The translations under genes and the position numbers were made by a program. A model generated the notes under the pieces. It did not search any database, was not told the DNA's origin, and saw only the letters and a list, made by a program, of their open reading frames with translations. From Alphaproteobacteria bacterium (GTDB taxonomy: Bacteria; Pseudomonadota; Alphaproteobacteria; Caulobacterales; Hyphomonadaceae), in the NCBI GenBank assembly GCA_018827375.1, contig JAHJYW010000002.1, positions 1 through 64,000 on the forward strand: a DNA stretch of 64,000 bases. Direction: 5' to 3'. Positions 1-64,000 of this stretch are shown in pieces; positions within the stretch are counted from its first letter, which is position 1, and each line of letters opens with the position of its first letter.

Positions 1-107
1 CTGTTGTCCTGCGTGAAATAGTAGACGCCAAAGCCGATGACACCGACGAAAAGTGCGCCGACCAGAAAGTATAGAAAACCGTTGCCGTTTGAATTTGAAC
101 CAGCCAT
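1..107 (-). CDS. Small membrane protein, partial at the left edge
   Basis: Only the first 35 codons are in the window. The start ATG lies at 107-105 with a good ribosome site (GAAGGGG near 120-114). The residues run from a Ser/Asn/Gly-rich head (MAGSNSNGNG) into a hydrophobic, aromatic stretch at about residues 11-31, so a single-pass membrane protein or signal anchor is likely. It is divergent from ubiB, with about 80 bp between the starts. I do not recognise the family. Confidence 0.6.
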   Translation of the reverse strand, partial: MAGSNSNGNGFLYFLVGALFVGVIGFGVYYFTQDN

Positions 108-187
108 GTCAGGCCCCTTCTTTTGTTAATGTCGCCTTCTAAACGCCCCGGTCTGCGGGATGGTTCCCGCCCGGATGGAGTGGCCTG

Positions 188-1717
188 ATGGGCGCTGTGT
201 CTGACTATATGCGACTGATGCGTGCCGGCACGGCGCTTGCCCGTCATGACGTCATCCTGCCGGGCGCCTACCAATCGCGCCTGCCGCTGCCTGCGCGCAT
301 GGCTGGCGGTATTCTGCGCCTCTTCAGCGGCGGTGCCCGAGGCCGCCCCGGCGAGCGCCTTGCCCGCGCCCTCGAAAAGCTGGGTCCGGCCTATATCAAG
401 CTTGGTCAGTTTCTCGCCACGCGCCCCGATGTGTTCGGCGCCGAAGTCACAATGGATCTCAGCCGCCTCAAGGACAAGCTGCCGCCCTTCGACGTGAAGC
501 TCGCCCGTGCAGCGCTCGTTGAGGAATTCGGCGCAGAAGAAGCCGCACGTCTCTTCCCCGATCTCGGCAAACCCGTCGCTGCTGCATCGCTCGCGCAGGT
601 TCACCGGATGGAAACGGCCACCGGCCCGCTGGCGGTCAAGATCCTGCGCCCCGGCATCGAGGGCCAGCTCCTGCGCGAACTATCGGCCATGAAGCGCGCC
701 GCGCGGATGGTGGAGGGCGTCTCGGTGGAGAGCCGCCGCCTCAAACCCGTTGCTTTTACCGAGACCATCGCGGCCGCCATGATGCGCGAAACAGACCTGC
801 GCCTTGAGGCGGGCGGCGCTGACGAGATGCGCGCGCTCAGCGAGACGAGCGGCTACTTCCAGGTCCCCCCGGTCGACTGGGACAGGACAGGCCGGCGCAT
901 TCTCACGACCGGCTGGGTCGAGGGCATTCCGCTCACCCATCCGGACGCCCTCGCAAATCCCGCTATCGACCGTGTTGCACTCGCCAACGACATCACGCGC
1001 GGCTTCCTCACCCATGCGATCGAGCATGGCGTCTTTCATGCCGACATGCACGAAGGCAACATCATCATCACGCCGGAAGGCAAGGTCGCACTCGTCGATT
1101 TCGGCATCATCGGCCGCATCGGCCTCACCGAGCGCCGCTTCCTCGCGGAGATTCTCTGGGGTTTCCTCAAGCGCGATTACATGCGAATCGCCGAAGTCCA
1201 TTTCGAGGCGGGCTATGTGCCGTCCACGCAATCGGTCGGTGACTTCGCGCAGGCCCTGCGCTCCATCGGTGAGCCCGTACACGGCAAGCCCGCCGAGGAA
1301 GTGTCCATGGGCCGGGTCATCCTCCAGCTGTTCGATTACACCCAGACTTTCGGCATGGAGATGCGCCCCGAACTCGTCCTGCTCCAGAAAACCATGGTTC
1401 AGGTTGAGGGCGTCGCCCGTGCGATTGATCCCGGGCATAACATCTGGACGGCATCAGAGCCTGTGGTCGGCGGCTGGGTGCGGCGCAGTTTCGGACCGGA
1501 AGGCGCCGCCCGTCTCATCAGCGGCAATCTGAAGGAAATCACCAACCGCCTGAAACGCCTGCCGGAAGTCATGGACCGGTTTGAAGCGTCCCTTGATGAC
1601 CCCGCGAACACCCCGCCACCGGCCCCGCGCGCACCCTTTGCGCCTTGGTGGGGCTGGTTCGGGCTGGTCATCATTCTGGCGCTGATAGGCTATGGGAGCA
1701 TCGTCGCCCTCGCCTGA
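188..1717 (+). CDS. ubiB: UbiB-family protein kinase-like ubiquinone biosynthesis protein
   Basis: This 509-residue protein belongs to the UbiB/COQ8/ADCK atypical kinase family, which supports the aerobic steps of ubiquinone synthesis at the inner membrane. The family signatures are visible: the KxGQ motif (KLGQ, residues 71-74), the Ala-rich nucleotide loop AAAS (131-134), an invariant Lys in AVKILRPG (about 151), HADMHEGN (about 283-290) and DFG (about 304). The C-terminus has a Trp-rich hydrophobic helix that should anchor it in the membrane. A GGAG site at 177-180 supports the chosen start. coaBC and dut follow downstream, as in many alphaproteobacteria; ubiE is not in the window. Confidence 0.95.
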   Translation: MGAVSDYMRLMRAGTALARHDVILPGAYQSRLPLPARMAGGILRLFSGGARGRPGERLARALEKLGPAYIKLGQFLATRPDVFGAEVTMDLSRLKDKLPPFDVKLARAALVEEFGAEEAARLFPDLGKPVAAASLAQVHRMETATGPLAVKILRPGIEGQLLRELSAMKRAARMVEGVSVESRRLKPVAFTETIAAAMMRETDLRLEAGGADEMRALSETSGYFQVPPVDWDRTGRRILTTGWVEGIPLTHPDALANPAIDRVALANDITRGFLTHAIEHGVFHADMHEGNIIITPEGKVALVDFGIIGRIGLTERRFLAEILWGFLKRDYMRIAEVHFEAGYVPSTQSVGDFAQALRSIGEPVHGKPAEEVSMGRVILQLFDYTQTFGMEMRPELVLLQKTMVQVEGVARAIDPGHNIWTASEPVVGGWVRRSFGPEGAARLISGNLKEITNRLKRLPEVMDRFEASLDDPANTPPPAPRAPFAPWWGWFGLVIILALIGYGSIVALA

Positions 1718-1819
1718 GACGGCCGCGATCCATGCGGCACTCCCGTGCCGGGTGTAAGTCCTTAATCCGCCTTAACGATTGCCCTACGCTTGCCCTGTCC
1801 GAGTCGGAAGGGGCGCGCA

Positions 1820-2230
1820 ATGAAGGCCATCCTGTTTGCTACGGCGAGCTTCATATTGCTCGCTCCCCAGGTGCTGGCACGCGATATTGTTTACACCTCG
1901 AAACCTGTCGCCGAGGCGGGCTTTTTCCCGCAATCGGCAGGCGTGTCGCCTCGCGAGCTGCAAGGCGGTCCCCACGGTTCCGGCACCAATGTTTCCAGCC
2001 CAACGCGGATCATCAGGGTCACGCCTCGCCCGCAGCGATCCGGCATTCGTATCTTTCGCGGCAACGTTGTCACTGAGCATAGCAGGTCACAAGCCCCAGC
2101 CATGGACGCGTCAATGGCCGGAAAGACCGTCATTCGCCTCAAGAAACCGCCGCGTAACCCCTACAAGACCGTTATCGTCTACGCACCCGGCTCTGTACGC
2201 CATGTCCGAATTGGCCGGAATCCTGAATAA
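1820..2230 (+). CDS. Secreted hypothetical protein
   Basis: The 136-residue product starts at the ATG at 1820, behind a GGAAGGGG ribosome site; an in-frame upstream start would only add a hydrophilic tail before a good signal peptide. Residues 1-20 (MKAILFATASFILLAPQVLA) form that signal, with cleavage expected after ALA/VLA. The mature part is basic, Ser/Pro-rich and has no cysteines or domain I know. It sits alone between ubiB and coaBC. The function is unknown. Confidence 0.6.
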   Translation: MKAILFATASFILLAPQVLARDIVYTSKPVAEAGFFPQSAGVSPRELQGGPHGSGTNVSSPTRIIRVTPRPQRSGIRIFRGNVVTEHSRSQAPAMDASMAGKTVIRLKKPPRNPYKTVIVYAPGSVRHVRIGRNPE

Positions 2231-2331
2231 ATACGGGTGAATCTTTACCAGTCGCTGCGGTTTCACGGGCTTTTGTGAGGCTTGTGCAAGGAATTTGCGC
2301 TAAGACAGCACCAGCAACCTATCTGAAGGCC

Positions 2332-3564
2332 ATGGAACAGAAACGCATCCTCCTCGTTATCGGCGGTGGCATCGCCGCCTACAAAAGCCTCGAGCTGATC
2401 CGCGAGCTTGGCCGTCGCGGTATTGCCAGCCGCTGCATCGTTACGCGCGCCGGTCAGGAATTCGTGACGCCGCTATCTGTGTCCGCGCTCTCAGGCGACA
2501 AGGCCTATACCGAACTGTTCGATCTCGATGAAGAAGCGGAGATGGGGCATATCCAGCTCTCGCGCTCAGCTGACCTTGTTGTCGTCTGCCCGGCCACCGC
2601 AGACCTGATGGCCAAGGCCAATGCAGGTCTCGCCAATGATCTCGCCTCGACCATGCTGCTCGCCACCGACAAGCCAGTGCTGATGGTGCCCGCGATGAAC
2701 GTTCGCATGTGGCAGCACGCCGCCACCATTCGTAATGTCGCCCAGCTGCGGGCTGACGGCGTCACCGTGATGGAGCCGGACGAAGGCGCCATGGCCTGCG
2801 GCGAGTTCGGTCCCGGTCGCCTGCCTGAGATTGGCGCCATCGTCGCAGAGATCGAATCCCAGCTCGGTGGCCAGGGGCAGGGGGCGTTGTCTGGTGTCCA
2901 CGCCCTCATTACCGCCGGACCGACGCGCGAGCCGCTTGATCCGGTCCGTTACCTCTCCAATCACTCCTCCGGCCGTCAGGGTTATGCGATCGCTGCAGCA
3001 CTGGCTGCGCAGGGCGCAGACGTGACACTCGTGTCCGGTCCCGTCGCTATTGCGCCGCCACGTGGCGTCACACTGGTAAAGGTCGAAACCGCCCGCCAGA
3101 TGCTCAAGGCCTGCGAAGACGCGTTGCCGGCAGATGTTTTCATCTCTGTTGCCGCTGTTGCCGATTGGCGCCCCGCCCGCGCAGCCACCAAGAAACTCAA
3201 GATCAAGGCGACCGATGCCGTAGCTCCGGCCATGGAACTCGCCGAGAACCCGGACATCCTCAAGACGCTGTCCAACAAGCGCAAGAATCGCCCCCGCCTC
3301 GTCATCGGCTTTGCTGCCGAAACGCATGACCTGGAAGACTATGCCCGCGCCAAGCTGACCCGGAAGGGCTGTGACTGGATTGTCGCCAATGATGTCTCCG
3401 GCGATGTCATGGGCGGCGCCGAGAACGAAGTGGTGCTGATCACGCATGATCAGTCCGAGCGCTGGCCCCGCATGGGCAAGGAGGAAGTCGCGACACGTCT
3501 CGCCCGCAAGATTGCGGCTGAGCTCGGCGACGATGATGGCGGGATCAAGCTCGCAGCCGAATAG
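2332..3564 (+). CDS. coaBC: Bifunctional phosphopantothenoylcysteine decarboxylase / phosphopantothenate-cysteine ligase
   Basis: The enzyme makes 4'-phosphopantetheine for coenzyme A. The N-terminal CoaC flavoprotein half has GGGIAAYK (residues 10-17), the PAMNVRMW active-site segment (about 120-127) and the ACGEFGPGRLPE clamp (about 155-166). The CoaB half starts near residue 190 and carries TAGPTREPLDPVRYLSNHSS with the downstream KLKIK and GFAAET elements. Length (410 residues) is normal. I chose the ATG at 2332 because the CoaC Rossmann strand begins immediately after it; an upstream in-frame start would add 19 unconserved residues. Confidence 0.95.
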   Translation: MEQKRILLVIGGGIAAYKSLELIRELGRRGIASRCIVTRAGQEFVTPLSVSALSGDKAYTELFDLDEEAEMGHIQLSRSADLVVVCPATADLMAKANAGLANDLASTMLLATDKPVLMVPAMNVRMWQHAATIRNVAQLRADGVTVMEPDEGAMACGEFGPGRLPEIGAIVAEIESQLGGQGQGALSGVHALITAGPTREPLDPVRYLSNHSSGRQGYAIAAALAAQGADVTLVSGPVAIAPPRGVTLVKVETARQMLKACEDALPADVFISVAAVADWRPARAATKKLKIKATDAVAPAMELAENPDILKTLSNKRKNRPRLVIGFAAETHDLEDYARAKLTRKGCDWIVANDVSGDVMGGAENEVVLITHDQSERWPRMGKEEVATRLARKIAAELGDDDGGIKLAAE

Positions 3565-3588
3565 GGCCGTCTTGACAGTTCAGGCGCC

Positions 3589-4095
3589 ATGGCGCACCCG
3601 CCCGAAATGATTATTCGCCCCTATACTCCAGCCGACCTGCCCGCGCTTCATGTCATCAACCAGGCGGGTGTGCCCGGCGTTGGCGACGAGACGGAAGCGA
3701 CGCTCGGCAGGTGGCTCAGCCTCCATGATGCCCGTGTCGCGGTCGATGAGGACGGCACGCTGCTTGGCTTCATCAACCTCATCCCGCCGGGTGAAATGGG
3801 CTATGACAGCGCCAATTTGCGCTGGCTGGAAAACTGGGGCGATGATTTCATCTATGTCGACCGTATCGCCATTGCCCAAGCAGGCCGGGGGCAGGGCATA
3901 GGCGCGGCCCTCTATGAAGAAGCCTTCCGCGCCTATGGCGGAAAAACACCTTGGATCACCTGCGAAGTGAACCTCCGCCCGCCCAATCCCGGCTCTCTCC
4001 GCTTCCATGCCCGCCTTGGCTTTGAAGAGATCGGGCGGCGTTCATATGCCGAGGACACGAAGGAAGTCGTCTATCTCGCCCGCCGCCTCACTTGA
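3589..4095 (+). CDS. GNAT-family N-acetyltransferase
   Basis: A 168-residue single-domain GNAT protein. It opens with the usual RPYTPADLPALHVIN strand-helix. The acetyl-CoA motif A is FIYVDRIAIAQAGRGQGIGA (about residues 84-103, with the Q/RxxGxG/A loop), and the C-terminal half contains RFHARLGFEEIGR. The start may be the ATG at 3589 or the one at 3607, as neither has a clear ribosome site. It lies 24 bp after coaBC and 33 bp before dut, so co-transcription is likely. The substrate cannot be told. Confidence 0.8.
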   Translation: MAHPPEMIIRPYTPADLPALHVINQAGVPGVGDETEATLGRWLSLHDARVAVDEDGTLLGFINLIPPGEMGYDSANLRWLENWGDDFIYVDRIAIAQAGRGQGIGAALYEEAFRAYGGKTPWITCEVNLRPPNPGSLRFHARLGFEEIGRRSYAEDTKEVVYLARRLT

Positions 4096-4128
4096 CTTGA
4101 GTACGCGACTCGAACACGGCTGCGCCCC

Positions 4129-4584
4129 ATGAAAAACGTCAAAGTAAACGTCTGTCCGCTCCCCCATTTCGAAGGCCTCGGCCTGCCTGCCTATGAGACC
4201 AGCGGCTCGGCCGGCATGGACGTGCGCGCCGCTGTACCTGAAGCCGAACCCCTGGTTCTGGCTCCCGGCGCCCGCGCCATGGTGCCGACGGGCCTCAGCG
4301 TCGCCATTCCGGAAGGTTACGAGATCCAGGTCCGCCCGCGGTCCGGTCTGGCAGCGAAGCATGGCCTCACCTGTCTCAACACACCCGGCACGATCGACAG
4401 TGATTATCGCGGCGAGATCAAGGTCATCCTGATCAATCTCGGGAGCGAACCTTTCACAATCGCGCGCGGCGAACGTATCGCGCAATTGGTGCTCGCGCCC
4501 GTCACGCAACTTGGCTGGGTCAGCGTCGATACGCTGGATGAGACCAGTCGGGGGACGGGTGGTTTCGGGTCGACCGGGCAATAA
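4129..4584 (+). CDS. dut: dUTP diphosphatase
   Basis: Hydrolyses dUTP to dUMP and diphosphate, keeping uracil out of DNA and feeding thymidylate synthesis. All five trimeric-dUTPase motifs are present in the 151 residues: SAGMDVRA (motif 1), [10 protein letters not shown] (about 68-77), [17 protein letters not shown] with the catalytic Asp and the uracil-discriminating Tyr, GERIAQLV, and the glycine-rich C-terminal [12 protein letters not shown] that closes over the substrate. It is a common downstream partner of coaBC in alphaproteobacteria. Confidence 0.95.
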
Positions 4585-4621
4585 TAGGCCTTGCAAAGCG
4601 CTGGGCTTTGCCCATATATCG

Positions 4622-4633
4622 AATATCGATATT
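4622..4633. promoter_or_regulatory. 12-bp perfect palindrome upstream of the PspB-like gene
   Basis: AATATCGATATT is a perfect palindrome lying 19 bp before the start at 4652 and directly upstream of the GGAGG ribosome site (4639-4643). An overlapping ATATCGAATAT element precedes it, so the AT-rich block stands out from the GC-rich surroundings. It could be an operator or part of the promoter. No regulator is identified. Confidence 0.35.
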
Positions 4634-4651
4634 TATTCGGAGGCGCTTCAA

Positions 4652-4882
4652 ATGGATCCCTTTCAGATGGTTGTCATCATTGTGCTGATTGCGGTCAGTG
4701 CGCGGGTGGTCCGGCAGTATTTGAAGATGAAGGAAGTCCAGCAGGCTGGCGCGGCGACTGACAAGGACGTGGCGCGGATGGAGTCCGACATCGCCCGGCT
4801 GAAAGAGCGCGTGCACGTGCTCGAGAAGATCGTCACCGACAATGATCGCCAGCTGGCCGAGGAAATCCGCAAGCTCGCCTAA
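4652..4882 (+). CDS. PspB-like small membrane protein
   Basis: A 76-residue protein with one N-terminal transmembrane helix (about residues 5-20) followed by a charged coiled coil (DVARMESDIARLKERVHVLE). That layout matches PspB, the small phage-shock membrane protein that works with PspC in envelope stress. The ATG at 4652 is fixed by a strong GGAGG at 4639-4643; a longer in-frame start would run into dut. No pspA or pspC is nearby, so a role in a phage-shock response is only a family-level suggestion. Confidence 0.65.
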   Translation: MDPFQMVVIIVLIAVSARVVRQYLKMKEVQQAGAATDKDVARMESDIARLKERVHVLEKIVTDNDRQLAEEIRKLA

Positions 4883-4895
4883 CCATATCCTTAAC

Positions 4896-4915
4896 GGGGG
4901 GCAGAAAATTGCCCC
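4896..4915 (+). terminator. Weak hairpin after the PspB-like gene
   Basis: GGGGGC at 4896-4901 can pair with GCCCC at 4911-4915 around an AGAAAATT loop, 14 bp after the stop codon. Only a short T/A-mixed tract follows, so termination would be weak. Confidence 0.3.
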
Positions 4916-4978
4916 ATTAGAGTCCACCCGAACCTAAACTCCAGCGTGTATGGAGGTTGGCAAACGGAGGACAGCCGT

Positions 4979-5716
4979 ATGGCGACTTTTGGCAAGAAGA
5001 GAGCAGGGGGCGAACAGGCGCCACGTTTTGGCAAGCGCCCGGCTGCGACGACATCGGCCGGCGTATTCGGTAATCCCGCACATCCCAAGGGCGATCTCAG
5101 CCCTGAGGCCCGCGCCTTTCTTGAAGCCGAGCGCAGCATGCGCAACCAAGCGGCCCCCGCCGCCCCGTCCTCCATTCCCATGCCGTCTTACGCGTCGCCC
5201 AAATCGGGCCAGACGCAAAGCAAGTCAGCTGGAAAGCCTGTTTTCGGTCGTCGCGTCGTAGCGCGCATTTTCGACGAGCTATTCGTTCTGATTACGGTCG
5301 GCATCATTTTCATGCCTTCCCTCACCAGCGCCATCAGCGCACTGGCTAGCTCAGACGTCGGTTCGCCCGAAGAGGCCCGCGCCAATATTGAAATACTGAA
5401 GTTTGGCGCCGTCTGCTTCCTGGCGCAGGCGCTTTACGGCATCCTGCTGGAAAGCTCCGGCATGCAGGCAACGATTGGCAAGCTGATGTTCGGCGCCGTC
5501 GTGACAGACACGAACGGGCAAAAGCCGACCCTTGGCGCGGTTATCATGCGCAACACGCTTGGCCGTCTGGTCGTGAACATGATCCCGTTTGGTGGCGGCT
5601 ATGCTGTCGGCCTGTTCCGGGGTGACCGGCGCTGCCTGCATGACCTGATTGGCAATACGATGGTGCGCGCACGGGCGCCACAGGCCGAGTCATCCTACTC
5701 TCAGGTCTTCGCCTAG
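4979..5716 (+). CDS. RDD-family integral membrane protein
   Basis: The 245-residue product has a hydrophilic, Pro/Ala-rich N-terminal tail of about 80 residues and then an RDD domain. The domain opens with FGRRVVARIFDELFVLITVG, where the Arg and Asp of the family are visible, continues with IGKLMFGAVVTD and ends with RNTLGRLVVNMIPFGGGYAVG. Three or four hydrophobic helices are expected. The start at 4979 has GGAGG at 4966-4970. RDD proteins are poorly understood; some act in ion or solute transport. The substrate is unknown here. Confidence 0.8.
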   Translation: MATFGKKRAGGEQAPRFGKRPAATTSAGVFGNPAHPKGDLSPEARAFLEAERSMRNQAAPAAPSSIPMPSYASPKSGQTQSKSAGKPVFGRRVVARIFDELFVLITVGIIFMPSLTSAISALASSDVGSPEEARANIEILKFGAVCFLAQALYGILLESSGMQATIGKLMFGAVVTDTNGQKPTLGAVIMRNTLGRLVVNMIPFGGGYAVGLFRGDRRCLHDLIGNTMVRARAPQAESSYSQVFA

Positions 5717-5730
5717 GCAGCGCTCGCGCT

Positions 5731-7077
5731 TCAGATCAGCGCGCTGTCTTCGCGGGCGAATTTCGCCAGCAGATAGGCGTCTGTGTCCTCGATCGTCTCC
5801 AGCTTGCCAAAGGCAAAGGCGTCCCGGTCGAGCACGAGGTCACGCGGGCGCAGTTCGCGGCTGATCTCCAGCCCTTCAAGCGTTCGCGCGCGGGAGAAGG
5901 CGACATAGGCCTGCCCATGAGCAAACATGCCGCTGTCGAAATCGATGAACACCTTGTCCAGCGTAAGGCCCTGCGCCTTGTGGATCGTGACGGCATAGGC
6001 GAGGCGCAGCGGCATCTGCTTGAACGTGCCGACGACTTCGCGCTTCACCTTCTTGGTTTCAGGCTCAAGGTCGTAGCGGTATTTCTCCCAGGCAGCCGGC
6101 TCGATTTCATAGACGTGGCCACCGATATCCACGATCACGCCCTTGCTGGAGAACCCTTCGACAATCGCCAGTGACCCGTTCACCCACCGGCCTTCGGGGT
6201 CGTTGCGGATCAGCATGACGCGGGCGCCCTCTTTCAGCACCAAGTCTGCTTCGGTCGGAAAGGCTTTCTCCTCGAACTGGCCCTGCACCTCTGCGGGAAA
6301 AATCTTTTCCTTGGTTTTCAGGCCGGCCAGCCTCGCCTGGTTGATCCGGTTGGCATTGGCATTGTTTGGCGTCAGCACGACATGCGTCTCGGATGCGTCC
6401 ACAGCACTGCGCGACGACACGACGCTGCGCAGCACCGCCTCGTCCATCGGCGTGACACGTCCCGTCCGCAACGCGCCGAGCAGCGCCAGGAAGCGCGGAT
6501 CTTCCTGCCGGAACACATGTTTCAGTGCCAAGAGGGCAAATTCTGCCTGCTTGAAGGCAGGGGCATTGAAGAAATAACTACCGCCATAACGATCCTGCAG
6601 GATCGGCACTTCGCTGTTCGACACGACGGGTGGCAGCTGGTGCAGGTCGCCCGACAGGATCATGCGCACGCCGCCGAACGGGCGCTTCGACATCCGGTTC
6701 AGCTTCAGGCTGCGGTCGATGGCGTCCAGCATGTCGGCGCGCACCATCGAAATCTCGTCGATGATCACGGTTTCCACCGCCTTGATGAGCCGTGTCGAGC
6801 GCAGCCGCTTGATATCTGCAGGTTCAACCAGGCGCGGTGGCAGCTTGAAGAAGGAGTGGATGGTCTGCCCGCCGGCATTCATGGCCGCGACGCCCGTCGG
6901 TGCCAGCACGACCGCCTTGTCGCCCGCGCCAGCCAGGAACTTGCGCAGCATCGTCGTCTTGCCGGTGCCGGCGCGTCCGGTGAGGAAAAGGTTGCCCTGT
7001 GCCCCGGCCCCACTCGCGACCCATTTGGCGGGCGCGGCATACAGCGTTTCAGGATCGGCGGCAGTCGTCTCGGTCAT
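5731..7077 (-). CDS. Pif1/RecD-like superfamily 1 ATP-dependent DNA helicase
   Basis: A 448-residue SF1B-type helicase. Walker A is GRAGTGKTTM (about residues 32-41), Walker B is VIIDEISMV (about 105-113), motif III is SGDLHQLPPV, and the C-terminal UvrD/RecD-like motif V/VI region is TIHKAQGLTLDKVFIDF followed by YVAFSRARTLEG. The ATG at 7077 begins the protein; upstream codons in the same frame read back through the neighbouring gene. It should unwind or process DNA at stalled forks, but without RecB/C partners nearby its exact job is open. It converges on the RDD gene with a 14-bp gap. Confidence 0.88.
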   Translation of the reverse strand: MTETTAADPETLYAAPAKWVASGAGAQGNLFLTGRAGTGKTTMLRKFLAGAGDKAVVLAPTGVAAMNAGGQTIHSFFKLPPRLVEPADIKRLRSTRLIKAVETVIIDEISMVRADMLDAIDRSLKLNRMSKRPFGGVRMILSGDLHQLPPVVSNSEVPILQDRYGGSYFFNAPAFKQAEFALLALKHVFRQEDPRFLALLGALRTGRVTPMDEAVLRSVVSSRSAVDASETHVVLTPNNANANRINQARLAGLKTKEKIFPAEVQGQFEEKAFPTEADLVLKEGARVMLIRNDPEGRWVNGSLAIVEGFSSKGVIVDIGGHVYEIEPAAWEKYRYDLEPETKKVKREVVGTFKQMPLRLAYAVTIHKAQGLTLDKVFIDFDSGMFAHGQAYVAFSRARTLEGLEISRELRPRDLVLDRDAFAFGKLETIEDTDAYLLAKFAREDSALI

Positions 7078-7123
7078 CACTCCGCTTAACGGGCTTTTTC
7101 CGCAATGGCGAGTGTTGGTAGTG

Positions 7124-7570
7124 TCAGGGACTGATGAGACGGATCTGCTGACCCGGACGAAGGGGCCGCGCATCGGCCACGACATGCCAACCCATGTGCT
7201 CATAGGCCTTTCGGGCCCCGGTATTCTGCGCGTCGACATCAAGCGTCAGGCATTTGCCCGCCTCGCTCTGCGCGACGTCGAGCAGGCCGCGTCCGACGCC
7301 GCAAAGACGCCAGTCTTCATGCACGAACAGATGGTCGACATAGCCCGTCGTCGTGTTCAGCGTCAGGAAGCCGATCACCCCCGCCGATGCCTCTTCAGCA
7401 ACAAGGACATGGGCGCTGGCAAAGGCGTTCTGCAGCACGGGCAGGTAGGACTGCCATTCTCCCCGCCACGGGAAGGCGCGCAGGCAATCCCGGAAAATAC
7501 GCAGGCAGGGGATACGGTCGTTCCGTGTGAACGGCCTGATGCTCCATCCGGCTCCAGCATGCGTGTACAT
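7124..7570 (-). CDS. GNAT-family N-acetyltransferase
   Basis: A 148-residue GNAT protein. The acetyl-CoA site is YVDHLFVHEDWRLCGVGRGL (about residues 76-95), followed by LTLDVDAQNTGARKAYEHMG, a typical motif B and beta-bulge region. It lies 46 bp upstream of the helicase on the same strand, so the two may share a transcript. Substrate unknown. Confidence 0.8.
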   Translation of the reverse strand: MYTHAGAGWSIRPFTRNDRIPCLRIFRDCLRAFPWRGEWQSYLPVLQNAFASAHVLVAEEASAGVIGFLTLNTTTGYVDHLFVHEDWRLCGVGRGLLDVAQSEAGKCLTLDVDAQNTGARKAYEHMGWHVVADARPLRPGQQIRLISP

Positions 7571-7626
7571 GCAAACCAGACTAGGCAGAGGTGGGCTGGT
7601 CGTCCAGCCGGACGTCGTGTCTTATG

Positions 7627-8847
7627 TCAGTCTGCCGTGCACTGTATGAGCCTGAGATTGCCGCCACCTGTCTTGATGCTCTCCATTAGTCCCATCGAGA
7701 CGAAATTATCAAAATAGGTTTCCGAAATGGCATCCTGTGCCGCTTCGCTGGCCTTCTGCTGTTCGCCGGGCGGGAGGCTGGCAATACGGGTCTTTTGTTC
7801 CTCGTAAAGGTCTTTTACCTCGCCGGCGCCAATGCGCGCTGATTCCTCGTCCCACTCGCCGCCATTCTCCGCGATGACGACATAAGGTTCGTTATCGCTC
7901 GCATACATCATGCTGCGAAACAGCAGCACCCAGCCGATCGGCTGCGGTTTCCCGAGGCGGAATTTTTCAACGAACATGACCTGATGCGTCATCTTGCCAA
8001 ATGTGTCCTCGGTGTCTTCCGACCGGACGCGCGCCTCGCCCGTCTTAATTACCAGCGCGTCTGCTTTGCAGGCGTCATCCTTGAACGCGCTGAACTGGGT
8101 GATGTCGCCTACGGCAGCCAGAAAGTCCTGCTGCTCCTTGATCTTCTCGGCAGCCACGGCTTTGCCGAAGGCCTCGGTTGTCTCGATCATGATTTTCACG
8201 GTCGCGGCATTGTTTTCAAGTTCCGCAGGCACAGGACGGCAGGGCTTGCCGTTTGACGGGCGTTCCCGGCAGGCCAGCGTCTGGGTCTTGTCGGCCAGCG
8301 TTTCCAGCGGGTTGGCGACCTCGTAATAGCCGTAGCCCTTGAATTCCTTGATATGCGCGATCTCCTTGTCGAGTGCCGCACGCTCGGCCGGTGTATAGTG
8401 GAACACCTCGCCCCAGCGCAGGCTGCCCAGCACATCAACATGGGCAATCATGCGCCAGTACTGGTCCATGACGAACATGGTGATCTGGTGTTGTTGCGGC
8501 AGGTCCTTGCCGTCAGGCTGTTTGCAGGCCATTTCAGCGACACTGGCTGTGGCTTGGGCCAGTGCGGTGTCCACCTGTCCGCGAACCTCAGGCGGCACCA
8601 TGGCCTTCAGGTCCGCCGCCTTCATCGCCAGCATGGATTCCGATGCCAGAACATTCATCGGATCCGTCCAGTTACACTTCTTCGCCGCTGCCGTGATCTG
8701 CGCCACATTCGACACTTCCGCGAGAATGGCATTGGGATTGGGCGCCGCAGGCGCGGGCGCGCGGGGGTCCGTCGCCTGCGCCAAGGCAGGTGTTACCAAC
8801 AGGGCAAGGCACATGGCCGCCCCCGTGAATTTCATGCACCGGATCAT
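7627..8847 (-). CDS. Large secreted hypothetical protein
   Basis: A 406-residue exported protein. The ATG at 8847 has AGGGGG about 9 bp upstream, and residues 1-24 form a signal peptide ending in PALAQA. The mature chain begins Pro/Ala-rich and contains three visible cysteines in contexts such as KKCNWTDP, MACKQPDG and LACRERPSNGKPC, so periplasmic disulfides are plausible. I see no catalytic motif and do not recognise the family. It stands alone between a GNAT gene and lpdA. Confidence 0.65.
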   Translation of the reverse strand: MIRCMKFTGAAMCLALLVTPALAQATDPRAPAPAAPNPNAILAEVSNVAQITAAAKKCNWTDPMNVLASESMLAMKAADLKAMVPPEVRGQVDTALAQATASVAEMACKQPDGKDLPQQHQITMFVMDQYWRMIAHVDVLGSLRWGEVFHYTPAERAALDKEIAHIKEFKGYGYYEVANPLETLADKTQTLACRERPSNGKPCRPVPAELENNAATVKIMIETTEAFGKAVAAEKIKEQQDFLAAVGDITQFSAFKDDACKADALVIKTGEARVRSEDTEDTFGKMTHQVMFVEKFRLGKPQPIGWVLLFRSMMYASDNEPYVVIAENGGEWDEESARIGAGEVKDLYEEQKTRIASLPPGEQQKASEAAQDAISETYFDNFVSMGLMESIKTGGGNLRLIQCTAD

Positions 8848-8931
8848 TGAGACGTCCCCCTGAATTCGCTCAGGGTTTAGTCTATTCCCGCTTTTGGCCT
8901 GCCCGCAAACACCCCCAGGGGGGATGGATGC

Positions 8932-10338
8932 CTACATTTGCATCGTCCAGCCTTCGACACCCATGGCTGCCTGACGGACAGCTTCCGACAGGGTCGGGTG
9001 AGCATGGGAGGTGCGGGCAATGTCTTCAGATGCGGCGCCGAATTCCATCGCGACGCAGATCTCGGCGATCATTTCGCCAACGCCAACGCCGATCATGTGG
9101 GCACCAAGAATCTTGTCGGTGCCTTTTTCAGCAAGAATTTTCACGAAGCCGAGTGTCTCGTGGTTCGTGCGTGCGCGCGAGTTGGCCATGAACGGGAACT
9201 TACCCTTCACATACTCAACGCCAGCCTCTTTGAGCTCTTCCTCGTTCTTGCCGACCCAGGCGATTTCCGGGTTCGTGTAAACGACGCTCGGCACGAGATT
9301 ATAGTCGACATGGCCTGCCTTGCCGGCAATCAGCTCGGCGACGGCCGCGCCGTCATCTTCGGCCTTGTGGGCCAGCATCGGTCCCGGAATGCAGTCGCCG
9401 ACTGCCCAGACGCCGTCCGCCACCTTGAAATGCCCGTCGACGGGCTGGATCACGCCGCGCTTGTCCGTCTTCACGCCAATGTTCTCGAGGCCGAGGCCGT
9501 CGGTATAGGCTTTGCGGCCGACCGCGAGGATCACCACATCGGCGTCCAGCGTTTCCGAATCGCCGCCCTTTGCGGGCTCCATGGTCAGTTTCAGCTTGCT
9601 CTTCAGTTTTTCAACGCCCGTCACTTTCATGCCGAGGCGGAAATCGAGGCCCTGTTTCTTGAAGACTTTCTGGGCTTCCTTCGCCACTTCAGCATCAGCC
9701 GGCGGCAGGATGCGGTCGAGATATTCGACAACCGTCACTTCCGATCCGAGGCGGGCCCAGACAGAGCCCATTTCGAGGCCGATCACACCGGCGCCAATCA
9801 GGATGAGGCGCTTCGGCACGGAGGTCAGCGACAGCGCGCCGGTATTGGTCACAACGCGCTCTTCGTCGACCTCGATGCCTGGCAGGCCGGTTGGCTCGGA
9901 TCCGGTCGCGATCACGATATTCTTCGCGTCCAGCGTCTGCTTCTTGCCGTCGAGGCCCGTGACCTCGACTTTGCCCTTGCCGGTAATCTTGCCGTAGCCC
10001 TGGATATAATCGACCTTGTTCTTCTTCAGGAGGAACTCGACGCCCTTGGTCAGGCCGTCGACAGCTTCTTCCTTCTGGCTCATCATCTGAGCCAGATCGA
10101 GCTCAAGCTTGCCGACCTTGATGCCCATGCCTGCAAAGTCGTTCTGAGCTGACGCATACATCTGCGATGCGTGGAGCAGCGCCTTGGACGGGATGCAACC
10201 GACATTGAGGCAGGTACCGCCAAGCTTGCCGCGTGATTCGATACAAGCGGCCTTGAGTCCAAGTTGTCCGGCGCGAATGGCGCAATTGTATCCGCCGGGT
10301 CCGCCGCCGATTATGACGACATCATAGGTCTCTGACAT
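8932..10338 (-). CDS. lpdA: Dihydrolipoyl dehydrogenase (E3)
   Basis: The E3 flavoenzyme reoxidises dihydrolipoyl groups of 2-oxo acid dehydrogenase or glycine cleavage complexes and reduces NAD. The 468 residues carry the FAD-binding GGGPGGYNCAIRAGQLG (11-27), the redox-active disulfide GGTCLNVGCIPSKAL (about 40-54), the NAD-binding GAGVIGLEMGSVWARLG (about 182-198), the second FAD motif AVGDC, and the C-terminal HAHPTLSE with the catalytic His-Glu pair. It is encoded alone here, away from E1/E2 genes, so which complex it serves cannot be read from context. Confidence 0.96.
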   Translation of the reverse strand: MSETYDVVIIGGGPGGYNCAIRAGQLGLKAACIESRGKLGGTCLNVGCIPSKALLHASQMYASAQNDFAGMGIKVGKLELDLAQMMSQKEEAVDGLTKGVEFLLKKNKVDYIQGYGKITGKGKVEVTGLDGKKQTLDAKNIVIATGSEPTGLPGIEVDEERVVTNTGALSLTSVPKRLILIGAGVIGLEMGSVWARLGSEVTVVEYLDRILPPADAEVAKEAQKVFKKQGLDFRLGMKVTGVEKLKSKLKLTMEPAKGGDSETLDADVVILAVGRKAYTDGLGLENIGVKTDKRGVIQPVDGHFKVADGVWAVGDCIPGPMLAHKAEDDGAAVAELIAGKAGHVDYNLVPSVVYTNPEIAWVGKNEEELKEAGVEYVKGKFPFMANSRARTNHETLGFVKILAEKGTDKILGAHMIGVGVGEMIAEICVAMEFGAASEDIARTSHAHPTLSEAVRQAAMGVEGWTMQM

Positions 10339-10430
10339 GGGAAATTCTGCCTTGCTGAAGGGGCCTCTAGGGCGAGAGCCTGCAACCTAGGCATTTTGGC
10401 TCTGAAATCAATGCGGCGGCTGACCCAAGG

Positions 10431-10802
10431 TCAGGCTTTTCGGCGCTTGCTCACACAAAGGGCAACCGTCAGCGCAATCAGAAAGAGCGAGACCACGGCC
10501 TCGTCCGCCCAAAGCCGCGCTGCCGTGCCCGAGGCTGCCATCATCACGGGCAGCAAGACGAAAAGGAATGTGCCCAGTCCGGCAAGCCAGGCTCCGCCGG
10601 GACGTTGAGCGACCGCCACGAGTGCGCCGAGGAGAATCATGCAGGCTGCGACAATACGCACGACGCTGGTCGGCGGCTGCAACAGTGCGTCGCCCAGTGG
10701 GCTGCCACGGCTCGTGATCATGATTACGGCTGACAGGCCCTGCCAGAGCAGCCAGGCAGAGAGGAAAGCCAATGCTACCCCGGTTAGGATTCGGATATTC
10801 AT
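10431..10802 (-). CDS. Four-helix membrane protein, hypothetical
   Basis: A 123-residue, almost wholly hydrophobic protein with about four transmembrane helices: residues 5-27, 47-65, 70-92 and 98-116. The start at 10802 is set by GGGAGGG about 8 bp upstream. The C-terminus is basic (CVSKRRKA), which places it in the cytoplasm by the positive-inside rule. No family recognised. It forms a run of three unrelated-looking membrane proteins on this strand. Confidence 0.6.
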   Translation of the reverse strand: MNIRILTGVALAFLSAWLLWQGLSAVIMITSRGSPLGDALLQPPTSVVRIVAACMILLGALVAVAQRPGGAWLAGLGTFLFVLLPVMMAASGTAARLWADEAVVSLFLIALTVALCVSKRRKA

Positions 10803-10875
10803 TGCAGTGCCCTCCCATGGCCCTTTGTGCAGGTTATGGCGAAGCGCTGCGGCGGGCAATCAGAAACAGGGAGTC

Positions 10876-11529
10876 CTAGAACAGGCGGATGGTGATCGGC
10901 CGGTTTTGCTTCGCATGCATGCGGCGGCCATGGGCCGCAAAGCTGGCGCGCTGGCGCGCGATCGCTGCAGGCACGAACGTTGGCCTTGCGGGCGAAGGGC
11001 GTTTGCGGACAATCGCTGCGGCAGGTTCATCCTGTGGTTCCGGCGCTGCGGCGACGGCCACCGGGCGCGCAGCGGGGGCAGGGGCAGGTTCGGCGAGAGG
11101 CACGCGCTCGGGCTTACGCTTGCGCAATTCATAGACGGCGCTCAGCAGCAGCAGCGCGCCAATACCGGCGCCAGCGACAGCGCCTTCGGCAGGAGACGGG
11201 TTGTTCCACCAGCCGTCCGAGAACCGGACGAGATAGACAGTCGGGAAACCCGCTGCGAGGCCCATTATATACCAGAGTACGCCGCCAGGACGGCGCCCGG
11301 CGATCATCGCGGCCGAGGCGTAAAAGCAGAGCGCGGCCAGCAGGTAGGGCGCGCCATAGGCAATGCCGAGAGCCCGCCAGTCGACCGCTTCGAGGCCAGC
11401 GGCGACATCATCATGCACGATCCAGCTGACCATCATCATGATCGAGGGCCATCGCACGGCCGTCAGCGCGCCGAACGCAAAGGCGATGGCATAGACAGCA
11501 ATCAACGAGGCGATGAGCTTGCGGAGCAT
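10876..11529 (-). CDS. Membrane protein with a Pro/Ala-rich cytoplasmic tail
   Basis: The 217-residue protein has four or more hydrophobic helices in its first 135 residues (for example RKLIASLIAVYAIAFAFGAL) and then a hydrophilic tail rich in Pro, Ala and Arg, ending in PITIRLF. The first ATG is at 11529; a TTG two codons earlier is possible, and neither has a strong ribosome site. No family or motif recognised. Confidence 0.55.
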   Translation of the reverse strand: MLRKLIASLIAVYAIAFAFGALTAVRWPSIMMMVSWIVHDDVAAGLEAVDWRALGIAYGAPYLLAALCFYASAAMIAGRRPGGVLWYIMGLAAGFPTVYLVRFSDGWWNNPSPAEGAVAGAGIGALLLLSAVYELRKRKPERVPLAEPAPAPAARPVAVAAAPEPQDEPAAAIVRKRPSPARPTFVPAAIARQRASFAAHGRRMHAKQNRPITIRLF

Positions 11530-11601
11530 CCCCAATCGCTAACACGGACAGGGTATATGCCCGCTGAACACGTTGTTGCAAATTTGATCGATATGGCTGT
11601 T

Positions 11602-12108
11602 TCAGGCCGATAGCTTGATGATCAGGGCGGGCACGGCCATCACGGCCGCCTGCAGCAGCGTTGTCATGAACAGGGCATCGCGGGTGGATTTCAGCTGCCA
11701 GGCCAGGAAAGTCAGCGAATAGATGAAATAGGGCCAGGCAAAGATCAGTCCGGTCTGCGGCCCGGCCAGAAGGGCAAACACGAAGGTGAAGCAAAGCGCC
11801 GACCAGCCGGCTGCATGCCAATAGGTCGGCGTTGACCGACGCGTCATCGACAGAATGAACCAGAGCGCCAGTGTCGAGACCACGGGCCAGAGAACGATCA
11901 GGCCGAAAAGCGGCGGCTCGGCCTGATCGTCAGTTTGCGCTGAAGGCGGGTCCGAAAAGAGAATGGCCACCAGCGTAAGCGTCACAACGCTGCCGGCGAT
12001 GACGGCCCCCAGGGCCTGCGCCAGATAGACGACGCGCGACTTGTCGGTCTGCGTCATGAAGTTCAGGTATTTCAGCGGTCCCGGTCCCACAACGCCCCCT
12101 ATGCCCAT
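11602..12108 (-). CDS. Four-helix membrane protein, hypothetical
   Basis: About 168 residues with a short hydrophilic head and four transmembrane helices (around YLAQALGAVIAGSVVTLTLV, LFGLIVLWPVVSTLALWFIL, WSALCFTFVFALLAG and LLQAAVMAVPALIIKL). The start is uncertain: GTG 12126, ATG 12108 and ATG 12057 are all in frame, and I prefer 12108 because GGGG lies just before it. Function unknown. Confidence 0.5.
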   Translation of the reverse strand: MGIGGVVGPGPLKYLNFMTQTDKSRVVYLAQALGAVIAGSVVTLTLVAILFSDPPSAQTDDQAEPPLFGLIVLWPVVSTLALWFILSMTRRSTPTYWHAAGWSALCFTFVFALLAGPQTGLIFAWPYFIYSLTFLAWQLKSTRDALFMTTLLQAAVMAVPALIIKLSA

Positions 12109-12140
12109 TTGCCCCACAAGGAACACAAAGGTCTATAGGG

Positions 12141-12526
12141 GAAGAGGCGCAGCCTCGCCACAAATCGGTTCAGGCCATTGCGTTCGCGGGCCTGATCGCC
12201 AAGCTCACCGTCTCCATGCCGCGTGAGCTGCAACCGGTCATCGTCGATTCCGGCCTTACGCCTGTCAGCTTCAAGGAGCGCCCGAAGGACAGTTTCGACG
12301 TCGCCCTCGTCCGCCAGTCAATCCGTGGGCAAACAAAGCTCGCGCTCGACTATGCCGACGAAACCGGCAACGTCACGCGTCGCGTGGTCTGGCCCTTCCT
12401 GCTTGCCTATTGGGTGATGTCCGCATCATCTGCGCATGGTGTGAACTGCGCCGGGACTTCCGCCATTTCCGCACAGACAGGGTGCGCCGCAAATGGGAAG
12501 CCCAGCGCCGCAGCGCCAAGTCCTAG
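12141..12526 (+). pseudogene. Remnant of a YafY-type WYL-domain transcriptional regulator
   Basis: The C-terminal part of a WYL regulator is readable in two frames. Frame one gives LIAKLTVSMPRELQPVIVDS, then the WYL core (KLALDYADETGNVTRRVVWP) up to about 12410. The second frame continues it as VRIICAWCELRRDFRHFRTD and reaches a TAG at 12524. WYL proteins of this type normally read VVWP...VAWCELR.DFRHFR in one frame, so one base has been lost or two gained near 12408-12418. The N-terminal winged-helix DNA-binding domain is absent; a membrane-protein gene on the other strand lies where it should be. The stop overlaps that of the repair gene. Confidence 0.75.
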
Positions 12527-13101
12527 TCAAACAAGCCCGGTAATTTGGGCGCCGCGCCGTCCGCATCGGACTGTTCCAGCTGCAGCATCTTCCGTTTCGT
12601 CGCCCGGCCGCCATAGGCCGAGAAGCCGCCAATCTTGCCGGACGCCGCCAGCACCCGGTGGCAAGGCACCACAAGCGGCCACGGGTTCTTGCCCATCGCT
12701 GCGCCAATCGCCCTTGCCGCGTGCGGGTCGCCGATCTGCCGCGCCAGTGCGCCATAGCTCGTCGTCTTGCCCCAGCCCACCTTGCGCAACGCTGTATAGA
12801 TCCGCGCGCTGAAGGCATTCACCCGGCTCATGTCGAGGTCTATGTCTGTGAATGTCGCGGGGTCGCCCTCGAAATAGGCGCGCATCCTGGCTTCGCATTC
12901 CGCTATGTTCTTCGGTAGGGTATCCGACCATGCCGCCCCCGCGATGCGCCCAAGCCGCAACTCTGTCGCCACCTCGCTTGCCTCCGGCAGCTGCACCTGA
13001 AACAGGCCCTTGTCGGTCCATGCCAGACCGCATGCCCCGATCGCCGTATCGAAAACGTGGAAATGGGGGTCTGTGCTTTCGGGGGCGGTTATCGGGGCCA
13101 T
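12523..13101 (-). CDS. ogt: Methylated-DNA-[protein]-cysteine S-methyltransferase
   Basis: A suicide repair protein that moves alkyl groups from O6-alkylguanine to its own cysteine. The PCHRV acceptor-site motif sits in LVVPCHRVLAASGKIGGFSA, preceded by TTSYGALARQIGDPHAARA, the DNA-binding helix region. There is no Ada-type regulatory domain, so this is an Ogt-like form. The start at 13101 gives 192 residues, a normal size; an upstream ATG at 13170 is possible and neither has a good ribosome site. The stop (CTA at 12523-12525 on the plus strand) overlaps the stop of the WYL remnant. Confidence 0.9.
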   Translation of the reverse strand: MAPITAPESTDPHFHVFDTAIGACGLAWTDKGLFQVQLPEASEVATELRLGRIAGAAWSDTLPKNIAECEARMRAYFEGDPATFTDIDLDMSRVNAFSARIYTALRKVGWGKTTSYGALARQIGDPHAARAIGAAMGKNPWPLVVPCHRVLAASGKIGGFSAYGGRATKRKMLQLEQSDADGAAPKLPGLFD

Positions 13102-13248
13102 ACAGGAAGGATCGCGCCAACAGGGCCGATGGATCAAGTCACTTTCCTTGAAATATTGCCATTGGCGCATGCCGGGCCGCGCTGCTAGGGGAGGGGCTCG
13201 AAAAGGATATCCCCATCATCCTTCCTCCCTTGAGCGCAGGAGGCGTCA

Positions 13249-13770
13249 ATGACATTGCCGGAAATGCGTGCCGATTGCGGCCAGTGCGCCGCACTTTGTT
13301 GTGTGGGCCCGGCTTTCGACCGCTCCTCGCGCTTCGCCTTGAGCAAGGCGAATGGCACGCCGTGCCCGAACCTCGGGCCAGATGATGCCTGCACCATTCA
13401 CGCACACCTTGAGGCGCGCGGCTTTGGCGGATGCGTACAGTTCGATTGTCTCGGCGCCGGACAGCATGTCGTGCAAAACCTGTTTGACGGGAAGTCATGG
13501 CGCGATGACCCGGCCTTGGCGCCGCGCATGTTCGAAACATTCCGCGTGATGCGGCAGATATTTGAAGCCTTGCAGTTGCTGCAAGTGGCTGCGGACTTGC
13601 CGCTTTCAGCCAGCCAGCGACAGGAACTGGAGCAGTTGCAGGGCAGGCTTTGGCCGGATCCCGCCTGGTCGGAAGTGCAGGTCAACGCCTATGAAAAAAG
13701 CGACCTTCCGGAGGCCGTTACGGCCTTCCTGAGGAGTTTGCGCGATTCCGTCCAGCGCCCCGCCGACTAG
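13249..13770 (+). CDS. Cys-rich conserved hypothetical protein
   Basis: The N-terminal 70 residues hold eight cysteines in a regular layout: DCGQCAALCC, PCPNL, ACTIHAHL, GFGGCVQFDC, followed by GAGQHV. The spacing suggests a metal-binding module, perhaps zinc or Fe-S. The same Cys-rich block occurs in bacterial proteins that carry pentapeptide repeats after it; here no pentapeptides follow, only a helical C-terminal part. The start at 13249 has GGAGG at 13239-13243. The function is unknown. Confidence 0.7.
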   Translation: MTLPEMRADCGQCAALCCVGPAFDRSSRFALSKANGTPCPNLGPDDACTIHAHLEARGFGGCVQFDCLGAGQHVVQNLFDGKSWRDDPALAPRMFETFRVMRQIFEALQLLQVAADLPLSASQRQELEQLQGRLWPDPAWSEVQVNAYEKSDLPEAVTAFLRSLRDSVQRPAD

Positions 13771-13826
13771 CGCATCGCATGCATTCCGTGCTTGAGAAGG
13801 TCGGTCACAGGAAGAGGAAAACAGAT

Positions 13827-14597
13827 ATGGGCAGAGTTCAGGGAAAAATGGCATTCATCACCGGCGGCGCGCAGGGCCTCGGCGAAGCCATCGGCAAGAT
13901 GCTGGCCAAAGAGGGCGCCAAGGTCACGCTGACGGATGTGAACGGCGCGGGTGCCGAAAAGGTCGCCGCCGAAATCAACGCCGCCCATGGCGAGGGCACC
14001 GCCTTCGCGTTCCAGCATGATGTCACCGATGAAGCCCGCTGGCAGGAAGTTCTTACCGCCGCGCATGAAGCGATGGGCGGCCTCAACATCCTCGTCAACA
14101 ATGCCGGCATCGGCTCGCTCGGCTCGGTCGAGGACGAGAACTATGACATGTTCAAAAAGGTCCAGACGGTCGACGTCGACTCCATCTTCCTCGGCTGCAA
14201 ATACGCCATCCCGCTGATGCGCGCCCACGGCCTCGGTTCGATCATCAACATCTCGTCCATCGCCGGCATCATCGCCAGCGCGAACTATGTCTCCTACAAC
14301 ACGGCCAAGGCCGCCGTGCGCCACATCTCCAAGTCCATCGCGCTGCATTGCGCCAAGGGCGGCCAGATCCGCTGTAACTCGGTCCACCCGGTCTTCATCA
14401 ACACGCCGATCCTTGATCGCACCAAGGAAATGTTTGGCGAGGAAGAAGCCCTTGCAAAGCTCGGTCGCCAGATCCCGCTCGGCAAGGTCGGCGAGCCCGA
14501 CGATATCGCCTATGCCGTGCTCTATCTCGCCTCGGACGAATCCAAACTGGTCACCGGCATCGAACTGAAAGTCGATGGCGGCATTTCCGCGATGTAG
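13827..14597 (+). CDS. Short-chain dehydrogenase/reductase (SDR)
   Basis: A classical SDR of 256 residues. The dinucleotide site is TGGAQGLGEAIG (TGxxxGxG, about residues 12-23), NNAG is at about 91-94, the catalytic Ser is in NISSIAG, and the Tyr-Lys pair is YNTAK (about 157-161). DVTD after the second strand and the VDGGISAM C-terminus are typical of NAD-dependent members. It resembles hydroxysteroid and cyclopentanol dehydrogenases, but the substrate cannot be fixed. The start at 13827 follows GGAAGAGG; a longer reading would overlap the upstream gene without conservation. Confidence 0.88.
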   Translation: MGRVQGKMAFITGGAQGLGEAIGKMLAKEGAKVTLTDVNGAGAEKVAAEINAAHGEGTAFAFQHDVTDEARWQEVLTAAHEAMGGLNILVNNAGIGSLGSVEDENYDMFKKVQTVDVDSIFLGCKYAIPLMRAHGLGSIINISSIAGIIASANYVSYNTAKAAVRHISKSIALHCAKGGQIRCNSVHPVFINTPILDRTKEMFGEEEALAKLGRQIPLGKVGEPDDIAYAVLYLASDESKLVTGIELKVDGGISAM

Positions 14598-14653
14598 GAG
14601 ATTGCCTACCAATCAATGTTCATGTTATGTTCTTTTTCTCAACTGGGGAAAAG

Positions 14654-15028
14654 ATGATGATTGGATATGTAACTTTCGGCACGTCAGACCTGGCCCGTGC
14701 GGCCGCATTCTATGATGCGATCGCCAAGGAAATGGGCTCAGGCCGCATGATGGAGACCGACTCGTATATCGCGTGGGGCACGCCGGGCGGCGGCGCAGGC
14801 ATTGCAGCCTCGCTGCCGTTTGACGGCAAGCCGGCGACGGTCGGCAATGGCACGATGGTCGCGCTTGAGGCGAAGGACAAGGAGCAGGTTCACCGGCTCT
14901 ACAAGATCGCGATCACACAGGGCGGAACCGATGAAGGCCCTCCCGGCCCGCGCGGTGAAGGTGGTTTCTATGCAGCCTATTTCCGTGATCCGGACGGCAA
15001 CAAGCTGAACGCCTTCATCATGGGGTGA
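14654..15028 (+). CDS. VOC-superfamily (glyoxalase-like) protein
   Basis: A 124-residue single VOC module. It opens with MIGYVTFGTSDLARAAAFYD, the usual first strand and helix, and closes with GGFYAAYFRDPDGNKLNAFI, where DPDGN and the final beta strand are family hallmarks. A GGGGA site precedes the paired ATGs at 14654/14657. Members bind metal and act as lyases, dioxygenases or antibiotic-binding proteins; the role here is undefined. It may be expressed with the SDR gene 57 bp upstream. Its last 11 bases overlap the convergent MFS gene. Confidence 0.8.
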   Translation: MMIGYVTFGTSDLARAAAFYDAIAKEMGSGRMMETDSYIAWGTPGGGAGIAASLPFDGKPATVGNGTMVALEAKDKEQVHRLYKIAITQGGTDEGPPGPRGEGGFYAAYFRDPDGNKLNAFIMG

Positions 15029-16259
15029 GCGTCTTCTTGGACGTCACCAGGAACGCGTAGATGCACAGCACCGCCATCACGCCGGCAGATGCATACAGCG
15101 TCAGCGGCGTGGCGATGGAATAGAGGCCCGCACCGATCAGGGGCCCGAACACGAACCCGGCCGGCGGCGCAGCAGCCAGCAGCGCCGCCGCCGATCCTTG
15201 CTCGTGGCGCTCCACGGACAGGCTGCCCAGCGCATTGGCGGATGGCACCGCAAGCGCTCCACCGACGCCTGCGATCAGGAAGCTGACGCACATGGCCCAG
15301 AAGGGCATGAATGTATCGGCGCAGATATAGCCAATCGCGACAAGGCCAAGGCCCACCGGCAGGATCTTCCGCGGATCGGGCCGTCGCGGCACGATATAGC
15401 CGAACTGGACGACGATCATCGCCGCAGCAAGGCAGGAGAAAATGATCCCCGTGTGCCGCACGGCAATTTCGCTGGCAGTATGTGAGGCCGTGTCGACGAA
15501 ATTGTACCGGTCTTCGATGAACCAGCCGATGGTCTGCTGGATCATGCCGATCGCCATGAAATAGATGAACAGGAAGATGAGGTGCGGCGCGACCCGGCTG
15601 TCCCTTACCGACAGCGGTGTCGGGCGGTGTGAGGCGCGCGCGGTCTTGCGGCTGCGGGGTAGCACGAAGGCGAGAATGATGCCAACAACGATGTTGAGGA
15701 TGATCGTGCCCCAGAGCGGCACCAGTGCGCCGAACGGTGCCAGGACGGCCGCGCCTGCCGGGCCGAGGATCGAGCCAACGCTCATCGATGCCCCCAGCAT
15801 GCCAAGGCCCCCGGCGCGGGTCAGCGTCGTGGTCGCGTCCGTCATCGCCGCCATAGAGGCCGGCTGAAGTCCGGGTGCCAGAAGGCCGAACCAGAGCCGT
15901 GTGAAGGCCAACAGGAAAAATGCGGCCAGCCCGGTCACAATGCCCGCCAGCGCGGCGCTCAGCGCAAACAGGAAGGCCATGTTCAACAGGCCCATCGCCA
16001 TCAACGAGAACACCATCACGCGCTTACGGCCGATCCGGTCGGCGATGCGGCCCCAGATTGGAATCATGAAGGCATAGATGGCCGAGGAGAATGTCAGGAT
16101 GCCCGCGACTTCGATCGGGGCCAGCCCGGCCTGGCGCGCCAGCGGCGCCACGACCACGAAATTGATCGTCATACCGGCGCCCATGGCCATCATGGCGAGG
16201 GCGATCATGGATTGCTGCAGGCGGGTGAGCGGACGCAGGGGCGTTTCTGTATCTGTCAT
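15018..16259 (-). CDS. Major facilitator superfamily transporter
   Basis: A 413-residue MFS protein with about 12 hydrophobic helices. The loop between helices 2 and 3 reads PIWGRIADRIGRKRVMVFSL (motif A, GxxxDRxGRK). I place the start at 16259: AGGGGGA is well spaced for it and badly spaced for the ATG two codons upstream. The open frame continues far upstream without transporter character, so the long reading is rejected. The family includes drug and organic-ion exporters; no substrate evidence is visible. Confidence 0.88.
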   Translation of the reverse strand: MTDTETPLRPLTRLQQSMIALAMMAMGAGMTINFVVVAPLARQAGLAPIEVAGILTFSSAIYAFMIPIWGRIADRIGRKRVMVFSLMAMGLLNMAFLFALSAALAGIVTGLAAFFLLAFTRLWFGLLAPGLQPASMAAMTDATTTLTRAGGLGMLGASMSVGSILGPAGAAVLAPFGALVPLWGTIILNIVVGIILAFVLPRSRKTARASHRPTPLSVRDSRVAPHLIFLFIYFMAIGMIQQTIGWFIEDRYNFVDTASHTASEIAVRHTGIIFSCLAAAMIVVQFGYIVPRRPDPRKILPVGLGLVAIGYICADTFMPFWAMCVSFLIAGVGGALAVPSANALGSLSVERHEQGSAAALLAAAPPAGFVFGPLIGAGLYSIATPLTLYASAGVMAVLCIYAFLVTSKKTLTP

Positions 16260-16412
16260 CCCCATTCCCCCTGCATTGGATCCCTCAGAGCTAGTCTGGC
16301 TCTCGCCCTGCGCCAACCATGTCGCAGGGTAAACCGGCAGCGGTGACCTTGCGCTCACTAACCAACACACCCTAAGTGACACAGAAGTCACCCTGTTTCC
16401 GGAGAGATTACA

Positions 16413-16706
16413 ATGCGCGCGATCCTGGATGTTGTCCTGTTCCTGCTGAATATCGCTACATGGATCATCATCGTACAGGCCGTCATGTCCTGGCTTGTCT
16501 CCTTCAATGTCCTGTCCATCAGCAACCCCACCGTGCGCAGCATCTGGGGTGGGCTGGAGCGCATCACCGAGCCGGTCTACGGCCCGATCCGCCGCATCCT
16601 CCCGCCGCTGGGTGGTCTCGACCTGACGCCAATGGCCGTGCTCTTGATCATCTTCTTCCTGCAGCGCCTGATTGTCCGCTACGGCTACACGATCGCGCCC
16701 TTCTAG
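16413..16706 (+). CDS. YggT-family membrane protein
   Basis: A 97-residue integral membrane protein with two hydrophobic hairpins (about residues 4-29 and 72-92) joined by a conserved loop, ITEPVYGPIRRILPPLGGLD, which is the YggT signature. A GGAGAG site precedes the start. YggT proteins have been linked to osmotic stress and cell-division/envelope functions. It heads a tight unit with the DUF167 gene (3-bp gap) and folD (4-bp overlap). Confidence 0.9.
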   Translation: MRAILDVVLFLLNIATWIIIVQAVMSWLVSFNVLSISNPTVRSIWGGLERITEPVYGPIRRILPPLGGLDLTPMAVLLIIFFLQRLIVRYGYTIAPF

Positions 16707-16709
16707 CCG

Positions 16710-16991
16710 ATGCACCGGCTCACCGTTCGCGTGCAGCCAAACGCCTCCGCAGACCGGATCGAAGGTCCTGAGACCGATGCGGCAGGCCGCACCTACCTTA
16801 AAGTTCGCGTCCGCGCCGTTCCTGAAGACGGCAAGGCCAATGCAGCCGTTGAAAAACTGCTCGCCAAGCATCTCGGCCTGCCAAAGTCTGCCGTCAGGGT
16901 GGTGACGGGCGGCAAGAACCGGCTAAAAGGCCTCGATATAGACGGGCCGCCGGATCTGGCGGACGTTCTGGCAGGGATGATGCGGGAATGA
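16710..16991 (+). CDS. DUF167 (YggU-like) family protein
   Basis: A 93-residue DUF167 protein. The pattern [16 protein letters not shown], then [20 protein letters not shown] and [13 protein letters not shown] is characteristic of the family, whose fold is known from structural genomics but whose function is not. It begins 3 bp after yggT and ends in an ATGA overlap with folD, so the three should be translated together. Confidence 0.9.
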
Positions 16992-17875
16992 GTGCTCAGC
17001 GAATTGATGGAACCGGCGTCGCCGCGCAAGTGCGTGGCAAGGTGGCAGAGGCCGTAAAGGCGCTGCCCGGCCAACCGGCCCTCGCGGTCGTCCTCGTCGG
17101 CGAAGACCCCGCCAGCCAGGTCTATGTCCGCTCCAAGGTCCGTCTCACCGAAGAAGCCGGCATGGTCTCCGTCCATCACAAACTGCCCGCCACGGCCACG
17201 CAGGCCGAGGTCGAAGACCTGATCGCCCGCCTCAATGCCGATGACAGCATCGACGGCATCCTGCTCCAGCTGCCCCTGCCCAACGGCCTCGACGAGCACC
17301 GCGCCATCGAATGCATCGACCCCGACAAGGACGTCGACGGGCTCACTGAAGTCTCCGCCGGCCGCCTCACGCTCGGCAAGCCTGGCCTGCGCCCCTGCAC
17401 GCCCAATGGTTGTGTCATCCTCGCGAAAAGCGCGCTCGGTGATGACCTTTCCGGCAAGCATGTCGTTGTCATCGGACGCTCCATTCTCGTCGGCAAGCCC
17501 GCTGCGCTGCTCTTCCTTGCCGAGAATTGCACCGTCACCATCGCCCATAGCCGCACGGCCGACCTGCCTGCCGTCTGCCGCACCGCCGACATCCTCGTGC
17601 CGGCCGTCGGCCGCCCCAACATGGTCAAGGGCGCCTGGGTCAAGCCCGGCGCCACCGTCATTGATGTCGGCATCAACCGCATTCCCGCGCCTGAAAAGGG
17701 CGAGGGCAAGACCCGCCTTGTCGGCGATGCGGACTTTACCGATTGCGAACCCGTGGCCGGCCACATCACGCCTGTGCCCGGCGGCGTCGGCCCCATGACC
17801 ATCGCCTGCCTCTTGCGCAATACGGTGCTCGCCGCCTGCGCTCGGCGCGGCTGGAGCGTGCCGGAGGGTCTGTGA
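16988..17875 (+). CDS. folD: Methylenetetrahydrofolate dehydrogenase / cyclohydrolase
   Basis: The bifunctional enzyme converts 5,10-methylene-THF to 10-formyl-THF. Visible motifs are [15 protein letters not shown] with the catalytic Tyr and Lys (about residues 37-51), GILLQLPLP (about 87-95), PCTPNG, the NADP loop [11 protein letters not shown] (about 160-170) and the C-terminal [13 protein letters not shown]. Length of 295 residues is normal. It starts inside the DUF167 stop (ATGA) and its stop overlaps the next start (GTGA), so three genes are coupled. Confidence 0.96.
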
Positions 17876-18120
17876 GCCAGGAGTTCGCGCCCCCGGCAAC
17901 CAAGATGTTCCAGCGCCTCTGGCAGGCGCAGGGCGGCAATTGCGCGCTCTGCGGCAAGCCCATGCCGTCGACACGCTTCGCTGTCGGCCATGCCACAGTC
18001 TGGAAGAAACAGCGCCCCACGTTCGACCATATCCACGCGCTCGCGCGCGGCGGCCCGGATGATGAGTCAAACCTCCAGCTCGCGCATGCTGTCTGCAACA
18101 AGCGCAAGGGCCGGGGTTAA
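17872..18120 (+). CDS. Small HNH endonuclease-domain protein
   Basis: An 82-residue protein that is nearly all HNH domain. CALCGKP gives the first zinc cysteines, [20 protein letters not shown] contains the DH catalytic pair and the Asn, and [10 protein letters not shown] ends the motif. The start is GTG 17872, overlapping the folD stop by 4 bp and preceded by CCGGAGGG. It could nick or cut nucleic acid, yet it has no partner domain. Its TAA stop shares the TTAA at 18117-18120 with soxR on the other strand. Confidence 0.82.
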
Positions 18121-18587
18121 GCTTCGGCGGCCTTTGCCGCACCATTGCGCTCCATCAGGTAACGCGGGCCTGGCCCGAGGCGCGCCGCCCGGTCTTCCGG
18201 ATTGTAGAGCGCGCAGTTCGACAGTGACAGGCACCCGCACCCGATGCACACGTCCAGCCGGTCGCGCATCAGCTCCAGCCGCTCGATCTGCGTATCCAGC
18301 CGTTCCCGGAACAGTGCGCTGATCTTCGACCAGTCGGCCTTGGTCGGTGTGCGTTCCTGCGGCAGTCCCGATAGCAGCTCGCCAATCTCGGCCACCGTAA
18401 AGCCCAGCTGCTGCGCAATCATCACGAACGAGATCCGCCGCACATCCGAGCGCAGGAAGCGCCGCTGCCCGCCGGCATTCCGCATCGCCCGTATCAGGCC
18501 CTTGTCCTCATAGAAGCGGATGGCCGACACCGACACGCCCGTGCGCGCCGCCAATTGCCCAATCGGAATGAGATCAGTTGTTTTCAT
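18117..18587 (-). CDS. soxR: Redox-sensitive MerR-family activator SoxR
   Basis: A 156-residue MerR-type regulator. The winged helix starts at IGQLAARTGVSVSAIRFYED (about residues 9-28) and a dimer coiled coil follows. The C-terminal CIGCGCLSLSNC has the exact SoxR spacing C-x2-C-x-C-x5-C that holds a [2Fe-2S] cluster sensed by redox-cycling agents. The ATG at 18587 is preferred because SoxR-type sequence begins there. The divergent spacer holds a classic SoxR box facing the VOC gene. Confidence 0.95.
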   Translation of the reverse strand: MKTTDLIPIGQLAARTGVSVSAIRFYEDKGLIRAMRNAGGQRRFLRSDVRRISFVMIAQQLGFTVAEIGELLSGLPQERTPTKADWSKISALFRERLDTQIERLELMRDRLDVCIGCGCLSLSNCALYNPEDRAARLGPGPRYLMERNGAAKAAEA

Positions 18588-18614
18588 GAGCTGAGCTGAT
18601 AGCAAAAAAAGACC

Positions 18615-18645
18615 TTGACCTCAAGTAAGGTTGAGGAACTATCAA
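18615..18645 (+). promoter_or_regulatory. SoxR-dependent promoter with SoxR box
   Basis: CCTCAA (18619-18624) and TTGAGG (18631-18636) form a perfect inverted repeat with 6 bp between; it differs from the E. coli soxS box only in the centre. It lies between a -35-like TTGACC (18615-18620) and a -10-like TATCAA (18640-18645). The spacer is 19 bp, the over-long spacing typical of MerR-activated promoters. The promoter points to the VOC gene at 18701. Confidence 0.85.
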
Positions 18646-18700
18646 CGACGTCCAATCACGGAAAAAGGGGCCTGAAGGCCCGTAGGAAAGGACATCGCCC

Positions 18701-19084
18701 ATGCCCACCGCAACCCTCGAACACGTCAACATCACGGTTAGCGACATTGATCGCACAACCCGCATGCTGGAGCGCATCTTCGGCTGGCACCTGCGCTGGA
18801 AGGGCGCGTCCATCAACAATGGCCAGACCGCGCATGTCGGTACGGACACGGCCTATATCGCACTGTATTCCCCCGGCGAGACAGATGCGCCGAACCAGAT
18901 CACCTACAATACGCAAGGCTGCCTGAACCATGTCGGCGTCATCGTCGACGATCTCGCGGCGGCGGAAAGGCGCGTGCTGGATGCCGGCTTCGTCACCCAT
19001 TCGCACCAGACCTATGATCCCGGCAGCCGCTTCTATTTCCACGATTATGACAATGTCGAATACGAAGTTCTGTCCTATGCCTGA
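18701..19084 (+). CDS. VOC-superfamily protein, probable SoxR target
   Basis: A 127-residue VOC protein: LEHVNITVSDIDRTTRMLER opens the first beta-alpha-beta-beta-beta unit, and HVGVIVDDLAAAERRVLDAG starts the second. The final strand is FYFHDYDNVEYEVLSY, with a Glu in the usual metal position. AGGAAAGGA lies before the start. The promoter carries a SoxR box, so induction by redox-cycling compounds is expected. Relatives include glyoxalase I, bleomycin-binding proteins and fosfomycin enzymes; the substrate is unknown. Confidence 0.85.
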   Translation: MPTATLEHVNITVSDIDRTTRMLERIFGWHLRWKGASINNGQTAHVGTDTAYIALYSPGETDAPNQITYNTQGCLNHVGVIVDDLAAAERRVLDAGFVTHSHQTYDPGSRFYFHDYDNVEYEVLSYA

Positions 19085-19091
19085 ATCAAAA

Positions 19092-19119
19092 GGCCCGGCG
19101 TCCATCCGGGAGCCGGGCC
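19092..19119 (-). terminator. Hairpin terminator after the minus-strand small gene
   Basis: GGCCCGGC (19092-19099) and GCCGGGCC (19112-19119) form a perfect 8-bp stem. On the minus strand the stem is followed by TTTTGATT, fitting termination of the gene ending at 19151; on the plus strand no T-tract follows, so it is a weaker stop for the VOC gene. Confidence 0.7.
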
Positions 19120-19150
19120 ATCGATCAAATCAGGGAAGTACGAGCAGGGA

Positions 19151-19381
19151 TCAGGACGGATTTTCGTCCGGGCCGTCGGCGATATCCTCGATCACCTCAT
19201 CGGTTTTGTCGGCCACGTCATTGGCCACGCGAGCCGTGTCTTCAGGGAGTGTTTGAAGCGTGGCATCCATCTTCCGGCCGGCGCCTTCGAAAGAGCCTTC
19301 CTGGATATAGAAAATGCCAAGCGATACGATGAACACGATGCAGATCACTGCCAGGATCGTGGAAAGAATGTCTCTGCGCAT
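19151..19381 (-). CDS. Small single-pass membrane protein
   Basis: A 76-residue protein: one N-terminal transmembrane helix (about residues 6-26, ILSTILAVICIVFIVSLGIF) and then an acidic, Asp/Glu-rich tail that ends in PDENPS. AAGGGG lies before the start at 19381. The tail may form a short amphipathic helix. I do not recognise the family. Confidence 0.6.
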   Translation of the reverse strand: MRRDILSTILAVICIVFIVSLGIFYIQEGSFEGAGRKMDATLQTLPEDTARVANDVADKTDEVIEDIADGPDENPS

Positions 19382-19596
19382 GATGCAGCCCCTTATAGCC
19401 TTTGGAATTAACCATACGCAGGTGGCCTGTTTCGGTTCCCCAGCGGGTTGATCCGCGGGCGGGCAGCTCCCGCTATAAAAAGATGCATGCGTCTCATCTG
19501 CGACGGTCTCAGCTCGATTCCTGTTGAACGGGCTGCACATTGTGCGGATGGCTGGTGTTTTGCCATTGTCACCCCGCCACATCATCGGAGCCGCTT

Positions 19597-20940
19597 ATGT
19601 CCCCCTCTCTCCTTTCCCGCCTTGCCGGCACCGGCCTATGTGGCGTGCTCGCCCTTGCGCCACTCGCGGCGCCTGCCAGCGCCGCGCCGATCAATGACAA
19701 GTTCAAATCCAATGTTGCGAGCTTTGTCTCCGAGCACATCGATGACTGGGTGGCCGTCTACAAGGATTTCCACGCACATCCGGAACTCGGCCTGGAGGAG
19801 ACGCGATCGGCCGGCATAATCGCGGAGGAGCTGCGCACGCTTGGCTTCGAGGTCACCGAAGGCATCGGCCAGACCGGCGTTGTCGGCATCCTGCGCAATG
19901 GCAAGGGCCCGCTCGTCATGGTGCGCGCCGACATGGACGCCCTGCCGCTGCAGGAAAAGACAGGCCTCGATTATGCCAGCACGGTGCAGACCGAATGGCG
20001 GGGCGAGAACACCTATGTGATGCACGCCTGCGGCCATGATGCGCACATGGCCATCTTCCTCGCCACCGCGCAGACACTCGTCGACATGAAGAAAGACTGG
20101 AAAGGCACGCTCATGTTCGTTGCCCAGCCTGCGGAAGAGGGCGGCGGCGGCGCCAGCAAGATGATGGCGGACGATATTTTTGGTAAGTTTGGCGTGCCCG
20201 ATTATGGCTTTGCCCTCCATGTCGGCCCCAGTGCCTATGACACGGTGCAGATCGTGAAAGGCCAGATGAACTCCTTCGCCGGCGGGTTCGACATCGTGTT
20301 CAATGGCATCGGCGGTCATGGCTCACGCCCTAGCACGACCATCGACCCGATCATGATGGCCTCGAAATTCGTCGTCGACCTGCAAAGCGTGGTCAGCCGC
20401 GAAAAACCGGAACAGGAATTCGGTGTCATCAGCGTGGGCGCCATCCAGGCCGGTTCGGCTGGCAATATTATTCCGGACTCTGCGCGCGTCCGCGGCACGG
20501 TGCGCTGGTACAAGCCGGCCGTCGGCGAGAAATTGCTGGCAGGCGTGAAGCGCACGGCGGAAGCCATCGTGGCAATGGCAGGCGCACCAGACGCAGAGAT
20601 CAGCGTGCGCAGCGGTGGCACCGCCGTCTTCAACGACCCGGATCTCTCGGAGAAGACCCTCGCGGCGATGAGCAAGGTGCTGCCAGCTGACAAGGTCTAC
20701 TTCGCAGCCCCGACTACAGGCAGTGAAGACTATGGTGAATTCCTGAAGGCCTTCAGCAATTCGGTCTACTTCCGCGTCGGCGTCTATGACCCGGCTTTGT
20801 TCGACGAGACGGGTGCACCGCTCGACGTGCTGAAAGTGCCGGGCAACCATTCGCCCTACTTCGCGCCCGTCCCGGCGCCAACCATCGAGACTGGCGTCAC
20901 GGCGATGACAACCGCCGTCGTCAATGTGATGGCGAAATAG
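19597..20940 (+). CDS. Exported M20-family amidohydrolase
   Basis: A 447-residue metalloamidohydrolase of the M20D type (hippurate / N-acyl amino acid hydrolases). A signal peptide covers residues 1-28 and ends in APASAAP. The catalytic domain has DFHAHPELGLEE, MVRADMDALPLQ, then HACGHDAHMA, where Cys and His bind metal, and the general base in AEEGGGGA. The dimerisation lid follows (GIGGHGSRP). CGGAG fixes the start at 19597. The export signal implies it trims N-acylated amino acids or peptides outside the cytoplasm. Its end overlaps the convergent citrate synthase by 20 bp. Confidence 0.9.
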   Translation: MSPSLLSRLAGTGLCGVLALAPLAAPASAAPINDKFKSNVASFVSEHIDDWVAVYKDFHAHPELGLEETRSAGIIAEELRTLGFEVTEGIGQTGVVGILRNGKGPLVMVRADMDALPLQEKTGLDYASTVQTEWRGENTYVMHACGHDAHMAIFLATAQTLVDMKKDWKGTLMFVAQPAEEGGGGASKMMADDIFGKFGVPDYGFALHVGPSAYDTVQIVKGQMNSFAGGFDIVFNGIGGHGSRPSTTIDPIMMASKFVVDLQSVVSREKPEQEFGVISVGAIQAGSAGNIIPDSARVRGTVRWYKPAVGEKLLAGVKRTAEAIVAMAGAPDAEISVRSGGTAVFNDPDLSEKTLAAMSKVLPADKVYFAAPTTGSEDYGEFLKAFSNSVYFRVGVYDPALFDETGAPLDVLKVPGNHSPYFAPVPAPTIETGVTAMTTAVVNVMAK

Positions 20941-22072
20941 GCGCTGGCATCACGCCCACATAGCGGGCCCGGGGCCGGATCAGAGATCCGGTCTCGATCT
21001 GCTCCATCGCATGGCCGAGCCAGCCGATGCAGCGGCCAATGGCAAAGATGCCGAACGCCGTCTCCGCCGGAAAGCCAAAGTGCTGGGCCATTGCTCCAAT
21101 GGCAAAGTCCACATTCGGATGCTCGCCCGTCTCCCGCATCACGGCGTCCTGTATGGCGCTGATCATTGGTGGCACGTCGAAGTGCGATAGCAGCTCAGCC
21201 GCGCGCGGGTCACCATCCGGATAGAGCGGATGCCCAAAGCCGGGCAGGGCGCGTCCCTCGTCCAGCCGCGCCCGCACCGCCGCTTCCGCGCCCATCTGTT
21301 CGGCTTCACTCAGGAAGGTCAGCACACCCGCCACCGCCCCGCCGTGCAGCGGTCCCGATAGGGTCGAAAGACCCGCCAGCGCGCAGGCCGACAGCGACGC
21401 CCCCGTCGACGCCGCCACCCGCGCCGAAAATGTTGATGCGTTCAGCTCATGATCGAGCAGCAGGACCAGTGCCCGGCGCACCATGTCTGTTCCGCTCGCA
21501 TCAAGGCCCCAGGCCGCGCCCAGCCGCGCATGGATCGGGCCCGGCGCATGCCCGTCTGTCGCGGCATCGACCAGCGTTTCCAGTACGGTGGCCGCGTCGG
21601 TCGTCAGAACGGTCCGTGAACGGCCCCGCGCGTGCGGGTCGTGGCCCGCCCGCGCCCCTAGCGCGGTGAACAAACGGACCTTGAATGGTCCGGGAATACC
21701 CACTGAACGGTCCACTCGCGGGGCATAAGGCGCCGCCCAGAAGTGCGTTGCCGCCGCTTCCAGCGTCGCCGAGCGCGACAGGGTGATGGCGTCGACGCCC
21801 CGATAGCAGAGCCGTCCGTCAACGATCACCGTCAGTTTCGAGGTCAGGACCGGCTCGCCCCAGGCAATCGACGCTTCGGCAATATCCGCCGCACGTGTTG
21901 GCCCGGACCGGCGCGAAGCCAGCCGGGCGACATCCTCGGCACTGTAGAGCGAGCGGCGGGAATCCTCAGGATCGGCGCGCGCCTCCAGCCGCCCCCGGCT
22001 GACATAGGCATAGAGCGTCTGCGGCCGCACGCCGAGCAGGCGGATCGCCTCTTCCGAACTGATCCACGCCAT
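20921..22072 (-). CDS. Citrate synthase-family protein with an N-terminal HTH domain
   Basis: The 383 residues combine a MerR/excisionase-type helix-turn-helix (ISSEEAIRLLGVRPQTLYAY, residues 3-22, with a wing that extends to ARL) and a citrate synthase fold. The catalytic triad is retained: His in GPLHGGA, His in GFGHPLY and Asp in NVDFAIG; LDHELNASTFSARV and GRCIGWLGHAMEQ are also typical. ATG 22072 has GGAG at good spacing. It is divergent from a second citrate synthase. It may be a metabolic enzyme that also binds DNA, for instance its own intergenic region; that is inference. Confidence 0.85.
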   Translation of the reverse strand: MAWISSEEAIRLLGVRPQTLYAYVSRGRLEARADPEDSRRSLYSAEDVARLASRRSGPTRAADIAEASIAWGEPVLTSKLTVIVDGRLCYRGVDAITLSRSATLEAAATHFWAAPYAPRVDRSVGIPGPFKVRLFTALGARAGHDPHARGRSRTVLTTDAATVLETLVDAATDGHAPGPIHARLGAAWGLDASGTDMVRRALVLLLDHELNASTFSARVAASTGASLSACALAGLSTLSGPLHGGAVAGVLTFLSEAEQMGAEAAVRARLDEGRALPGFGHPLYPDGDPRAAELLSHFDVPPMISAIQDAVMRETGEHPNVDFAIGAMAQHFGFPAETAFGIFAIGRCIGWLGHAMEQIETGSLIRPRARYVGVMPAPISPSH

Positions 22073-22085
22073 GCCCACTCCATAC

Positions 22086-22110
22086 ATTGATTATATTGAT
22101 CAAGATTGAC
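22086..22110. promoter_or_regulatory. ATTGA direct repeats between divergent citrate synthase genes
   Basis: ATTGA recurs at 22086-22090, 22095-22099 and 22105-22109, that is, about once per helical turn, and the middle copy sits in the palindrome TTGATCAA (22096-22103). The 92-bp region between the two starts must hold both promoters. The repeats suit a protein that contacts one DNA face, perhaps the HTH-citrate synthase. Confidence 0.4.
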
Positions 22111-22164
22111 GATACACGCTTTCGCGCCGATCTCCACGCTGAAAATCAAAAGGAGAACCACAAA

Positions 22165-23256
22165 ATGAGCCAGGGTCTGGATGATGTTATCGCCGCCGAA
22201 ACGCGCCTCTCTTCGGTGGATGGTGCGCGGGGCATCCTTGTTGTAAAAGGCTTTTCACTCGATCAGCTCGCTGGCCGGATGGGCTTCGAAGAGGTCGCGC
22301 GCCTGCTTTTTGACGGTCTGCTGGACGATTTGCCGGAGGCTAAAGCCTTTGCCGCTCGCGTCGGCGCAGCGCGCGCTGACGTCTACCCGCTCGCCAAATA
22401 TATTGATGACGCCTTGCTGGCCTTGCCGCCCATGGACGGCGTCCGGGCTTTGACAGCCCGTATCGAGGATGGGGAAGACGTTGCGACCGTACTTCGCCTC
22501 CTCGCCGCCCCAGCGGTCTTGCTGCCTGCCTTCCTGCGTCGTCGCCGAGGCCTTGCGCCCATCGCGCCGGACGCGCAGGCAGGCCACGCCGCTGACATGC
22601 TGCACATGCTGACAGGTGACATCCCCGCACCGGAAGTGGCTCGCGCCCTCGACACCTATCTCGTCACCGTGGCGGATCATGGCCTCAACGCGTCCACCTT
22701 CGCCGCCCGTGTCGTTGCGTCCACCTGGTCTGGCCTCACGTCGTCCGTATTGGCCGGCCTCGCTGCCCTCAAGGGCCCGCTCCATGGCGGCGCGCCAGGC
22801 CCGATAATCGCCATGCTGGATGGGATCGGAAAGCCTGAGAATGCTGAAAAATGGATCGAGGATGCGCTGGATCGCGGCGATCGGCTGATGGGCTTCGGCC
22901 ATCGCATCTACAAGGTGCGCGACCCGCGCGCCGATGCGCTAAAGGCCGCTGTCAAACGCATGTCCGGCGACTCAAACGCCTTGCCGGGCCGGCTGAAGCT
23001 CGCGGAAGCCGTCGAACGCGCCGCTTTGAAAATCCTGCAGCAGCGCAAGCCTGACCGGCCGCTCGACGTGAATGTGGAGTTCTATACCGCGCTCCTGCTT
23101 GAAGCGCTCGGCTTCCCGCCGGATGCTTTCACGGCGGTCTTCGCCACGGGCCGTACCGCTGGCTGGCTCGCGCACGCGCGCGAACAGCGCCTGACGGGGC
23201 GTCTCATCAGGCCGCAATCGACCTATGTGGGGCCGGAACCAGCCGAAATGGTGTGA
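22165..23256 (+). CDS. Citrate synthase-like protein
   Basis: A 363-residue protein of the citrate/2-methylcitrate synthase family, which condenses an acyl-CoA with oxaloacetate. Visible are ADHGLNASTFAARVVAST, GPLHGGAPG with the first catalytic His, GFGHRIYKVRDPRA with the second, and GRTAGWLAHAREQ. The catalytic Asp position reads NVEFYTA, so it is Glu here. AGGAG at 22151-22155 gives ATG 22165. It is divergently paired with the HTH-citrate synthase. Whether it works alone or as a hetero-oligomer with its partner is not known. Confidence 0.88.
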   Translation: MSQGLDDVIAAETRLSSVDGARGILVVKGFSLDQLAGRMGFEEVARLLFDGLLDDLPEAKAFAARVGAARADVYPLAKYIDDALLALPPMDGVRALTARIEDGEDVATVLRLLAAPAVLLPAFLRRRRGLAPIAPDAQAGHAADMLHMLTGDIPAPEVARALDTYLVTVADHGLNASTFAARVVASTWSGLTSSVLAGLAALKGPLHGGAPGPIIAMLDGIGKPENAEKWIEDALDRGDRLMGFGHRIYKVRDPRADALKAAVKRMSGDSNALPGRLKLAEAVERAALKILQQRKPDRPLDVNVEFYTALLLEALGFPPDAFTAVFATGRTAGWLAHAREQRLTGRLIRPQSTYVGPEPAEMV

Positions 23257-23260
23257 GCGA

Positions 23261-25993
23261 TCAGGCCTGCTGCGGCGTCAGGGCGCCGTGGCAGTGCTTG
23301 TACTTCTTGCCGGAACCGCATGGGCAGGCCGAATTGCGCGCCGTGTTCGTCCAGTCATCCTCCGCCTGATGCAAGGCCGGGCCCGGGCCCGTATTGCCTG
23401 CTGGCTCGTCGGGTGACATCTCGTTCACGCCTGTATCCGGATCGAGGTGCAGCTCGCGCAGAGGCGGCGGCGGTGGTGGCGGGGCAGGGCGGCGCTCTTC
23501 CGGTGGCTGGACACGGATATGCATCAACGAACGGGTCACCGTCGCGCGCAGTTCGTTCAGCAGGCTGTAGAAGAGGTTGAAGGCTTCTTCCTTGAATTCG
23601 TTCAGCGGATCCCGCTGTCCATAGGAGCGCAGGTGGATAACAGAACGCAGCTGGTCGATCTGCTGCAGGTGTTCGCGCCAGCGCAGGTCCAGGACCTGAA
23701 GCAGGACCTGTTTCTCGATCCGGTGCATCTGCGCATCGCCAACCTGGCGACCGAGATTTTCATAGGATTCGGAAACATGCTTGCGGATGCGCTCAGCAAT
23801 TTCCTGGTTGGCAACGCCTTCTTCCGCGGCCCATTCGGCCACCGGCAGGTCCAGCGCGAGATCGGTCTGCAGCGCATCCTTGAGGCCTGCAATGTCCCAC
23901 TGCTCGGCATAGGCCTTTTCAGGCATCGTGCGCAGCACGAGGGCATCGATCACATGGTCGCGCATTTCGGCGATTGTGTCGGACACATCGTCGGCGCGCA
24001 TGAATTCCATGCGCTGCTCGAAGATCGCCTTGCGCTGGTCATTGATGACATCATCGTATTTGAGGACGTTCTTGCGAATCTCGAAGTTGCGTTCCTCGAT
24101 CTTGCGCTGCGAGGTTTCCATCGCCTTGTTCATCCAGGGATGGGTAATGCCCTCGTCTTCCTTGATACCGAGGCGGCGCATCACGGCGTCCATGCGCTCG
24201 GCAGCAAAGATGCGCATCAGGTCATCTTCGATGGAGATATAGAACTTCGAGCGGCCCGGGTCGCCCTGACGGCCTGTCCGGCCGCGCAGCTGGTTGTCGA
24301 TCCGGCGGCTTTCGTGACGTTCGGTGCCGAGCACGTAGAGCCCGCCGGCGTCGAGGGCGCGCTTTTTCTTGACCTCGATATCGGCCTTAATCTGCGAGGT
24401 CAGCACCGAAAGCTCGCTCTCGGTCAGCTCGCGGCCAAGCTCTTTCTCTTTCGCGGCCTTTTCCTGCTCGACACGCATGTCGAAATTGCCGCCCAGCTGG
24501 ATGTCGGTACCCCGGCCAGCCATGTTCGTGGCAACCGTGATGGCGCCCGGCACGCCGGCATTTGCCACAATGAAGGCTTCCTGCTCGTGATGGCGCGCGT
24601 TCAGAACCTTGTGCGGGATCTTCGCTGCGGTCAGCAGGCTCGACAGGATTTCGGATTTTTCGATGGATGCGGTGCCCAGAAGGATAGGCTGACCCTTGGC
24701 CTGGCATTCCTTCACTTCCTTGACGATCTCGGCATATTTCGCCTTGGCCGTCCGGTAGACGACATCATCGTCGTCGATACGCTTGATTTCCTTGTTGGTC
24801 GGCAGGTCGACCACTTCCAGCTTGTAGATATCGTGGAATTCCGAGGCCTCGGTCAGCGCCGTACCTGTCATGCCGGCGAGCTTCTTGTAGAGGCGGAAAT
24901 AGTTCTGGAACGTGATCGAGGCGAGTGTCTGGTTCTCGGGCTTGATATCGACCCGTTCCTTGGCCTCGATGGCCTGGTGGAGGCCTTCCGACAGGCGGCG
25001 GCCTTCCATCATGCGCCCGGTAAACTCGTCGACCAGCATGACCTGGTCATCCTTGACCAGATAATCCTTGTCTTTCTGGTAAAGCTTGTGCGCGCGCAGG
25101 GCCTGGTTGGCGTGGTGTACGAAAGAGATGTTCGTCGGCTCCCACATCGAGCCTTCCAGCAGGCCCGCTTCGGTCAGCCAGCTCTCGATCTTCTCGGTGC
25201 CGAATTCGGTATAGGTCACCGAGCGCTGCTTCTCGTCGAGTTCGAAATCTTCCGGCTCAAGGCGCGGCATCAGGTTGTCGAGCGCGATGTAGAGTTCCGA
25301 ACGGTCGTCCGTCGGGCCGGAAATGATCAGCGGCGTGCGTGCCTCATCGATCAGGATCGAGTCGACTTCATCGACGATGGCAAAGTGGTGGCCACGCTGG
25401 GCCATCTGGTCCAGCGAGTATTTCATGTTGTCGCGAAGGTAGTCGAAGCCGAACTCGTTGTTCGTGCCGTAGGTGATGTCGCAAGCGTAGGCGGTCTTGC
25501 GCTCTTCGTCCGTGACGCCGTGCACGATGATGCCGGTGGACAGGCCGAGGAAGCCGTAAATGCCGCTCATCCACTCTGCGTCGCGCTTGGCCAGATAGTC
25601 GTTGACCGTGATGACGTGAACGCCCTTGCCTTCGAGCGCGTTGAGATAGACCGGCAGTGTGGCCACAAGGGTCTTGCCCTCGCCGGTCCGCATCTCGGCA
25701 ATCGCGCCGGAATGCAGGATCATGCCGCCCATCATCTGAACATCGAAGTGGCGCATGCCGAGCGCGCGGCGGGAGGCCTCGCGGACAACGGCAAAGGATT
25801 CTTCCAGAAGGCTGTCGAGCGTCGCGCCGTCGGCAAGGCGCTTGCGAAATTCGACCGTCTTGGCTTTGAGCGCCTGGTCGGAGAGGGCCTCCATCATCGG
25901 CTCAAGGGCATTGATCCGATTGACGCGAGCCCGCATGGGCTTCAGCTTGCGGTCATTGGCGGAACCGAAAATCTTACGGGCTACGGAAAGCAT
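23261..25993 (-). CDS. secA: Preprotein translocase ATPase SecA
   Basis: The motor that pushes preproteins through SecYEG. All 910 residues are intact. NBD1 has [14 protein letters not shown] (Walker A) and [20 protein letters not shown] (Walker B, DEAD-like). The preprotein cross-linking and NBD2 regions follow with GTDIQLGG and [13 protein letters not shown]. The C-terminal SEC-C zinc tail is [14 protein letters not shown], which binds SecB and lipids. ATG 25993 starts [14 protein letters not shown], the usual N-terminus; upstream TTG extension is unlikely. It is divergent from the PPIase gene, a common alphaproteobacterial order. Confidence 0.97.
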
Positions 25994-26182
25994 ATCAGGC
26001 GGCACCAATCGATCTGGGCAAACTAAACTCTTAGTCCTGACAGTATCATATGGCAGGACGGTTTGCGGGTTCTTCCGCAGCGCTTACACTGGACGAGAGG
26101 TCTCGACCAGCGTGAGGGTCAGACTTAAGAACGCCGCAATAGGGTGTCAATGCGACCCTCTCAGCGATCACGGGAGATAACT

Positions 26183-27133
26183 GTGCTGTTTTTCAAGGCG
26201 AATAAGGCTTCTTTTGGCCGGCTGGCCTGCGGCGCGGCGCTACTTGTGCTGTGTGCCTGCGGCAATGGCGACGAAGCAGAGGTTCCGGTCCAGGTCGACG
26301 GCGCGGCTGCCGCGACGGTCAATGGCGAGAAAATCTATGTCAGCGATGTTGAGCTTGAGGCTGTCGCCCGCGGGCTCCTTCCGGCAGGACAGCCGCTCGA
26401 TCACAAGAGTACCGAGTACAAGACCGTGCTGGACCAGCTGGTCGATCAGAAGCTGATGGCGCAAGAGGCGACGCGGCGCGGCATTGAGCGTGAATCGGCC
26501 GCCCAGCGGCGCCTGCAGATGGCGCGCGAGCGCATCCTCGGCAATCTCCTCGTCGAAGACCTTGTCGCCCGTCAGGTGACGGAAGAGCGCATCGACAAGA
26601 TGTACGCCGAACAGGTCAGCCTCCAGCAGTCCAATGATGAAGTCTCGATTGCCCATATTCTCTTCGATACCGAGGAAGAGGCCCAGGCCGTCTATGACGA
26701 GATCAAGGTCGGTGCGAGCTTTGAGAGCATGGCGCGGACTCATTCGAAGGATAGCGCCACGCGCATGGAGAATGGCGACCTCGGCTATGTTTCCCCCAAT
26801 GAGGAGCCGGATCCGTTTCCCGTGATGATCGCCGACACGCCGGAGGGCGAGATATCGAAGCCCTTCAAGGGCGCTGATGGCTGGCACATCCTCAAAGTGA
26901 AGGATAGGCGCACGCGGGCACCCAAGACGCGCGAGGAAATGCGGCCTGAAATCGTCACCTTCCTCACGCTGAACGAGATCAGCAAGATCCTGCGCGAATT
27001 GCGCACGCAGGCGACCGTTCAGGAAGGTGGCCCCGGCGTCGACAGCGCCCCCGCCAGTCCGATCTCGCTTGACAATGGCTTCATGCCTGAGGAGGACGCT
27101 GGCCCTGAAGCCAAGCAAGGAAGCGACCTGTGA
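26183..27133 (+). CDS. Parvulin-type peptidyl-prolyl isomerase lipoprotein
   Basis: A periplasmic foldase of the SurA/PrsA type. GTG 26183 is chosen: it follows GGGAG by 6 bp and yields a compact lipoprotein signal (MLFFKANKASFGRLACGAAL) with lipobox LCAC. A SurA_N-like helical part (about residues 40-140) precedes the parvulin domain, seen as VSIAHILFDTEEEAQAVYDE, HSKDSATRMENGDLGYVSP and FKGADGWHILKVKDRR. It overlaps argJ by GTGA. It should help outer-membrane or exported proteins fold after SecA delivers them. Confidence 0.88.
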   Translation: MLFFKANKASFGRLACGAALLVLCACGNGDEAEVPVQVDGAAAATVNGEKIYVSDVELEAVARGLLPAGQPLDHKSTEYKTVLDQLVDQKLMAQEATRRGIERESAAQRRLQMARERILGNLLVEDLVARQVTEERIDKMYAEQVSLQQSNDEVSIAHILFDTEEEAQAVYDEIKVGASFESMARTHSKDSATRMENGDLGYVSPNEEPDPFPVMIADTPEGEISKPFKGADGWHILKVKDRRTRAPKTREEMRPEIVTFLTLNEISKILRELRTQATVQEGGPGVDSAPASPISLDNGFMPEEDAGPEAKQGSDL

Positions 27134-28380
27134 GCCTGAAGCCATCTCCCTTTGCCCCAGCAACTTTTCCGGCGCTTCCTGCCGTGAAAGGCCTGCGCGC
27201 CGCGGCAGGCTCGCGCGGCTTCTATGCCCGCCGGGGTATCGAGCGTGATGATGTCTTCCTGTTCGCCTTTGACGAAGGCACGACCTGCGCAGGCGTCTAT
27301 ACGGTCTCGAACACGGCTTCGGCTGATGTGCGCTGGTGCCGCGAAGCCCTGAAGACAGGGGGGGGCAACGCCCGCGCGCTCGTGGCGCATTCCGGCAATT
27401 CCAATGCCTTTACCGGCCCCAAGGGCGTCGAGAAGAACGAAGCGACGCTCAAGGCGATGACGGCGACGCTCGGTGTGGCCAAGGACACCTGTTTCCTCGC
27501 CGCCACCGGCGTGATCGGCGAGCCGCTGAAGGATCCGAACTTTGTCGGCGCCTTCGTGCCGGACCTTGCCGCGAAACTCGGCAAGCCGGACTGGGAGGCC
27601 TGCGCCCGCGCCTTCATGACCACCGACACCTATCCCAAGGCATCCGGCCGCACAGTTGACCTTGCTGGCGCCGCCACGGCCTTCGCCGGCATCGCCAAGG
27701 GCTCGGGCATGATCATGCCCAACATGGCGACCATGCTGTCCTATGTCTTCACCGATGCCGCCATCGCGCCGGAACTGTTGCAGGACCTGCTTGCAGAGAT
27801 CACCGAAGAGACGTTCAACGCCATCACCGTGGATGGCGATACGTCGACCTCCGACACGCTGATGGTCTTCGCCACAGGCGGTACCGGCGCGCCGATGATC
27901 GAATCGCGGGATGACGCGCGGTTCCAAGCGTTCGCTGCTGCGCTGCATGCTACCTGCCACGACCTGGCCATGCAGGTGGTGAAGGACGGGGAAGGGGCCA
28001 GCAAGTTCGTTACCGTGCGTGTCGAGGGTGCCGCGTCCCGGCACTCGGCAAAGAACGTTGCCTGCCATATCGCCAATTCCCCGCTGATCAAGACGGCCAT
28101 GGCCGCCGGAGACGCCAATTGGGGCCGTGTCGTTATGGCCGTCGGCAAGTCGCTCGAACCCATCGTGATGGAAGAGCTGGCCATCTGGTTTGATGATGTC
28201 CAGGTCGCCAAGGGCGGCGCCCGCGCGCCGGACTATGACGAGGCGGCTGCCAGCGCCGTATTCGCAAAGCCCGAGTTCACGATCCGCGTCGACCTCGGCT
28301 ATGGCGAATTCGGGTCAACGGTCTGGACCTGCGATCTCACTCACGGCTATGTCGACATCAACGGTGCCTACCGGACATGA
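27130..28380 (+). CDS. argJ: Bifunctional glutamate N-acetyltransferase / amino-acid acetyltransferase
   Basis: The ArgJ enzyme recycles the acetyl group of N-acetylornithine to glutamate in arginine biosynthesis. The precursor is cleaved autocatalytically at the conserved KGSGMIMPNMATML (about residues 195-208), where Thr becomes the N-terminal nucleophile. VDGDTSTSDT and the C-terminal GYVDINGAYRT are typical. The length (416 residues) is normal. It starts at GTG 27130 inside the PPIase stop and ends in an ATGA overlap with mutT. An 8-G run lies at about 27358-27365. Confidence 0.95.
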   Translation: MSLKPSPFAPATFPALPAVKGLRAAAGSRGFYARRGIERDDVFLFAFDEGTTCAGVYTVSNTASADVRWCREALKTGGGNARALVAHSGNSNAFTGPKGVEKNEATLKAMTATLGVAKDTCFLAATGVIGEPLKDPNFVGAFVPDLAAKLGKPDWEACARAFMTTDTYPKASGRTVDLAGAATAFAGIAKGSGMIMPNMATMLSYVFTDAAIAPELLQDLLAEITEETFNAITVDGDTSTSDTLMVFATGGTGAPMIESRDDARFQAFAAALHATCHDLAMQVVKDGEGASKFVTVRVEGAASRHSAKNVACHIANSPLIKTAMAAGDANWGRVVMAVGKSLEPIVMEELAIWFDDVQVAKGGARAPDYDEAAASAVFAKPEFTIRVDLGYGEFGSTVWTCDLTHGYVDINGAYRT

Positions 28381-28802
28381 CGCGGCCACTGGTGCTTGTG
28401 GTTGCGGCGGCGCTCTACAATTCGAAAGGCGAGATCCTTCTCGCGCAGCGGCCCGAGGGCAAGGCCATGGCCGGCCTCTGGGAATTTCCGGGCGGGAAGG
28501 TCGAACCGGGCGAGACACCGGCCCGGGCGCTGGTGAGGGAGCTAAAGGAAGAGCTTTCGATCTTGGTTGACGAATTCGATCTGACGCCGATCACATTTGC
28601 CAGCCATGATTATCCGAAATTTCACCTACTTATGCCACTCTACCGCTGTCTGGCTTGGGCTGGAGACGTAATCCCTGCGGAAGGTCAGTCCGTCGCTTGG
28701 GTTGCGCCGTCATCCTTGCACGACTACCCGGCGCCTGAAGCAGACATCCCTCTGTTTGACGTGCTTTCGGGAACTGGGCCTGGGAGGGTCGGATGGCAAT
28801 GA
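28377..28802 (+). CDS. mutT: NUDIX hydrolase, MutT-like (8-oxo-dGTP diphosphatase type)
   Basis: A 141-residue NUDIX protein. The Nudix box GGKVEPGETPARALVREL..EEL fits Gx5Ex7REUxEEx, at about residues 38-60, and LLAQRPEGKAMAGLWEFPGG before it is typical of MutT enzymes that sanitise 8-oxo-dGTP. Four-base overlap with argJ. It often follows argJ in alphaproteobacteria. The last 10 bp overlap the Flp pilin gene. Confidence 0.9.
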   Translation: MTRPLVLVVAAALYNSKGEILLAQRPEGKAMAGLWEFPGGKVEPGETPARALVRELKEELSILVDEFDLTPITFASHDYPKFHLLMPLYRCLAWAGDVIPAEGQSVAWVAPSSLHDYPAPEADIPLFDVLSGTGPGRVGWQ

Positions 28803-28978
28803 ATGGTCTTTTGGCGCAATTCGCCACAGACGAGCGCGGCGCGACAGCGCTGGAATACGGGCTGATCATTGCCGTTATGGCGCTTGCCGTTATCGGCGGG
28901 ATCGGCGCTGTTGGCGCGGCTGTGTCAGGGTCCTTTGGAAGCTCCTCGGAAGCGGTCGAGGCAGCCAAGGCGTCTTGA
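28793..28978 (+). CDS. Flp/Fap-type pilin
   Basis: A 61-residue type IVb prepilin. ERGATALEYGLIIAVMALAV holds the Flp signature: a Gly-Ala cleavage region, Glu five residues after processing, the conserved Tyr, and the hydrophobic assembly helix. The short Ser/Gly/Ala-rich C-terminus is normal for Flp. GGGAGGG precedes ATG 28793 (a second ATG is at 28799). No tad/cpa/rcp assembly genes are present in the window, so the pilin would depend on a Tad system elsewhere. Confidence 0.88.
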   Translation: MAMNGLLAQFATDERGATALEYGLIIAVMALAVIGGIGAVGAAVSGSFGSSSEAVEAAKAS

Positions 28979-28995
28979 TCGCGGGGCTGACAGCT

Positions 28996-29907
28996 TCACG
29001 CTTTCCCCTGCCGTCGTACTGCATCTGCAAGGCTCACGGTTGCACTGCCCGGCTTTAGCGGTTTTGGCTGGCTCGGGGCGGGTGCCCAGCCTGACAGGTA
29101 GACAATCTCGAATGTCGCCCGCACGCGTCCATCCGGATCACTGAAATTCTGCGCATATAGCTCGGCCATCCGCATCAGCACGCGCCGGGGCAGGGGCTGG
29201 CCCATCCCGCTCGCAAAAGCAGCCCGCTCGCCCATGCCTTTCAGGTCATTCAGCAGCCCGAACACGGAATCATAGCGCACCACAACGCTTTCCCGGTCCA
29301 CCACGGGCAATGCAAATCCGGCCCGCTGCATCAGCGCTGCCATGTCGGCCAGCGCGGGGAGAGGGGACAGGCGCGGCGCCAGTCCACCCATGATCTCTGT
29401 CTCTGCCTCGATCAGGCACGCTCGCAGCTCTGCCAGTGTGCCCGCACCGAACAAGGCGCCCAGGAACAGGCCATCGGGTTCCAGAACGCGGCGCACCTGA
29501 ATCAGCGCGCCCGGCAGGTCGTTCACCCAGTGCAGCGAGAGGGCCGATACGACGAGATCGAAACTTGCGGCATCAAAGCCAAGGTTCTCTTCATCCGCGA
29601 CAGCCGCATCAAGGCCCCGTTCCCGTGCCCGCGACACCATCGCCGGGGAAGTGTCCGTGAAGGTCATTGCGGCCACTTTCGCGCCGCCTTTCAGCTGCTC
29701 GCTGACGCCGCCATCGTGTCCGCCGAGTTCCAGTCCGGCACGAAACGTGCGGGCCGTATCGTCCAGCCGGTCGACAAGGTCACTCGACACGCGGTCCTTC
29801 AGGAAGGAATACTCGTCGAAATGCGGTGCTGCCCGGTTACGACGGCGCACAAGCAGGTCGCGGTCGAACAGGCGCGGCGGGGCTTTGGGGGCTGCGGGAG
29901 GGGTCAT
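28996..29907 (-). CDS. SAM-dependent methyltransferase (NDUFAF5/BioC-like)
   Basis: A class I methyltransferase of 303 residues. The chain has a basic N-terminal helix (LFDRDLLVRRRNRA), then SAM-site motif I, degraded as LELGGHDGG where E/DxGxGxG is usual, followed by motif II TDTSPAMV, the acidic DEENLGFDAASFDLVVSALS and LHWVNDLP. This layout is typical of NDUFAF5-like enzymes and of BioC. The start codon at 29907 shares CATG with comF on the other strand. Confidence 0.82.
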   Translation of the reverse strand: MTPPAAPKAPPRLFDRDLLVRRRNRAAPHFDEYSFLKDRVSSDLVDRLDDTARTFRAGLELGGHDGGVSEQLKGGAKVAAMTFTDTSPAMVSRARERGLDAAVADEENLGFDAASFDLVVSALSLHWVNDLPGALIQVRRVLEPDGLFLGALFGAGTLAELRACLIEAETEIMGGLAPRLSPLPALADMAALMQRAGFALPVVDRESVVVRYDSVFGLLNDLKGMGERAAFASGMGQPLPRRVLMRMAELYAQNFSDPDGRVRATFEIVYLSGWAPAPSQPKPLKPGSATVSLADAVRRQGKA

Positions 29908-30509
29908 GCCAAGCGATATGGACCGGCGTCCGGCCCGCGCAAAGGGCTTTCTGCGGGCAGCCGCTGACTTCCTGTGGCCGCCGCGCTCCCTCGTTTCAGG
30001 CCAGCGCGGCGTAGGAAAGGGCCCCCTCGCGCCGGCCGGTGCTCGACCTCAAGCGCTCCGGGCGCCGTGACGGGCGGCAAACCTTTTCCGGATGGATGGT
30101 GCAGGCGGGCCGTGACCTGGTCGCTGAAGCCGATCTGATCGTGCCTGTGCCCCTGCATTATGCCCGGCTAGCCCGGCGCGGTTTTAACCAGTCCGCCTGG
30201 CTGGGGCAGGCCATTTGCCGCATATCGGGCACGCCAATCCTGGGTGATGCAATAAAGCGTACGCGTCGTACACCCAGTCAGGCCGGGCTGTCTGCTCGAC
30301 AGCGTCGGCGTAATGTCGCCGGCGCGTTTACCGTCAGGAAGGCCGCACTCTCGCGGATTTCGGGTCGCCGCGTCCTGCTTGTCGACGATGTGTTAACCAC
30401 TGAGGCGACACTTTCGGCCTGCACACGTGCCCTGAAACAGGCAGGCGCGACCCATGTGGACGTACTTGTGTCGGCACGCGTTGTCCGCGAGACAGACGTC
30501 ACCATATAA
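29906..30509 (+). pseudogene. comF: comF remnant: internal deletion and frameshift
   Basis: ComF proteins combine an N-terminal zinc-binding part and a phosphoribosyltransferase domain and are linked to natural competence. The first 35 codons here read as a ComF N-terminus (FLRAAADFLWPPRSLVSGQ) behind a strong GGGAGGGG site. The usual Cys-rich zinc region is missing, and the frame changes at about 30006-30015. The other frame carries VLDLKRSGRRDGRQTF, RRGFNQSAWLGQAI and the PRPP loop VLLVDDVLTTEAT, ending at 30509. A TAG at 30012-30014 blocks the second frame, so roughly 60 codons appear deleted. A GTG at 30039 could still start the transferase half. Confidence 0.78.
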
Positions 30510-30545
30510 CGAGGCGAACAAATTGCTTTAAGGAGCCTGCCCAAA

Positions 30546-30803
30546 ATGCCCAAGGTTACGATCTACACGCGTGCGTTCTGCCCGTATTGCAGCCGCGCTG
30601 TTGCCTTGCTCAAGGAAAAGAAGATCGCCATGAAGGAAATCGACGCGGGCATGGACGCCGCGAAGAAAGCCGAAATGGTCGAGCGGTCCGGCGGTGCACG
30701 CACGTTCCCTCAGATCTTCATTGACGACAAGCATATCGGCGGATGCGACGACATGATGGCGCTGGAGCGTGCGGGCAAGCTCGACGCACTGCTGACGGCC
30801 TGA
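30546..30803 (+). CDS. grxC: Glutaredoxin 3 (GrxC type)
   Basis: An 85-residue dithiol glutaredoxin with active site CPYC in TIYTRAFCPYCSRAVALL, the TFPQIFIDD cis-proline loop and the GGCDDM glutathione-binding motif. It reduces protein and mixed disulfides with glutathione. It lies between comF and the DUF1178 gene, 7 bp before the latter, so the two are probably one transcript. Confidence 0.95.
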   Translation: MPKVTIYTRAFCPYCSRAVALLKEKKIAMKEIDAGMDAAKKAEMVERSGGARTFPQIFIDDKHIGGCDDMMALERAGKLDALLTA

Positions 30804-30810
30804 GCGCAGC

Positions 30811-31260
30811 ATGATCCGTTACGCTCTCATCTGCGGTGATTGCGAACACGAATTCGAGGCGTGGTTTGCCTCCTCTGCCGCGTATGATGGGCAGGCGGAG
30901 AAGCGCCTCGTGACCTGCCCTGAGTGTGCAGGTGCCCATGTGTCGAAGCAGATCATGGCGCCTTCGGTCAAATCCCCGAAGAAAGCGGCGGCCCGCGACA
31001 AGGCCGAACAGCTGGCGGCCGAGTTTGCGGCCAAGGCGCGCGACCATGTCGAGAAGAATTTTGACTATGTCGGCGACGATTTCGCCGATGAGGCGCGCGC
31101 AATGTATTATGGCGAGACGGACGACCGCCCGATCTGGGGTGCGACCACGCCGGAAGAGTCGGCAGCGCTGATCGAGGAAGGCGTGCCAGCCGCGCCCCTG
31201 CCGCAGGCGTTCACACCCAAAAGACCGAAACAGGCCCGCGCCAAGCGCAACATTAACTGA
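30811..31260 (+). CDS. DUF1178-family protein
   Basis: A 149-residue protein with the DUF1178 head MIRYALICGDCEHEFEAWF and CPECAGAHVSKQIMAPSV, so two CxxC pairs (C9/C12 and C36/C39 by rough count) can hold a zinc. The rest is charged and helical, ending in a basic RPKQARAKRNIN. The function is unknown. In related genomes a carbon-nitrogen hydrolase often lies between grxC and this gene; here there is none. Confidence 0.88.
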   Translation: MIRYALICGDCEHEFEAWFASSAAYDGQAEKRLVTCPECAGAHVSKQIMAPSVKSPKKAAARDKAEQLAAEFAAKARDHVEKNFDYVGDDFADEARAMYYGETDDRPIWGATTPEESAALIEEGVPAAPLPQAFTPKRPKQARAKRNIN

Positions 31261-31346
31261 AGCACGCAGACGCGCGCTTTGCCGCGCTTGACCCAAGCTG
31301 CGCCTTCGCTAATACGACCTGCAGATACGAGTCACGGAGAGGCCTC

Positions 31347-31649
31347 ATGGCGACCAGCGAATATCATCACGGCGATATGGACATTGAAGCACAGGAAGCC
31401 ACCTGGCATGGCTTCATCGTGGGCAGCACCTGGGGTGGCCTGATCACCGTGCTCTCCGTCGGCTATGCGGTTCTGGCTATTGCCATCGGCATGAACTGGA
31501 TGATCTCGCTCGGCCTCATGGCGGCGCTTGGTCTGGCTGCAGGCCTATTCCTGAACATGGGTGGCCGCTGGATCGCGACGCTTGTGTTGCTGGTCATCCT
31601 GGCGCTGGTCATTCAGGGCTTTATCGGGCTCTTCGGCCTGCTGCTCTAG
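31347..31649 (+). CDS. aa3-type cytochrome c oxidase subunit IV-like protein
   Basis: A 100-residue protein that begins with SEYHHGDMDIEAQEATWHGF, the signature of bacterial aa3 oxidase subunit IV (COX4_pro_2), in which one helix follows. Here the family helix is extended: three hydrophobic segments (about residues 24-43, 47-65 and 73-98) are present, more than the usual one. No other oxidase subunits are nearby, so the link to cytochrome oxidase rests on the N-terminal motif. Confidence 0.75.
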   Translation: MATSEYHHGDMDIEAQEATWHGFIVGSTWGGLITVLSVGYAVLAIAIGMNWMISLGLMAALGLAAGLFLNMGGRWIATLVLLVILALVIQGFIGLFGLLL

Positions 31650-31663
31650 GCAGCTTTACCCTT

Positions 31664-31909
31664 CTAGCAAATCCTGAGGCAGTCGGGACACCGCACCATC
31701 GCGGGGTCGGCCTCCAGCATGCCGCGTGGAATAGACCCGTTGCATTGGGCGCAAATGCCGAACTGACCGCCCTCCATTCGCGCCAGTGCCGCTTCAATAC
31801 GGCCGAGCTGGCGGTTGCGTTCAAGCAGCGCGTTTCGCCGCGTGTTCACCATGTCCTTGCGGGTCAGGTGCAGGCATTCGGGCGCAACCGGGGAAATATC
31901 CCTTTTCAT
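31664..31909 (-). CDS. DksA/TraR-family C4 zinc-finger protein
   Basis: An 81-residue protein whose helix ERNRQLGRIEAALARMEGGQ leads into a four-cysteine finger, GICAQCNG and VRCPDCLRIC, with IPRGMLEADP between. That is the DksA/TraR finger without the long coiled coil that reaches the RNA polymerase channel, so it is a small relative. It ends 15 bp from the oxidase subunit and is divergent from the ABC transporter genes. The start at 31909 has only a weak ribosome site. Confidence 0.8.
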   Translation of the reverse strand: MKRDISPVAPECLHLTRKDMVNTRRNALLERNRQLGRIEAALARMEGGQFGICAQCNGSIPRGMLEADPAMVRCPDCLRIC

Positions 31910-32022
31910 TCCAATATGCTGCGTCGGCTTTAAGGGCTTGGCAAGGCGTTCCGGGCGAAACTCTTTCGTCTGATAGGGGAAATGTCGCGATTCGCGTCCT
32001 CCCGGCTGCCGAGGAGGCTTTC

Positions 32023-32988
32023 ATGGGCCTGCCGCCCCTAGTCATGGATCATGTGACCAAGCGTTTCGGCGCGTTCACAGCCGTGAACGATCTGTCGCTT
32101 GAAGTGCCCGAGGGCGCGATCATCGGTTTTCTCGGCCCTAATGGTGCCGGAAAGTCGACCAGCCTGCGGATGGCGCTGGGCGTGATGCAGCCCGATTCCG
32201 GCGCCGTCAGCCTGTTCGGCAAGCCGCCCGAGATTGCGACGCTCAAACGCGTGGGTTTCCTTCCGGAAGAGCGCGGCCTCTACAAGAAGATGACCACGCG
32301 CGCCACGATCGAACATTTCGCGCGTCTCAAGGGTCTCAGCGCCCGCGATGCCCGTGCCCGCGCCATCGAGCTGCTCGACATGTCCGGCCTCGGTGAGTTC
32401 AAGGCGACCCGCATTTCAAAGCTCTCCAAGGGCATGGCGCAGAAGGTGCAGATCCTCTCGACGCTGGCCCACCGACCCGATTTCCTGATCCTCGACGAAC
32501 CCTTTTCCGGCCTCGACCCGGTCAACCAGCAGATCCTCGAAGATCTGATCCGCGCCGAGCATGATCGCGGCGCCACGATCCTCTTCTCCACCCACGTCAT
32601 GGAACATGCCGAACGTCTCTGCGACCGCATCGTGATGATGGCGCGCGGCCGCAAGGTGTTCGACGGCACGCTGGACAACGCATTCAACGCGCTGGGGCAG
32701 GGCGCCCGTATCGCCGTCAGTGAAGGCTTTGACCTGGCTGCGGCACTCGCGCCGAAAGGCTTCGAGGCACAGCGTGCGCCTGACAAGGGACTCGGAGATG
32801 CCTGGCGCATCAGCCTGCGGCCCGGAACCGGCGCACAGGACGCGCTTCGCGCTGCCATTGAAGCTGGCGCCCCAATCGTCGGCTTTGCCCCTGAAGAGGC
32901 CCGCCTGCGCGATGTCTTCGTCTCACTCGTCGGAGAGGCAGACGCCGCAGCGCTCTTCGAAGCCACACCCGCCGGGGAAGCCGTCTGA
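32023..32988 (+). CDS. ABC transporter ATP-binding protein
   Basis: A 321-residue ABC ATPase of the multidrug/NatA type. Walker A is LGPNGAGKST (about residues 36-45), the signature is LSKGMAQKVQ, and Walker B is FLILDEPFSGLDP, followed by the switch His in STHVMEHAE. A C-terminal extension of about 80 residues follows the nucleotide domain. GAGGAGG at 32011-32017 sets the start. The TGATG overlap with the permease shows the two are co-translated and form one transporter. Confidence 0.92.
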   Translation: MGLPPLVMDHVTKRFGAFTAVNDLSLEVPEGAIIGFLGPNGAGKSTSLRMALGVMQPDSGAVSLFGKPPEIATLKRVGFLPEERGLYKKMTTRATIEHFARLKGLSARDARARAIELLDMSGLGEFKATRISKLSKGMAQKVQILSTLAHRPDFLILDEPFSGLDPVNQQILEDLIRAEHDRGATILFSTHVMEHAERLCDRIVMMARGRKVFDGTLDNAFNALGQGARIAVSEGFDLAAALAPKGFEAQRAPDKGLGDAWRISLRPGTGAQDALRAAIEAGAPIVGFAPEEARLRDVFVSLVGEADAAALFEATPAGEAV

Positions 32989-34379
32989 TGCGCAATATCT
33001 ACCTGATCTTCCGGCGTGACTATCTCGGCTATGTAAAGGCCTGGGGCTTCTGGCTCAGCCTCGCTGCCGTGCCACTCTTCATGCTGATTGGCGGTGCCTT
33101 CGCAGCCTTTGCCGCCAAGTCCTCGCCTGTGCGTTACTATGCCGTCGTCGAGAGCGGCAGTGTCTATGCCGATGCCATCGATGCCGAGTTTGCCCGCGAT
33201 GAGGAAGATATCGGCAACCAGGCCCGCGAGATGGCCGAGGGCATGGAGCTGACAGACGCCCAGCGCGACCAGCTCGAAAACAGCAGCGTTGCGCCCTCGC
33301 GCAAGTTCATCCGCGTGCCCGCACCGGCCACGGCGATTGATGATCTGCGCCCCTACCTCCTAGGCCAGCAACTCGTCTCAGGCCCATTGGGCGACAAGCC
33401 GCTCTTTGCGGTCTTCATTCCTTCGTCTGATGGCGCCAGCCTCGAATACTGGAGCGATGATGTCAGCGTCAGCGCCCTGCGCTGGCAGGCCGAAAACGCC
33501 ATGCGCCGCCTTGCGCGCCAGCAAGCGCTCGGCGAAGCGGGCCTCGATGCGGATTTCCTCGAAACCGTTGATGGTGGCGCGTTGAAAGTGCCTGCGCACC
33601 GCATCCGCACTGTCGCCAATCAGACGACCACAGGCTCCAAAGTCACCATGGCCGACAAGGCCCCCGTCTATGTCTCGGTCGGCCTCGCCTATTTTCTCTG
33701 GCTGATGATCTTCTCGATCATCCAGTACCTGCTGATGGGCACCATCGAGGAACGCTCGAACAAGATTTTCGATACGCTGCTCACTTCGGTAAAACTTGAG
33801 GAGCTGCTGGCGGGCAAACTGCTCGCGGTCTTCGCGGTCACGTCCACGATGATGGTCTCATGGGGACTCTTCGCTCTCGGCACGTCGCTCTTTGCCACCA
33901 GCCAGATTCCGGGTGGCGCCAGCCTCCTCTCGCCCTTCCTCTCTGCGCTCGCCAATCCGGCCATCATCGTCCCCGGCCTGATCAGCTTCCTCCTCGGCTA
34001 TGTCATGTACGGCATGATCTTCATGGCCCTCGGCTCGCTCTGCGACACGATCCAGGAAGCGCAGACACTGCTCAGCCCGATGATGATCCTGCTGATGCTG
34101 CCCATGTTCGCCATCTTCATCGCGTTCCAGGATCCGGGCTCGCCCGTTATCGACATCGCCTCATGGATCCCGGTCTTCACGCCGTTCCTGCTGATCCTGC
34201 GCATGCCCCATAATCCGCCCATGTGGGAAATCATCGCCCAGATGCTGATCATGGCCGTCACCGCCGCCACAATCCTCTGGCTCGCCACCAAGGTCTACCG
34301 CGCAGGCGCCATCCACGGCGCCGGCATTGGCGACCTCGGCGGCGTCTTCAAACGCCTATTCAGCCGCAAGAAGGGCTGA
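32988..34379 (+). CDS. ABC transporter permease (ABC-2, NatB-like)
   Basis: A 463-residue ABC-2 permease. A first helix (about residues 23-46) is followed by a large extracytoplasmic loop of roughly 180 residues, and then by five C-terminal helices. KIFDTLLTSVKLEELLAGKL is the coupling region conserved in NatB and ABC-2 exporters. It uses the ATPase encoded directly upstream. NatAB relatives export sodium or drugs; substrate unknown here. Confidence 0.9.
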   Translation: MRNIYLIFRRDYLGYVKAWGFWLSLAAVPLFMLIGGAFAAFAAKSSPVRYYAVVESGSVYADAIDAEFARDEEDIGNQAREMAEGMELTDAQRDQLENSSVAPSRKFIRVPAPATAIDDLRPYLLGQQLVSGPLGDKPLFAVFIPSSDGASLEYWSDDVSVSALRWQAENAMRRLARQQALGEAGLDADFLETVDGGALKVPAHRIRTVANQTTTGSKVTMADKAPVYVSVGLAYFLWLMIFSIIQYLLMGTIEERSNKIFDTLLTSVKLEELLAGKLLAVFAVTSTMMVSWGLFALGTSLFATSQIPGGASLLSPFLSALANPAIIVPGLISFLLGYVMYGMIFMALGSLCDTIQEAQTLLSPMMILLMLPMFAIFIAFQDPGSPVIDIASWIPVFTPFLLILRMPHNPPMWEIIAQMLIMAVTAATILWLATKVYRAGAIHGAGIGDLGGVFKRLFSRKKG

Positions 34380-34393
34380 GTATGGAGCAGGGG

Positions 34394-34756
34394 CTAATTG
34401 CCCGCAGGCTCACAGTTCTCATCCAGCCCTGACAGGTAGTCCACGGTCTTCCTGATCGTGATCACATGGCATTGCGCCATGCCCGATGTGAGGTAGCCGG
34501 GCGTGGCGAGGGTCTCGCCCGTGCCAGCGTCCACGATCTCGAAATGCGCATCGCCCTCGGCCGCAAACTTGTCCTCCACTGTCTCGCCCGGCGTCACGGT
34601 CCAGGCATGGTCATAGATCGTCACCGTCACGGCCCGCTCGCTCTCATTGGTGATGGTCAGCGTCTGCGTGGCCAACACGTCCGGGCCCAGCCAGTAGGCG
34701 AGGGCGCTGGCCACGATCACGATCGGAACAATCGTCCAAAGGATAAGTCGCTTCAT
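34394..34756 (-). CDS. Membrane-anchored periplasmic protein, hypothetical
   Basis: A 120-residue protein with an uncleaved-looking N-terminal helix (residues 3-21, RLILWTIVPIVIVASALAYW) and a small beta-rich domain, ending with two Cys (AQCHVITI and ENCEPAGN) that could form a disulfide. ATG 34756 is preceded by GGAACAGAAG. It ends 15 bp after the convergent ABC permease. No family recognised. Confidence 0.6.
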   Translation of the reverse strand: MKRLILWTIVPIVIVASALAYWLGPDVLATQTLTITNESERAVTVTIYDHAWTVTPGETVEDKFAAEGDAHFEIVDAGTGETLATPGYLTSGMAQCHVITIRKTVDYLSGLDENCEPAGN

Positions 34757-34886
34757 CTTCTGTTCCGCCTCGCTGCGAACAAAAACATGTACTCGCATTC
34801 AGGCCGGATGATGACAGGGCGAAGAAAATGCCCCGCCAAATGCACACTGCCTGTTCCGCTCCTGCGGCCAATGCTATTTTCGCAAC

Positions 34887-35378
34887 ATGGAGATCAGACC
34901 CGAAAACTCAAGCGACTACGCGGCCATAGAGCGGATAACGCGCGCGGCCTTCGCGCCCATGCCTTTCAGCGAAGGCAATGAAGCCGAATGTATCGCAAAA
35001 CTGCGAGCGGACGGCGACCTGACACTGTCTCTGGTTGCGATAAAGGACGCCAAACTCGTCGGGCATATCGCGTTCTCACCCGTCTTCATCAATGACAGCT
35101 TTGACGGCTGGTGCGGCCTGGGGCCTGTCTCGGCGTCGCCCGAGGCCCAGCGCACAGGGATCGGCAGCGCCCTGATCAAGGAAGGTCTTGAGCGCCTGAG
35201 GCAGATGGATGCGGCAGGCTGCGCGCTGATCGGCGATCCCGCCTATTATTCACGGTTCGGCTTTGTCGGTGACGGACGGCTATCCTACCGCAATCTGCCG
35301 GCCCGGATTGTCCAGTGGTTGGCGTTCAATGATACCAAGCCGTCCGGCGTACTTCGATACAGTCCGGGGCTCGAATAG
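34887..35378 (+). CDS. GNAT-family N-acetyltransferase (YhbS-like)
   Basis: A 163-residue GNAT protein. The CoA site is GLGPVSASPEAQRTGIGSAL (about residues 73-92), with the QRTGIG loop; VGHIAFSPVFI precedes it and GDPAYYSRFGFVG follows, a pattern typical of the YhbS subgroup. The start at 34887 fits, with no strong ribosome site. Its substrate is unknown. A strong bidirectional terminator follows. Confidence 0.85.
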   Translation: MEIRPENSSDYAAIERITRAAFAPMPFSEGNEAECIAKLRADGDLTLSLVAIKDAKLVGHIAFSPVFINDSFDGWCGLGPVSASPEAQRTGIGSALIKEGLERLRQMDAAGCALIGDPAYYSRFGFVGDGRLSYRNLPARIVQWLAFNDTKPSGVLRYSPGLE

Positions 35379-35391
35379 GAGCGCCCCAAGG

Positions 35392-35429
35392 AAAAAGCCC
35401 CGCCAGATCGCTCTGACGGGGCTTTTTTC
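35392..35429. terminator. Bidirectional rho-independent terminator
   Basis: AAAAAGCCCCG-CCAGA and TCTG-ACGGGGCTTTTTT form a long GC-rich stem round a TCGC loop. It has T-runs on both strands and lies between the convergent GNAT gene and rpsU, so it should stop both. Confidence 0.92.
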
Positions 35430-35450
35430 AGGTCGCGAGGCCTTTAAAGC

Positions 35451-35660
35451 CTACACGATGCCTTCGCGCTGTGCGCGCTTGCGAGCCAGTTTGCGGGCGC
35501 GACGAACGGCCTCTGCGCGCTGACGGGCTTTTTTCTCGGATGGCTTTTCGAAAGCCTGACGGGCTTTCATTTCGCGGAAGAGGCCTTCACGCTGCATCTT
35601 TTTCTTCAATGCGCGCAGGGCTTGCTCGACATTGTTATCACGGACGACGATCTGTACGAT
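35451..35660 (-). CDS. rpsU: 30S ribosomal protein S21, apparent AUC start
   Basis: The 69-residue sequence is unmistakably S21: [40 protein letters not shown] and a basic C-terminal helix of Arg/Lys/Ala. There is no ATG, GTG or TTG in frame before this sequence. The codon at the expected Met position, 35660-35658, is ATC, and GGAG at 35671-35668 is 7 bp upstream, an ideal spacing. The only nearby ATG (GGAGAAG overlaps it) is in another frame. S21 acts in 30S initiation. It is divergent from the COQ9 gene, a familiar alphaproteobacterial order. Confidence 0.9.
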
Positions 35661-35788
35661 GGGTCTTCTCCATTGGGTTGGGGGCGTCGCCCCGACTAAT
35701 TCTTTACGGCTTTGTCGGCCATGAAGGGGCGCCTATATCACGCAAGAAGCAATTTGGCCAAGCCCCTTAAATGATGCAAAGATGTATT

Positions 35789-36439
35789 ATGACACAAACG
35801 CCGTCAGATGCCTACCGTTCCCGCTGGCTTGAAGCCCTGCTCCCCCATGTCGCCTTTGATGGCTGGACCGACGCAGCCGCCGCCACGGCTGCCAAAGAGG
35901 CCGGGCTTACACAAGGTGAACAGGCGCTCGCAGCCCCCAATGGCGTTGTCGACCTGATCGAGGCCTTTTTTGCTGCCGCTGAGGCAGAAGCCACGGCAAA
36001 TCTCGCCTCTGAAGACCTCTCGGGCCTGCGTGTGCCGGATAAGGTAAAAAAGGGCGTCCTTGCCTGGCTCACTGCGCTGGAACCGAACCGCGAGGCTGTG
36101 CGCCGTGCTGCCGCGCGTGGTTTCTTGCCTTGGGGCGCCGGCGCCGCTGCCCAGCGCACATGGTCTGTCGCCGACATGGTCTGGACCGCGGCCGGCGACA
36201 CTGCCACCGATTATAATCGCTATTCCAAGCGCGGCCTGCTCGCCGCCGTGATTCCCGGCATCGTCATGCACTGGCTCGACAATCCGGCCCCCGCAGATCT
36301 CGACACTTACATTTCTCGCCGCCTCCAGCAGGTCTCCGGTCTTGGCCGCACGGCCGGCAAGGTCGTTGGCCCCGTTCTGGACAGGCTGAATGCGCTGAAA
36401 AACGCCGGAAGATCATCCGGGCGCGGACAGGAGAGCTGA
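35789..36439 (+). CDS. COQ9-family ubiquinone biosynthesis protein
   Basis: The product is about 216 residues long. It has the COQ9 layout: a TetR-like helical head (SRWLEALLPHVAFDGWTDAA) and a lipid-binding part with DYNRYSKRGLLAAVIPG and the C-terminal DLDTYISRRLQQV, which is close to the family consensus. COQ9 binds lipid and helps COQ7-type hydroxylation in ubiquinone synthesis. ATG 35789 is chosen as the first start before the conserved head; 35771 is also possible. The neighbour rpsU is typical. Confidence 0.88.
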   Translation: MTQTPSDAYRSRWLEALLPHVAFDGWTDAAAATAAKEAGLTQGEQALAAPNGVVDLIEAFFAAAEAEATANLASEDLSGLRVPDKVKKGVLAWLTALEPNREAVRRAAARGFLPWGAGAAAQRTWSVADMVWTAAGDTATDYNRYSKRGLLAAVIPGIVMHWLDNPAPADLDTYISRRLQQVSGLGRTAGKVVGPVLDRLNALKNAGRSSGRGQES

Positions 36440-36669
36440 TTTGAAGGGGAAGGGTGTCGAGCGAAAGTTGATCAAGCGCCCCAGGGGGCTGGGGGGGCTG
36501 ATGGGTCCGGGGTGCTTGGTATACACCTCCGCCCGACACCTAGAAGATGGCGAGAGCCGGTGGCGCACGCAAGGCCAAAAAACGGCATTTACGCCCCAAT
36601 TCAATTACAATGTCGTTAGGCGACTGCAGATCTGCGCTTTCGCCCGCCGCACGAACCTCGGAGGATGAC

Positions 36670-37005
36670 TTGAACGATCTCGTTTCCCGTAAAATGGCGC
36701 CAGAGCCGCGAGTCGCTTTCCAGAAAGCCGAGATGCAACCGATCCTTGATGTCTACGGCCGCCTCGTCATTGCCGGCGAGGCGCGCGACTATGCTATCGG
36801 CATGGAAAAGGACATTGCGATCTTCGCCATCTTCCGTCGCCACGCCGAAAACCCGACCTGGCGCATCGAGAAAGAGCCCGCGCTCGCCAATCGTCAGGGC
36901 CAATACGCCGTATACGGTTCTGCCGGGCAGATCCTGCGCCGGGGGCGTGAGCTCAAACAGGTCCTGCGCGTTTTCGATACGCGCCGCTTCACTGTGGTGA
37001 AGTAA
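36670..37005 (+). CDS. DUF2794-family protein
   Basis: A protein of about 111 residues of the DUF2794 family, which is restricted largely to alphaproteobacteria. Recognisable parts are PILDVYGRLVIAGEARDYAI, AIFAIFRRHAENPTWRIEKE, ANRQGQYAVY and LKQVLRVFDTRRFTVV. I chose TTG 36670, because GGAGG (36660-36664) lies just 5 bp before it; an ATG at 36547 lacks a site and would add an unconserved basic tail. The function is unknown. Confidence 0.8.
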   Translation: MNDLVSRKMAPEPRVAFQKAEMQPILDVYGRLVIAGEARDYAIGMEKDIAIFAIFRRHAENPTWRIEKEPALANRQGQYAVYGSAGQILRRGRELKQVLRVFDTRRFTVVK

Positions 37006-37074
37006 ACAGATCCATCGAATTTCACATAATCCGTTAACTTGCTGTTAACTAAAAAATTCTTGCACGTTCTTTTG

Positions 37075-37114
37075 GAACATATTAGGAACAGGAACACGAG
37101 AACGGAGCAGGAAC
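37075..37114 (+). promoter_or_regulatory. Two tandem LexA-like boxes (GAAC-N7-GAAC)
   Basis: GAAC-ATATTAG-GAAC lies at 37075-37089 and GAAC-GGAGCAG-GAAC at 37100-37114, 25 bp apart centre to centre. This is the spacing of the alphaproteobacterial LexA operator. The first overlaps the likely promoter and the second covers the ribosome site, ending at the ATG 37115. An extra GAAC at 37092 and a GTTC at 37066 add to the cluster. LexA itself is not in the window. Confidence 0.6.
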
Positions 37115-37450
37115 ATGGGTATCGCAGTCAGCTTTCGGGGACGGTCTGGTAAGGCCTGGGAATTTCAGCGCGTGGCAGCAGATGCCCCTTGGGCCCGCAG
37201 CCCGGGCGTGGTCATCTTCGCGGCGCCTGACGCTTATGGATGGCGCCTTATCCGTGTGGTCGAGCTTTCGGGTCGCCCGCACGACCTGCAGCCCATCTGG
37301 GCCCTGGCAGAGGCCGAGCGCTACGGCGCGAACGCCGTCTTCCTCGCCCTCGAGTTCGACGCCGCCACGCGCAGCCTGATGGCCAACGATATCGAGGAAG
37401 GCTTCTCGACCGTCTGCTTTACCGATCATTCCCGCAAAATCGCGGCCTGA
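37115..37450 (+). CDS. Small hypothetical protein, candidate SOS gene
   Basis: A 111-residue soluble protein with no signal peptide and no recognised domain. It contains a conserved-looking core (PGVVIFAAPDAYGWRLIRVV and YGANAVFLALEFDAA) and a basic end, KIAA. A GGAGCAGG ribosome site precedes ATG 37115. Two LexA-type boxes lie in its leader, so DNA damage may induce it. It is monocistronic, 4 bp from the convergent VWA gene. The role is unknown. Confidence 0.7.
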   Translation: MGIAVSFRGRSGKAWEFQRVAADAPWARSPGVVIFAAPDAYGWRLIRVVELSGRPHDLQPIWALAEAERYGANAVFLALEFDAATRSLMANDIEEGFSTVCFTDHSRKIAA

Positions 37451-37453
37451 TCC

Positions 37454-39130
37454 CTATTCGCCCTTGCCCGGGCTGGTCAGTGCGGCCTGGGCTTCGGCGG
37501 TCTCGGCAAGCCGGGTCAGCTCAATGAACTCGGCGCGATAGCCAAATTCATCTTCGCCCTTGGCGTCCAGCCCCAGGTTTCGAATCGCCTCCCACCCGAA
37601 CCCTGCGCCAAGGGCGTCACCGCCTTTCAGCATTTCGCCAAACCCGGCCACAGCCGTGGCGAATTGGGCCCATTCGGGCGCAGTCTCTAGGTTTTTGGAG
37701 CGGTCCTTGTCGGTCACGGCATGGGTGATGAGGGTCGAGTCTGACTCGCCCGGCGCCTTGTAGCGCAGCTTTACGAAGGCATATTCGCCCTTGGTGCTGC
37801 CGGCCTTGGACGCCTCGCCATATCGCAGCGGATCAATCGCCGCGCCATCTGAACCAGCCGGTGTCACTTCATAGATCGCCGTCACGCTGGTGCCTGCGCC
37901 AATGTCGCCGGCATCCACCTTGTCATTGTTGAAATCTTCGCGGTTCAGCATCCGCGTCTCGTAGCCGATGAGGCGGTATTCAGCGATCCGCGCCGGATTG
38001 AACTCGACCTGGATCTTCACATCATCTGCAATCGGGAAAATATTACCCGCCATGTCATCGGCCAGCACCTTGCGGGCCTCCGACAGCGTGTCGACATAGG
38101 CCGCGATGCCGTTACCCTTCTGGGCGATCTTCTGCATCATCGCGTCATTATAGTTGCCGCGCCCGAAGCCGATCACAGACAGGTAAATCCCCGTCTCACG
38201 CTTGCGGGAGACAAAGTCCTCCAGCTGTTCGGGGTCTGAAATTCCCACATTGAAGTCGCCATCAGTCAGCAACATGACGCGGTTCACCGCATCTTTCTTC
38301 AGGCCCTGCTCGGCGAGGGAATAGGCAAGGCGCAAGCCTTCGCCGCCCGCTGTCGAGCCACCCGCCTGAAGGTCCTCGAGCGCCGCCACGATCTTGCGCT
38401 TGTCGCTCACAGGTGTCGGCGGCAGGATTTCTCCCGCTGCGCCCGCATAGACCACGATGGCAATCGTATCCGTCGGCGCCATCTCCTCCAGCATCAGCTT
38501 GATTGCCTGCTTGGCCAGCGGCAGCTTGTCGTCAGAGAACATCGACCCCGACACGTCCATCAACAGGGTCAGGTTGATCGGCGGGCGCGCATCGCGGTCA
38601 ATGTCGCGGCCCTGAATGCCGATCTGCATCAGTTCGCGCCCCGCATTGAAGGGCGAAGGCATCAGGTTCACGCTGGTGGAGAATGGGTCGGCGCCTTTTT
38701 CAGGCTGCGGATAGGTATAGTCGAAGTAATTGATCATTTCCTCGATGCGCACCGCATCCTTGGGCGGCAGCGTGCCGCCCTTCAGGAAGCGCCGTACATT
38801 GGCATAGGACGCCGTGTCGACATCGATCGAGAAGGTCGAAACTGGTTCTTCGCTTGTCAGCTTTATCGGGTTGGCCTCGACATCCTCGTACTGGTCGCGG
38901 AATTCCGGTTCCGGCTGAGCCATCTGCATGGGCATCGGCGGCGGCATGGAGCGCGACATCACGGCGCCCATTTCCGCTGAAGCGACGGGCGGAGGTGGCG
39001 GTGCAGGTGGGGGAGGGGGGGGCGGCGCTTCCGCAGTCACCTCACTGGCCGGCTCGCCGGTCTTCGATGTACATCCCGTCAGCAGCGCCGCTGCTGCCAC
39101 ACTTGCCAAAACCAATCCGCGTAGTCGCAT
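37454..39130 (-). CDS. VWA-domain lipoprotein (YfbK-like)
   Basis: A 558-residue exported lipoprotein: signal peptide with lipobox LLTGC (residues 16-20), a Pro-rich stretch (about residues 36-48), a VWF-N-like region with FSIDVDTASYANVRRFLKGG, and a VWA domain with MIDAS motif LLMDVSGSM (about 189-197). The C-terminal YfbK-type domain ends in FIELTRLAETAEAQAAL. A metal-bound DxSxS site suggests ligand binding at the cell surface. YfbK-type proteins are mostly uncharacterised. Confidence 0.88.
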   Translation of the reverse strand: MRLRGLVLASVAAAALLTGCTSKTGEPASEVTAEAPPPPPPPAPPPPPVASAEMGAVMSRSMPPPMPMQMAQPEPEFRDQYEDVEANPIKLTSEEPVSTFSIDVDTASYANVRRFLKGGTLPPKDAVRIEEMINYFDYTYPQPEKGADPFSTSVNLMPSPFNAGRELMQIGIQGRDIDRDARPPINLTLLMDVSGSMFSDDKLPLAKQAIKLMLEEMAPTDTIAIVVYAGAAGEILPPTPVSDKRKIVAALEDLQAGGSTAGGEGLRLAYSLAEQGLKKDAVNRVMLLTDGDFNVGISDPEQLEDFVSRKRETGIYLSVIGFGRGNYNDAMMQKIAQKGNGIAAYVDTLSEARKVLADDMAGNIFPIADDVKIQVEFNPARIAEYRLIGYETRMLNREDFNNDKVDAGDIGAGTSVTAIYEVTPAGSDGAAIDPLRYGEASKAGSTKGEYAFVKLRYKAPGESDSTLITHAVTDKDRSKNLETAPEWAQFATAVAGFGEMLKGGDALGAGFGWEAIRNLGLDAKGEDEFGYRAEFIELTRLAETAEAQAALTSPGKGE

Positions 39131-39226
39131 ATCCGTGTCCCTCCGTTTCGCGTCCGTGGACAGAGTGGCCGAGTCTGCATGGCGGGAATAGGGCAGACTC
39201 TGGATTGTTTGGCGATTTTTGTGGCG

Positions 39227-41107
39227 TCAGTTGGATCGGTCGACCTGTGCGCCGTACCATTGCTCCACATCCTTCTCGAGAATGTCGAGCGGCCGCGGTC
39301 CGCCAGTGAGGATCACTTCATGGAAGGCTGCGCGGTCAAATTTCGGCCCCAGGACGCGCTCGGCCCGTTCGCGCAGGTCGAGGATGCGCTGGCGTCCCAC
39401 CCAATAGGCCGCCGCCTGTCCCGGCCACACCGTGTAGCGATCCACTTCTGCCGCCATTGACGGTGCAGGCTGGCCGGTTACGCTCGTGAGATAGTCGATG
39501 GCCTGCTGGCGCGTCCAGCGCATGCGGTGAATGCCCGTATCGGCCACCAGTCTTGCCGCCCGGAACAGCATGCTTTGCAGATAGCCGATCCGTCCCAGCG
39601 GATCATCCTCATAAAGTCCCATGTCGTCGGCCAGCGTTTCGGCATAGACGCCCCAGCCTTCGCCATAGGCGACGTTCCAGATCATCTGACGGGCCAGTGG
39701 CAGGTTTGCGCGCTCCGCTGCCACCGCGCTCTCCAGGTGATGGCCCGGAAGCGTCTCGTGATAAACCAGCGTGGCCAGCGTAAAGTCCGGCCACTCGCTC
39801 ATGTCGCTGAGGTTGATTTCGAACACGCCGGGCGCTGAGCCATTCGCCGGAGCTGCGCTATAGAAGGCAGAGGGTGACGATCCCTGCAGGAAGTCCGGTA
39901 CGGCGCGAATCGCCACACGCGTCTTCGGCAATTTCGGAATCTCGGTTCCCAAGGCCGATTCCGCCTTCTGTTCCAGCTGTCGCATCCGTTCCAGCAGCGC
40001 GATCCGGCCTTCTTCCGTGTCGGGATAGGCCTGCTCGGGCAGGGCGGCCAGTGCCACCAGCCGTTCGGCCACAGTGCCCTCGACAAAGCCCGCCTCATTC
40101 AGCGCCGCATCGATCTGGTCGGTCAGCGCGATCACTTCGCGCTTGCCCAGGGCATGCAGCTCTTCGGCGCTGACGCCATCATAGGTATAGGCCGCCAGCG
40201 AGGCGTCATAATAGGCGTCGCCATTGGGCAATTGCCAGACGCCTGGTTGGGATGGCGCCTTCGTGGCCAGCGAGATCAGGTCGTCGGCAAAACGGGCATA
40301 GGCGGGCAGGATCTCATCCTCCACCAGCGTACGCGCCCGCAGCGCGAGTCTGTCGCGCTCTTCCGCCGACAGGTCTTCCGGGCCGGACAGCAGGCTGTCC
40401 AGCGTCGCCACAAGAATATGTGTTTCGGCCGGACCCTGTCCCATCTCGGTCGCCAGCACAGCCATCCGCCGCAGGATGAAGTCCGGCGGGATCACGCCTG
40501 CGGATGCGTCCGCATAAAGGCGGCGGCGTTCGTCATCAATCGCATCGGGCAGGGCGGCCAGCCGGGCAATATAATCGCGGGCATCCTGCGCGGTCAGCAC
40601 GGGGTGCGACCGCGTCATAAGGTCCGGCACGTCGACATAGGCGCCGCGCATCTGGTCGGAGACATACGGATAGGCGATGCCAAGCCCTGTCTGTCCATGT
40701 CCGGCCACGAACAGGCTCTCGGCGGTCTCATAGGCCTTGATCAGCGTTTCCAGGTTATGGGCCTGCGCGCTGCCGGGTGCCGGTTTCGGTGTCTCGGCCA
40801 GCGCTTGCAGCATTTCCAGCCGCGACACGCGGGTGCGCTCATAAGCGGCCTGCGAACGGTCCGTCAGATAGCGGTTGAAGTCATAGCCGGCCGTCTTTTC
40901 GGTCAGGCCCAGCCGCGTCGCCAGTTCGGGGTCACGTGCCAGTTCGGTCTGCGCCAGCGTCGTCATCAGCTGGTCCACCTGACGCGCGACCCGCCGCGGT
41001 GTGCCAGCATCATCCACAGGGGCTGAACAGCTTGCCACAGGCAGGGCCATGGCAAGCGCAATCGCCGCTGAAGCTACGCGCTTTTGGAAGCTGGTTAGCC
41101 TCTGCAT
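39227..41107 (-). CDS. DUF885-family lipoprotein, putative metallohydrolase
   Basis: About 626 residues of the DUF885 family. The lipobox is VASC in ALPVASCS (about residues 24-30). A HExxH-like site, VYHETLPGHHLE, is followed by AYGEGWGVYAE, which supplies further zinc ligands, as in known DUF885 proteins. The start is 41107, the second of two in-frame Met codons, which has better ribosome-site spacing. It is likely a periplasmic or outer-membrane peptidase. It is divergent from the SapC-family gene. Confidence 0.88.
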   Translation of the reverse strand: MQRLTSFQKRVASAAIALAMALPVASCSAPVDDAGTPRRVARQVDQLMTTLAQTELARDPELATRLGLTEKTAGYDFNRYLTDRSQAAYERTRVSRLEMLQALAETPKPAPGSAQAHNLETLIKAYETAESLFVAGHGQTGLGIAYPYVSDQMRGAYVDVPDLMTRSHPVLTAQDARDYIARLAALPDAIDDERRRLYADASAGVIPPDFILRRMAVLATEMGQGPAETHILVATLDSLLSGPEDLSAEERDRLALRARTLVEDEILPAYARFADDLISLATKAPSQPGVWQLPNGDAYYDASLAAYTYDGVSAEELHALGKREVIALTDQIDAALNEAGFVEGTVAERLVALAALPEQAYPDTEEGRIALLERMRQLEQKAESALGTEIPKLPKTRVAIRAVPDFLQGSSPSAFYSAAPANGSAPGVFEINLSDMSEWPDFTLATLVYHETLPGHHLESAVAAERANLPLARQMIWNVAYGEGWGVYAETLADDMGLYEDDPLGRIGYLQSMLFRAARLVADTGIHRMRWTRQQAIDYLTSVTGQPAPSMAAEVDRYTVWPGQAAAYWVGRQRILDLRERAERVLGPKFDRAAFHEVILTGGPRPLDILEKDVEQWYGAQVDRSN

Positions 41108-41217
41108 GAACATCTCGTCTTTTTCGCCTTGTATGGACTGTACTTCAAGCCGGTTCGGGTGTTGTGGCCAGTCCCTATTTCCGCTAACGCTCGGCCTATC
41201 AAATCAGGAGCACACAC

Positions 41218-42021
41218 GTGAACACCCCCCCTGCAACACCGCAATCCGGCGGTACACCGCCTCTCACTGGTCAGGTTCTCTTCTACAAGCAGCCTCAACC
41301 GCTGTCTCCGGAAGATCATGGTGGCCTTGGCGTCAAGCAGGTCGCAGAGCCTTTCGGTTTCATGCGTCAGGCGCACGCCGTGCCCGTTACTGTTACCGAG
41401 TTTGGCCTCGCGGCAGCTTCCTATCCCATCATCTTTGTTGGCGCTGACCGTACACCGGTCGCTGTCATGGGTGTGCGTCAGGGCCAGAACCTGTTCGTCG
41501 ATGCTGCCGGCCGCGTGCCGGATGAGCATTATGTGCCGGCTTTCGTGCGCCGTTATCCGTTCGTGTTTGCCTCGGATGATGCGTCTGACCGTCTGGTCCT
41601 CTGCGTCGACCGTGCTGCACCGATGGTGTCCAACCAGCCGGAAGTGCCTTTCTTCGAGAATGGCCAGCCGACCAAGTTCACCAATGATGCCATTGAATTC
41701 TGCAAGGAATTCGAGCGTCAGCGCCGTGCGACAGCCGAATTCACCAAGATGGTGATGGACCTGGGCCTGATGGAAGAGAAATCCGTCGCGTTCCAGCCGC
41801 GCGACGCGCAGGGCAATGAAGCCGGTCCGCAGCAGAAAGTGGCTGATTATTTCGCCATTTCCGAAGAGCGCCTCAACGCCCTTCCAGACGACAAATACCT
41901 GGAGCTGCGCAACAATGGCGCCCTTGGTGCCTGCTATGCGCACCTCGTGTCGCTGCTGAACTGGCCGAAGATCATCCAGCGCGCGATCCGCACCGCGCCT
42001 CAGGACCAACCTGCTGCCTGA
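41218..42021 (+). CDS. SapC-family protein
   Basis: A 267-residue SapC protein; the family was named from a Campylobacter S-layer locus and may act in peptide handling or surface layers. ASYPIIFVGADRTPVAVMGV, HYVPAFVRRYPFVF, LCVDRAAPMVS and AIEFCKEFE.QR are family features. It starts at GTG 41218, with CAGGAG at 41205-41210. No S-layer protein gene is nearby. It is followed by a good terminator and stands alone. Confidence 0.85.
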   Translation: MNTPPATPQSGGTPPLTGQVLFYKQPQPLSPEDHGGLGVKQVAEPFGFMRQAHAVPVTVTEFGLAAASYPIIFVGADRTPVAVMGVRQGQNLFVDAAGRVPDEHYVPAFVRRYPFVFASDDASDRLVLCVDRAAPMVSNQPEVPFFENGQPTKFTNDAIEFCKEFERQRRATAEFTKMVMDLGLMEEKSVAFQPRDAQGNEAGPQQKVADYFAISEERLNALPDDKYLELRNNGALGACYAHLVSLLNWPKIIQRAIRTAPQDQPAA

Positions 42022-42045
42022 TCGCCACGGATACCTGAATTCAGA

Positions 42046-42074
42046 GGGCGGCGCCGCAAGGTGCCGCCCTTTCT
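42046..42074 (+). terminator. Rho-independent terminator after the SapC gene
   Basis: GGGCGGC (42046-42052) pairs with GCCGCCC (42063-42069); TTTCT follows. It lies 25 bp after the stop. Confidence 0.8.
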
Positions 42075-42179
42075 GCATCTGCGGCACATCCGCTCGCTAC
42101 CCGTTCACAAAAAGGCGAGGGCCTTCTTTCCTTGGCCAATCGCATGCATATGGGCAGCTGGTGAACTGAAAGCCCGATA

Positions 42180-44276
42180 ATGATCCGCATTTTCGCTAGC
42201 ATACTGGCCGTTTTATTGATCGGCGCCCTGGCCCCGGCGACCGCCGCGCCCGTCGATGGCGGCCATGCCCGTGTCGAGCTGATCGCCGAGCGCTCCAGCG
42301 TCCTGCCGGGTGAAACCATCTATGCCGCCCTGAAGATGGACCTTGATCCCAACTGGCACGTCTATTGGCGCAATGCAGGCGATGCCGGACTGCCGCCGGA
42401 ACTTATCTACCGCGAAACGAGCACGGTTCCGGGCGGCGCCATCGGCGATTTTGTCTGGCCTGTCCCGCATCTCCTGCCCGTCGTCGAGGGCGAGATCATG
42501 GATTATGGCTACAGTGAGCAGGTCATACTTCCATTCCCGCTGATGATCCCGGCCAATGCCTCCGGCACGGTCCAGCTCGATGTCGTGGCCGATTATCTCA
42601 TCTGTGAAGATATCTGCGTCCCCGAAACGGCTGATGTATCGCTGACACTAAGGGTCGGACAGCCTGTGCCGGACACCATGAACGGCGAGATGATCGCGCA
42701 ATGGATCGCAAAGGTCCCGCTGGCTTTTGTCGGCGATGTCCGTGTCGATGCATCCGGCACGCCATGGAAGCTTAGCCTGCGCGGCGAGCCAGGCCTCTCG
42801 CGCGACTCCGGGATCCGATTCTTTCCCTTCGCCCACGAAATCAGCCACCCGGCGCCGCAGCCTGTCACATTCGGCTCCGATGGTGCGACGCTCTCGCTGA
42901 CGCAGGCCGGGCAGACACCGCTGGAAGGCAATCTCGATGGCGTTCTCGTCATTGAACAAGCCGATGGGACCCGTTTCGGCTATGAAATCTCGGCTGAGCA
43001 GGGCCCTGTCTTTGAGAATACAGCCGGTCTTGCGGCCATCCGCTCCGGCAAGGGTGGGGCAGGGGGCACAGGCCTGCTCACGCTGGCCTTCTTCGCCCTG
43101 ATTGGCGGCCTCATCCTCAATCTTATGCCATGCGTCCTGCCGGTCCTCTCGATCAAGGCAATGGGCATGGTCTCTGCTGCCGCATCGGGCCACGCCAACG
43201 AGCTGCGCAGCCATGGCATCTGGTACACGGTCGGCGTGCTTGTCTCCTTTGCGGCGCTCGCAGGCGCCATTGTCGGCGTGCGCGCAGCCACAGGCTCGGC
43301 CACGCTCGGCTTCCAGCTCCAGAACGGCCCGACAGTGGCCATTCTCGCGCTCATCATGTTCCTGATCGGCCTCTGGCTGATGGGTCTCTTCGAGCTCGGC
43401 ACGTCAATCCAGAACACCGGCAGCACCCTCGCTAGCCGCAATGGCGCTGCCGGGGCCTTCTTTACGGGCGTGCTCGCGGCTGTCGTCGGCGCGCCTTGCG
43501 TCGGCCCTTTCCTTGGTGCGGCGCTCGGCGCTGTGCTCAGCCAGCCCGCCGCCGCTGTCTTCATCGTCTTCCTTGCCATGGGCTTCGGCCTCGCGCTGCC
43601 ATTCCTCCTGCTCAGCTTTGTGCCCGGCTTGCAGCGCGTCCTGCCCAAGCCCGGCAAGTGGATGGAAACGCTGAAACAATTCTTTGCCTTCCCGATGTTC
43701 CTCACCGCCGCCTGGCTGCTCTCTGTGCTCGGCGCCCTCTCTGGTCACAGCGCGGTCGCCTGGACGGTCGCAGGCGCCACCGCCATCACGTTTGCCATCT
43801 GGCTCGCCCGTCGCGGCGGCGTTCCCGCTCGCGCGGTGGCTGCAGCCGTCCTCGTGGTCGGCTTTGCCTACCCGGCCTTGCGCGCTTCGGCCCCCGCCGC
43901 CGCTGAAGGCACCTCCAGCGCCTATGCCGCCAAATACGAAACCGAAGCCTGGAGCCCGGAACGCGTTGCTGAACTGACCGCACAAGGCCGCCCCGTCTTC
44001 GTCGATTTCACGGCCACATGGTGCGCGACCTGCCAGCTCAACAAGCTCAGCACGCTCAAGTCCGCGGCCGTTCAGGACGCCTTCGCCGATGCCAATGTCG
44101 CCTTCCTCGTGGCAGACTTCACCCGCAAGGATCCCGTCATTGCCGAGGAGCTGAAGCGCCGCGAACGCGCCGGCGTGCCGATGTACCTCTGGTACCCGGC
44201 CGGTGCCTCGGAACCGGAAATCCTGCCCGAAATCCTGTCTAAAGACCTTGTGATTGGACTTCTCGGATCGTCCTGA
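42180..44276 (+). CDS. DsbD-family thiol-disulfide reductase
   Basis: A 698-residue protein, with a signal peptide (residues 1-22), a periplasmic N-terminal domain with a CEDIC pair, an eight-helix membrane core with Cys in LNLMPCVLPVLSIKAMG and VGAPCVGPFLG, and a thioredoxin-like end with WCATC in FTATWCATCQLNKL. This set matches DsbD/ScsB proteins that move electrons from cytoplasmic thioredoxin to periplasmic partners. A redoxin gene follows 56 bp downstream. The partner protein, disulfide isomerase or cytochrome maturation factor, is not known. Confidence 0.9.
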   Translation: MIRIFASILAVLLIGALAPATAAPVDGGHARVELIAERSSVLPGETIYAALKMDLDPNWHVYWRNAGDAGLPPELIYRETSTVPGGAIGDFVWPVPHLLPVVEGEIMDYGYSEQVILPFPLMIPANASGTVQLDVVADYLICEDICVPETADVSLTLRVGQPVPDTMNGEMIAQWIAKVPLAFVGDVRVDASGTPWKLSLRGEPGLSRDSGIRFFPFAHEISHPAPQPVTFGSDGATLSLTQAGQTPLEGNLDGVLVIEQADGTRFGYEISAEQGPVFENTAGLAAIRSGKGGAGGTGLLTLAFFALIGGLILNLMPCVLPVLSIKAMGMVSAAASGHANELRSHGIWYTVGVLVSFAALAGAIVGVRAATGSATLGFQLQNGPTVAILALIMFLIGLWLMGLFELGTSIQNTGSTLASRNGAAGAFFTGVLAAVVGAPCVGPFLGAALGAVLSQPAAAVFIVFLAMGFGLALPFLLLSFVPGLQRVLPKPGKWMETLKQFFAFPMFLTAAWLLSVLGALSGHSAVAWTVAGATAITFAIWLARRGGVPARAVAAAVLVVGFAYPALRASAPAAAEGTSSAYAAKYETEAWSPERVAELTAQGRPVFVDFTATWCATCQLNKLSTLKSAAVQDAFADANVAFLVADFTRKDPVIAEELKRRERAGVPMYLWYPAGASEPEILPEILSKDLVIGLLGSS

Positions 44277-44332
44277 CTTGAATACGGGGCAGGAGGGGTC
44301 AATTTTTACACCAGAGACCAAGGAGACTGCCC

Positions 44333-44980
44333 ATGTTCAGCCGCCGCAATTTTTCCCTCGCCGCAGGCATGGCCGCCGCTGTCGCACTGACAGCCGGGGC
44401 CATGATCGCCTCCACAGCTAATGCCAGCCCCCTTGTCGCGCCTGGCGAACCGGCCCCTGCCTTCATCGGGCTGGATTCAGAAGGACAGAGCGTCGCCCTT
44501 GCTGATTTCGCGGGCAAGACGGTCGTCCTCGAATGGACCAATGACGGCTGCCCCTTCGTGCAGAAACACTATGCTGCGCCCCCCTCGAACATGCAGTCCC
44601 TGCAGGCTGATGCCGCCACTGACGATGTCGTCTGGCTATCGGTCATCTCTTCCGCCCCAGGCAAGCAGGGCCATGTCTCCGGGACGCAGGCCAATGCCCT
44701 GACGGCCAGCCGCGACGCCACCCCGGCTCATGTCATCCTTGACCCGTCCGGCGACATTGGTCGCCTTTATGGCGCCAAGACCACGCCCCATATGTTCGTC
44801 ATCAAGCCTGACGGCATGCTGGCCTATGAAGGTGCCATCGATTCCAAGCCCTCCGCGCGCGTCAGCGACATCGACACAGCCACCAATTACGTCCGCGCCG
44901 CCCTTACCAGCCTTGCCGCGGATGAACCCGTCGAAGTTGCCAGCTCAAAGCCCTATGGCTGTTCGGTGAAGTACGAGTAA
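44333..44980 (+). CDS. Secreted thioredoxin-like redoxin
   Basis: A 215-residue exported redoxin. The Tat-like start SRRNFSLAAG leads a signal peptide through ASTANA. APAFIGLDSEGQSVALADFAGKTVVLEW opens the thioredoxin fold, and NDGCPFVQKHY carries a single peroxidatic-type Cys. A second Cys (YGCSVKY) lies at the very C-terminus and could pair with it. GGAGA precedes the start. It follows the DsbD-like gene and may be its redox partner. Confidence 0.82.
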   Translation: MFSRRNFSLAAGMAAAVALTAGAMIASTANASPLVAPGEPAPAFIGLDSEGQSVALADFAGKTVVLEWTNDGCPFVQKHYAAPPSNMQSLQADAATDDVVWLSVISSAPGKQGHVSGTQANALTASRDATPAHVILDPSGDIGRLYGAKTTPHMFVIKPDGMLAYEGAIDSKPSARVSDIDTATNYVRAALTSLAADEPVEVASSKPYGCSVKYE

Positions 44981-45014
44981 TCCTTAGCGGTCTGGCGCCA
45001 AACGTGTTCGGGCC

Positions 45015-45389
45015 CTAAGCATCATCCGCGATGTCGAACCGGGCCACCTTGCCGTCCCGAAAATGGAAAATGTGTCCGACCGTCTTGTCCGTCAGCCCGT
45101 GCGTCTGCCCCTCGAGCGGCTTGCCGTCGAGATCGAAAACGGACTGGTGGACCTCCGCGATGATCGCGTCATCTGCCGTGTGCTGAAAGCCCACAGGCGC
45201 GACGTACGGACTAACCATGGTCCACTGGCGCGTCCAGTATTCGCGGACCGCCGCGCGGCCATGAACGTGGCCGCCATCCATCCCGTTGGCCCAGGCAACA
45301 TCATCGGTCAGCACGGCCATGACGCCGTCAATGTCGCGCGCGTTGAAGCTGACATACATGCGTTCAACGGTTTTGACGTCATCTTCCAT
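45015..45389 (-). CDS. NTF2-like (SnoaL-type) protein
   Basis: A 124-residue NTF2-like protein: VERMYVSFNARDIDGVMAVL, then VAWANGMDGGHVHGRAAVRE, and HIFHFRDGKVARFDIADDA are typical of SnoaL-like domains, which bind small ligands and sometimes catalyse isomerisations. ATG 45389 has AGGAG 7 bp upstream. It is divergent from a marR gene, so it is a plausible target of that regulator. Confidence 0.82.
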   Translation of the reverse strand: MEDDVKTVERMYVSFNARDIDGVMAVLTDDVAWANGMDGGHVHGRAAVREYWTRQWTMVSPYVAPVGFQHTADDAIIAEVHQSVFDLDGKPLEGQTHGLTDKTVGHIFHFRDGKVARFDIADDA

Positions 45390-45423
45390 CGGGTTTCTCC
45401 TTGCAGGGTTCGGGCGTTGTATT

Positions 45424-45451
45424 AAAATACATATGCACGTATATATATTTT
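45424..45451. promoter_or_regulatory. 28-bp imperfect palindrome in the marR / NTF2-like spacer
   Basis: AAAATACATATGCA pairs with the reverse complement of CGTATATATATTTT at 11 of 14 positions. The AT-rich element sits midway between two divergent starts (45389 and 45482) and is a natural candidate for the MarR operator. Confidence 0.5.
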
Positions 45452-45481
45452 GGGCTAGATAGGTGCAAGAGGTGATTTGCA

Positions 45482-45961
45482 ATGGATTTGAATGTGCTTT
45501 CGACGCCCGGTCACTTGATTAGTCTCGCGGCGCGCGGCTTCGCCCGACTTAGCGAAGCGCGGCTCAAGCCGCTTGGCTTCGGCGTGGGACACCTGCCTGT
45601 GCTGGTCGCACTACAGGATGGCCGTGCCAGCACGCAACGCGATCTCGCCCGCTTTGCCAGGATCGAACAGCCGCCAATGGCCCAGATGCTCGCCCGCATG
45701 GAGCGGGATGGTCTGGTCCGGCGCACGCCTGACCCGGCCGATGGGCGAAGCAGCCTCGTTACGCTGACAGAGGACGCAGAAGCACGTCTGCCGGACGCCG
45801 TTGCCGTCCTGATGCAGGGAAATGATGACGTGCTGCGCGGCTTCACGGAGGAGGAGGCAGATCTGCTCATCACCCTGCTGACACGCCTGATCGCAAACCT
45901 CGACCGGGTCGCGAGCGCCGAAGCCTCTCCCGGCGCACCACTATCCGGCCCCGCGGACTGA
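45482..45961 (+). CDS. MarR-family transcriptional regulator
   Basis: A 159-residue MarR protein. The winged helix is RASTQRDLARFARIEQPPMA for the recognition helices, then LARMERDGLVRRTPDPADGR for the wing, with SSLVTLTEDA after it. It has a helical dimer interface at both ends. MarR proteins usually repress their neighbours and release on binding a phenolic ligand. It should control the NTF2-like gene through the palindrome between them. Confidence 0.9.
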   Translation: MDLNVLSTPGHLISLAARGFARLSEARLKPLGFGVGHLPVLVALQDGRASTQRDLARFARIEQPPMAQMLARMERDGLVRRTPDPADGRSSLVTLTEDAEARLPDAVAVLMQGNDDVLRGFTEEEADLLITLLTRLIANLDRVASAEASPGAPLSGPAD

Positions 45962-46009
45962 CTGGACCGTCCCCCAGCGTCAGGCTTGCCTTCACCCCCC
46001 TCCCATTTA

Positions 46010-46023
46010 TGACAGGTATGTCA
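46010..46023. promoter_or_regulatory. Inverted repeat before the alpha/beta hydrolase gene
   Basis: TGACA-GGTA-TGTCA at 46010-46023, 17 bp before the start at 46041, resembles a dimeric repressor site. The owner is unknown; the upstream marR gene has a different palindrome. Confidence 0.4.
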
Positions 46024-46040
46024 AAAAAGAGGGGCAGGCC

Positions 46041-47021
46041 ATGAGTTCAGGATCCGACAGTATCGTCCGCGACCAGCCGGCGGAAATGCCCTCCGAAGGC
46101 GGTCCGCTGCTCGAATATCACGGCAACCTGCCGCCCGCGCCTGCCTGGTTCCAGGACGCCGTCGCCACGCCCTATGAGACCCATTTCGTCGACGTCAAAG
46201 GCGCCAAGGTCCGCTACCAGCGTTGGGGCCAGCGCGGTCGGCCCGGCCTCCTCCTCGTCCACGGCAATGGCGCTCACGCCCATTGGTGGGATTTCATCGC
46301 ACCTTACTTCGCCCAGCACTACAATGTCGCCGCGCTCACCTTCTCCGGCATGGGCGACAGCGACTGGCGCGAAAAATACGACATGGCCACGTTCGCCAAG
46401 GAAGAAGTCGCCGTCGCCGAGGATGCGGGCCTCTTCGACGCCGACGTGAAGCCTACTATCGTCGCGCATTCCTTTGGCGGCTTCGTCACCCTCGTCACCG
46501 GCGCCGAACATGGCGACCGTTTCACCGGTATGGTCATCGTCGACAGCCCTGTGAACCCGCCTGAACGCCCCCATCAGGGTCCGCCCCGCTCCGGCCGCCC
46601 CAACAAGGTCTATGACGATCTCGCCAGCGCGCTTGGCCGCTTCCGCCTCGCGCCGCCACAGATCTGCGACAACCACTACGCCATGGATTATATCGCCCGC
46701 TGGAGTCTCAAGAAGGCCGATGGCGGATGGACCTGGAAATTCGATCCCTCGATCTGGACCCATTTCGAGCCGAACGACGCCCCCGGCGACATGCTGAAGG
46801 CCGCCAAGTGCCGTATCGCCATCATTCGCGGCGAGGAAAGTGCACTGATGCCTGATGATGTCGGCGACTACATGCGCAAGCTGCTCGGCCACCAGGTGCC
46901 GTTCATCTCCATCCCGCATGCGCGCCACCATGTCATGCTCGACCAACCGCTCGCCTTCGTCTCGGCCCTGCGCACCCTGCTCGCCGAATGGGACCATTCG
47001 GAGCCACACCGCAGCGTCTGA
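46041..47021 (+). CDS. Alpha/beta hydrolase
   Basis: A 326-residue alpha/beta hydrolase. The oxyanion region is LLVHGNGAHAHWWD (about residues 71-84), the nucleophile elbow is VAHSFGG (about 142-148), and a C-terminal His lies in HARHHVMLDQP. The catalytic acid is expected in the strand after IAIIRGEES. It has an N-terminal extension of about 45 residues before the fold. GAGGGGCAGG precedes the start. It may be an esterase or C-C hydrolase; substrate unknown. Confidence 0.88.
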   Translation: MSSGSDSIVRDQPAEMPSEGGPLLEYHGNLPPAPAWFQDAVATPYETHFVDVKGAKVRYQRWGQRGRPGLLLVHGNGAHAHWWDFIAPYFAQHYNVAALTFSGMGDSDWREKYDMATFAKEEVAVAEDAGLFDADVKPTIVAHSFGGFVTLVTGAEHGDRFTGMVIVDSPVNPPERPHQGPPRSGRPNKVYDDLASALGRFRLAPPQICDNHYAMDYIARWSLKKADGGWTWKFDPSIWTHFEPNDAPGDMLKAAKCRIAIIRGEESALMPDDVGDYMRKLLGHQVPFISIPHARHHVMLDQPLAFVSALRTLLAEWDHSEPHRSV

Positions 47022-47029
47022 GCCAAAAA

Positions 47030-47059
47030 AAAGCCGCCGGAAAAATCCGGCGGCTTTCT
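47030..47059. terminator. Bidirectional terminator
   Basis: AAAGCCGCCGGA (47030-47041) pairs with TCCGGCGGCTTT (47046-47057). On the minus strand an eight-T run follows, and on the plus strand TTTCT. It separates the convergent hydrolase and lipoprotein genes. Confidence 0.9.
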
Positions 47060-47078
47060 GAAAGACCAGGGTGAGGAC

Positions 47079-47582
47079 CTAGTCCTTAAAATCGAGCTGT
47101 TGCATAAGGCTCGTGCCCATCACTTCGCGGAATTCCGCGCGGTCGGCGTTTTCCGCCTCCATTTGCGCATCGGATGCCTGCGCCCAGGCGCTGTAGGCTT
47201 CGTAGCGAGCTTCGGACTCAGGGCCATTGGCAATGTCCGTCATCACGGTGATCAGATAGAGATCCGGCTCGCCGGTCCGGTTATGATAATTGGACAGGAC
47301 CATATAGTCCTTGATCCAGCCTTGTGACTTCGCAAACTCCTGCGAGGCACGCCACTTGCTAGCCAAGTGGTTGGCATAGGCGAGGCCGCCACCCGGCTTG
47401 ATGTCGATCCCCGTGACTTCCCAGAAGTCGCCGCTGACAAACGGGTACGTGTCTGCGTCCGCAGTGGCCGTTGCAGGTGTGGCTGCCGGTTCCTGCGCGT
47501 TTGCTGATGTGGCGCATCCTGCCAATGCGATCGTAACCGCAAGTCCGGCGATCTTCAGTGAGCTTTTCCAAGTATTCTTCAT
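47079..47582 (-). CDS. Lipoprotein, hypothetical
   Basis: A 167-residue lipoprotein: lipobox LAGC (residues 20-23) after a basic, hydrophobic signal. A Thr/Ala-rich linker follows, then a domain with FVSGDFWEVTGIDIKPGGGL, KSQGWIKDYMVLSNYH and EPDLYLITVMTDIANGPESE. GGGAGGACG precedes ATG 47582. It belongs to a family I do not know; the NIPSNAP/dimeric alpha-beta barrel style of the sequence is only a guess. Confidence 0.6.
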   Translation of the reverse strand: MKNTWKSSLKIAGLAVTIALAGCATSANAQEPAATPATATADADTYPFVSGDFWEVTGIDIKPGGGLAYANHLASKWRASQEFAKSQGWIKDYMVLSNYHNRTGEPDLYLITVMTDIANGPESEARYEAYSAWAQASDAQMEAENADRAEFREVMGTSLMQQLDFKD

Positions 47583-47725
47583 AACGTCCTCCCTTTTTTG
47601 TTATTCGTAATGGTTAACACGAATTAACAATTCTGCCCACAGTTGTTCTTGTACGGAATTATATCCCGCAGGACGTGTAAACACCCCGTCTGCAACCGCG
47701 CCCCCGCCAGCGCACTTGTCCCCGC

Positions 47726-47750
47726 AAAAAGGCGGACCCGAAGGCCCGCC
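47726..47750 (-). terminator. Rho-independent terminator after the two-repeat secreted protein gene
   Basis: On the minus strand GGCGGGCC-TTCG-GGTCCGCC forms a stem with one mismatch and a UUCG loop, followed by five T (plus-strand AAAAA at 47726-47730). Confidence 0.8.
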
Positions 47751-47784
47751 AAATATTGTGTGCTAGGGTCATACTCGAGCGCGA

Positions 47785-48495
47785 TCAGCTCTTATTAAGC
47801 GTCACGATGCTTGTCGCTTCGAATTCGCGGCTATCAAGGGATTCAGCGTCGAGCGTGCCGGTGATCCGCACACGATCATCATTGCTGATTTGCTGGTAAC
47901 CATCATCGTCCAGCGGATTGTAGCCAAGTTCCTCGGTGCTTACCGCGTAAGATGCACCGCCAGTCGTCAGCGTGAATTCCTCGTCGTCGGCATCAACGTC
48001 CTTCACTTTACCTTCCAGAACAACATTGCTGAGGTCTGGCAGGCGATAGAAAGCAACATCGCCGATCGTTTCCTCATCGGCTGCATTTGCCGAGAAGCTG
48101 GTGTTCAATCCCGCGACGTAGACCGTCGCAGCCTCGATGGAGGTTAGCTCGAACAGGTCGTCATCAATCTTACCCACCACGGCGACGTTCTGCCCGTCTG
48201 CCAGCAAGTAGGCCTCCGGCCAAGCGTCATAATCATCCATCTCCACTGGAACCAAGCCATCGCCATAATCGAGAGTGAATCCGTCAGACGTCGCGTTGGT
48301 TACTGTACCGGAAAGTGACAACCAACTTTCGTCCTTCATACTGTAGGGGTCAGGCTGTACGTCCGGGGTCATCGCAGGTTTGGCCTGCGTCTGCGTGGTG
48401 TTGTCCGCTTGCATTGTCTGGGCCGTCGCGGTGCCTGGCGTCAGCGCCATGCCAAGTCCGGCGGCAGCGAGAAGATGTGTCTTGAGGGTTTTCAT
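47785..48495 (-). CDS. Secreted protein with two OB-like repeats
   Basis: A 236-residue exported protein (signal residues 1-26, ending in ATAQ). Two similar halves follow: LSLSGTVTNATSDGFTLDYG...VAVVGKIDDDLFELTSIEA, and VVLEGKVKDVDADDEEFTLT...VRITGTLDAESLDSREFEAT. Each reads as a small beta barrel of the GxV-x-D-F-L-x-Y type. The mature chain is strongly acidic, with many Asp residues, so calcium or polymer binding is possible. AAAGGAG fixes ATG 48495. No function known. Confidence 0.65.
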   Translation of the reverse strand: MKTLKTHLLAAAGLGMALTPGTATAQTMQADNTTQTQAKPAMTPDVQPDPYSMKDESWLSLSGTVTNATSDGFTLDYGDGLVPVEMDDYDAWPEAYLLADGQNVAVVGKIDDDLFELTSIEAATVYVAGLNTSFSANAADEETIGDVAFYRLPDLSNVVLEGKVKDVDADDEEFTLTTGGASYAVSTEELGYNPLDDDGYQQISNDDRVRITGTLDAESLDSREFEATSIVTLNKS

Positions 48496-48789
48496 GTCGT
48501 GCTCCTTTCGTCTTTGTCGGAATGGAGCGGGCAAAGGCTGCGCGAAAGACGCGCCATTGTGCCCGCTGCGTCATTCAATAAACCAACGGAAAGAAGACCC
48601 CATCGTTCCGAAAAACTGCAGATCCGGTCGGCGTGCAGGCCGACAACTCGACGCATGCCAGTTCACTCGCCAAGCCTAATTTTATCATTGAAGTGGGGCC
48701 CGCCCGTTAGCGCGGCACATTTGCGGCGCAGGGCGAAAGTCGAGCGACTTCCCCGCAGATTGAAATATCCGGATTTGTGGCTTTGGGCC

Positions 48790-50070
48790 TCAAGCCGAAT
48801 AATCAAACACTGGCCAGCGTTCCGTGATGGCGCCATCCTCATAGACGGCAATATCGCCGAACTGCAGGAACACGGCCTCGCTCTGGTGCGGCCGCAGGAA
48901 GACGAATTCGTCCGGGCTGATCTGCAGGTCCGGACCGCCATTCAGCATTTCCTGGTTGGATGAGCGCCCGAACGTCTTGTTGTATTGCAAGCCGGGCGGG
49001 TCGACCGGATCGGCCAGCCAGTTGCCGCCATAGATGAACACCGTCTTTGACGCGTTTGGGTTCCACGCCTTCGTCGCACCATCGGCAAATTCCAGGCCCG
49101 GCATGTGCGTCACCGGCATCGACTTGATCACAGGCGTCGCAATGAAGCTCGCCGGCACATGCGGCTCCAGCAGTGCGGTGTCGAAGTGCGTCGGCTTGAC
49201 GAGGCATGAGCCCGCCGACACTTCGCTGGCAATCTCCGTATCCTGATAGGTTCGGTAGGTCGGGCTGCCTGCCGCATTGCGCGTGATGCCCGCCATCGCT
49301 TCAGCCCCAAACACCTCGGTCGCCTGCGCCAGCGCGGCCGCATAGCCCGTGCGCACACCCTTCATCGCCCGTGCCTGCCAGCCCATCGCCGTTGGCAGAG
49401 AGGCAATGTGCGGATCATAGCCCATGAAGCCTGCAAAGGTCAGGCGCGGGTTCGCAAGAATTGCCTCCAGCATGCCTTTCAACTCGCTGCCCGCAACCAT
49501 GCCGCCCCGGTGCAGGCCCACGTCCAGCTCAATATTGATCGCCAGGTCGCGGCCCACCTGGCTTGCGAGATCGGCGTATTGCGCCAGCCGCTCAGGCGTA
49601 TCGATCAGCCACTGGATATTGTCCGCCGCGCCGGAGAAGTCAGCCGGCAGCTGCTCAAAGTAATGCCGCGCCGCAATAACGGGCAGGGGCTTGCCGAGCA
49701 GCTGGCTCGCCTCCGGCATGGCCTGCGAAATTTCCAGCAGCATGGGCAGGTTGAACGTCATCAGCCGGTCCGTGCCCGTACGCTCCCGAATGTGCTGGAT
49801 CAGGCCCAGCGAGGGCAGGGACTTTGCCACGATCCGATAGCCCATCCCCGCCGGCAGGAAGCCTTTCATCGTGTCGATGTTCGCATTCAGCCGCGCCTTG
49901 TCCACCACCATGGTCGGCTGGGCGATGCCCGCTGCCGTCAGCGCCTTTTGCACATCCAGGAAATAGGCATCGCGCGGGCCGCTCTTGTCACCGGGTTTGA
50001 TCATGAGGGCAGTTACTCCAGCGAGGGCAGCGCCGCCCAGGATTACATTACGGCGGGAAAATTCAAGCAT
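48790..50070 (-). CDS. Tat-type exported PLP enzyme of the D-threonine aldolase / DSD1 family
   Basis: A 426-residue protein of the alanine-racemase-N fold family that includes D-threonine aldolase and D-serine dehydratase. It begins with SRRNVILGGAALAGV, a twin-arginine signal. IAQPTMVVDKARLNANID starts the barrel, AKSLPS carries the PLP Lys, and IELDVGLHRGGM plus CLVKPTHFDT follow. The C-terminal region with NPSADEFVFLRPHQSEAVF-like residues fits the family's metal site. The start overlaps the upstream gene by 8 bp, so both are co-translated. Exported PLP enzymes are unusual. Confidence 0.82.
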   Translation of the reverse strand: MLEFSRRNVILGGAALAGVTALMIKPGDKSGPRDAYFLDVQKALTAAGIAQPTMVVDKARLNANIDTMKGFLPAGMGYRIVAKSLPSLGLIQHIRERTGTDRLMTFNLPMLLEISQAMPEASQLLGKPLPVIAARHYFEQLPADFSGAADNIQWLIDTPERLAQYADLASQVGRDLAINIELDVGLHRGGMVAGSELKGMLEAILANPRLTFAGFMGYDPHIASLPTAMGWQARAMKGVRTGYAAALAQATEVFGAEAMAGITRNAAGSPTYRTYQDTEIASEVSAGSCLVKPTHFDTALLEPHVPASFIATPVIKSMPVTHMPGLEFADGATKAWNPNASKTVFIYGGNWLADPVDPPGLQYNKTFGRSSNQEMLNGGPDLQISPDEFVFLRPHQSEAVFLQFGDIAVYEDGAITERWPVFDYSA

Positions 50071-51493
50071 CGAAGGTCTCTCCGAACATATGGGCAAGGT
50101 GCGGGTTCAGGAACTTTCCTGCCGGGTCCAGTTCGCGGCGCAAGGCAAGGAAGTTCCCGAATTTCGGATAGAGCAGCATCAGCTCATCCTTACCCAGCGA
50201 ATGGTGTTTGCCCCAATGGGGCCGTCCGCCATTCGCGCGGTGGATAGGCTCGATCTCGGAGTAGAAATAGTCATAGGGCTCGTCCACCGCCGCATGGATC
50301 GCGACCGAGATATGTGGCCCGGAATTGAAGGGGCTCAGCCATGCATCGTCCGGCGCGATGAAGCGTACTTCCATCGGGAAGAACACGTGCTTGTGCGTCT
50401 CCAGCTGCGCGATGACCTGTTTCAGGGCCTTGATCCCGTTCTCCCGGGGCAGGTGGTATTCCATCTCGTTGAACTTGGTCGGCCGCGTCGTCGACAGCAG
50501 CTTGTAGGAACTGTCGCTGAAATCCTCGATCGTGCCTTTCGGCAGCGCCGCACCGATAATTTTCCGGCGCAGCCAGGGCGACCAGCCGAACTGGTTGCGC
50601 AGCATCTTCAGCTGGTCCAGCGTCTCGTCATCAATATCGTCACCGCGCCCTGTCACGGGGCCTTTGTGCAGGTCGTGGCTGATCGCGGCGCCATAGCCGG
50701 TGTGCGGGAAATAATAGAATTCGAAATTGCGATGCGTGCCGGCCAGATCCTCAGCGCGCGCGATCAGGTCATCAATCGGCTCAACCCAGACCTTCCGGTG
50801 CAGGTTGAAACTCGGCACCGTCTTCAGGGTGTATTGCGTAATCACGCCTAGCGCGCCCAGCGACACGCGCCCTGCCGCGAAAATGTCGGGGTGGCTCTCA
50901 CGGGTCACGTCCAGGACGTCGCCCGTCGCTGTCACCAGGCGAAAGCCGGCCACATGGTCGTGCAGGGCCGTCAGCGTCTCGCCTGTGCCATGCGTCGCGG
51001 TGGAAAAGCTGCCCGCCAGCGTCTGCACGTCAATGTCCGGCAGGTTCGGCAGGGCCCGGCCCACTTCTGAGAGTTCGGTTGCCATCTGGAACAGGCGCGT
51101 GCCCGCCCCGAAAACGGCCTGGCCCGTCGTGGCGTCCAGCGCCTTCATGCCCGTCAGGCGGCTCACATCCACCATCACGCCCTCGCTCGGCGCGAGGCCT
51201 GTAAAGGAGTGACCGCTGCCAAAGGGGCGCACATGGCCCGGTGCGCTCGCCACGACAGCGCTGACATCGTCCTCGCTCACGGGCAGGCTGATCTCTGTCG
51301 GCGTTGCACGCTGCACGCCAGACCAGTTCATCCAGCTCTCTTCGCCTTCGGGCGCTTCGGGATAGTCGTCATCATAGTCGGTCCGCGCAAAGTCGCGCCC
51401 GCTCCAGCTGATGTGCTTCTCGACCGGAATTGCCGCGCTGCCTGCAGCAACCGCGCCACCTGCCAACAGGATGGTTCGTCTCGAAACCGGCAT
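50063..51493 (-). CDS. Tat-type exported FAD lactone oxidase (ALO family)
   Basis: A 476-residue FAD-linked oxidase of the D-arabinono-1,4-lactone / L-gulonolactone oxidase family. SRRTILLAGGAVAAGSAA is a Tat signal. The FAD domain has RPFGSGHSFTG (about residues 88-98), LPDIDVQTLAGSFSTATHGT, and LGALGVITQYTLKTVPSFNL; the C-terminal ALO domain carries RPHWGKHHSLG. The protein would oxidise a sugar lactone in the periplasm. GGAGAGGG precedes ATG 51493, and the PLP enzyme gene overlaps its end. Confidence 0.9.
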   Translation of the reverse strand: MPVSRRTILLAGGAVAAGSAAIPVEKHISWSGRDFARTDYDDDYPEAPEGEESWMNWSGVQRATPTEISLPVSEDDVSAVVASAPGHVRPFGSGHSFTGLAPSEGVMVDVSRLTGMKALDATTGQAVFGAGTRLFQMATELSEVGRALPNLPDIDVQTLAGSFSTATHGTGETLTALHDHVAGFRLVTATGDVLDVTRESHPDIFAAGRVSLGALGVITQYTLKTVPSFNLHRKVWVEPIDDLIARAEDLAGTHRNFEFYYFPHTGYGAAISHDLHKGPVTGRGDDIDDETLDQLKMLRNQFGWSPWLRRKIIGAALPKGTIEDFSDSSYKLLSTTRPTKFNEMEYHLPRENGIKALKQVIAQLETHKHVFFPMEVRFIAPDDAWLSPFNSGPHISVAIHAAVDEPYDYFYSEIEPIHRANGGRPHWGKHHSLGKDELMLLYPKFGNFLALRRELDPAGKFLNPHLAHMFGETFDA

Positions 51494-51604
51494 GCCCTCT
51501 CCCTCCTATCCTCGAGGGATAGGGAGCGGGCATCGGCGCCGGTGTCAATAGATGACGTATGCGTCAGGTTTGGAGGTGCGTGTGCCCATTCAGCAGGGCA
51601 GGTA

Positions 51605-52429
51605 TCAGCCTGCGAAGGCCTTTTCGATCACGAACTCGGCCGGCGCGGCATTGGAGCCTTCGGTCAATCCGTTGGCGATCATCAGCGCTTTTACATCCTG
51701 GATCATCTCCATCGAACCGCAGATCATGGCCCTATCTGTCGCCGGATCGAGCTTTGGCACGCCGAGGTCAGTGAACAGTTTGCCTGTCTCGATCAGGGTC
51801 GTGATGCGGCCCATGGTCGGGTGCGGGGTGCGTGTGCAGCTCGTGTAGAGGCGCAGTTTGCCATCCGCCAGCTCGCCAACAAGCGGGTCGGCCGCAATGT
51901 CGCGTATCAGGTTCGTCGAATAGGCCAGCTCGCCATTGTCGCGGCAGGTATGCGTGACGATCACTTCGTCATAGCGCTCATACGTGTCCGGGTCGCGGAT
52001 CAGGCTGGCGAAGGGCGCAAAGCCGGTGCCGGTGGAAAACATGTAGAGCCGCTTGCCGGGGGTCAGCGCATCCAGCACCAGCGTGCCGGTCGGCTTCTTG
52101 CCGAGCAGAACCTTGTCGCCGGGCTGGATTGATTGCAGGCGCGATGTCAGCGGGCCGTCGGCCACCTTGATGGAATAGAATTCCAGTTCCTCGTCCCAGG
52201 CAGGGGAGGCAATGGAATAGGCGCGCAGCAGGGGCTTTCCGTCTTCCTTGGGCAGCCCAATCATCACAAACTCGCCTGTGCGGAAGCGGAAGGTGCGCGG
52301 GCGGGTAATACGGAAGCGGAACAGCCGATCGGTATAATGCTCGACGCTGAGGACAGTCTCCTCGGTCGGGGCGTTCGGGTTCACTTTCGGTGCAGGCGTC
52401 GCAGCAGCGGCAGATGCATCAGCAGACAT
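51605..52429 (-). CDS. fpr: Ferredoxin-NADP reductase
   Basis: A 274-residue bacterial FNR. LLRAYSIAS (about residues 66-74) is the FAD site, STGTGFAPFASLIRDPDTYE binds the NADP ribose and pyrophosphate, and AMICGSMEMIQDVKALM is the NADP/C-terminal end. It shuttles electrons between NADPH and ferredoxin or flavodoxin in Fe-S and oxidative stress metabolism. An Ala/Pro-rich N-terminal tail of about 22 residues is present. It is encoded alone. Confidence 0.92.
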   Translation of the reverse strand: MSADASAAAATPAPKVNPNAPTEETVLSVEHYTDRLFRFRITRPRTFRFRTGEFVMIGLPKEDGKPLLRAYSIASPAWDEELEFYSIKVADGPLTSRLQSIQPGDKVLLGKKPTGTLVLDALTPGKRLYMFSTGTGFAPFASLIRDPDTYERYDEVIVTHTCRDNGELAYSTNLIRDIAADPLVGELADGKLRLYTSCTRTPHPTMGRITTLIETGKLFTDLGVPKLDPATDRAMICGSMEMIQDVKALMIANGLTEGSNAAPAEFVIEKAFAG

Positions 52430-52518
52430 GGGCAGGCCTCTTTGCAGGGTCAGCTATTCGGGTTCAGGCCCGCAAATGACCCCTCGCGCCTGCAAAAGCA
52501 AGGCGTCAGATTGGCAGT

Positions 52519-53106
52519 TTAGTTTTGCTGAACAGTTACCGCCTCGGCCATGTCTGGCCAGTCCGACACCCAGTGAATGTTGGCATCCTGAATCGAGTGG
52601 GCGCCTTTCAGCTCAAAGATATTCTCATACCCGTAGCCGTAGAGGTTGATGAACGTCGGCACATTCAGGGCCAGCTCCACGCGTTTCAGCATGACGGGAG
52701 CCATGTTGTCGGTGAAGTTGTTGTTGCAATAGATCAGGATGCGTGTGGCCTTGTCGCCCAGCCCGGCCGCCAGTTTCGCATCAGTGAAATCGGAGAAATT
52801 GACGTTCACGGCCCCCTCGATATGGCCCATCTGGAAGGCTTCGGCACTGCGTGTGTCCAGCAGGATCGTGCCGGGCTGGGCCTTCATCGTGTTGAAGGTC
52901 TCAAGGTCCACAAGCCGCGCCTGCCGATAGGCCGCCAGTTCACCGCTGAGGCCGACAAAGCCGTCATAGTCGATCAGCGACTCTTTCGTCGCGCCGGCGT
53001 CCTGCGCATCAGCGCTGGCCAGCAGGCCGCAGCCGATAAAGGCGGCAATCGTGAGGATTCCAAGGATGGCATTGCGCTTCACGCCCACGGGAAAACTCCT
53101 TTTCAT
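52519..53106 (-). CDS. Exported rhodanese-like protein
   Basis: A 195-residue single rhodanese domain behind a signal or signal anchor (about residues 10-35). LVDLETFNTMKAQPGTILLD and DTRSAEAFQMGHIEGAVNVN are the N-terminal motifs; the active-site loop is LIYCNNNFTDN, with the catalytic Cys in place but a loop unlike the usual CxxGxRS. It should move sulfane sulfur in the periplasm. ATG 53106 is chosen; the earlier in-frame start adds hydrophilic residues before the signal. Confidence 0.85.
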   Translation of the reverse strand: MKRSFPVGVKRNAILGILTIAAFIGCGLLASADAQDAGATKESLIDYDGFVGLSGELAAYRQARLVDLETFNTMKAQPGTILLDTRSAEAFQMGHIEGAVNVNFSDFTDAKLAAGLGDKATRILIYCNNNFTDNMAPVMLKRVELALNVPTFINLYGYGYENIFELKGAHSIQDANIHWVSDWPDMAEAVTVQQN

Positions 53107-53219
53107 GTCCCATTCGCTGTGAATCCTCGCTCGCAATTACGGCAGGAATGCGGAGCACGCCGTGGCATTGCCGCCGCAATCCGGTTTGGGGGATTCAACC
53201 CTACTGTGTGACGCGTTTT

Positions 53220-53231
53220 CTGCGTACGCAG
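53220..53231. promoter_or_regulatory. 12-bp palindrome upstream of the GGDEF-EAL gene
   Basis: CTGCGTACGCAG is a perfect palindrome 126 bp before the start at 53357. It lies between two divergent genes and could serve either. A TA-rich stretch at 53262-53337 may hold the promoter. Confidence 0.3.
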
Positions 53232-53356
53232 GGCCAGTAAGGTAAACAGCCGAAGGTCATATTTTGCAGATCTGTATGATTTACTACAGATTCGGCGTTT
53301 TTATTCAGGAATTAAATACACATTACGCCTAAGGCTTATTAAGCAAGGAAACCCGC

Positions 53357-55081
53357 ATGCTGTTTGAGTCTGCCCCTATTGATAAAACACCGGCCCTTAC
53401 GCGAGAGATGGGTTTTCATGATGTGGCGGCCTTCTTCCGGCAACACCCGGATGCGACGCTCTGCCCCGTGATTGATGAGCGCCAGGTTCCGATTGGCTAT
53501 GTCTCGTCGATGTCGTTCCAGACCATGCTGGCGTCGCCTTTCGGCCATGCGCTCCACGAGAAGAAGAAAATTCATGACTTGATGAAATCCGGCATGGATT
53601 TTCCTTCTGTCAGGGACAGGATTGCCGATGTCATCGGGCGGTACGTTTCCGACGACCGGACAATCCGTGACGGCCTCATCCTAGTCGGACAGGAAGGTCG
53701 CTATCATGGCATCATGAGCGGCCTGCATGTGTTCGAAGCGATGAACACGATCCACACATCTATGCTGGCCAAGCTGACGCTGGAAATTGCCGAACGCAAA
53801 GTCGCCGAACAGAAAATCAAGTCGCTTGCCGATGAAGATCCGCTGACGGGAATCCTCAACCGTCGCGCTTTCGTGCGTGAAGTCGATGCGCATATCGCGC
53901 GTGGCGTTCCCTTTGCCTGTGCCTTTGTCGACCTCGACAGGTTCAAGCACCTGAACGACCGCTATGGCCATGCGATCGGCGACGAGGTGCTCAAGACCAT
54001 AGCGAGCCGTCTGTCAGGCAATTCCGCTCTGGCGCATGCGGCGCGGCTGGGCGGTGACGAGTTCGCGTTTGTCGTGAAGGTATCCGGTGGCTCTGCCTCC
54101 ATCCAGCAGATCCTTGAAGACATGCAGACAGAACTGATCCGCGGCATCGATTCCGCCGTCGGTCAGGTCTTTGTCGGGGCGTCTATCGGTTATGCGATCC
54201 ACCTTATGGATACGTTCGAGCAGAACGAGATGTTGCACGCGGCCGATAAATCCATGCTGCGGATCAAGGGTGTCGGCGGCGGCGTGGCCCGTTTCAACAG
54301 GGCGCTCGACATCGGCAGCCGCGAAGCCGACATGGTGGATCTTGCGCTTGTGTCGGCCGTTGCCAATCGTCGGTTCGAACCCGCTTTCCAGCCCATCATG
54401 GATGTGCGTACGGGCCGCATTGTCGGGCATGAGATGTTGGCGCGCTGGCCACATAGCGGTCTGCAGTCCGACCCGATGCCCAGCCAGTTCATCCAGGCGG
54501 CCGAGCGTCTTGGGCTGATCGATCCGCTTTTCTGGTCGCTGGCTGACAAGGCGGTCTCCAGCATGGATGATAGTGACACGTTCCTGGCGCTGAATATCTC
54601 GCCCAGCCAGCTCTGTTCTGACCAGTTCCTCGACAGGCTCGACAGCCTGCTGACCCGCCACCGGGTCAATCCGGCGCGCCTGGAGCTGGAAGTCACCGAG
54701 CATATCTATTTCAGCAATCTCGATCTCAGCACGGAAATCCTCAGCAAGGTGCGTGCGATGGGCGTGACCGTCGCCCTCGACGATTTCGGCACCGGCTATT
54801 CCTCGCTCAAGCTGATTGACCAGCTGCCGATCAACAAAATCAAGATCGACCGCTCATTCGTCGCCCAGGAGGGCGGCAAGACTGTGCGCGGCACGATCCT
54901 GAAAGCCACCATTGCGCTGTGCAAGGAGCTTGGCATCACGAGCTGCACCGAGGGCATCGAGACAGGCGAAAACCTCCACCTCATCGCGCAGCTGGGATGT
55001 GACCTGGCCCAGGGCTACCTTATCGGCAGGCCCGAGCTGCGCGGAGAGCCGCCCCTGCAACAGGCGAGGGTCTCCGCCTGA
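53357..55081 (+). CDS. GGDEF-EAL protein for cyclic di-GMP turnover
   Basis: A 574-residue protein: an N-terminal sensor-like part (about residues 1-150) that resembles a CBS pair, a linker, then GGDEF with RLGGDEFAF (about 231-239), and EAL (about 325-565). The GGDEF motif is intact but no RxxD inhibitory site lies before it. The EAL motif is EML in GHEMLARW; the Glu and other active-site groups (NISPSQL, LEVTEH, DDFGTGYSSL, KIDRSFV, EGIET) are kept. It can probably both make and break c-di-GMP; direction cannot be told. AAGGAAA precedes the start. Confidence 0.92.
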   Translation: MLFESAPIDKTPALTREMGFHDVAAFFRQHPDATLCPVIDERQVPIGYVSSMSFQTMLASPFGHALHEKKKIHDLMKSGMDFPSVRDRIADVIGRYVSDDRTIRDGLILVGQEGRYHGIMSGLHVFEAMNTIHTSMLAKLTLEIAERKVAEQKIKSLADEDPLTGILNRRAFVREVDAHIARGVPFACAFVDLDRFKHLNDRYGHAIGDEVLKTIASRLSGNSALAHAARLGGDEFAFVVKVSGGSASIQQILEDMQTELIRGIDSAVGQVFVGASIGYAIHLMDTFEQNEMLHAADKSMLRIKGVGGGVARFNRALDIGSREADMVDLALVSAVANRRFEPAFQPIMDVRTGRIVGHEMLARWPHSGLQSDPMPSQFIQAAERLGLIDPLFWSLADKAVSSMDDSDTFLALNISPSQLCSDQFLDRLDSLLTRHRVNPARLELEVTEHIYFSNLDLSTEILSKVRAMGVTVALDDFGTGYSSLKLIDQLPINKIKIDRSFVAQEGGKTVRGTILKATIALCKELGITSCTEGIETGENLHLIAQLGCDLAQGYLIGRPELRGEPPLQQARVSA

Positions 55082-55084
55082 TAC

Positions 55085-56131
55085 CTATTCGGCTTCCAGC
55101 AAAGGCAGGCCGAGCGCGGCTTCGACATCGGCCCAGCTCACCAGTTTGAAATTCTGGTCCTGCTCCTTCAGCGGGTTGGCATCATCCTGCACAGTGAGAA
55201 GGCCGCGCGGATACTGGGGCAGGGCGGCCGAGACAATGTCGATCCCGTCCGTATGCGTCACGCCGTCGACACCTGCTTCGGTATTTTCGCCGATCTTAAA
55301 GGCGCCCATCGGCGTGTGCGGTGCCTGACGCTCATACACGACATAGCGATTGGCTGCCTGCGCCGAGGCGACAATCCAGCCCTTGCCGTCCTTGCCACGC
55401 CAGATCGAGACGCCTTCAACATCGGCCACGAGGCCATTGCCCGCGGCAATCGCGTCGAGTTCGACCGGCTGTGAATCGGCCTCTTCATAAGCCAGCGTCC
55501 AGATGCCGTGCTCTTCCTCGCCAATGACCAATGTGCCGTTCGGCTCGTCAAAGACGCAGCCTTCCAGCTGTGTCGCCAGTTTCACGCTGCGGACCAGCTT
55601 GCCGGTGACGCCATCGGCTTCGCCATCGATCTCCCAGAGCTCGATCGTACCATCCTTGTAGGTGACCCCTGCAATCGGGCGCGATTTGCCGTCGCCAAGG
55701 CAGATGCCATAGGGCTCTGCCTTGCCGGTCTGGATGTCGTTGATATGGGCCACTTCGCCGGTGGCGCGCTTGATCGAGAAGACTGAAATGCCCTGCGTGT
55801 CATTGCTGGCCACGGCGAGGTCGAACGGTCCGCCCAGGCCCTGGCGCACGTCGACATTGTTGATCGGGCCCAGCGGCAGGCGCTGTGCTTCCGACCCGTC
55901 GAGCGCAAACACGACGAGGCCTTCCTGCTTGTTGGTGCCGAGGACCAGTGATTGCGCCGGATCGGTCGGGCTGACCCATATGGCTGGATCGTCTGCACTG
56001 TCGCCCGTAGCGCCAACAACGCCCGTCTCGGCAAGCGGCATCACCGCAACTGTCGGATAGGCCGGGACGCTGGCGCAGGCAGCAAGGGCAAGCGCAGATG
56101 CGCTGGCAAGAACGAGGCGGGCGAGGGTCAT
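55085..56131 (-). CDS. Beta-propeller phytase lipoprotein
   Basis: A 348-residue lipoprotein of the 3-phytase family. Lipobox ALAAC (about residues 14-18) follows a good signal, and ATG 56131 has TGGAG before it. Propeller features include DDPAIWVSP, VLGTNKQEGLVVFALDG, NNVDVRQG, and DGTIELWEIDG. The acidic residues in DDPAI and NNVDVR are calcium ligands in known phytases. It would release phosphate from phytate outside the cell, which helps a phosphate-poor lifestyle. Confidence 0.9.
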   Translation of the reverse strand: MTLARLVLASASALALAACASVPAYPTVAVMPLAETGVVGATGDSADDPAIWVSPTDPAQSLVLGTNKQEGLVVFALDGSEAQRLPLGPINNVDVRQGLGGPFDLAVASNDTQGISVFSIKRATGEVAHINDIQTGKAEPYGICLGDGKSRPIAGVTYKDGTIELWEIDGEADGVTGKLVRSVKLATQLEGCVFDEPNGTLVIGEEEHGIWTLAYEEADSQPVELDAIAAGNGLVADVEGVSIWRGKDGKGWIVASAQAANRYVVYERQAPHTPMGAFKIGENTEAGVDGVTHTDGIDIVSAALPQYPRGLLTVQDDANPLKEQDQNFKLVSWADVEAALGLPLLEAE

Positions 56132-56244
56132 GTCAGGCTCCATCAAGGTCAGGTTTGTGCCCGGCTATAACGGGGATGTCTTAGCGCAACCAGCCGCATA
56201 TTTGCGACGTTTGCGTGACATCGCGGCGCTTGGATCGCGGTCGC

Positions 56245-56832
56245 TCAGCCTATCGGGAAACGCCCCATGCGTTCTTCCCAATGACGCCGGCAGAGCGAGA
56301 TATAAGTCGTCTTCTCGATCGACACCTGGTCGCCTGTTGTCAGGGCTTTCCCGTCTGGGCCGAGCCGCACCACCATCGTGGCCTTGCTGCCGCATTCGCA
56401 GATCGTGCGGATCTCGCGCAGATTGTCGGCAATCGCCAGCAGGGCGGCAGAGCCCTCGAACAGCTCTCCCCGGAAGTCTGTGCGCAGGCCATAGGTGAGC
56501 ACCGGGACGTGGAGGTAGTCCGTCACACGCGCCAGCTGCCAGACCTGCGCTTTCGTCAGGAATTGTGCCTCGTCCACGAAGATTGCGTCGAGCCGGCCCT
56601 TGGCCATCACATCCTGCACGAGCGCGAAAAGGTCCACCTTGTCGGAATAGAGCGTGGCTTCGGAGCTGATGCCGATGCGCGACGAGATATGGCCGTCCTC
56701 GGTGCCACCATAAAGCTCCGACGTGAGCAGCAGCACGTCCATGCCCCGCTCACGATAATTGTGCGCCGCCTGCAGCAGGATCGTCGACTTGCCGGCATTC
56801 ATCGCCGCATACGAGAAATAAAGCTTGGCCAT
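56245..56832 (-). CDS. tdk: Thymidine kinase
   Basis: A 195-residue type II thymidine kinase. Walker A is SYAAMNAGKST (about residues 7-17), FVDEAQFL (about 89-96) is Walker B, YGLRTDFRGELFEGS is the lasso region and CECGSKATM supplies two of the zinc cysteines, with the last in SLCRRHW. The start is ATG 56832; a GTG two codons upstream is an alternative. It salvages thymidine. A hairpin lies upstream in the spacer to the next gene. Confidence 0.95.
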   Translation of the reverse strand: MAKLYFSYAAMNAGKSTILLQAAHNYRERGMDVLLLTSELYGGTEDGHISSRIGISSEATLYSDKVDLFALVQDVMAKGRLDAIFVDEAQFLTKAQVWQLARVTDYLHVPVLTYGLRTDFRGELFEGSAALLAIADNLREIRTICECGSKATMVVRLGPDGKALTTGDQVSIEKTTYISLCRRHWEERMGRFPIG

Positions 56833-56854
56833 GGTCACATGTGTTCTAGAGCGC

Positions 56855-56942
56855 TCACATTGAGCGACGTCGAAGGGCGGCGCGGGCGTTTGGATCGCTC
56901 CGTTCGGGGCTCGTCCTTTGTCTTTACTCAGGACGAGCCTCT
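56855..56942. repeat. REP-like hairpin region
   Basis: GGCTCGTCCT (56908-56917) and AGGACGAGCC (56930-56939) form a perfect 10-bp stem with a 12-base loop. The block before it, TGAGCGACGTCGAAGGG (about 56863-56879), looks like the tail of a bacterial extragenic palindrome. It separates two minus-strand genes. It has no T-run, so a repeat or processing hairpin is more likely than a terminator. Confidence 0.4.
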
Positions 56943-56966
56943 ATGGAAACATCGCTTGGGTGATAT

Positions 56967-58796
56967 CTATTCCAGCTTCTTCGCCACGCCTTCACGGCGC
57001 GGGTCGGCCGCGCCTTCAAGGCCATTGTCGCGCACGACGATGACATGCAGGCCGGAATTCTCGCCTGTGCGCTCTTCAACGTCGTAGCCCATCTGGCGCA
57101 GGGTTTCGGCATCTTCCGGGCCGCCTTCGCGGTCCACTTCGACGCCGACCGTATCACCCCGCGCGATGATGTTTGGCAGGTCAACGGCTTCCTGCGCCGT
57201 CAGGCCCCATTCCATAACGCCCACGAGCGTCTTGGCGACATAGGCTATGATCGAGTTGCCGCCCGGCGAGCCGGTGACCATGAACAGGTCGCCCTCAGGA
57301 TCGAACACGAGGGTCGGTGACATCGAGCTGCGCGGACGCTTGCCGGCAGCAGGGGCGTTGGCCACAGGCTGGCCACCCGCTGTCGGTGCGCGGGAGAAGT
57401 CGGTCAGCTGGTTGTTGAGCAGGAAGCCATGCGTCATGCGCGACGAGCCGAAGGCGGCTTCAACAGTCGCCGTCATCGAGACGGCATTGCCGTCCGTGTC
57501 GATGATGGATATGTGCGTCGTGCCCGGCTTGTGCTCGGTCTTGTCCTGGCCCCACATGCCGATCATCGGGCTGCGGCCAAGGGCAACGCCCGGGTCTCCC
57601 GGAGTGGCATGGGCGTCCGGCGCAAAGGCTTCGGTAGCGCGCACTTTCAGATAGTCCGGATTGATCAGGTCGGCTGTTGGCACCGTCACCTGGTCTGCGT
57701 CAGCCACGTAATAGTCGCGGTCGGCATAAGCGAGGCGCTGGGCGTCGACGAAGATCTTCAGGTAATAGTCTTCCGAGACTTTCACGTTCGGGCCGGGCTT
57801 CATCAGGTCATAGAGGCCCATGATCTCGTTCTGGGCGATACCGCCCGAGCTTGGCGGCGGCGCCGAACAGATCTTGTAACCGGACGGCAGCGTGCCGCAG
57901 ACGGCAGGGCGCGCCTTCACGGTGTAATTGGACAGGTCTTCCAGTGTCATCACGCTGCCATAGGGCTCTGCGCCGGCGGCTGCGACGATGCCTTCGGCAA
58001 TCTCGCCCTTGTAAAACGCGCTCGGGCCTTCTGCGGCGATGGCTTTCAGCGTTTCAGCATAGTCCGGGTTCTTCAGCAGGTGGCCCTCGGGAAGGGGCTC
58101 GCCGCCCGGATAGAAATAGGCCGCCGTCACCGGATTTTCGTCCAGGTTGATCGCGGCGCGCAGGCGCTCTGAGGACAGCGCTGCGGCCAGTTTTTCGCCC
58201 ACTGCAAAACCATTCTCGGCAAGCCGGATCGCCGGAGCGAAATCAGCCGCCCAGTCGCCCGTGCCAGCCGCATCATGCGCGGCCTTGTAGAGCGCGACCT
58301 GTCCCGGCACGCCAACCGAATGGCCCGACTGCCAGGCATCAATGAAGCCCATCACTTCGCCATCCTTGACGAAATAGTCTGCCGTCGCACCGGAAGGCGC
58401 CACTTCGCGGCCATCGAACACGGTGATCTCGTCCTTGGCGCGATCATAATAAACCATGAAGGCACCGCCGCCGATGCCCGAGCTTTCCGGTTCGACCAGG
58501 CCGAGCACGGCATGAACGGCAATGGCCGCATCAATCGCGTTGCCGCCATTGCGCATCACTTCGAGGCCCGCGTCGACGGCCAGCGGGTTCGCTGCCGCCA
58601 CCATCGCGCCCTTGGTCCAGCTCAGGTCGCCGGTCGGTGGGCTTAGTGATTCGGCTGTCTGGGCGGCGCTCTTGGTGGCATCGGAGGTTGAAGCCACGTT
58701 GCTTTTCGCCTGCGTGCAGGCGCTCAGCGTCAGGCCGGCAAGTGCGATAAGGGGCAAGCCGAGTAAACGGCGGGTAGAGAGTGTGCGGCGATACAT
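56967..58796 (-). CDS. ggt: Gamma-glutamyltransferase lipoprotein
   Basis: A 609-residue proenzyme exported as a lipoprotein (lipobox LSAC near residues 24-27). Autoproteolysis should occur before the Thr of KPGTTHISIID (about residues 407-417); the large and small subunits have GNAIDAAIAVHAVLGLVEPE, SGIGGGAFMVYYDR, AFGSSRMTHGFLLNNQ and GSPGGNSIIAYV. It breaks down or transfers gamma-glutamyl groups of glutathione in the periplasm. It is divergent from the P1 peptidase gene. Confidence 0.93.
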   Translation of the reverse strand: MYRRTLSTRRLLGLPLIALAGLTLSACTQAKSNVASTSDATKSAAQTAESLSPPTGDLSWTKGAMVAAANPLAVDAGLEVMRNGGNAIDAAIAVHAVLGLVEPESSGIGGGAFMVYYDRAKDEITVFDGREVAPSGATADYFVKDGEVMGFIDAWQSGHSVGVPGQVALYKAAHDAAGTGDWAADFAPAIRLAENGFAVGEKLAAALSSERLRAAINLDENPVTAAYFYPGGEPLPEGHLLKNPDYAETLKAIAAEGPSAFYKGEIAEGIVAAAGAEPYGSVMTLEDLSNYTVKARPAVCGTLPSGYKICSAPPPSSGGIAQNEIMGLYDLMKPGPNVKVSEDYYLKIFVDAQRLAYADRDYYVADADQVTVPTADLINPDYLKVRATEAFAPDAHATPGDPGVALGRSPMIGMWGQDKTEHKPGTTHISIIDTDGNAVSMTATVEAAFGSSRMTHGFLLNNQLTDFSRAPTAGGQPVANAPAAGKRPRSSMSPTLVFDPEGDLFMVTGSPGGNSIIAYVAKTLVGVMEWGLTAQEAVDLPNIIARGDTVGVEVDREGGPEDAETLRQMGYDVEERTGENSGLHVIVVRDNGLEGAADPRREGVAKKLE

Positions 58797-58871
58797 GAGA
58801 AACCCTTTGCTTGGCGCGGTGTCCTGCTGACCTTAAGAGACTGGTCAAGGAATGAAAAGGCAAAGGCAGAG

Positions 58872-59855
58872 ATGATGGCAAAGCCCGGAAAGAATAACCT
58901 GATTACGGATGTGGCAGGTATCAGCGTCGGGCAGGCAGAGGATGCGCGTGTGCGCACGGGCGCAACCGTGATTCTCGCCGAGAAACCGGCTGTCGCAGCT
59001 GTATGCGTTGCAGGTGGCGGACCGGGCACACGCGAGACCGACCTGCTCGCAGGTGGCACACTGGTCGATGTCGTGGATGCCATCTGCCTTTCCGGCGGCA
59101 GCGCCTTCGGCCTCGCGGCCGCTGACGGCGTCGCTGCGGGCCTGAAGAAGGCCGGACGTGGTTTCGGGCTGATCGACCTGCCCACGGTGCCCAAATCGCC
59201 CATTGTCCCGGCAGCGATCCTCTATGACCTCGCCAATGGCGGCGACAAGGACTGGGGCGATGCCTCGCCCTATGCCGCACTCGGCCGCACGGCCTATGAC
59301 AATGCATCGGGCACGTTCCGTCTCGGGCGGGCAGGGGCAGGCTATGGCGCGGCAGCTGGCGCCCATCTGGGCGGCACAGGCTCGGCCAGTATCGTGACGA
59401 AAGACAAAATCACCGTCGGCGCCCTCGCGGCGGTCAATTGCTATGGCTCGGTCTATATGCCCGGCACGGATGCCTTCTGGGCCTGGCCCTATGAAATAGA
59501 CGGCGAATTCGGCGGCGCGCGCCCGCCATCCGACTTTTCCATGAATGCCGAAGACTGGGGCGCGGCCAAGCTTAACCCCAGCCTTGGGCAGAACACGACT
59601 ATTGCCTGCATCGCCACCGACGCCATCCTGACGCCAGATCAGGCCAAGCGCGTCGCGCAGATGGCCCTGTCCGGTTTCTCGCGCGCGATCCGGCCTGTCT
59701 TTGCGCCGTTTGATGGCGACGCCGTGTTCGTACTGGCCACCGGCAAGCGGGCCTTGCCCGATCCGACGTCCGCCACGGTTGCCCGCATTGGCGAGCTTGC
59801 CGCCAGCACACTGGCGCGCGCCATCGCAAGAGGGGTATACATGTCCGGGAGATAA
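58872..59855 (+). CDS. P1-family (DmpA/NylC-type) N-terminal nucleophile peptidase
   Basis: A 327-residue Ntn hydrolase of the S58/P1 type: [20 protein letters not shown], the glycine loop [31 protein letters not shown], and [12 protein letters not shown], where the Thr after Asn (about residues 241-242) becomes the nucleophile after self-cleavage. It has no signal peptide. Members degrade beta-peptides, nylon oligomers or aminopeptidase substrates. It may begin at 58875. It is divergent from ggt and followed by two serine protease genes. Confidence 0.88.
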
Positions 59856-59866
59856 AGGGGACGGAC

Positions 59867-60814
59867 ATGAAAAAGATCACAAAATGGAGCCTCGCGCTCG
59901 GCGCGCTCACGCTCGCCACGGCCTGTGTCGTTGAAGGAAGGGACGCGGATCCGGCGGACTGGCCGGGCATGGCCTCAATGCAATCGGTCAGCGGCAAGGA
60001 TATCTATCACGAGTGCGGCGCCACGATGATTTCGGACAGCTGGGCCATCACGGCGGCCCATTGCGTCGAGACCGCCCGTATCGAGAATGGCCGCCGCGCC
60101 ATCCAATATGTGCCGGATGCGTCGGGAGACCTCGTGCGCTTCGGCCCGATGATCCTGACCATCGGGGCAGGGGACCTGCGCAAGGTCGCGCGGGGCAGCG
60201 TTTTCCCGATCCGCGAAGTCGTCGTGCATCAGGGCTATAAGCGCGGCCATGCCGAGCAGGGCAATGACTTGGCCCTCGTGCGCATTGACGGGGCCTGGAA
60301 AGGCGCCGTGGCAAGGCTCGATGGTCTCACCGGTAGCGTCAGTGATTTCGACCCGCCCTATTCGGAGCTGACCGTCGCCGGCTATGGCAAGACCGGCGAA
60401 CAGGCCACCGGGCAGGAAGCCGTCAGCCGCACCGGGCGCCATCTCAGCGCGCCGATGATGGTGTTGCAGGAGGCCTACCTCCCCAAGATCACCCCGCAGG
60501 AATGCAAGACAGACCTTGATGGCCTGATCACCCAATATGGCCTGCAGGAAGACTATGCCGGTGTCAGCGTCTCGTCCGAGACCCAGATGTGCGCCGGCGC
60601 AAGCTATTCCGATAGCTGCCAGGGCGACAGTGGCGGACCGCTGGTCCAGCGCGGTAATGGTGGCAACGGACCGGTCCAGGTTGGCGTGGTCAGCTGGGGC
60701 CTCGGCTGTGGCCGCGAGGGCAGCCCGGGCGTCTATATGCGCGTCTCGGCCTATGCTGACTGGATCGCCAGGACGACCGGAATCGCGCGCTCGGCAACCC
60801 CGGCGGCACTCTGA
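59867..60814 (+). CDS. Trypsin-like serine protease (S1), lipoprotein
   Basis: A 315-residue chymotrypsin-fold protease. Lipobox LATAC (about residues 16-20) follows a basic signal. The catalytic triad is ITAAHC (His), NDLALVRID (Asp) and QGDSGGPL (Ser), with paired Cys in HECGATMI...AHC, MCAGA and DSCQG, and SWGLGCG near the substrate pocket. The new N-terminus would be near [16 protein letters not shown]. It is followed 74 bp on by a close paralog. Confidence 0.92.
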
Positions 60815-60888
60815 CGGGCCTTGTCCGCGCCCTTGTTGTGCACTGCCGAGAGGCGTAGAATAATCGCCTCTAGCGAGGTCAAAGCATC

Positions 60889-61857
60889 ATGCTGAGGTTG
60901 GCATATCGCGCGTTCGTCAGGCGCTTTGCGTTGCTGGCGTGCGCTTGCGCCGTTACGACCGCCGCTGCATCTGCACAGATTATTGCAGGACGCGATGCCC
61001 GCGCAGATGACTGGCCGGGCATGGCCTCGCTGCAGACCGTTCTGGGCCATTCGCTGTTCCATGAGTGTGGCGCCACGATGATTTCGTCCGAATGGGCCCT
61101 CACGGCCGCCCATTGCGTTGAAGACGCGCGCATTGAGACAGCCGGCCGTGCCTATCAATATGCACGCGCCGACGATGGCGAACTCGTCAGGTTTGGTGTT
61201 TTGAGTCTCGCCATTGGCGCGTCCGATTTGCGCAGGCGGGGGGCCGGAACCGTGTTCCCGCTAAGCGCCATTGTAGTTCACCCGGAATACAAGCCTGAAA
61301 TGCCCGAAGCCGGCAATGATATCGCCCTGCTGCGCCTCGAAAGTCCCTGGGTAGGTCCCGTCGCCCTTGTGGACGGCCTGACGGCGGGGCCACCAGAGGA
61401 TAATCTCGACGGCCCACCCCTCGTGGTTGCCGGATATGGCCGCACGGAGGAAGACGGGCCCAGCGAGCAGGCCTTCAGCCAGACTGGCCGTCAGCTCAGC
61501 GCCCCCAAGATGCGCCTTCAGGAAGGTTATGTTCCTTTTGTCGAGACAGAGGCCTGCCGGCAGCAGATCGACAGCCTCGTCGACCGCTATGGGCTGTCTG
61601 AGATATATACGGATATCGCCATCAGTCCGGACAGCCAGATCTGCGCCGGCGCCGGCACGACGGATTCCTGCCAGGGCGATAGTGGCGGTCCATTGGTTTA
61701 TCGCGACTATGATGGCCCCCCGGTCCAGGTCGGCATTGTCAGCTGGGGCCTCGGCTGCGGCCGTCCGGAAAGCCCCGGAATCTATACCCGTGTCGCGGCT
61801 TATGCAGACTGGATTTCCGGCGTTACGGGACTGCAGATCGCTGCGCCGCAGCCCTGA
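60889..61857 (+). CDS. Trypsin-like serine protease (S1), paralog
   Basis: A 322-residue paralog of the preceding protease; both share [25 protein letters not shown], the GNDxALxR Asp segment, the RTGRxLSAP-like stretch, [11 protein letters not shown] and SWGLGCGR. It has an ordinary cleavable signal (AAASAQ) instead of a lipobox; IIAGRDA is the likely mature start. The pair looks like a tandem duplication in which one copy stayed membrane-tethered and the other became soluble. Confidence 0.92.
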   Translation: MLRLAYRAFVRRFALLACACAVTTAAASAQIIAGRDARADDWPGMASLQTVLGHSLFHECGATMISSEWALTAAHCVEDARIETAGRAYQYARADDGELVRFGVLSLAIGASDLRRRGAGTVFPLSAIVVHPEYKPEMPEAGNDIALLRLESPWVGPVALVDGLTAGPPEDNLDGPPLVVAGYGRTEEDGPSEQAFSQTGRQLSAPKMRLQEGYVPFVETEACRQQIDSLVDRYGLSEIYTDIAISPDSQICAGAGTTDSCQGDSGGPLVYRDYDGPPVQVGIVSWGLGCGRPESPGIYTRVAAYADWISGVTGLQIAAPQP

Positions 61858-61883
61858 GTGCAGTTTTCCGTGAAAACCCGTGT

Positions 61884-61915
61884 CAGGCAGGCTTGCAAGC
61901 TGCGAAACCTGCCTG
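61884..61915 (+). terminator. Hairpin between protease gene and tRNA-Arg
   Basis: CAGGCAGG (61884-61891) and CCTGCCTG (61908-61915) make an 8-bp stem 27 bp after the protease stop. No T-run follows, so it may only be a transcript-end stabiliser. Confidence 0.4.
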
Positions 61916-61939
61916 TATGTGTCCGCCTTCCTTATGGGG

Positions 61940-62016
61940 GCACCCGTAGCTCAGCTGGATAGAGCACCAGACTACGAATCTGGGGGTCGGGCGTTCGAAT
62001 CGCTCCGGGTGCACCA
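61940..62016 (+). tRNA. tRNA-Arg (ACG)
   Basis: The 77-nt gene folds well: acceptor GCACCCG with CGGGTGC, D-arm GCTC-GAGC, anticodon stem CCAGA-TCTGG around CTACGAA, giving anticodon ACG (A34 would be read as inosine), T-arm with GTTCGAAT, discriminator A and an encoded CCA. It reads CGN arginine codons. The 3' end is a frequent site for phage or island integration, and the DNA to its right changes character. Confidence 0.96.
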
Positions 62017-62619
62017 AAGGAAACAAGGCTCTAACGCCTTATCGGGAAACGCCAAAAATGACCGTGCCCCACTGGCGCCCCGGTTGAGGCTCCGTAACCA
62101 TCTGTGATCGTCTGGCTAGGCCGCCATTGGACGAAACCGCCCTCCAGCCGATGCATGCCAACGATTGCCCTCTCTTGGCGGTTTAATGCGCTTACGCAAG
62201 CTACCATGTGAGCACTAAGGCAAGGGCAGGGAACGGGGGTATTCGAGTCGCCGGATTCGGCATGACTTACTCACGTCTTTGGCCCATTCCTGTCGTTCGC
62301 AGGTAGAATGCCAATGTCCACTTCCGGCATCTGAGTAGACTGAGCAAACAACTCCATCGAGCGCGGAATTTGTAGGGAGATACGGTCTTGTCGGGCACGT
62401 TAGCATCCATCCCCTAAAGGCAACTCACGCCTCTAAAATACGATACGGTATGCGAGATCGCCATCTGATTACGAGGAAAGAGTGTTTTCTACATATAAGC
62501 GAAGGTTGTTGAGGTTTCATTTGCGTGTGTTACGGCATTTTTCGCAAATAAAGGGTGAAATGGACTAGCCCTTTAAATACCAACATCTGCTAAAATTTCC
62601 GTCCCTACAGGAGATAATT
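62017..62619. other. 603-bp region with no convincing gene
   Basis: No conserved protein is visible. From about 62220 to 62410 the minus strand reads TGGACATTGGCATTC and AACGACAGGAATGGGCC, fragments that resemble a decayed sequence scattered in many proteobacterial genomes; the 63-codon open frame there is probably chance. Base composition falls after about 62440, where AT-rich DNA with an inverted repeat TTTGCG-N17-CGCAAA (62520-62548) may hold the promoter of the next gene. Confidence 0.5.
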
Positions 62620-64000
62620 TTGATAAAATATTTGATGATTACAGTGCCGTTAGTGACGCTAGCGGCATGTTCCGGAGGCGGTCCATCGCCTCAGCCCACA
62701 TCGCCACCTGTCGCTATTAACGTCGCTCCCTCGGTAACTGTCTCAACGACGTCAACCGTGTTCGAAGGTATTACAAAATTTGTCGCGCGCATTTCAGCAA
62801 CCGATGCTGATGGCGATGTAATCAATTATAGCATTCAAGGGCCAGACGCGCAGTTTTTTGGTTTATCATTCGATGATGTAGGGCCGCGTATCATCGTGCT
62901 TTCAAACTTGGATTTTGAAGACCCTCGCGATGCTGACCATGATAATGTCTACATGTTAGAAGCGGTCGCTAGCGATAATGTAAACTCCTCGACATTTGCT
63001 TTTACAGTTACAGTGACCGATATCGCAAATGACGGCATCTTCCGTATCTCAGATGCTAACGGCGTCTACCCCTCGCCAGACCTAAATGCTGACAGTCTTC
63101 CCGATATTGTCGTAACATCGGATACGCCTGAGAATGCGCCGGTCGGTTCAGAGCTTGCAGGCGTTATTATTTCACGGGCGGCCCTTACGACCGAAGGGCC
63201 AATAGAGGCTGAGCTGTCAGCGCTTTATGCGCCAGGAGCAGGCGCTCGCAGCGCACTGGCAATAATTGCTGATGATGCAGGTCGGTTTCCACCGCGTCTC
63301 TCGTTTACAACGGGTCAAACGCTCAACGGCACGACCGCGTCGACCTATCTTTCCATGACTGGATATGAATTCGACAACTCACCAGCGGTGCAGTTCAATC
63401 GCGACACGGCTGTTATTTTCCCGGATACCTACCAAGATATATTGATTGGAACGGGCACGCTGGATCTTGCAGATACCAAGCTGCCTATGGGCGTTCGATC
63501 TACGCAAAGTCAGGTAATTGGCGGTTTGGAGGCGTTTGTTCCTGTTGGCGACTTTAATGGAGACGGTATCTCTGAAGTCATCGAAGACCGCACTCCGTCT
63601 GCTACCGCTGAAATTTCAGTTGAAGCCAGTTTCTCCATTTTTGATGGTATAGGAATGCGGAGTAGTGCTTCCGGCAGTTTGTTCCCCAGTGTTTTGGGAG
63701 CAAGTCCTTCAGCCCGAACATTGACCTTCTCTGAAGCAGAGTTTGTTGCCAACAAGGCATACGCAATACCCCAAGCTTACAGGAGTGCAGGCAAAGTTGA
63801 TGTTACAGGCGATGGAGTTGACGACTTTGTCGTAAACATCGGACTGCGGGGCAATCAACCGGTCACTCCAAATGTGACACCCGGCCCCGAGGGCACAGTC
63901 ATTGAGATAGTATCGGGCGCGGCTTTGATGGCACGTCCAGCCGGCAGCACACCTGTTGAATCGTTTATCAGCCCGGAGCGCTTGCGGATCACTGTTCCTT
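62620..64000 (+). CDS. Lipoprotein with FG-GAP-like repeats, unfinished at the right edge
   Basis: An open frame of 460 codons without a stop. TTG 62620 is chosen as start since AGGAG (62609-62613) is 6 bp before it; MIKYLMITVPLVTLAAC is then a lipoprotein signal with LAAC. A Ser/Pro linker precedes a cadherin/Ig-like segment with FEGITKFVARISATDADGDV and FAFTVTVTDIAND. Later the calcium-loop patterns DLNADSLPDIVV, GDFNGDGISEVIE and DVTGDGVDDFVV look like FG-GAP repeats. It is likely a surface adhesin or scaffold. Its lower GC and codon use (AAT, TTT, GAT, AGT) differ from the rest of the window. Confidence 0.75.
   Translation, partial: MIKYLMITVPLVTLAACSGGGPSPQPTSPPVAINVAPSVTVSTTSTVFEGITKFVARISATDADGDVINYSIQGPDAQFFGLSFDDVGPRIIVLSNLDFEDPRDADHDNVYMLEAVASDNVNSSTFAFTVTVTDIANDGIFRISDANGVYPSPDLNADSLPDIVVTSDTPENAPVGSELAGVIISRAALTTEGPIEAELSALYAPGAGARSALAIIADDAGRFPPRLSFTTGQTLNGTTASTYLSMTGYEFDNSPAVQFNRDTAVIFPDTYQDILIGTGTLDLADTKLPMGVRSTQSQVIGGLEAFVPVGDFNGDGISEVIEDRTPSATAEISVEASFSIFDGIGMRSSASGSLFPSVLGASPSARTLTFSEAEFVANKAYAIPQAYRSAGKVDVTGDGVDDFVVNIGLRGNQPVTPNVTPGPEGTVIEIVSGAALMARPAGSTPVESFISPERLRITVP

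Follow-up and report, generated by a model that had tools for sequence, protein, structure and literature searches.

The ribosomal protein gene rpsU is predicted to begin at a conserved weak, infC-like start codon across an alphaproteobacterial order

Introduction

Does the gene for ribosomal protein bS21 (rpsU) begin at an AUC codon in this alphaproteobacterium of the family Hyphomonadaceae, and is such a start peculiar to one genome or shared by its relatives? The question comes from a 64,000-nucleotide stretch of contig JAHJYW010000002.1 (the window), in which an earlier note had read an AUC start on rpsU, likened it to infC, and named a base error as the main alternative. The IF3 gene infC is the classic weak-start gene and the model for non-AUG starts. 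Both infC autoregulation and the discrimination exerted by IF3 against starts other than AUG, GUG, and UUG are established for other genes; as worded, the discriminated class includes CUG and leaves UUG out.

Results

On the minus strand of the window, the S21 frame reads AATGGAGAAGACCC-ATC-GTACAGATCGTC, and GTA-CAG-ATC follows the ATC as codons 2 to 4 (Table 1). The product is bS21 according to TIGR00030 (68.4 bits, cut-off 28.95) and PF01165 (69.8 bits, cut-off 27), and it is the one S21 match in the genome of the window. The earlier description of the site held in its details: ATC occupies the start position, GGAG lies 7 bp upstream (35671-35668), the nearby ATG (35673-35671) sits in another frame and overlaps that GGAG, and no in-frame ATG, GTG, or TTG precedes the ATC, given that the stop-to-stop frame opens at 35732 and none of the three occurs in its 24 codons before the ATC. 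The initiating residue of this bS21 would be methionine.

Table 1. Positions of rpsU and neighboring features in the window
Feature	Position	Strand	Remarks
rpsU (bS21) CDS	35451..35660	-	ATC start 35660-35658 to TAG stop 35453-35451; 69 codons plus stop
Predicted AUC start codon of rpsU	35658..35660	-	ATC, ATA, ATT, CTG, or TTG at the homologous site in 170/170 order loci read
rpsU codon 2, GTA	35655..35657	-	GTG in 0/170 order loci read
Shine-Dalgarno core GGAG of rpsU	35668..35671	-	7-nt spacer to ATC
Out-of-frame ATG overlapping the Shine-Dalgarno of rpsU	35671..35673	-	Judged not to be the start
Hairpin GGGGC-GAC-GCCCC, upstream of the Shine-Dalgarno	35681..35693	-	Lineage-specific, weak statistical support
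Likely promoter TTGGCC ... GATATAGG	35731..35761	-	Block conserved in the genus, by-eye alignment
Divergent COQ9-family gene	35771..36439	+	TIGR02396, NCBI model name diverge_rpsU; adjoins rpsU

A search of the GTDB family covered 101 genomes and found S21 in 99, and we read 90 of the 106 matches listed, which span ten genera and include two second copies of rpsU. The start position holds ATC in 57 of these loci, ATA in 22, and ATT in 11, counts that, like the others below, overstate independence because the rpsU loci are related. GGAG lies 6 to 8 nt upstream in all 90. The second copies (L169 and L171, genus g5) have ATC at the start position too. Four named public records of the clade (L032-L035) also hold ATC, ATA, or ATT, and, judging by sequence, some of them may duplicate assemblies already represented in the 90. 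The alignment that the earlier note had proposed as a check for conserved ATC thus shows a weak codon kept in every family locus, but ATC itself in no more than the 57. The idea that the ATC is an ATG misread in sequencing or assembly has nothing in its favor besides the oddity itself; it is ruled out by the same codon class in 90/90 family loci, and we give it practically no chance. Comparison with relatives supports AUC as the probable start codon of rpsU in the window.

The order search covered 200 genomes, and 80 loci were read from four other families, whose matched genomes number 158. In these loci the start position holds CTG (36), ATC (34), or TTG (10), with TTG confined to one genus (g14 of family f5) and with both CTG (one locus) and ATC (two loci) present in a single genus of family f3 (g33). 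Neither ATG nor GTG was found at this position in any of the 170 order loci read. A codon outside AUG, GUG, and UUG therefore occupies the start position in 90/90 family loci (ATH) and 70/80 other-family loci (ATC or CTG), the ten TTG loci falling outside this class. The AUC of the window is not private to it; it is one of an order-wide class of weak rpsU starts. Given that the order also uses CTG, and TTG in one genus, what matters is the avoidance of AUG and GUG rather than AUC itself.

We considered that translation could instead begin elsewhere, whether at the ATG at 35673-35671 with frameshifting, at another upstream codon in some relatives, or at the next codon, GTA. An in-frame ATG, GTG, or TTG does lie within 24 nt upstream in 40 of the 170 order loci. 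In the family (31/90), these are 10 ATG codons that overlap GGAG in frame, 12 nt upstream, 20 TTG codons 6 nt upstream, which sit about 2 nt past GGAG in the loci inspected, and 1 GTG; the 9 among the 80 loci of other families are 1 ATG (L323), 5 TTG, and 3 GTG. A start at GTA would have its own precedent, given that other orders mostly begin at the homologous codon with GTG, TTG, or ATG. However, the upstream ATG overlaps the Shine-Dalgarno, shifts frame between sister species, and is missing in other genera, and the upstream open frame contains no ATG, GTG, or TTG in 78 of the 170 order loci, window included (up to 40 codons scanned), which leaves those loci with no canonical alternative. 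The GTA position is occupied by GTA, GTT, GTC, or ATT, a set with a single known start (ATT), whereas the ATC position is strictly near-cognate. The in-frame ATG and the close TTG would be poorly placed as starts. Because they provide hardly any spacer from GGAG and are missing in frame from sister species, the near-cognate codon was judged to be the start in general, although a few members could differ. L323, a locus of the CTG type with an in-frame ATG 6 nt before the CTG and right after GGAG, could be a rare exception. On these comparative grounds, an upstream ATG with frameshifting, other upstream codons, and a GTA start were all judged unlikely, and we assign them very little probability. 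Initiation would then truly take place at the near-cognate codon.

Among the other orders of the class, 185 genomes matched and 40 loci were read. In 30 of these, rpsU starts one codon later, with GTG (20, one TTG-GTG locus being counted here), TTG (6), or ATG (4), and the other 10 start at the same position with ATC (3), ATA (3), CTG (2), TTG (1), or ATG (1), so that 35 of the 40 have a start other than ATG. The named public loci, the best 80 of 446, include 4 of the present clade; the remaining 76 use the later codon, as GTG (37), ATG (34), or TTG (5). ATG is thus used to start rpsU in other parts of the class. Where a lineage begins rpsU at the later codon, the position homologous to the ATC is unconstrained. 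The Rhodobacteraceae-type genes (L037, L087, and similar) combine ATG at the later codon with an extended Shine-Dalgarno, such as AAAGGTGGTGA. These sites, which come mostly from one related group, are very strong: their median is -13.1 kcal/mol, close to the published cut-off for autoregulation of bS21 in Bacteroidota, and 37 of 38 reach -10 or stronger.

As a negative control, the S10-spc-alpha cluster of the same genome has ATG starts in 25 of 26 genes, with N-termini picked by eye from translations, a procedure that favors ATG. The TTG of uS13 (L317) is the sole non-ATG start among these 26 main-cluster genes. As a positive control, infC starts with ATA (26) or ATC (4) in 30/30 family loci with the same layout (L246-L275), where GGAG or GGAA lies 7 to 8 nt upstream and an in-frame ATG, GTG, or TTG occurs anywhere upstream in 9 loci and within 24 nt in 1. 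The parallel with infC drawn in the earlier note thus gains support in the family. The TTG of g14 in f5, however, is canonical for IF3, so discrimination by IF3 cannot operate in every member, which speaks against IF3 as a sensor throughout the order. Genome-wide in Caulobacter crescentus, the published start-codon shares are ATG 74.3%, GTG 14.5%, TTG 10.3%, CTG 0.7%, and other near-cognates 0.25% (PMC4117421).

The Shine-Dalgarno of rpsU in the window is ordinary, with a predicted pairing of -6.4 kcal/mol against a median of -7.2 for the genome's own ribosomal genes (n = 23), as calculated with an assumed anti-Shine-Dalgarno sequence and an energy model that is not that of PMC9976891. The peculiarity of rpsU thus lies in its codon and not in Shine-Dalgarno strength. 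The same value does not reach the Bacteroidota-type range (below -13 kcal/mol), a comparison made across differing energy models. Medians are -6.4 kcal/mol in the family and -8.9 in the other families of the order. The TTG loci have a stronger Shine-Dalgarno (median -11.8, n = 11, 10 of them from g14 of f5), which may represent a different tuning.

We also considered a conserved leader hairpin as an operator and rejected it. Mean z scores of leader folding were -0.84 (72 distinct leaders) versus -0.33 (90 distal control stretches) in the family, -0.25 (77) versus -0.13 (80) in the other families, and -0.10 (40) versus -0.17 (39) in other orders. Such a hairpin is thus at most lineage-specific. 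In several family genera, differing sequences fold a hairpin near the same place, with weak statistics. The leaders compared show no conservation of an 8-codon mini-ORF located at 35722-35696. Transcription would start about 65 to 70 nt before the rpsU start codon; a consensus promoter scan missed the likely promoter in Table 1 and flagged 35814-35786 instead.

We then followed codons 1 and 2 on a tree built by a quick method from rpsU codons 3-65 (189 nt), on which change counts are rough. At minimum, the tree requires 20 changes among the five start codons; the minimum is 8 for ATH versus YTG and likewise 8 within the set ATC, ATA, and ATT. If families are clades, taxonomy alone already implies three or more ATH/YTG switches, located within f2, f3, and f5. 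A switch between ATC and CTG involves two bases; unless these change simultaneously, the intermediate is ATG or a codon that is not a start, yet ATG was never seen. Codon 2 shows 22 changes on the tree and is GTG in none of the 170 loci; GTG makes up 95 of 310 Val codons (31%) in 24 of the genome's own ribosomal and rpoA genes. Placed at codon 2, GTG would make the next codon a stronger start, of the kind used in other orders. If selection favors a weak start, AUG should be missing from codon 1 and GUG from codon 2, as is the case here. The family loci have GTA (63), GTT (16), or ATT (11) at codon 2. GTA is frequent here, yet it accounts for 9 of the 310 Val codons in the ribosomal and rpoA genes, a preference for which GTG avoidance alone does not account.

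Discussion

As judged from codon and context, the conserved start of rpsU is infC-like and weak. We propose that the AUC of rpsU is read by the initiator tRNA as fMet and that selection keeps the start codon weak throughout the order, such that ATC, ATA, ATT, and CTG may interchange while AUG and GUG are excluded. Joined to an ordinary ribosome-binding site, such a start would make bS21 output hinge on the stringency with which the 30S subunit inspects start codons, a step under IF3 control, as for infC. The weak start could serve the regulation or the dosage of bS21, with IF3 or bS21-poor subunits as a possible sensor. With moderate confidence, we favor the reading that selection maintains a weak start which holds down the efficiency of bS21 synthesis and ties it to the stringency of 30S initiation (IF3).

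The main rival is a constitutive throttle, in which the weak start merely lowers bS21 to match ribosome number and neither IF3 nor bS21 is sensed. In Staphylococcus aureus reporters, weak starts cut yields several-fold to tenfold, with AUU and AUA at about 10% of AUG in poor medium and a ccpN AUU/AUA reporter at up to 30% of AUG in rich medium (PMC13009471). The switching among ATH, CTG, and TTG also fits a rule that any weak codon will do. It can be argued, however, that a promoter or Shine-Dalgarno could set the yield as easily, and that conservation over five families together with the infC parallel favors a special need. We regard a throttle as possible, with a chance clearly short of even.

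Another explanation, in line with the feedback loop suggested in the earlier note, is feedback by bS21 itself, in which 30S subunits lacking bS21 would tolerate weak starts better and more bS21 would be made. The autoregulation of bS21 in Flavobacterium makes this plausible, but that case uses an extended Shine-Dalgarno and a sequestered anti-Shine-Dalgarno (PMC9976891), whereas the site here is ordinary, and the literature passages searched did not report how well ribosomes lacking bS21 tolerate different start codons. We consider such feedback doubtful. Its fuller form is slightly more doubtful still: bS21-short 30S subunits would inspect the start less strictly, for example via weaker IF3 action on the platform, and AUC, AUA, AUU, and CUG would be read more until bS21 is replenished. 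If this were true, Alphaproteobacteria and Bacteroidota would have built the same bS21 feedback from different initiation signals.

Returning to the favored reading of a selected weak start tied to 30S stringency, the order-wide absence of AUG suggests that these cells throttle or self-regulate a protein that helps start translation. An AUG-less rpsU would also be a simple genetic handle, given that one codon swap probes start-codon stringency against ribosome make-up. For annotation, genes with weak starts are probably liable to false upstream starts or to omission. A text search of the literature, with most subscription papers outside it, returned no recognized report of non-AUG rpsU starts, and Dataset S1 from Schrader et al. 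2014 (PMC4117421) may already list rpsU with a CTG start. Non-AUG starts are known; a ribosomal protein gene that is AUG-less across an order, switching among AUC, AUA, AUU, and CUG, was not found in that literature. A 2024 review calls the regulation of rpsU in Escherichia coli unknown (PMC10931766).

Among the most similar known systems, infC (AUU/AUA, autoregulated by IF3) shares with rpsU an ATH start, GGAG 7 to 8 nt upstream, and a product that acts in initiation. Unlike infC, rpsU encodes a ribosomal protein and not the discriminating factor, and the order also uses CTG and TTG. The S. aureus AUU/AUA starts of cvfC1, ccpN, and citZ are likewise noncanonical and lower translation, with conservation for cvfC1 and ccpN, but they have extended Shine-Dalgarno sequences and belong to other genes in an unrelated clade (PMC13009471). 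Flavobacterium johnsoniae rpsU shares an unusual initiation signal, and there the bS21 content of ribosomes controls rpsU translation through an extended Shine-Dalgarno (below -13 kcal/mol) and a hidden anti-Shine-Dalgarno (PMC9976891), whereas rpsU here combines an ordinary Shine-Dalgarno with a non-AUG start.
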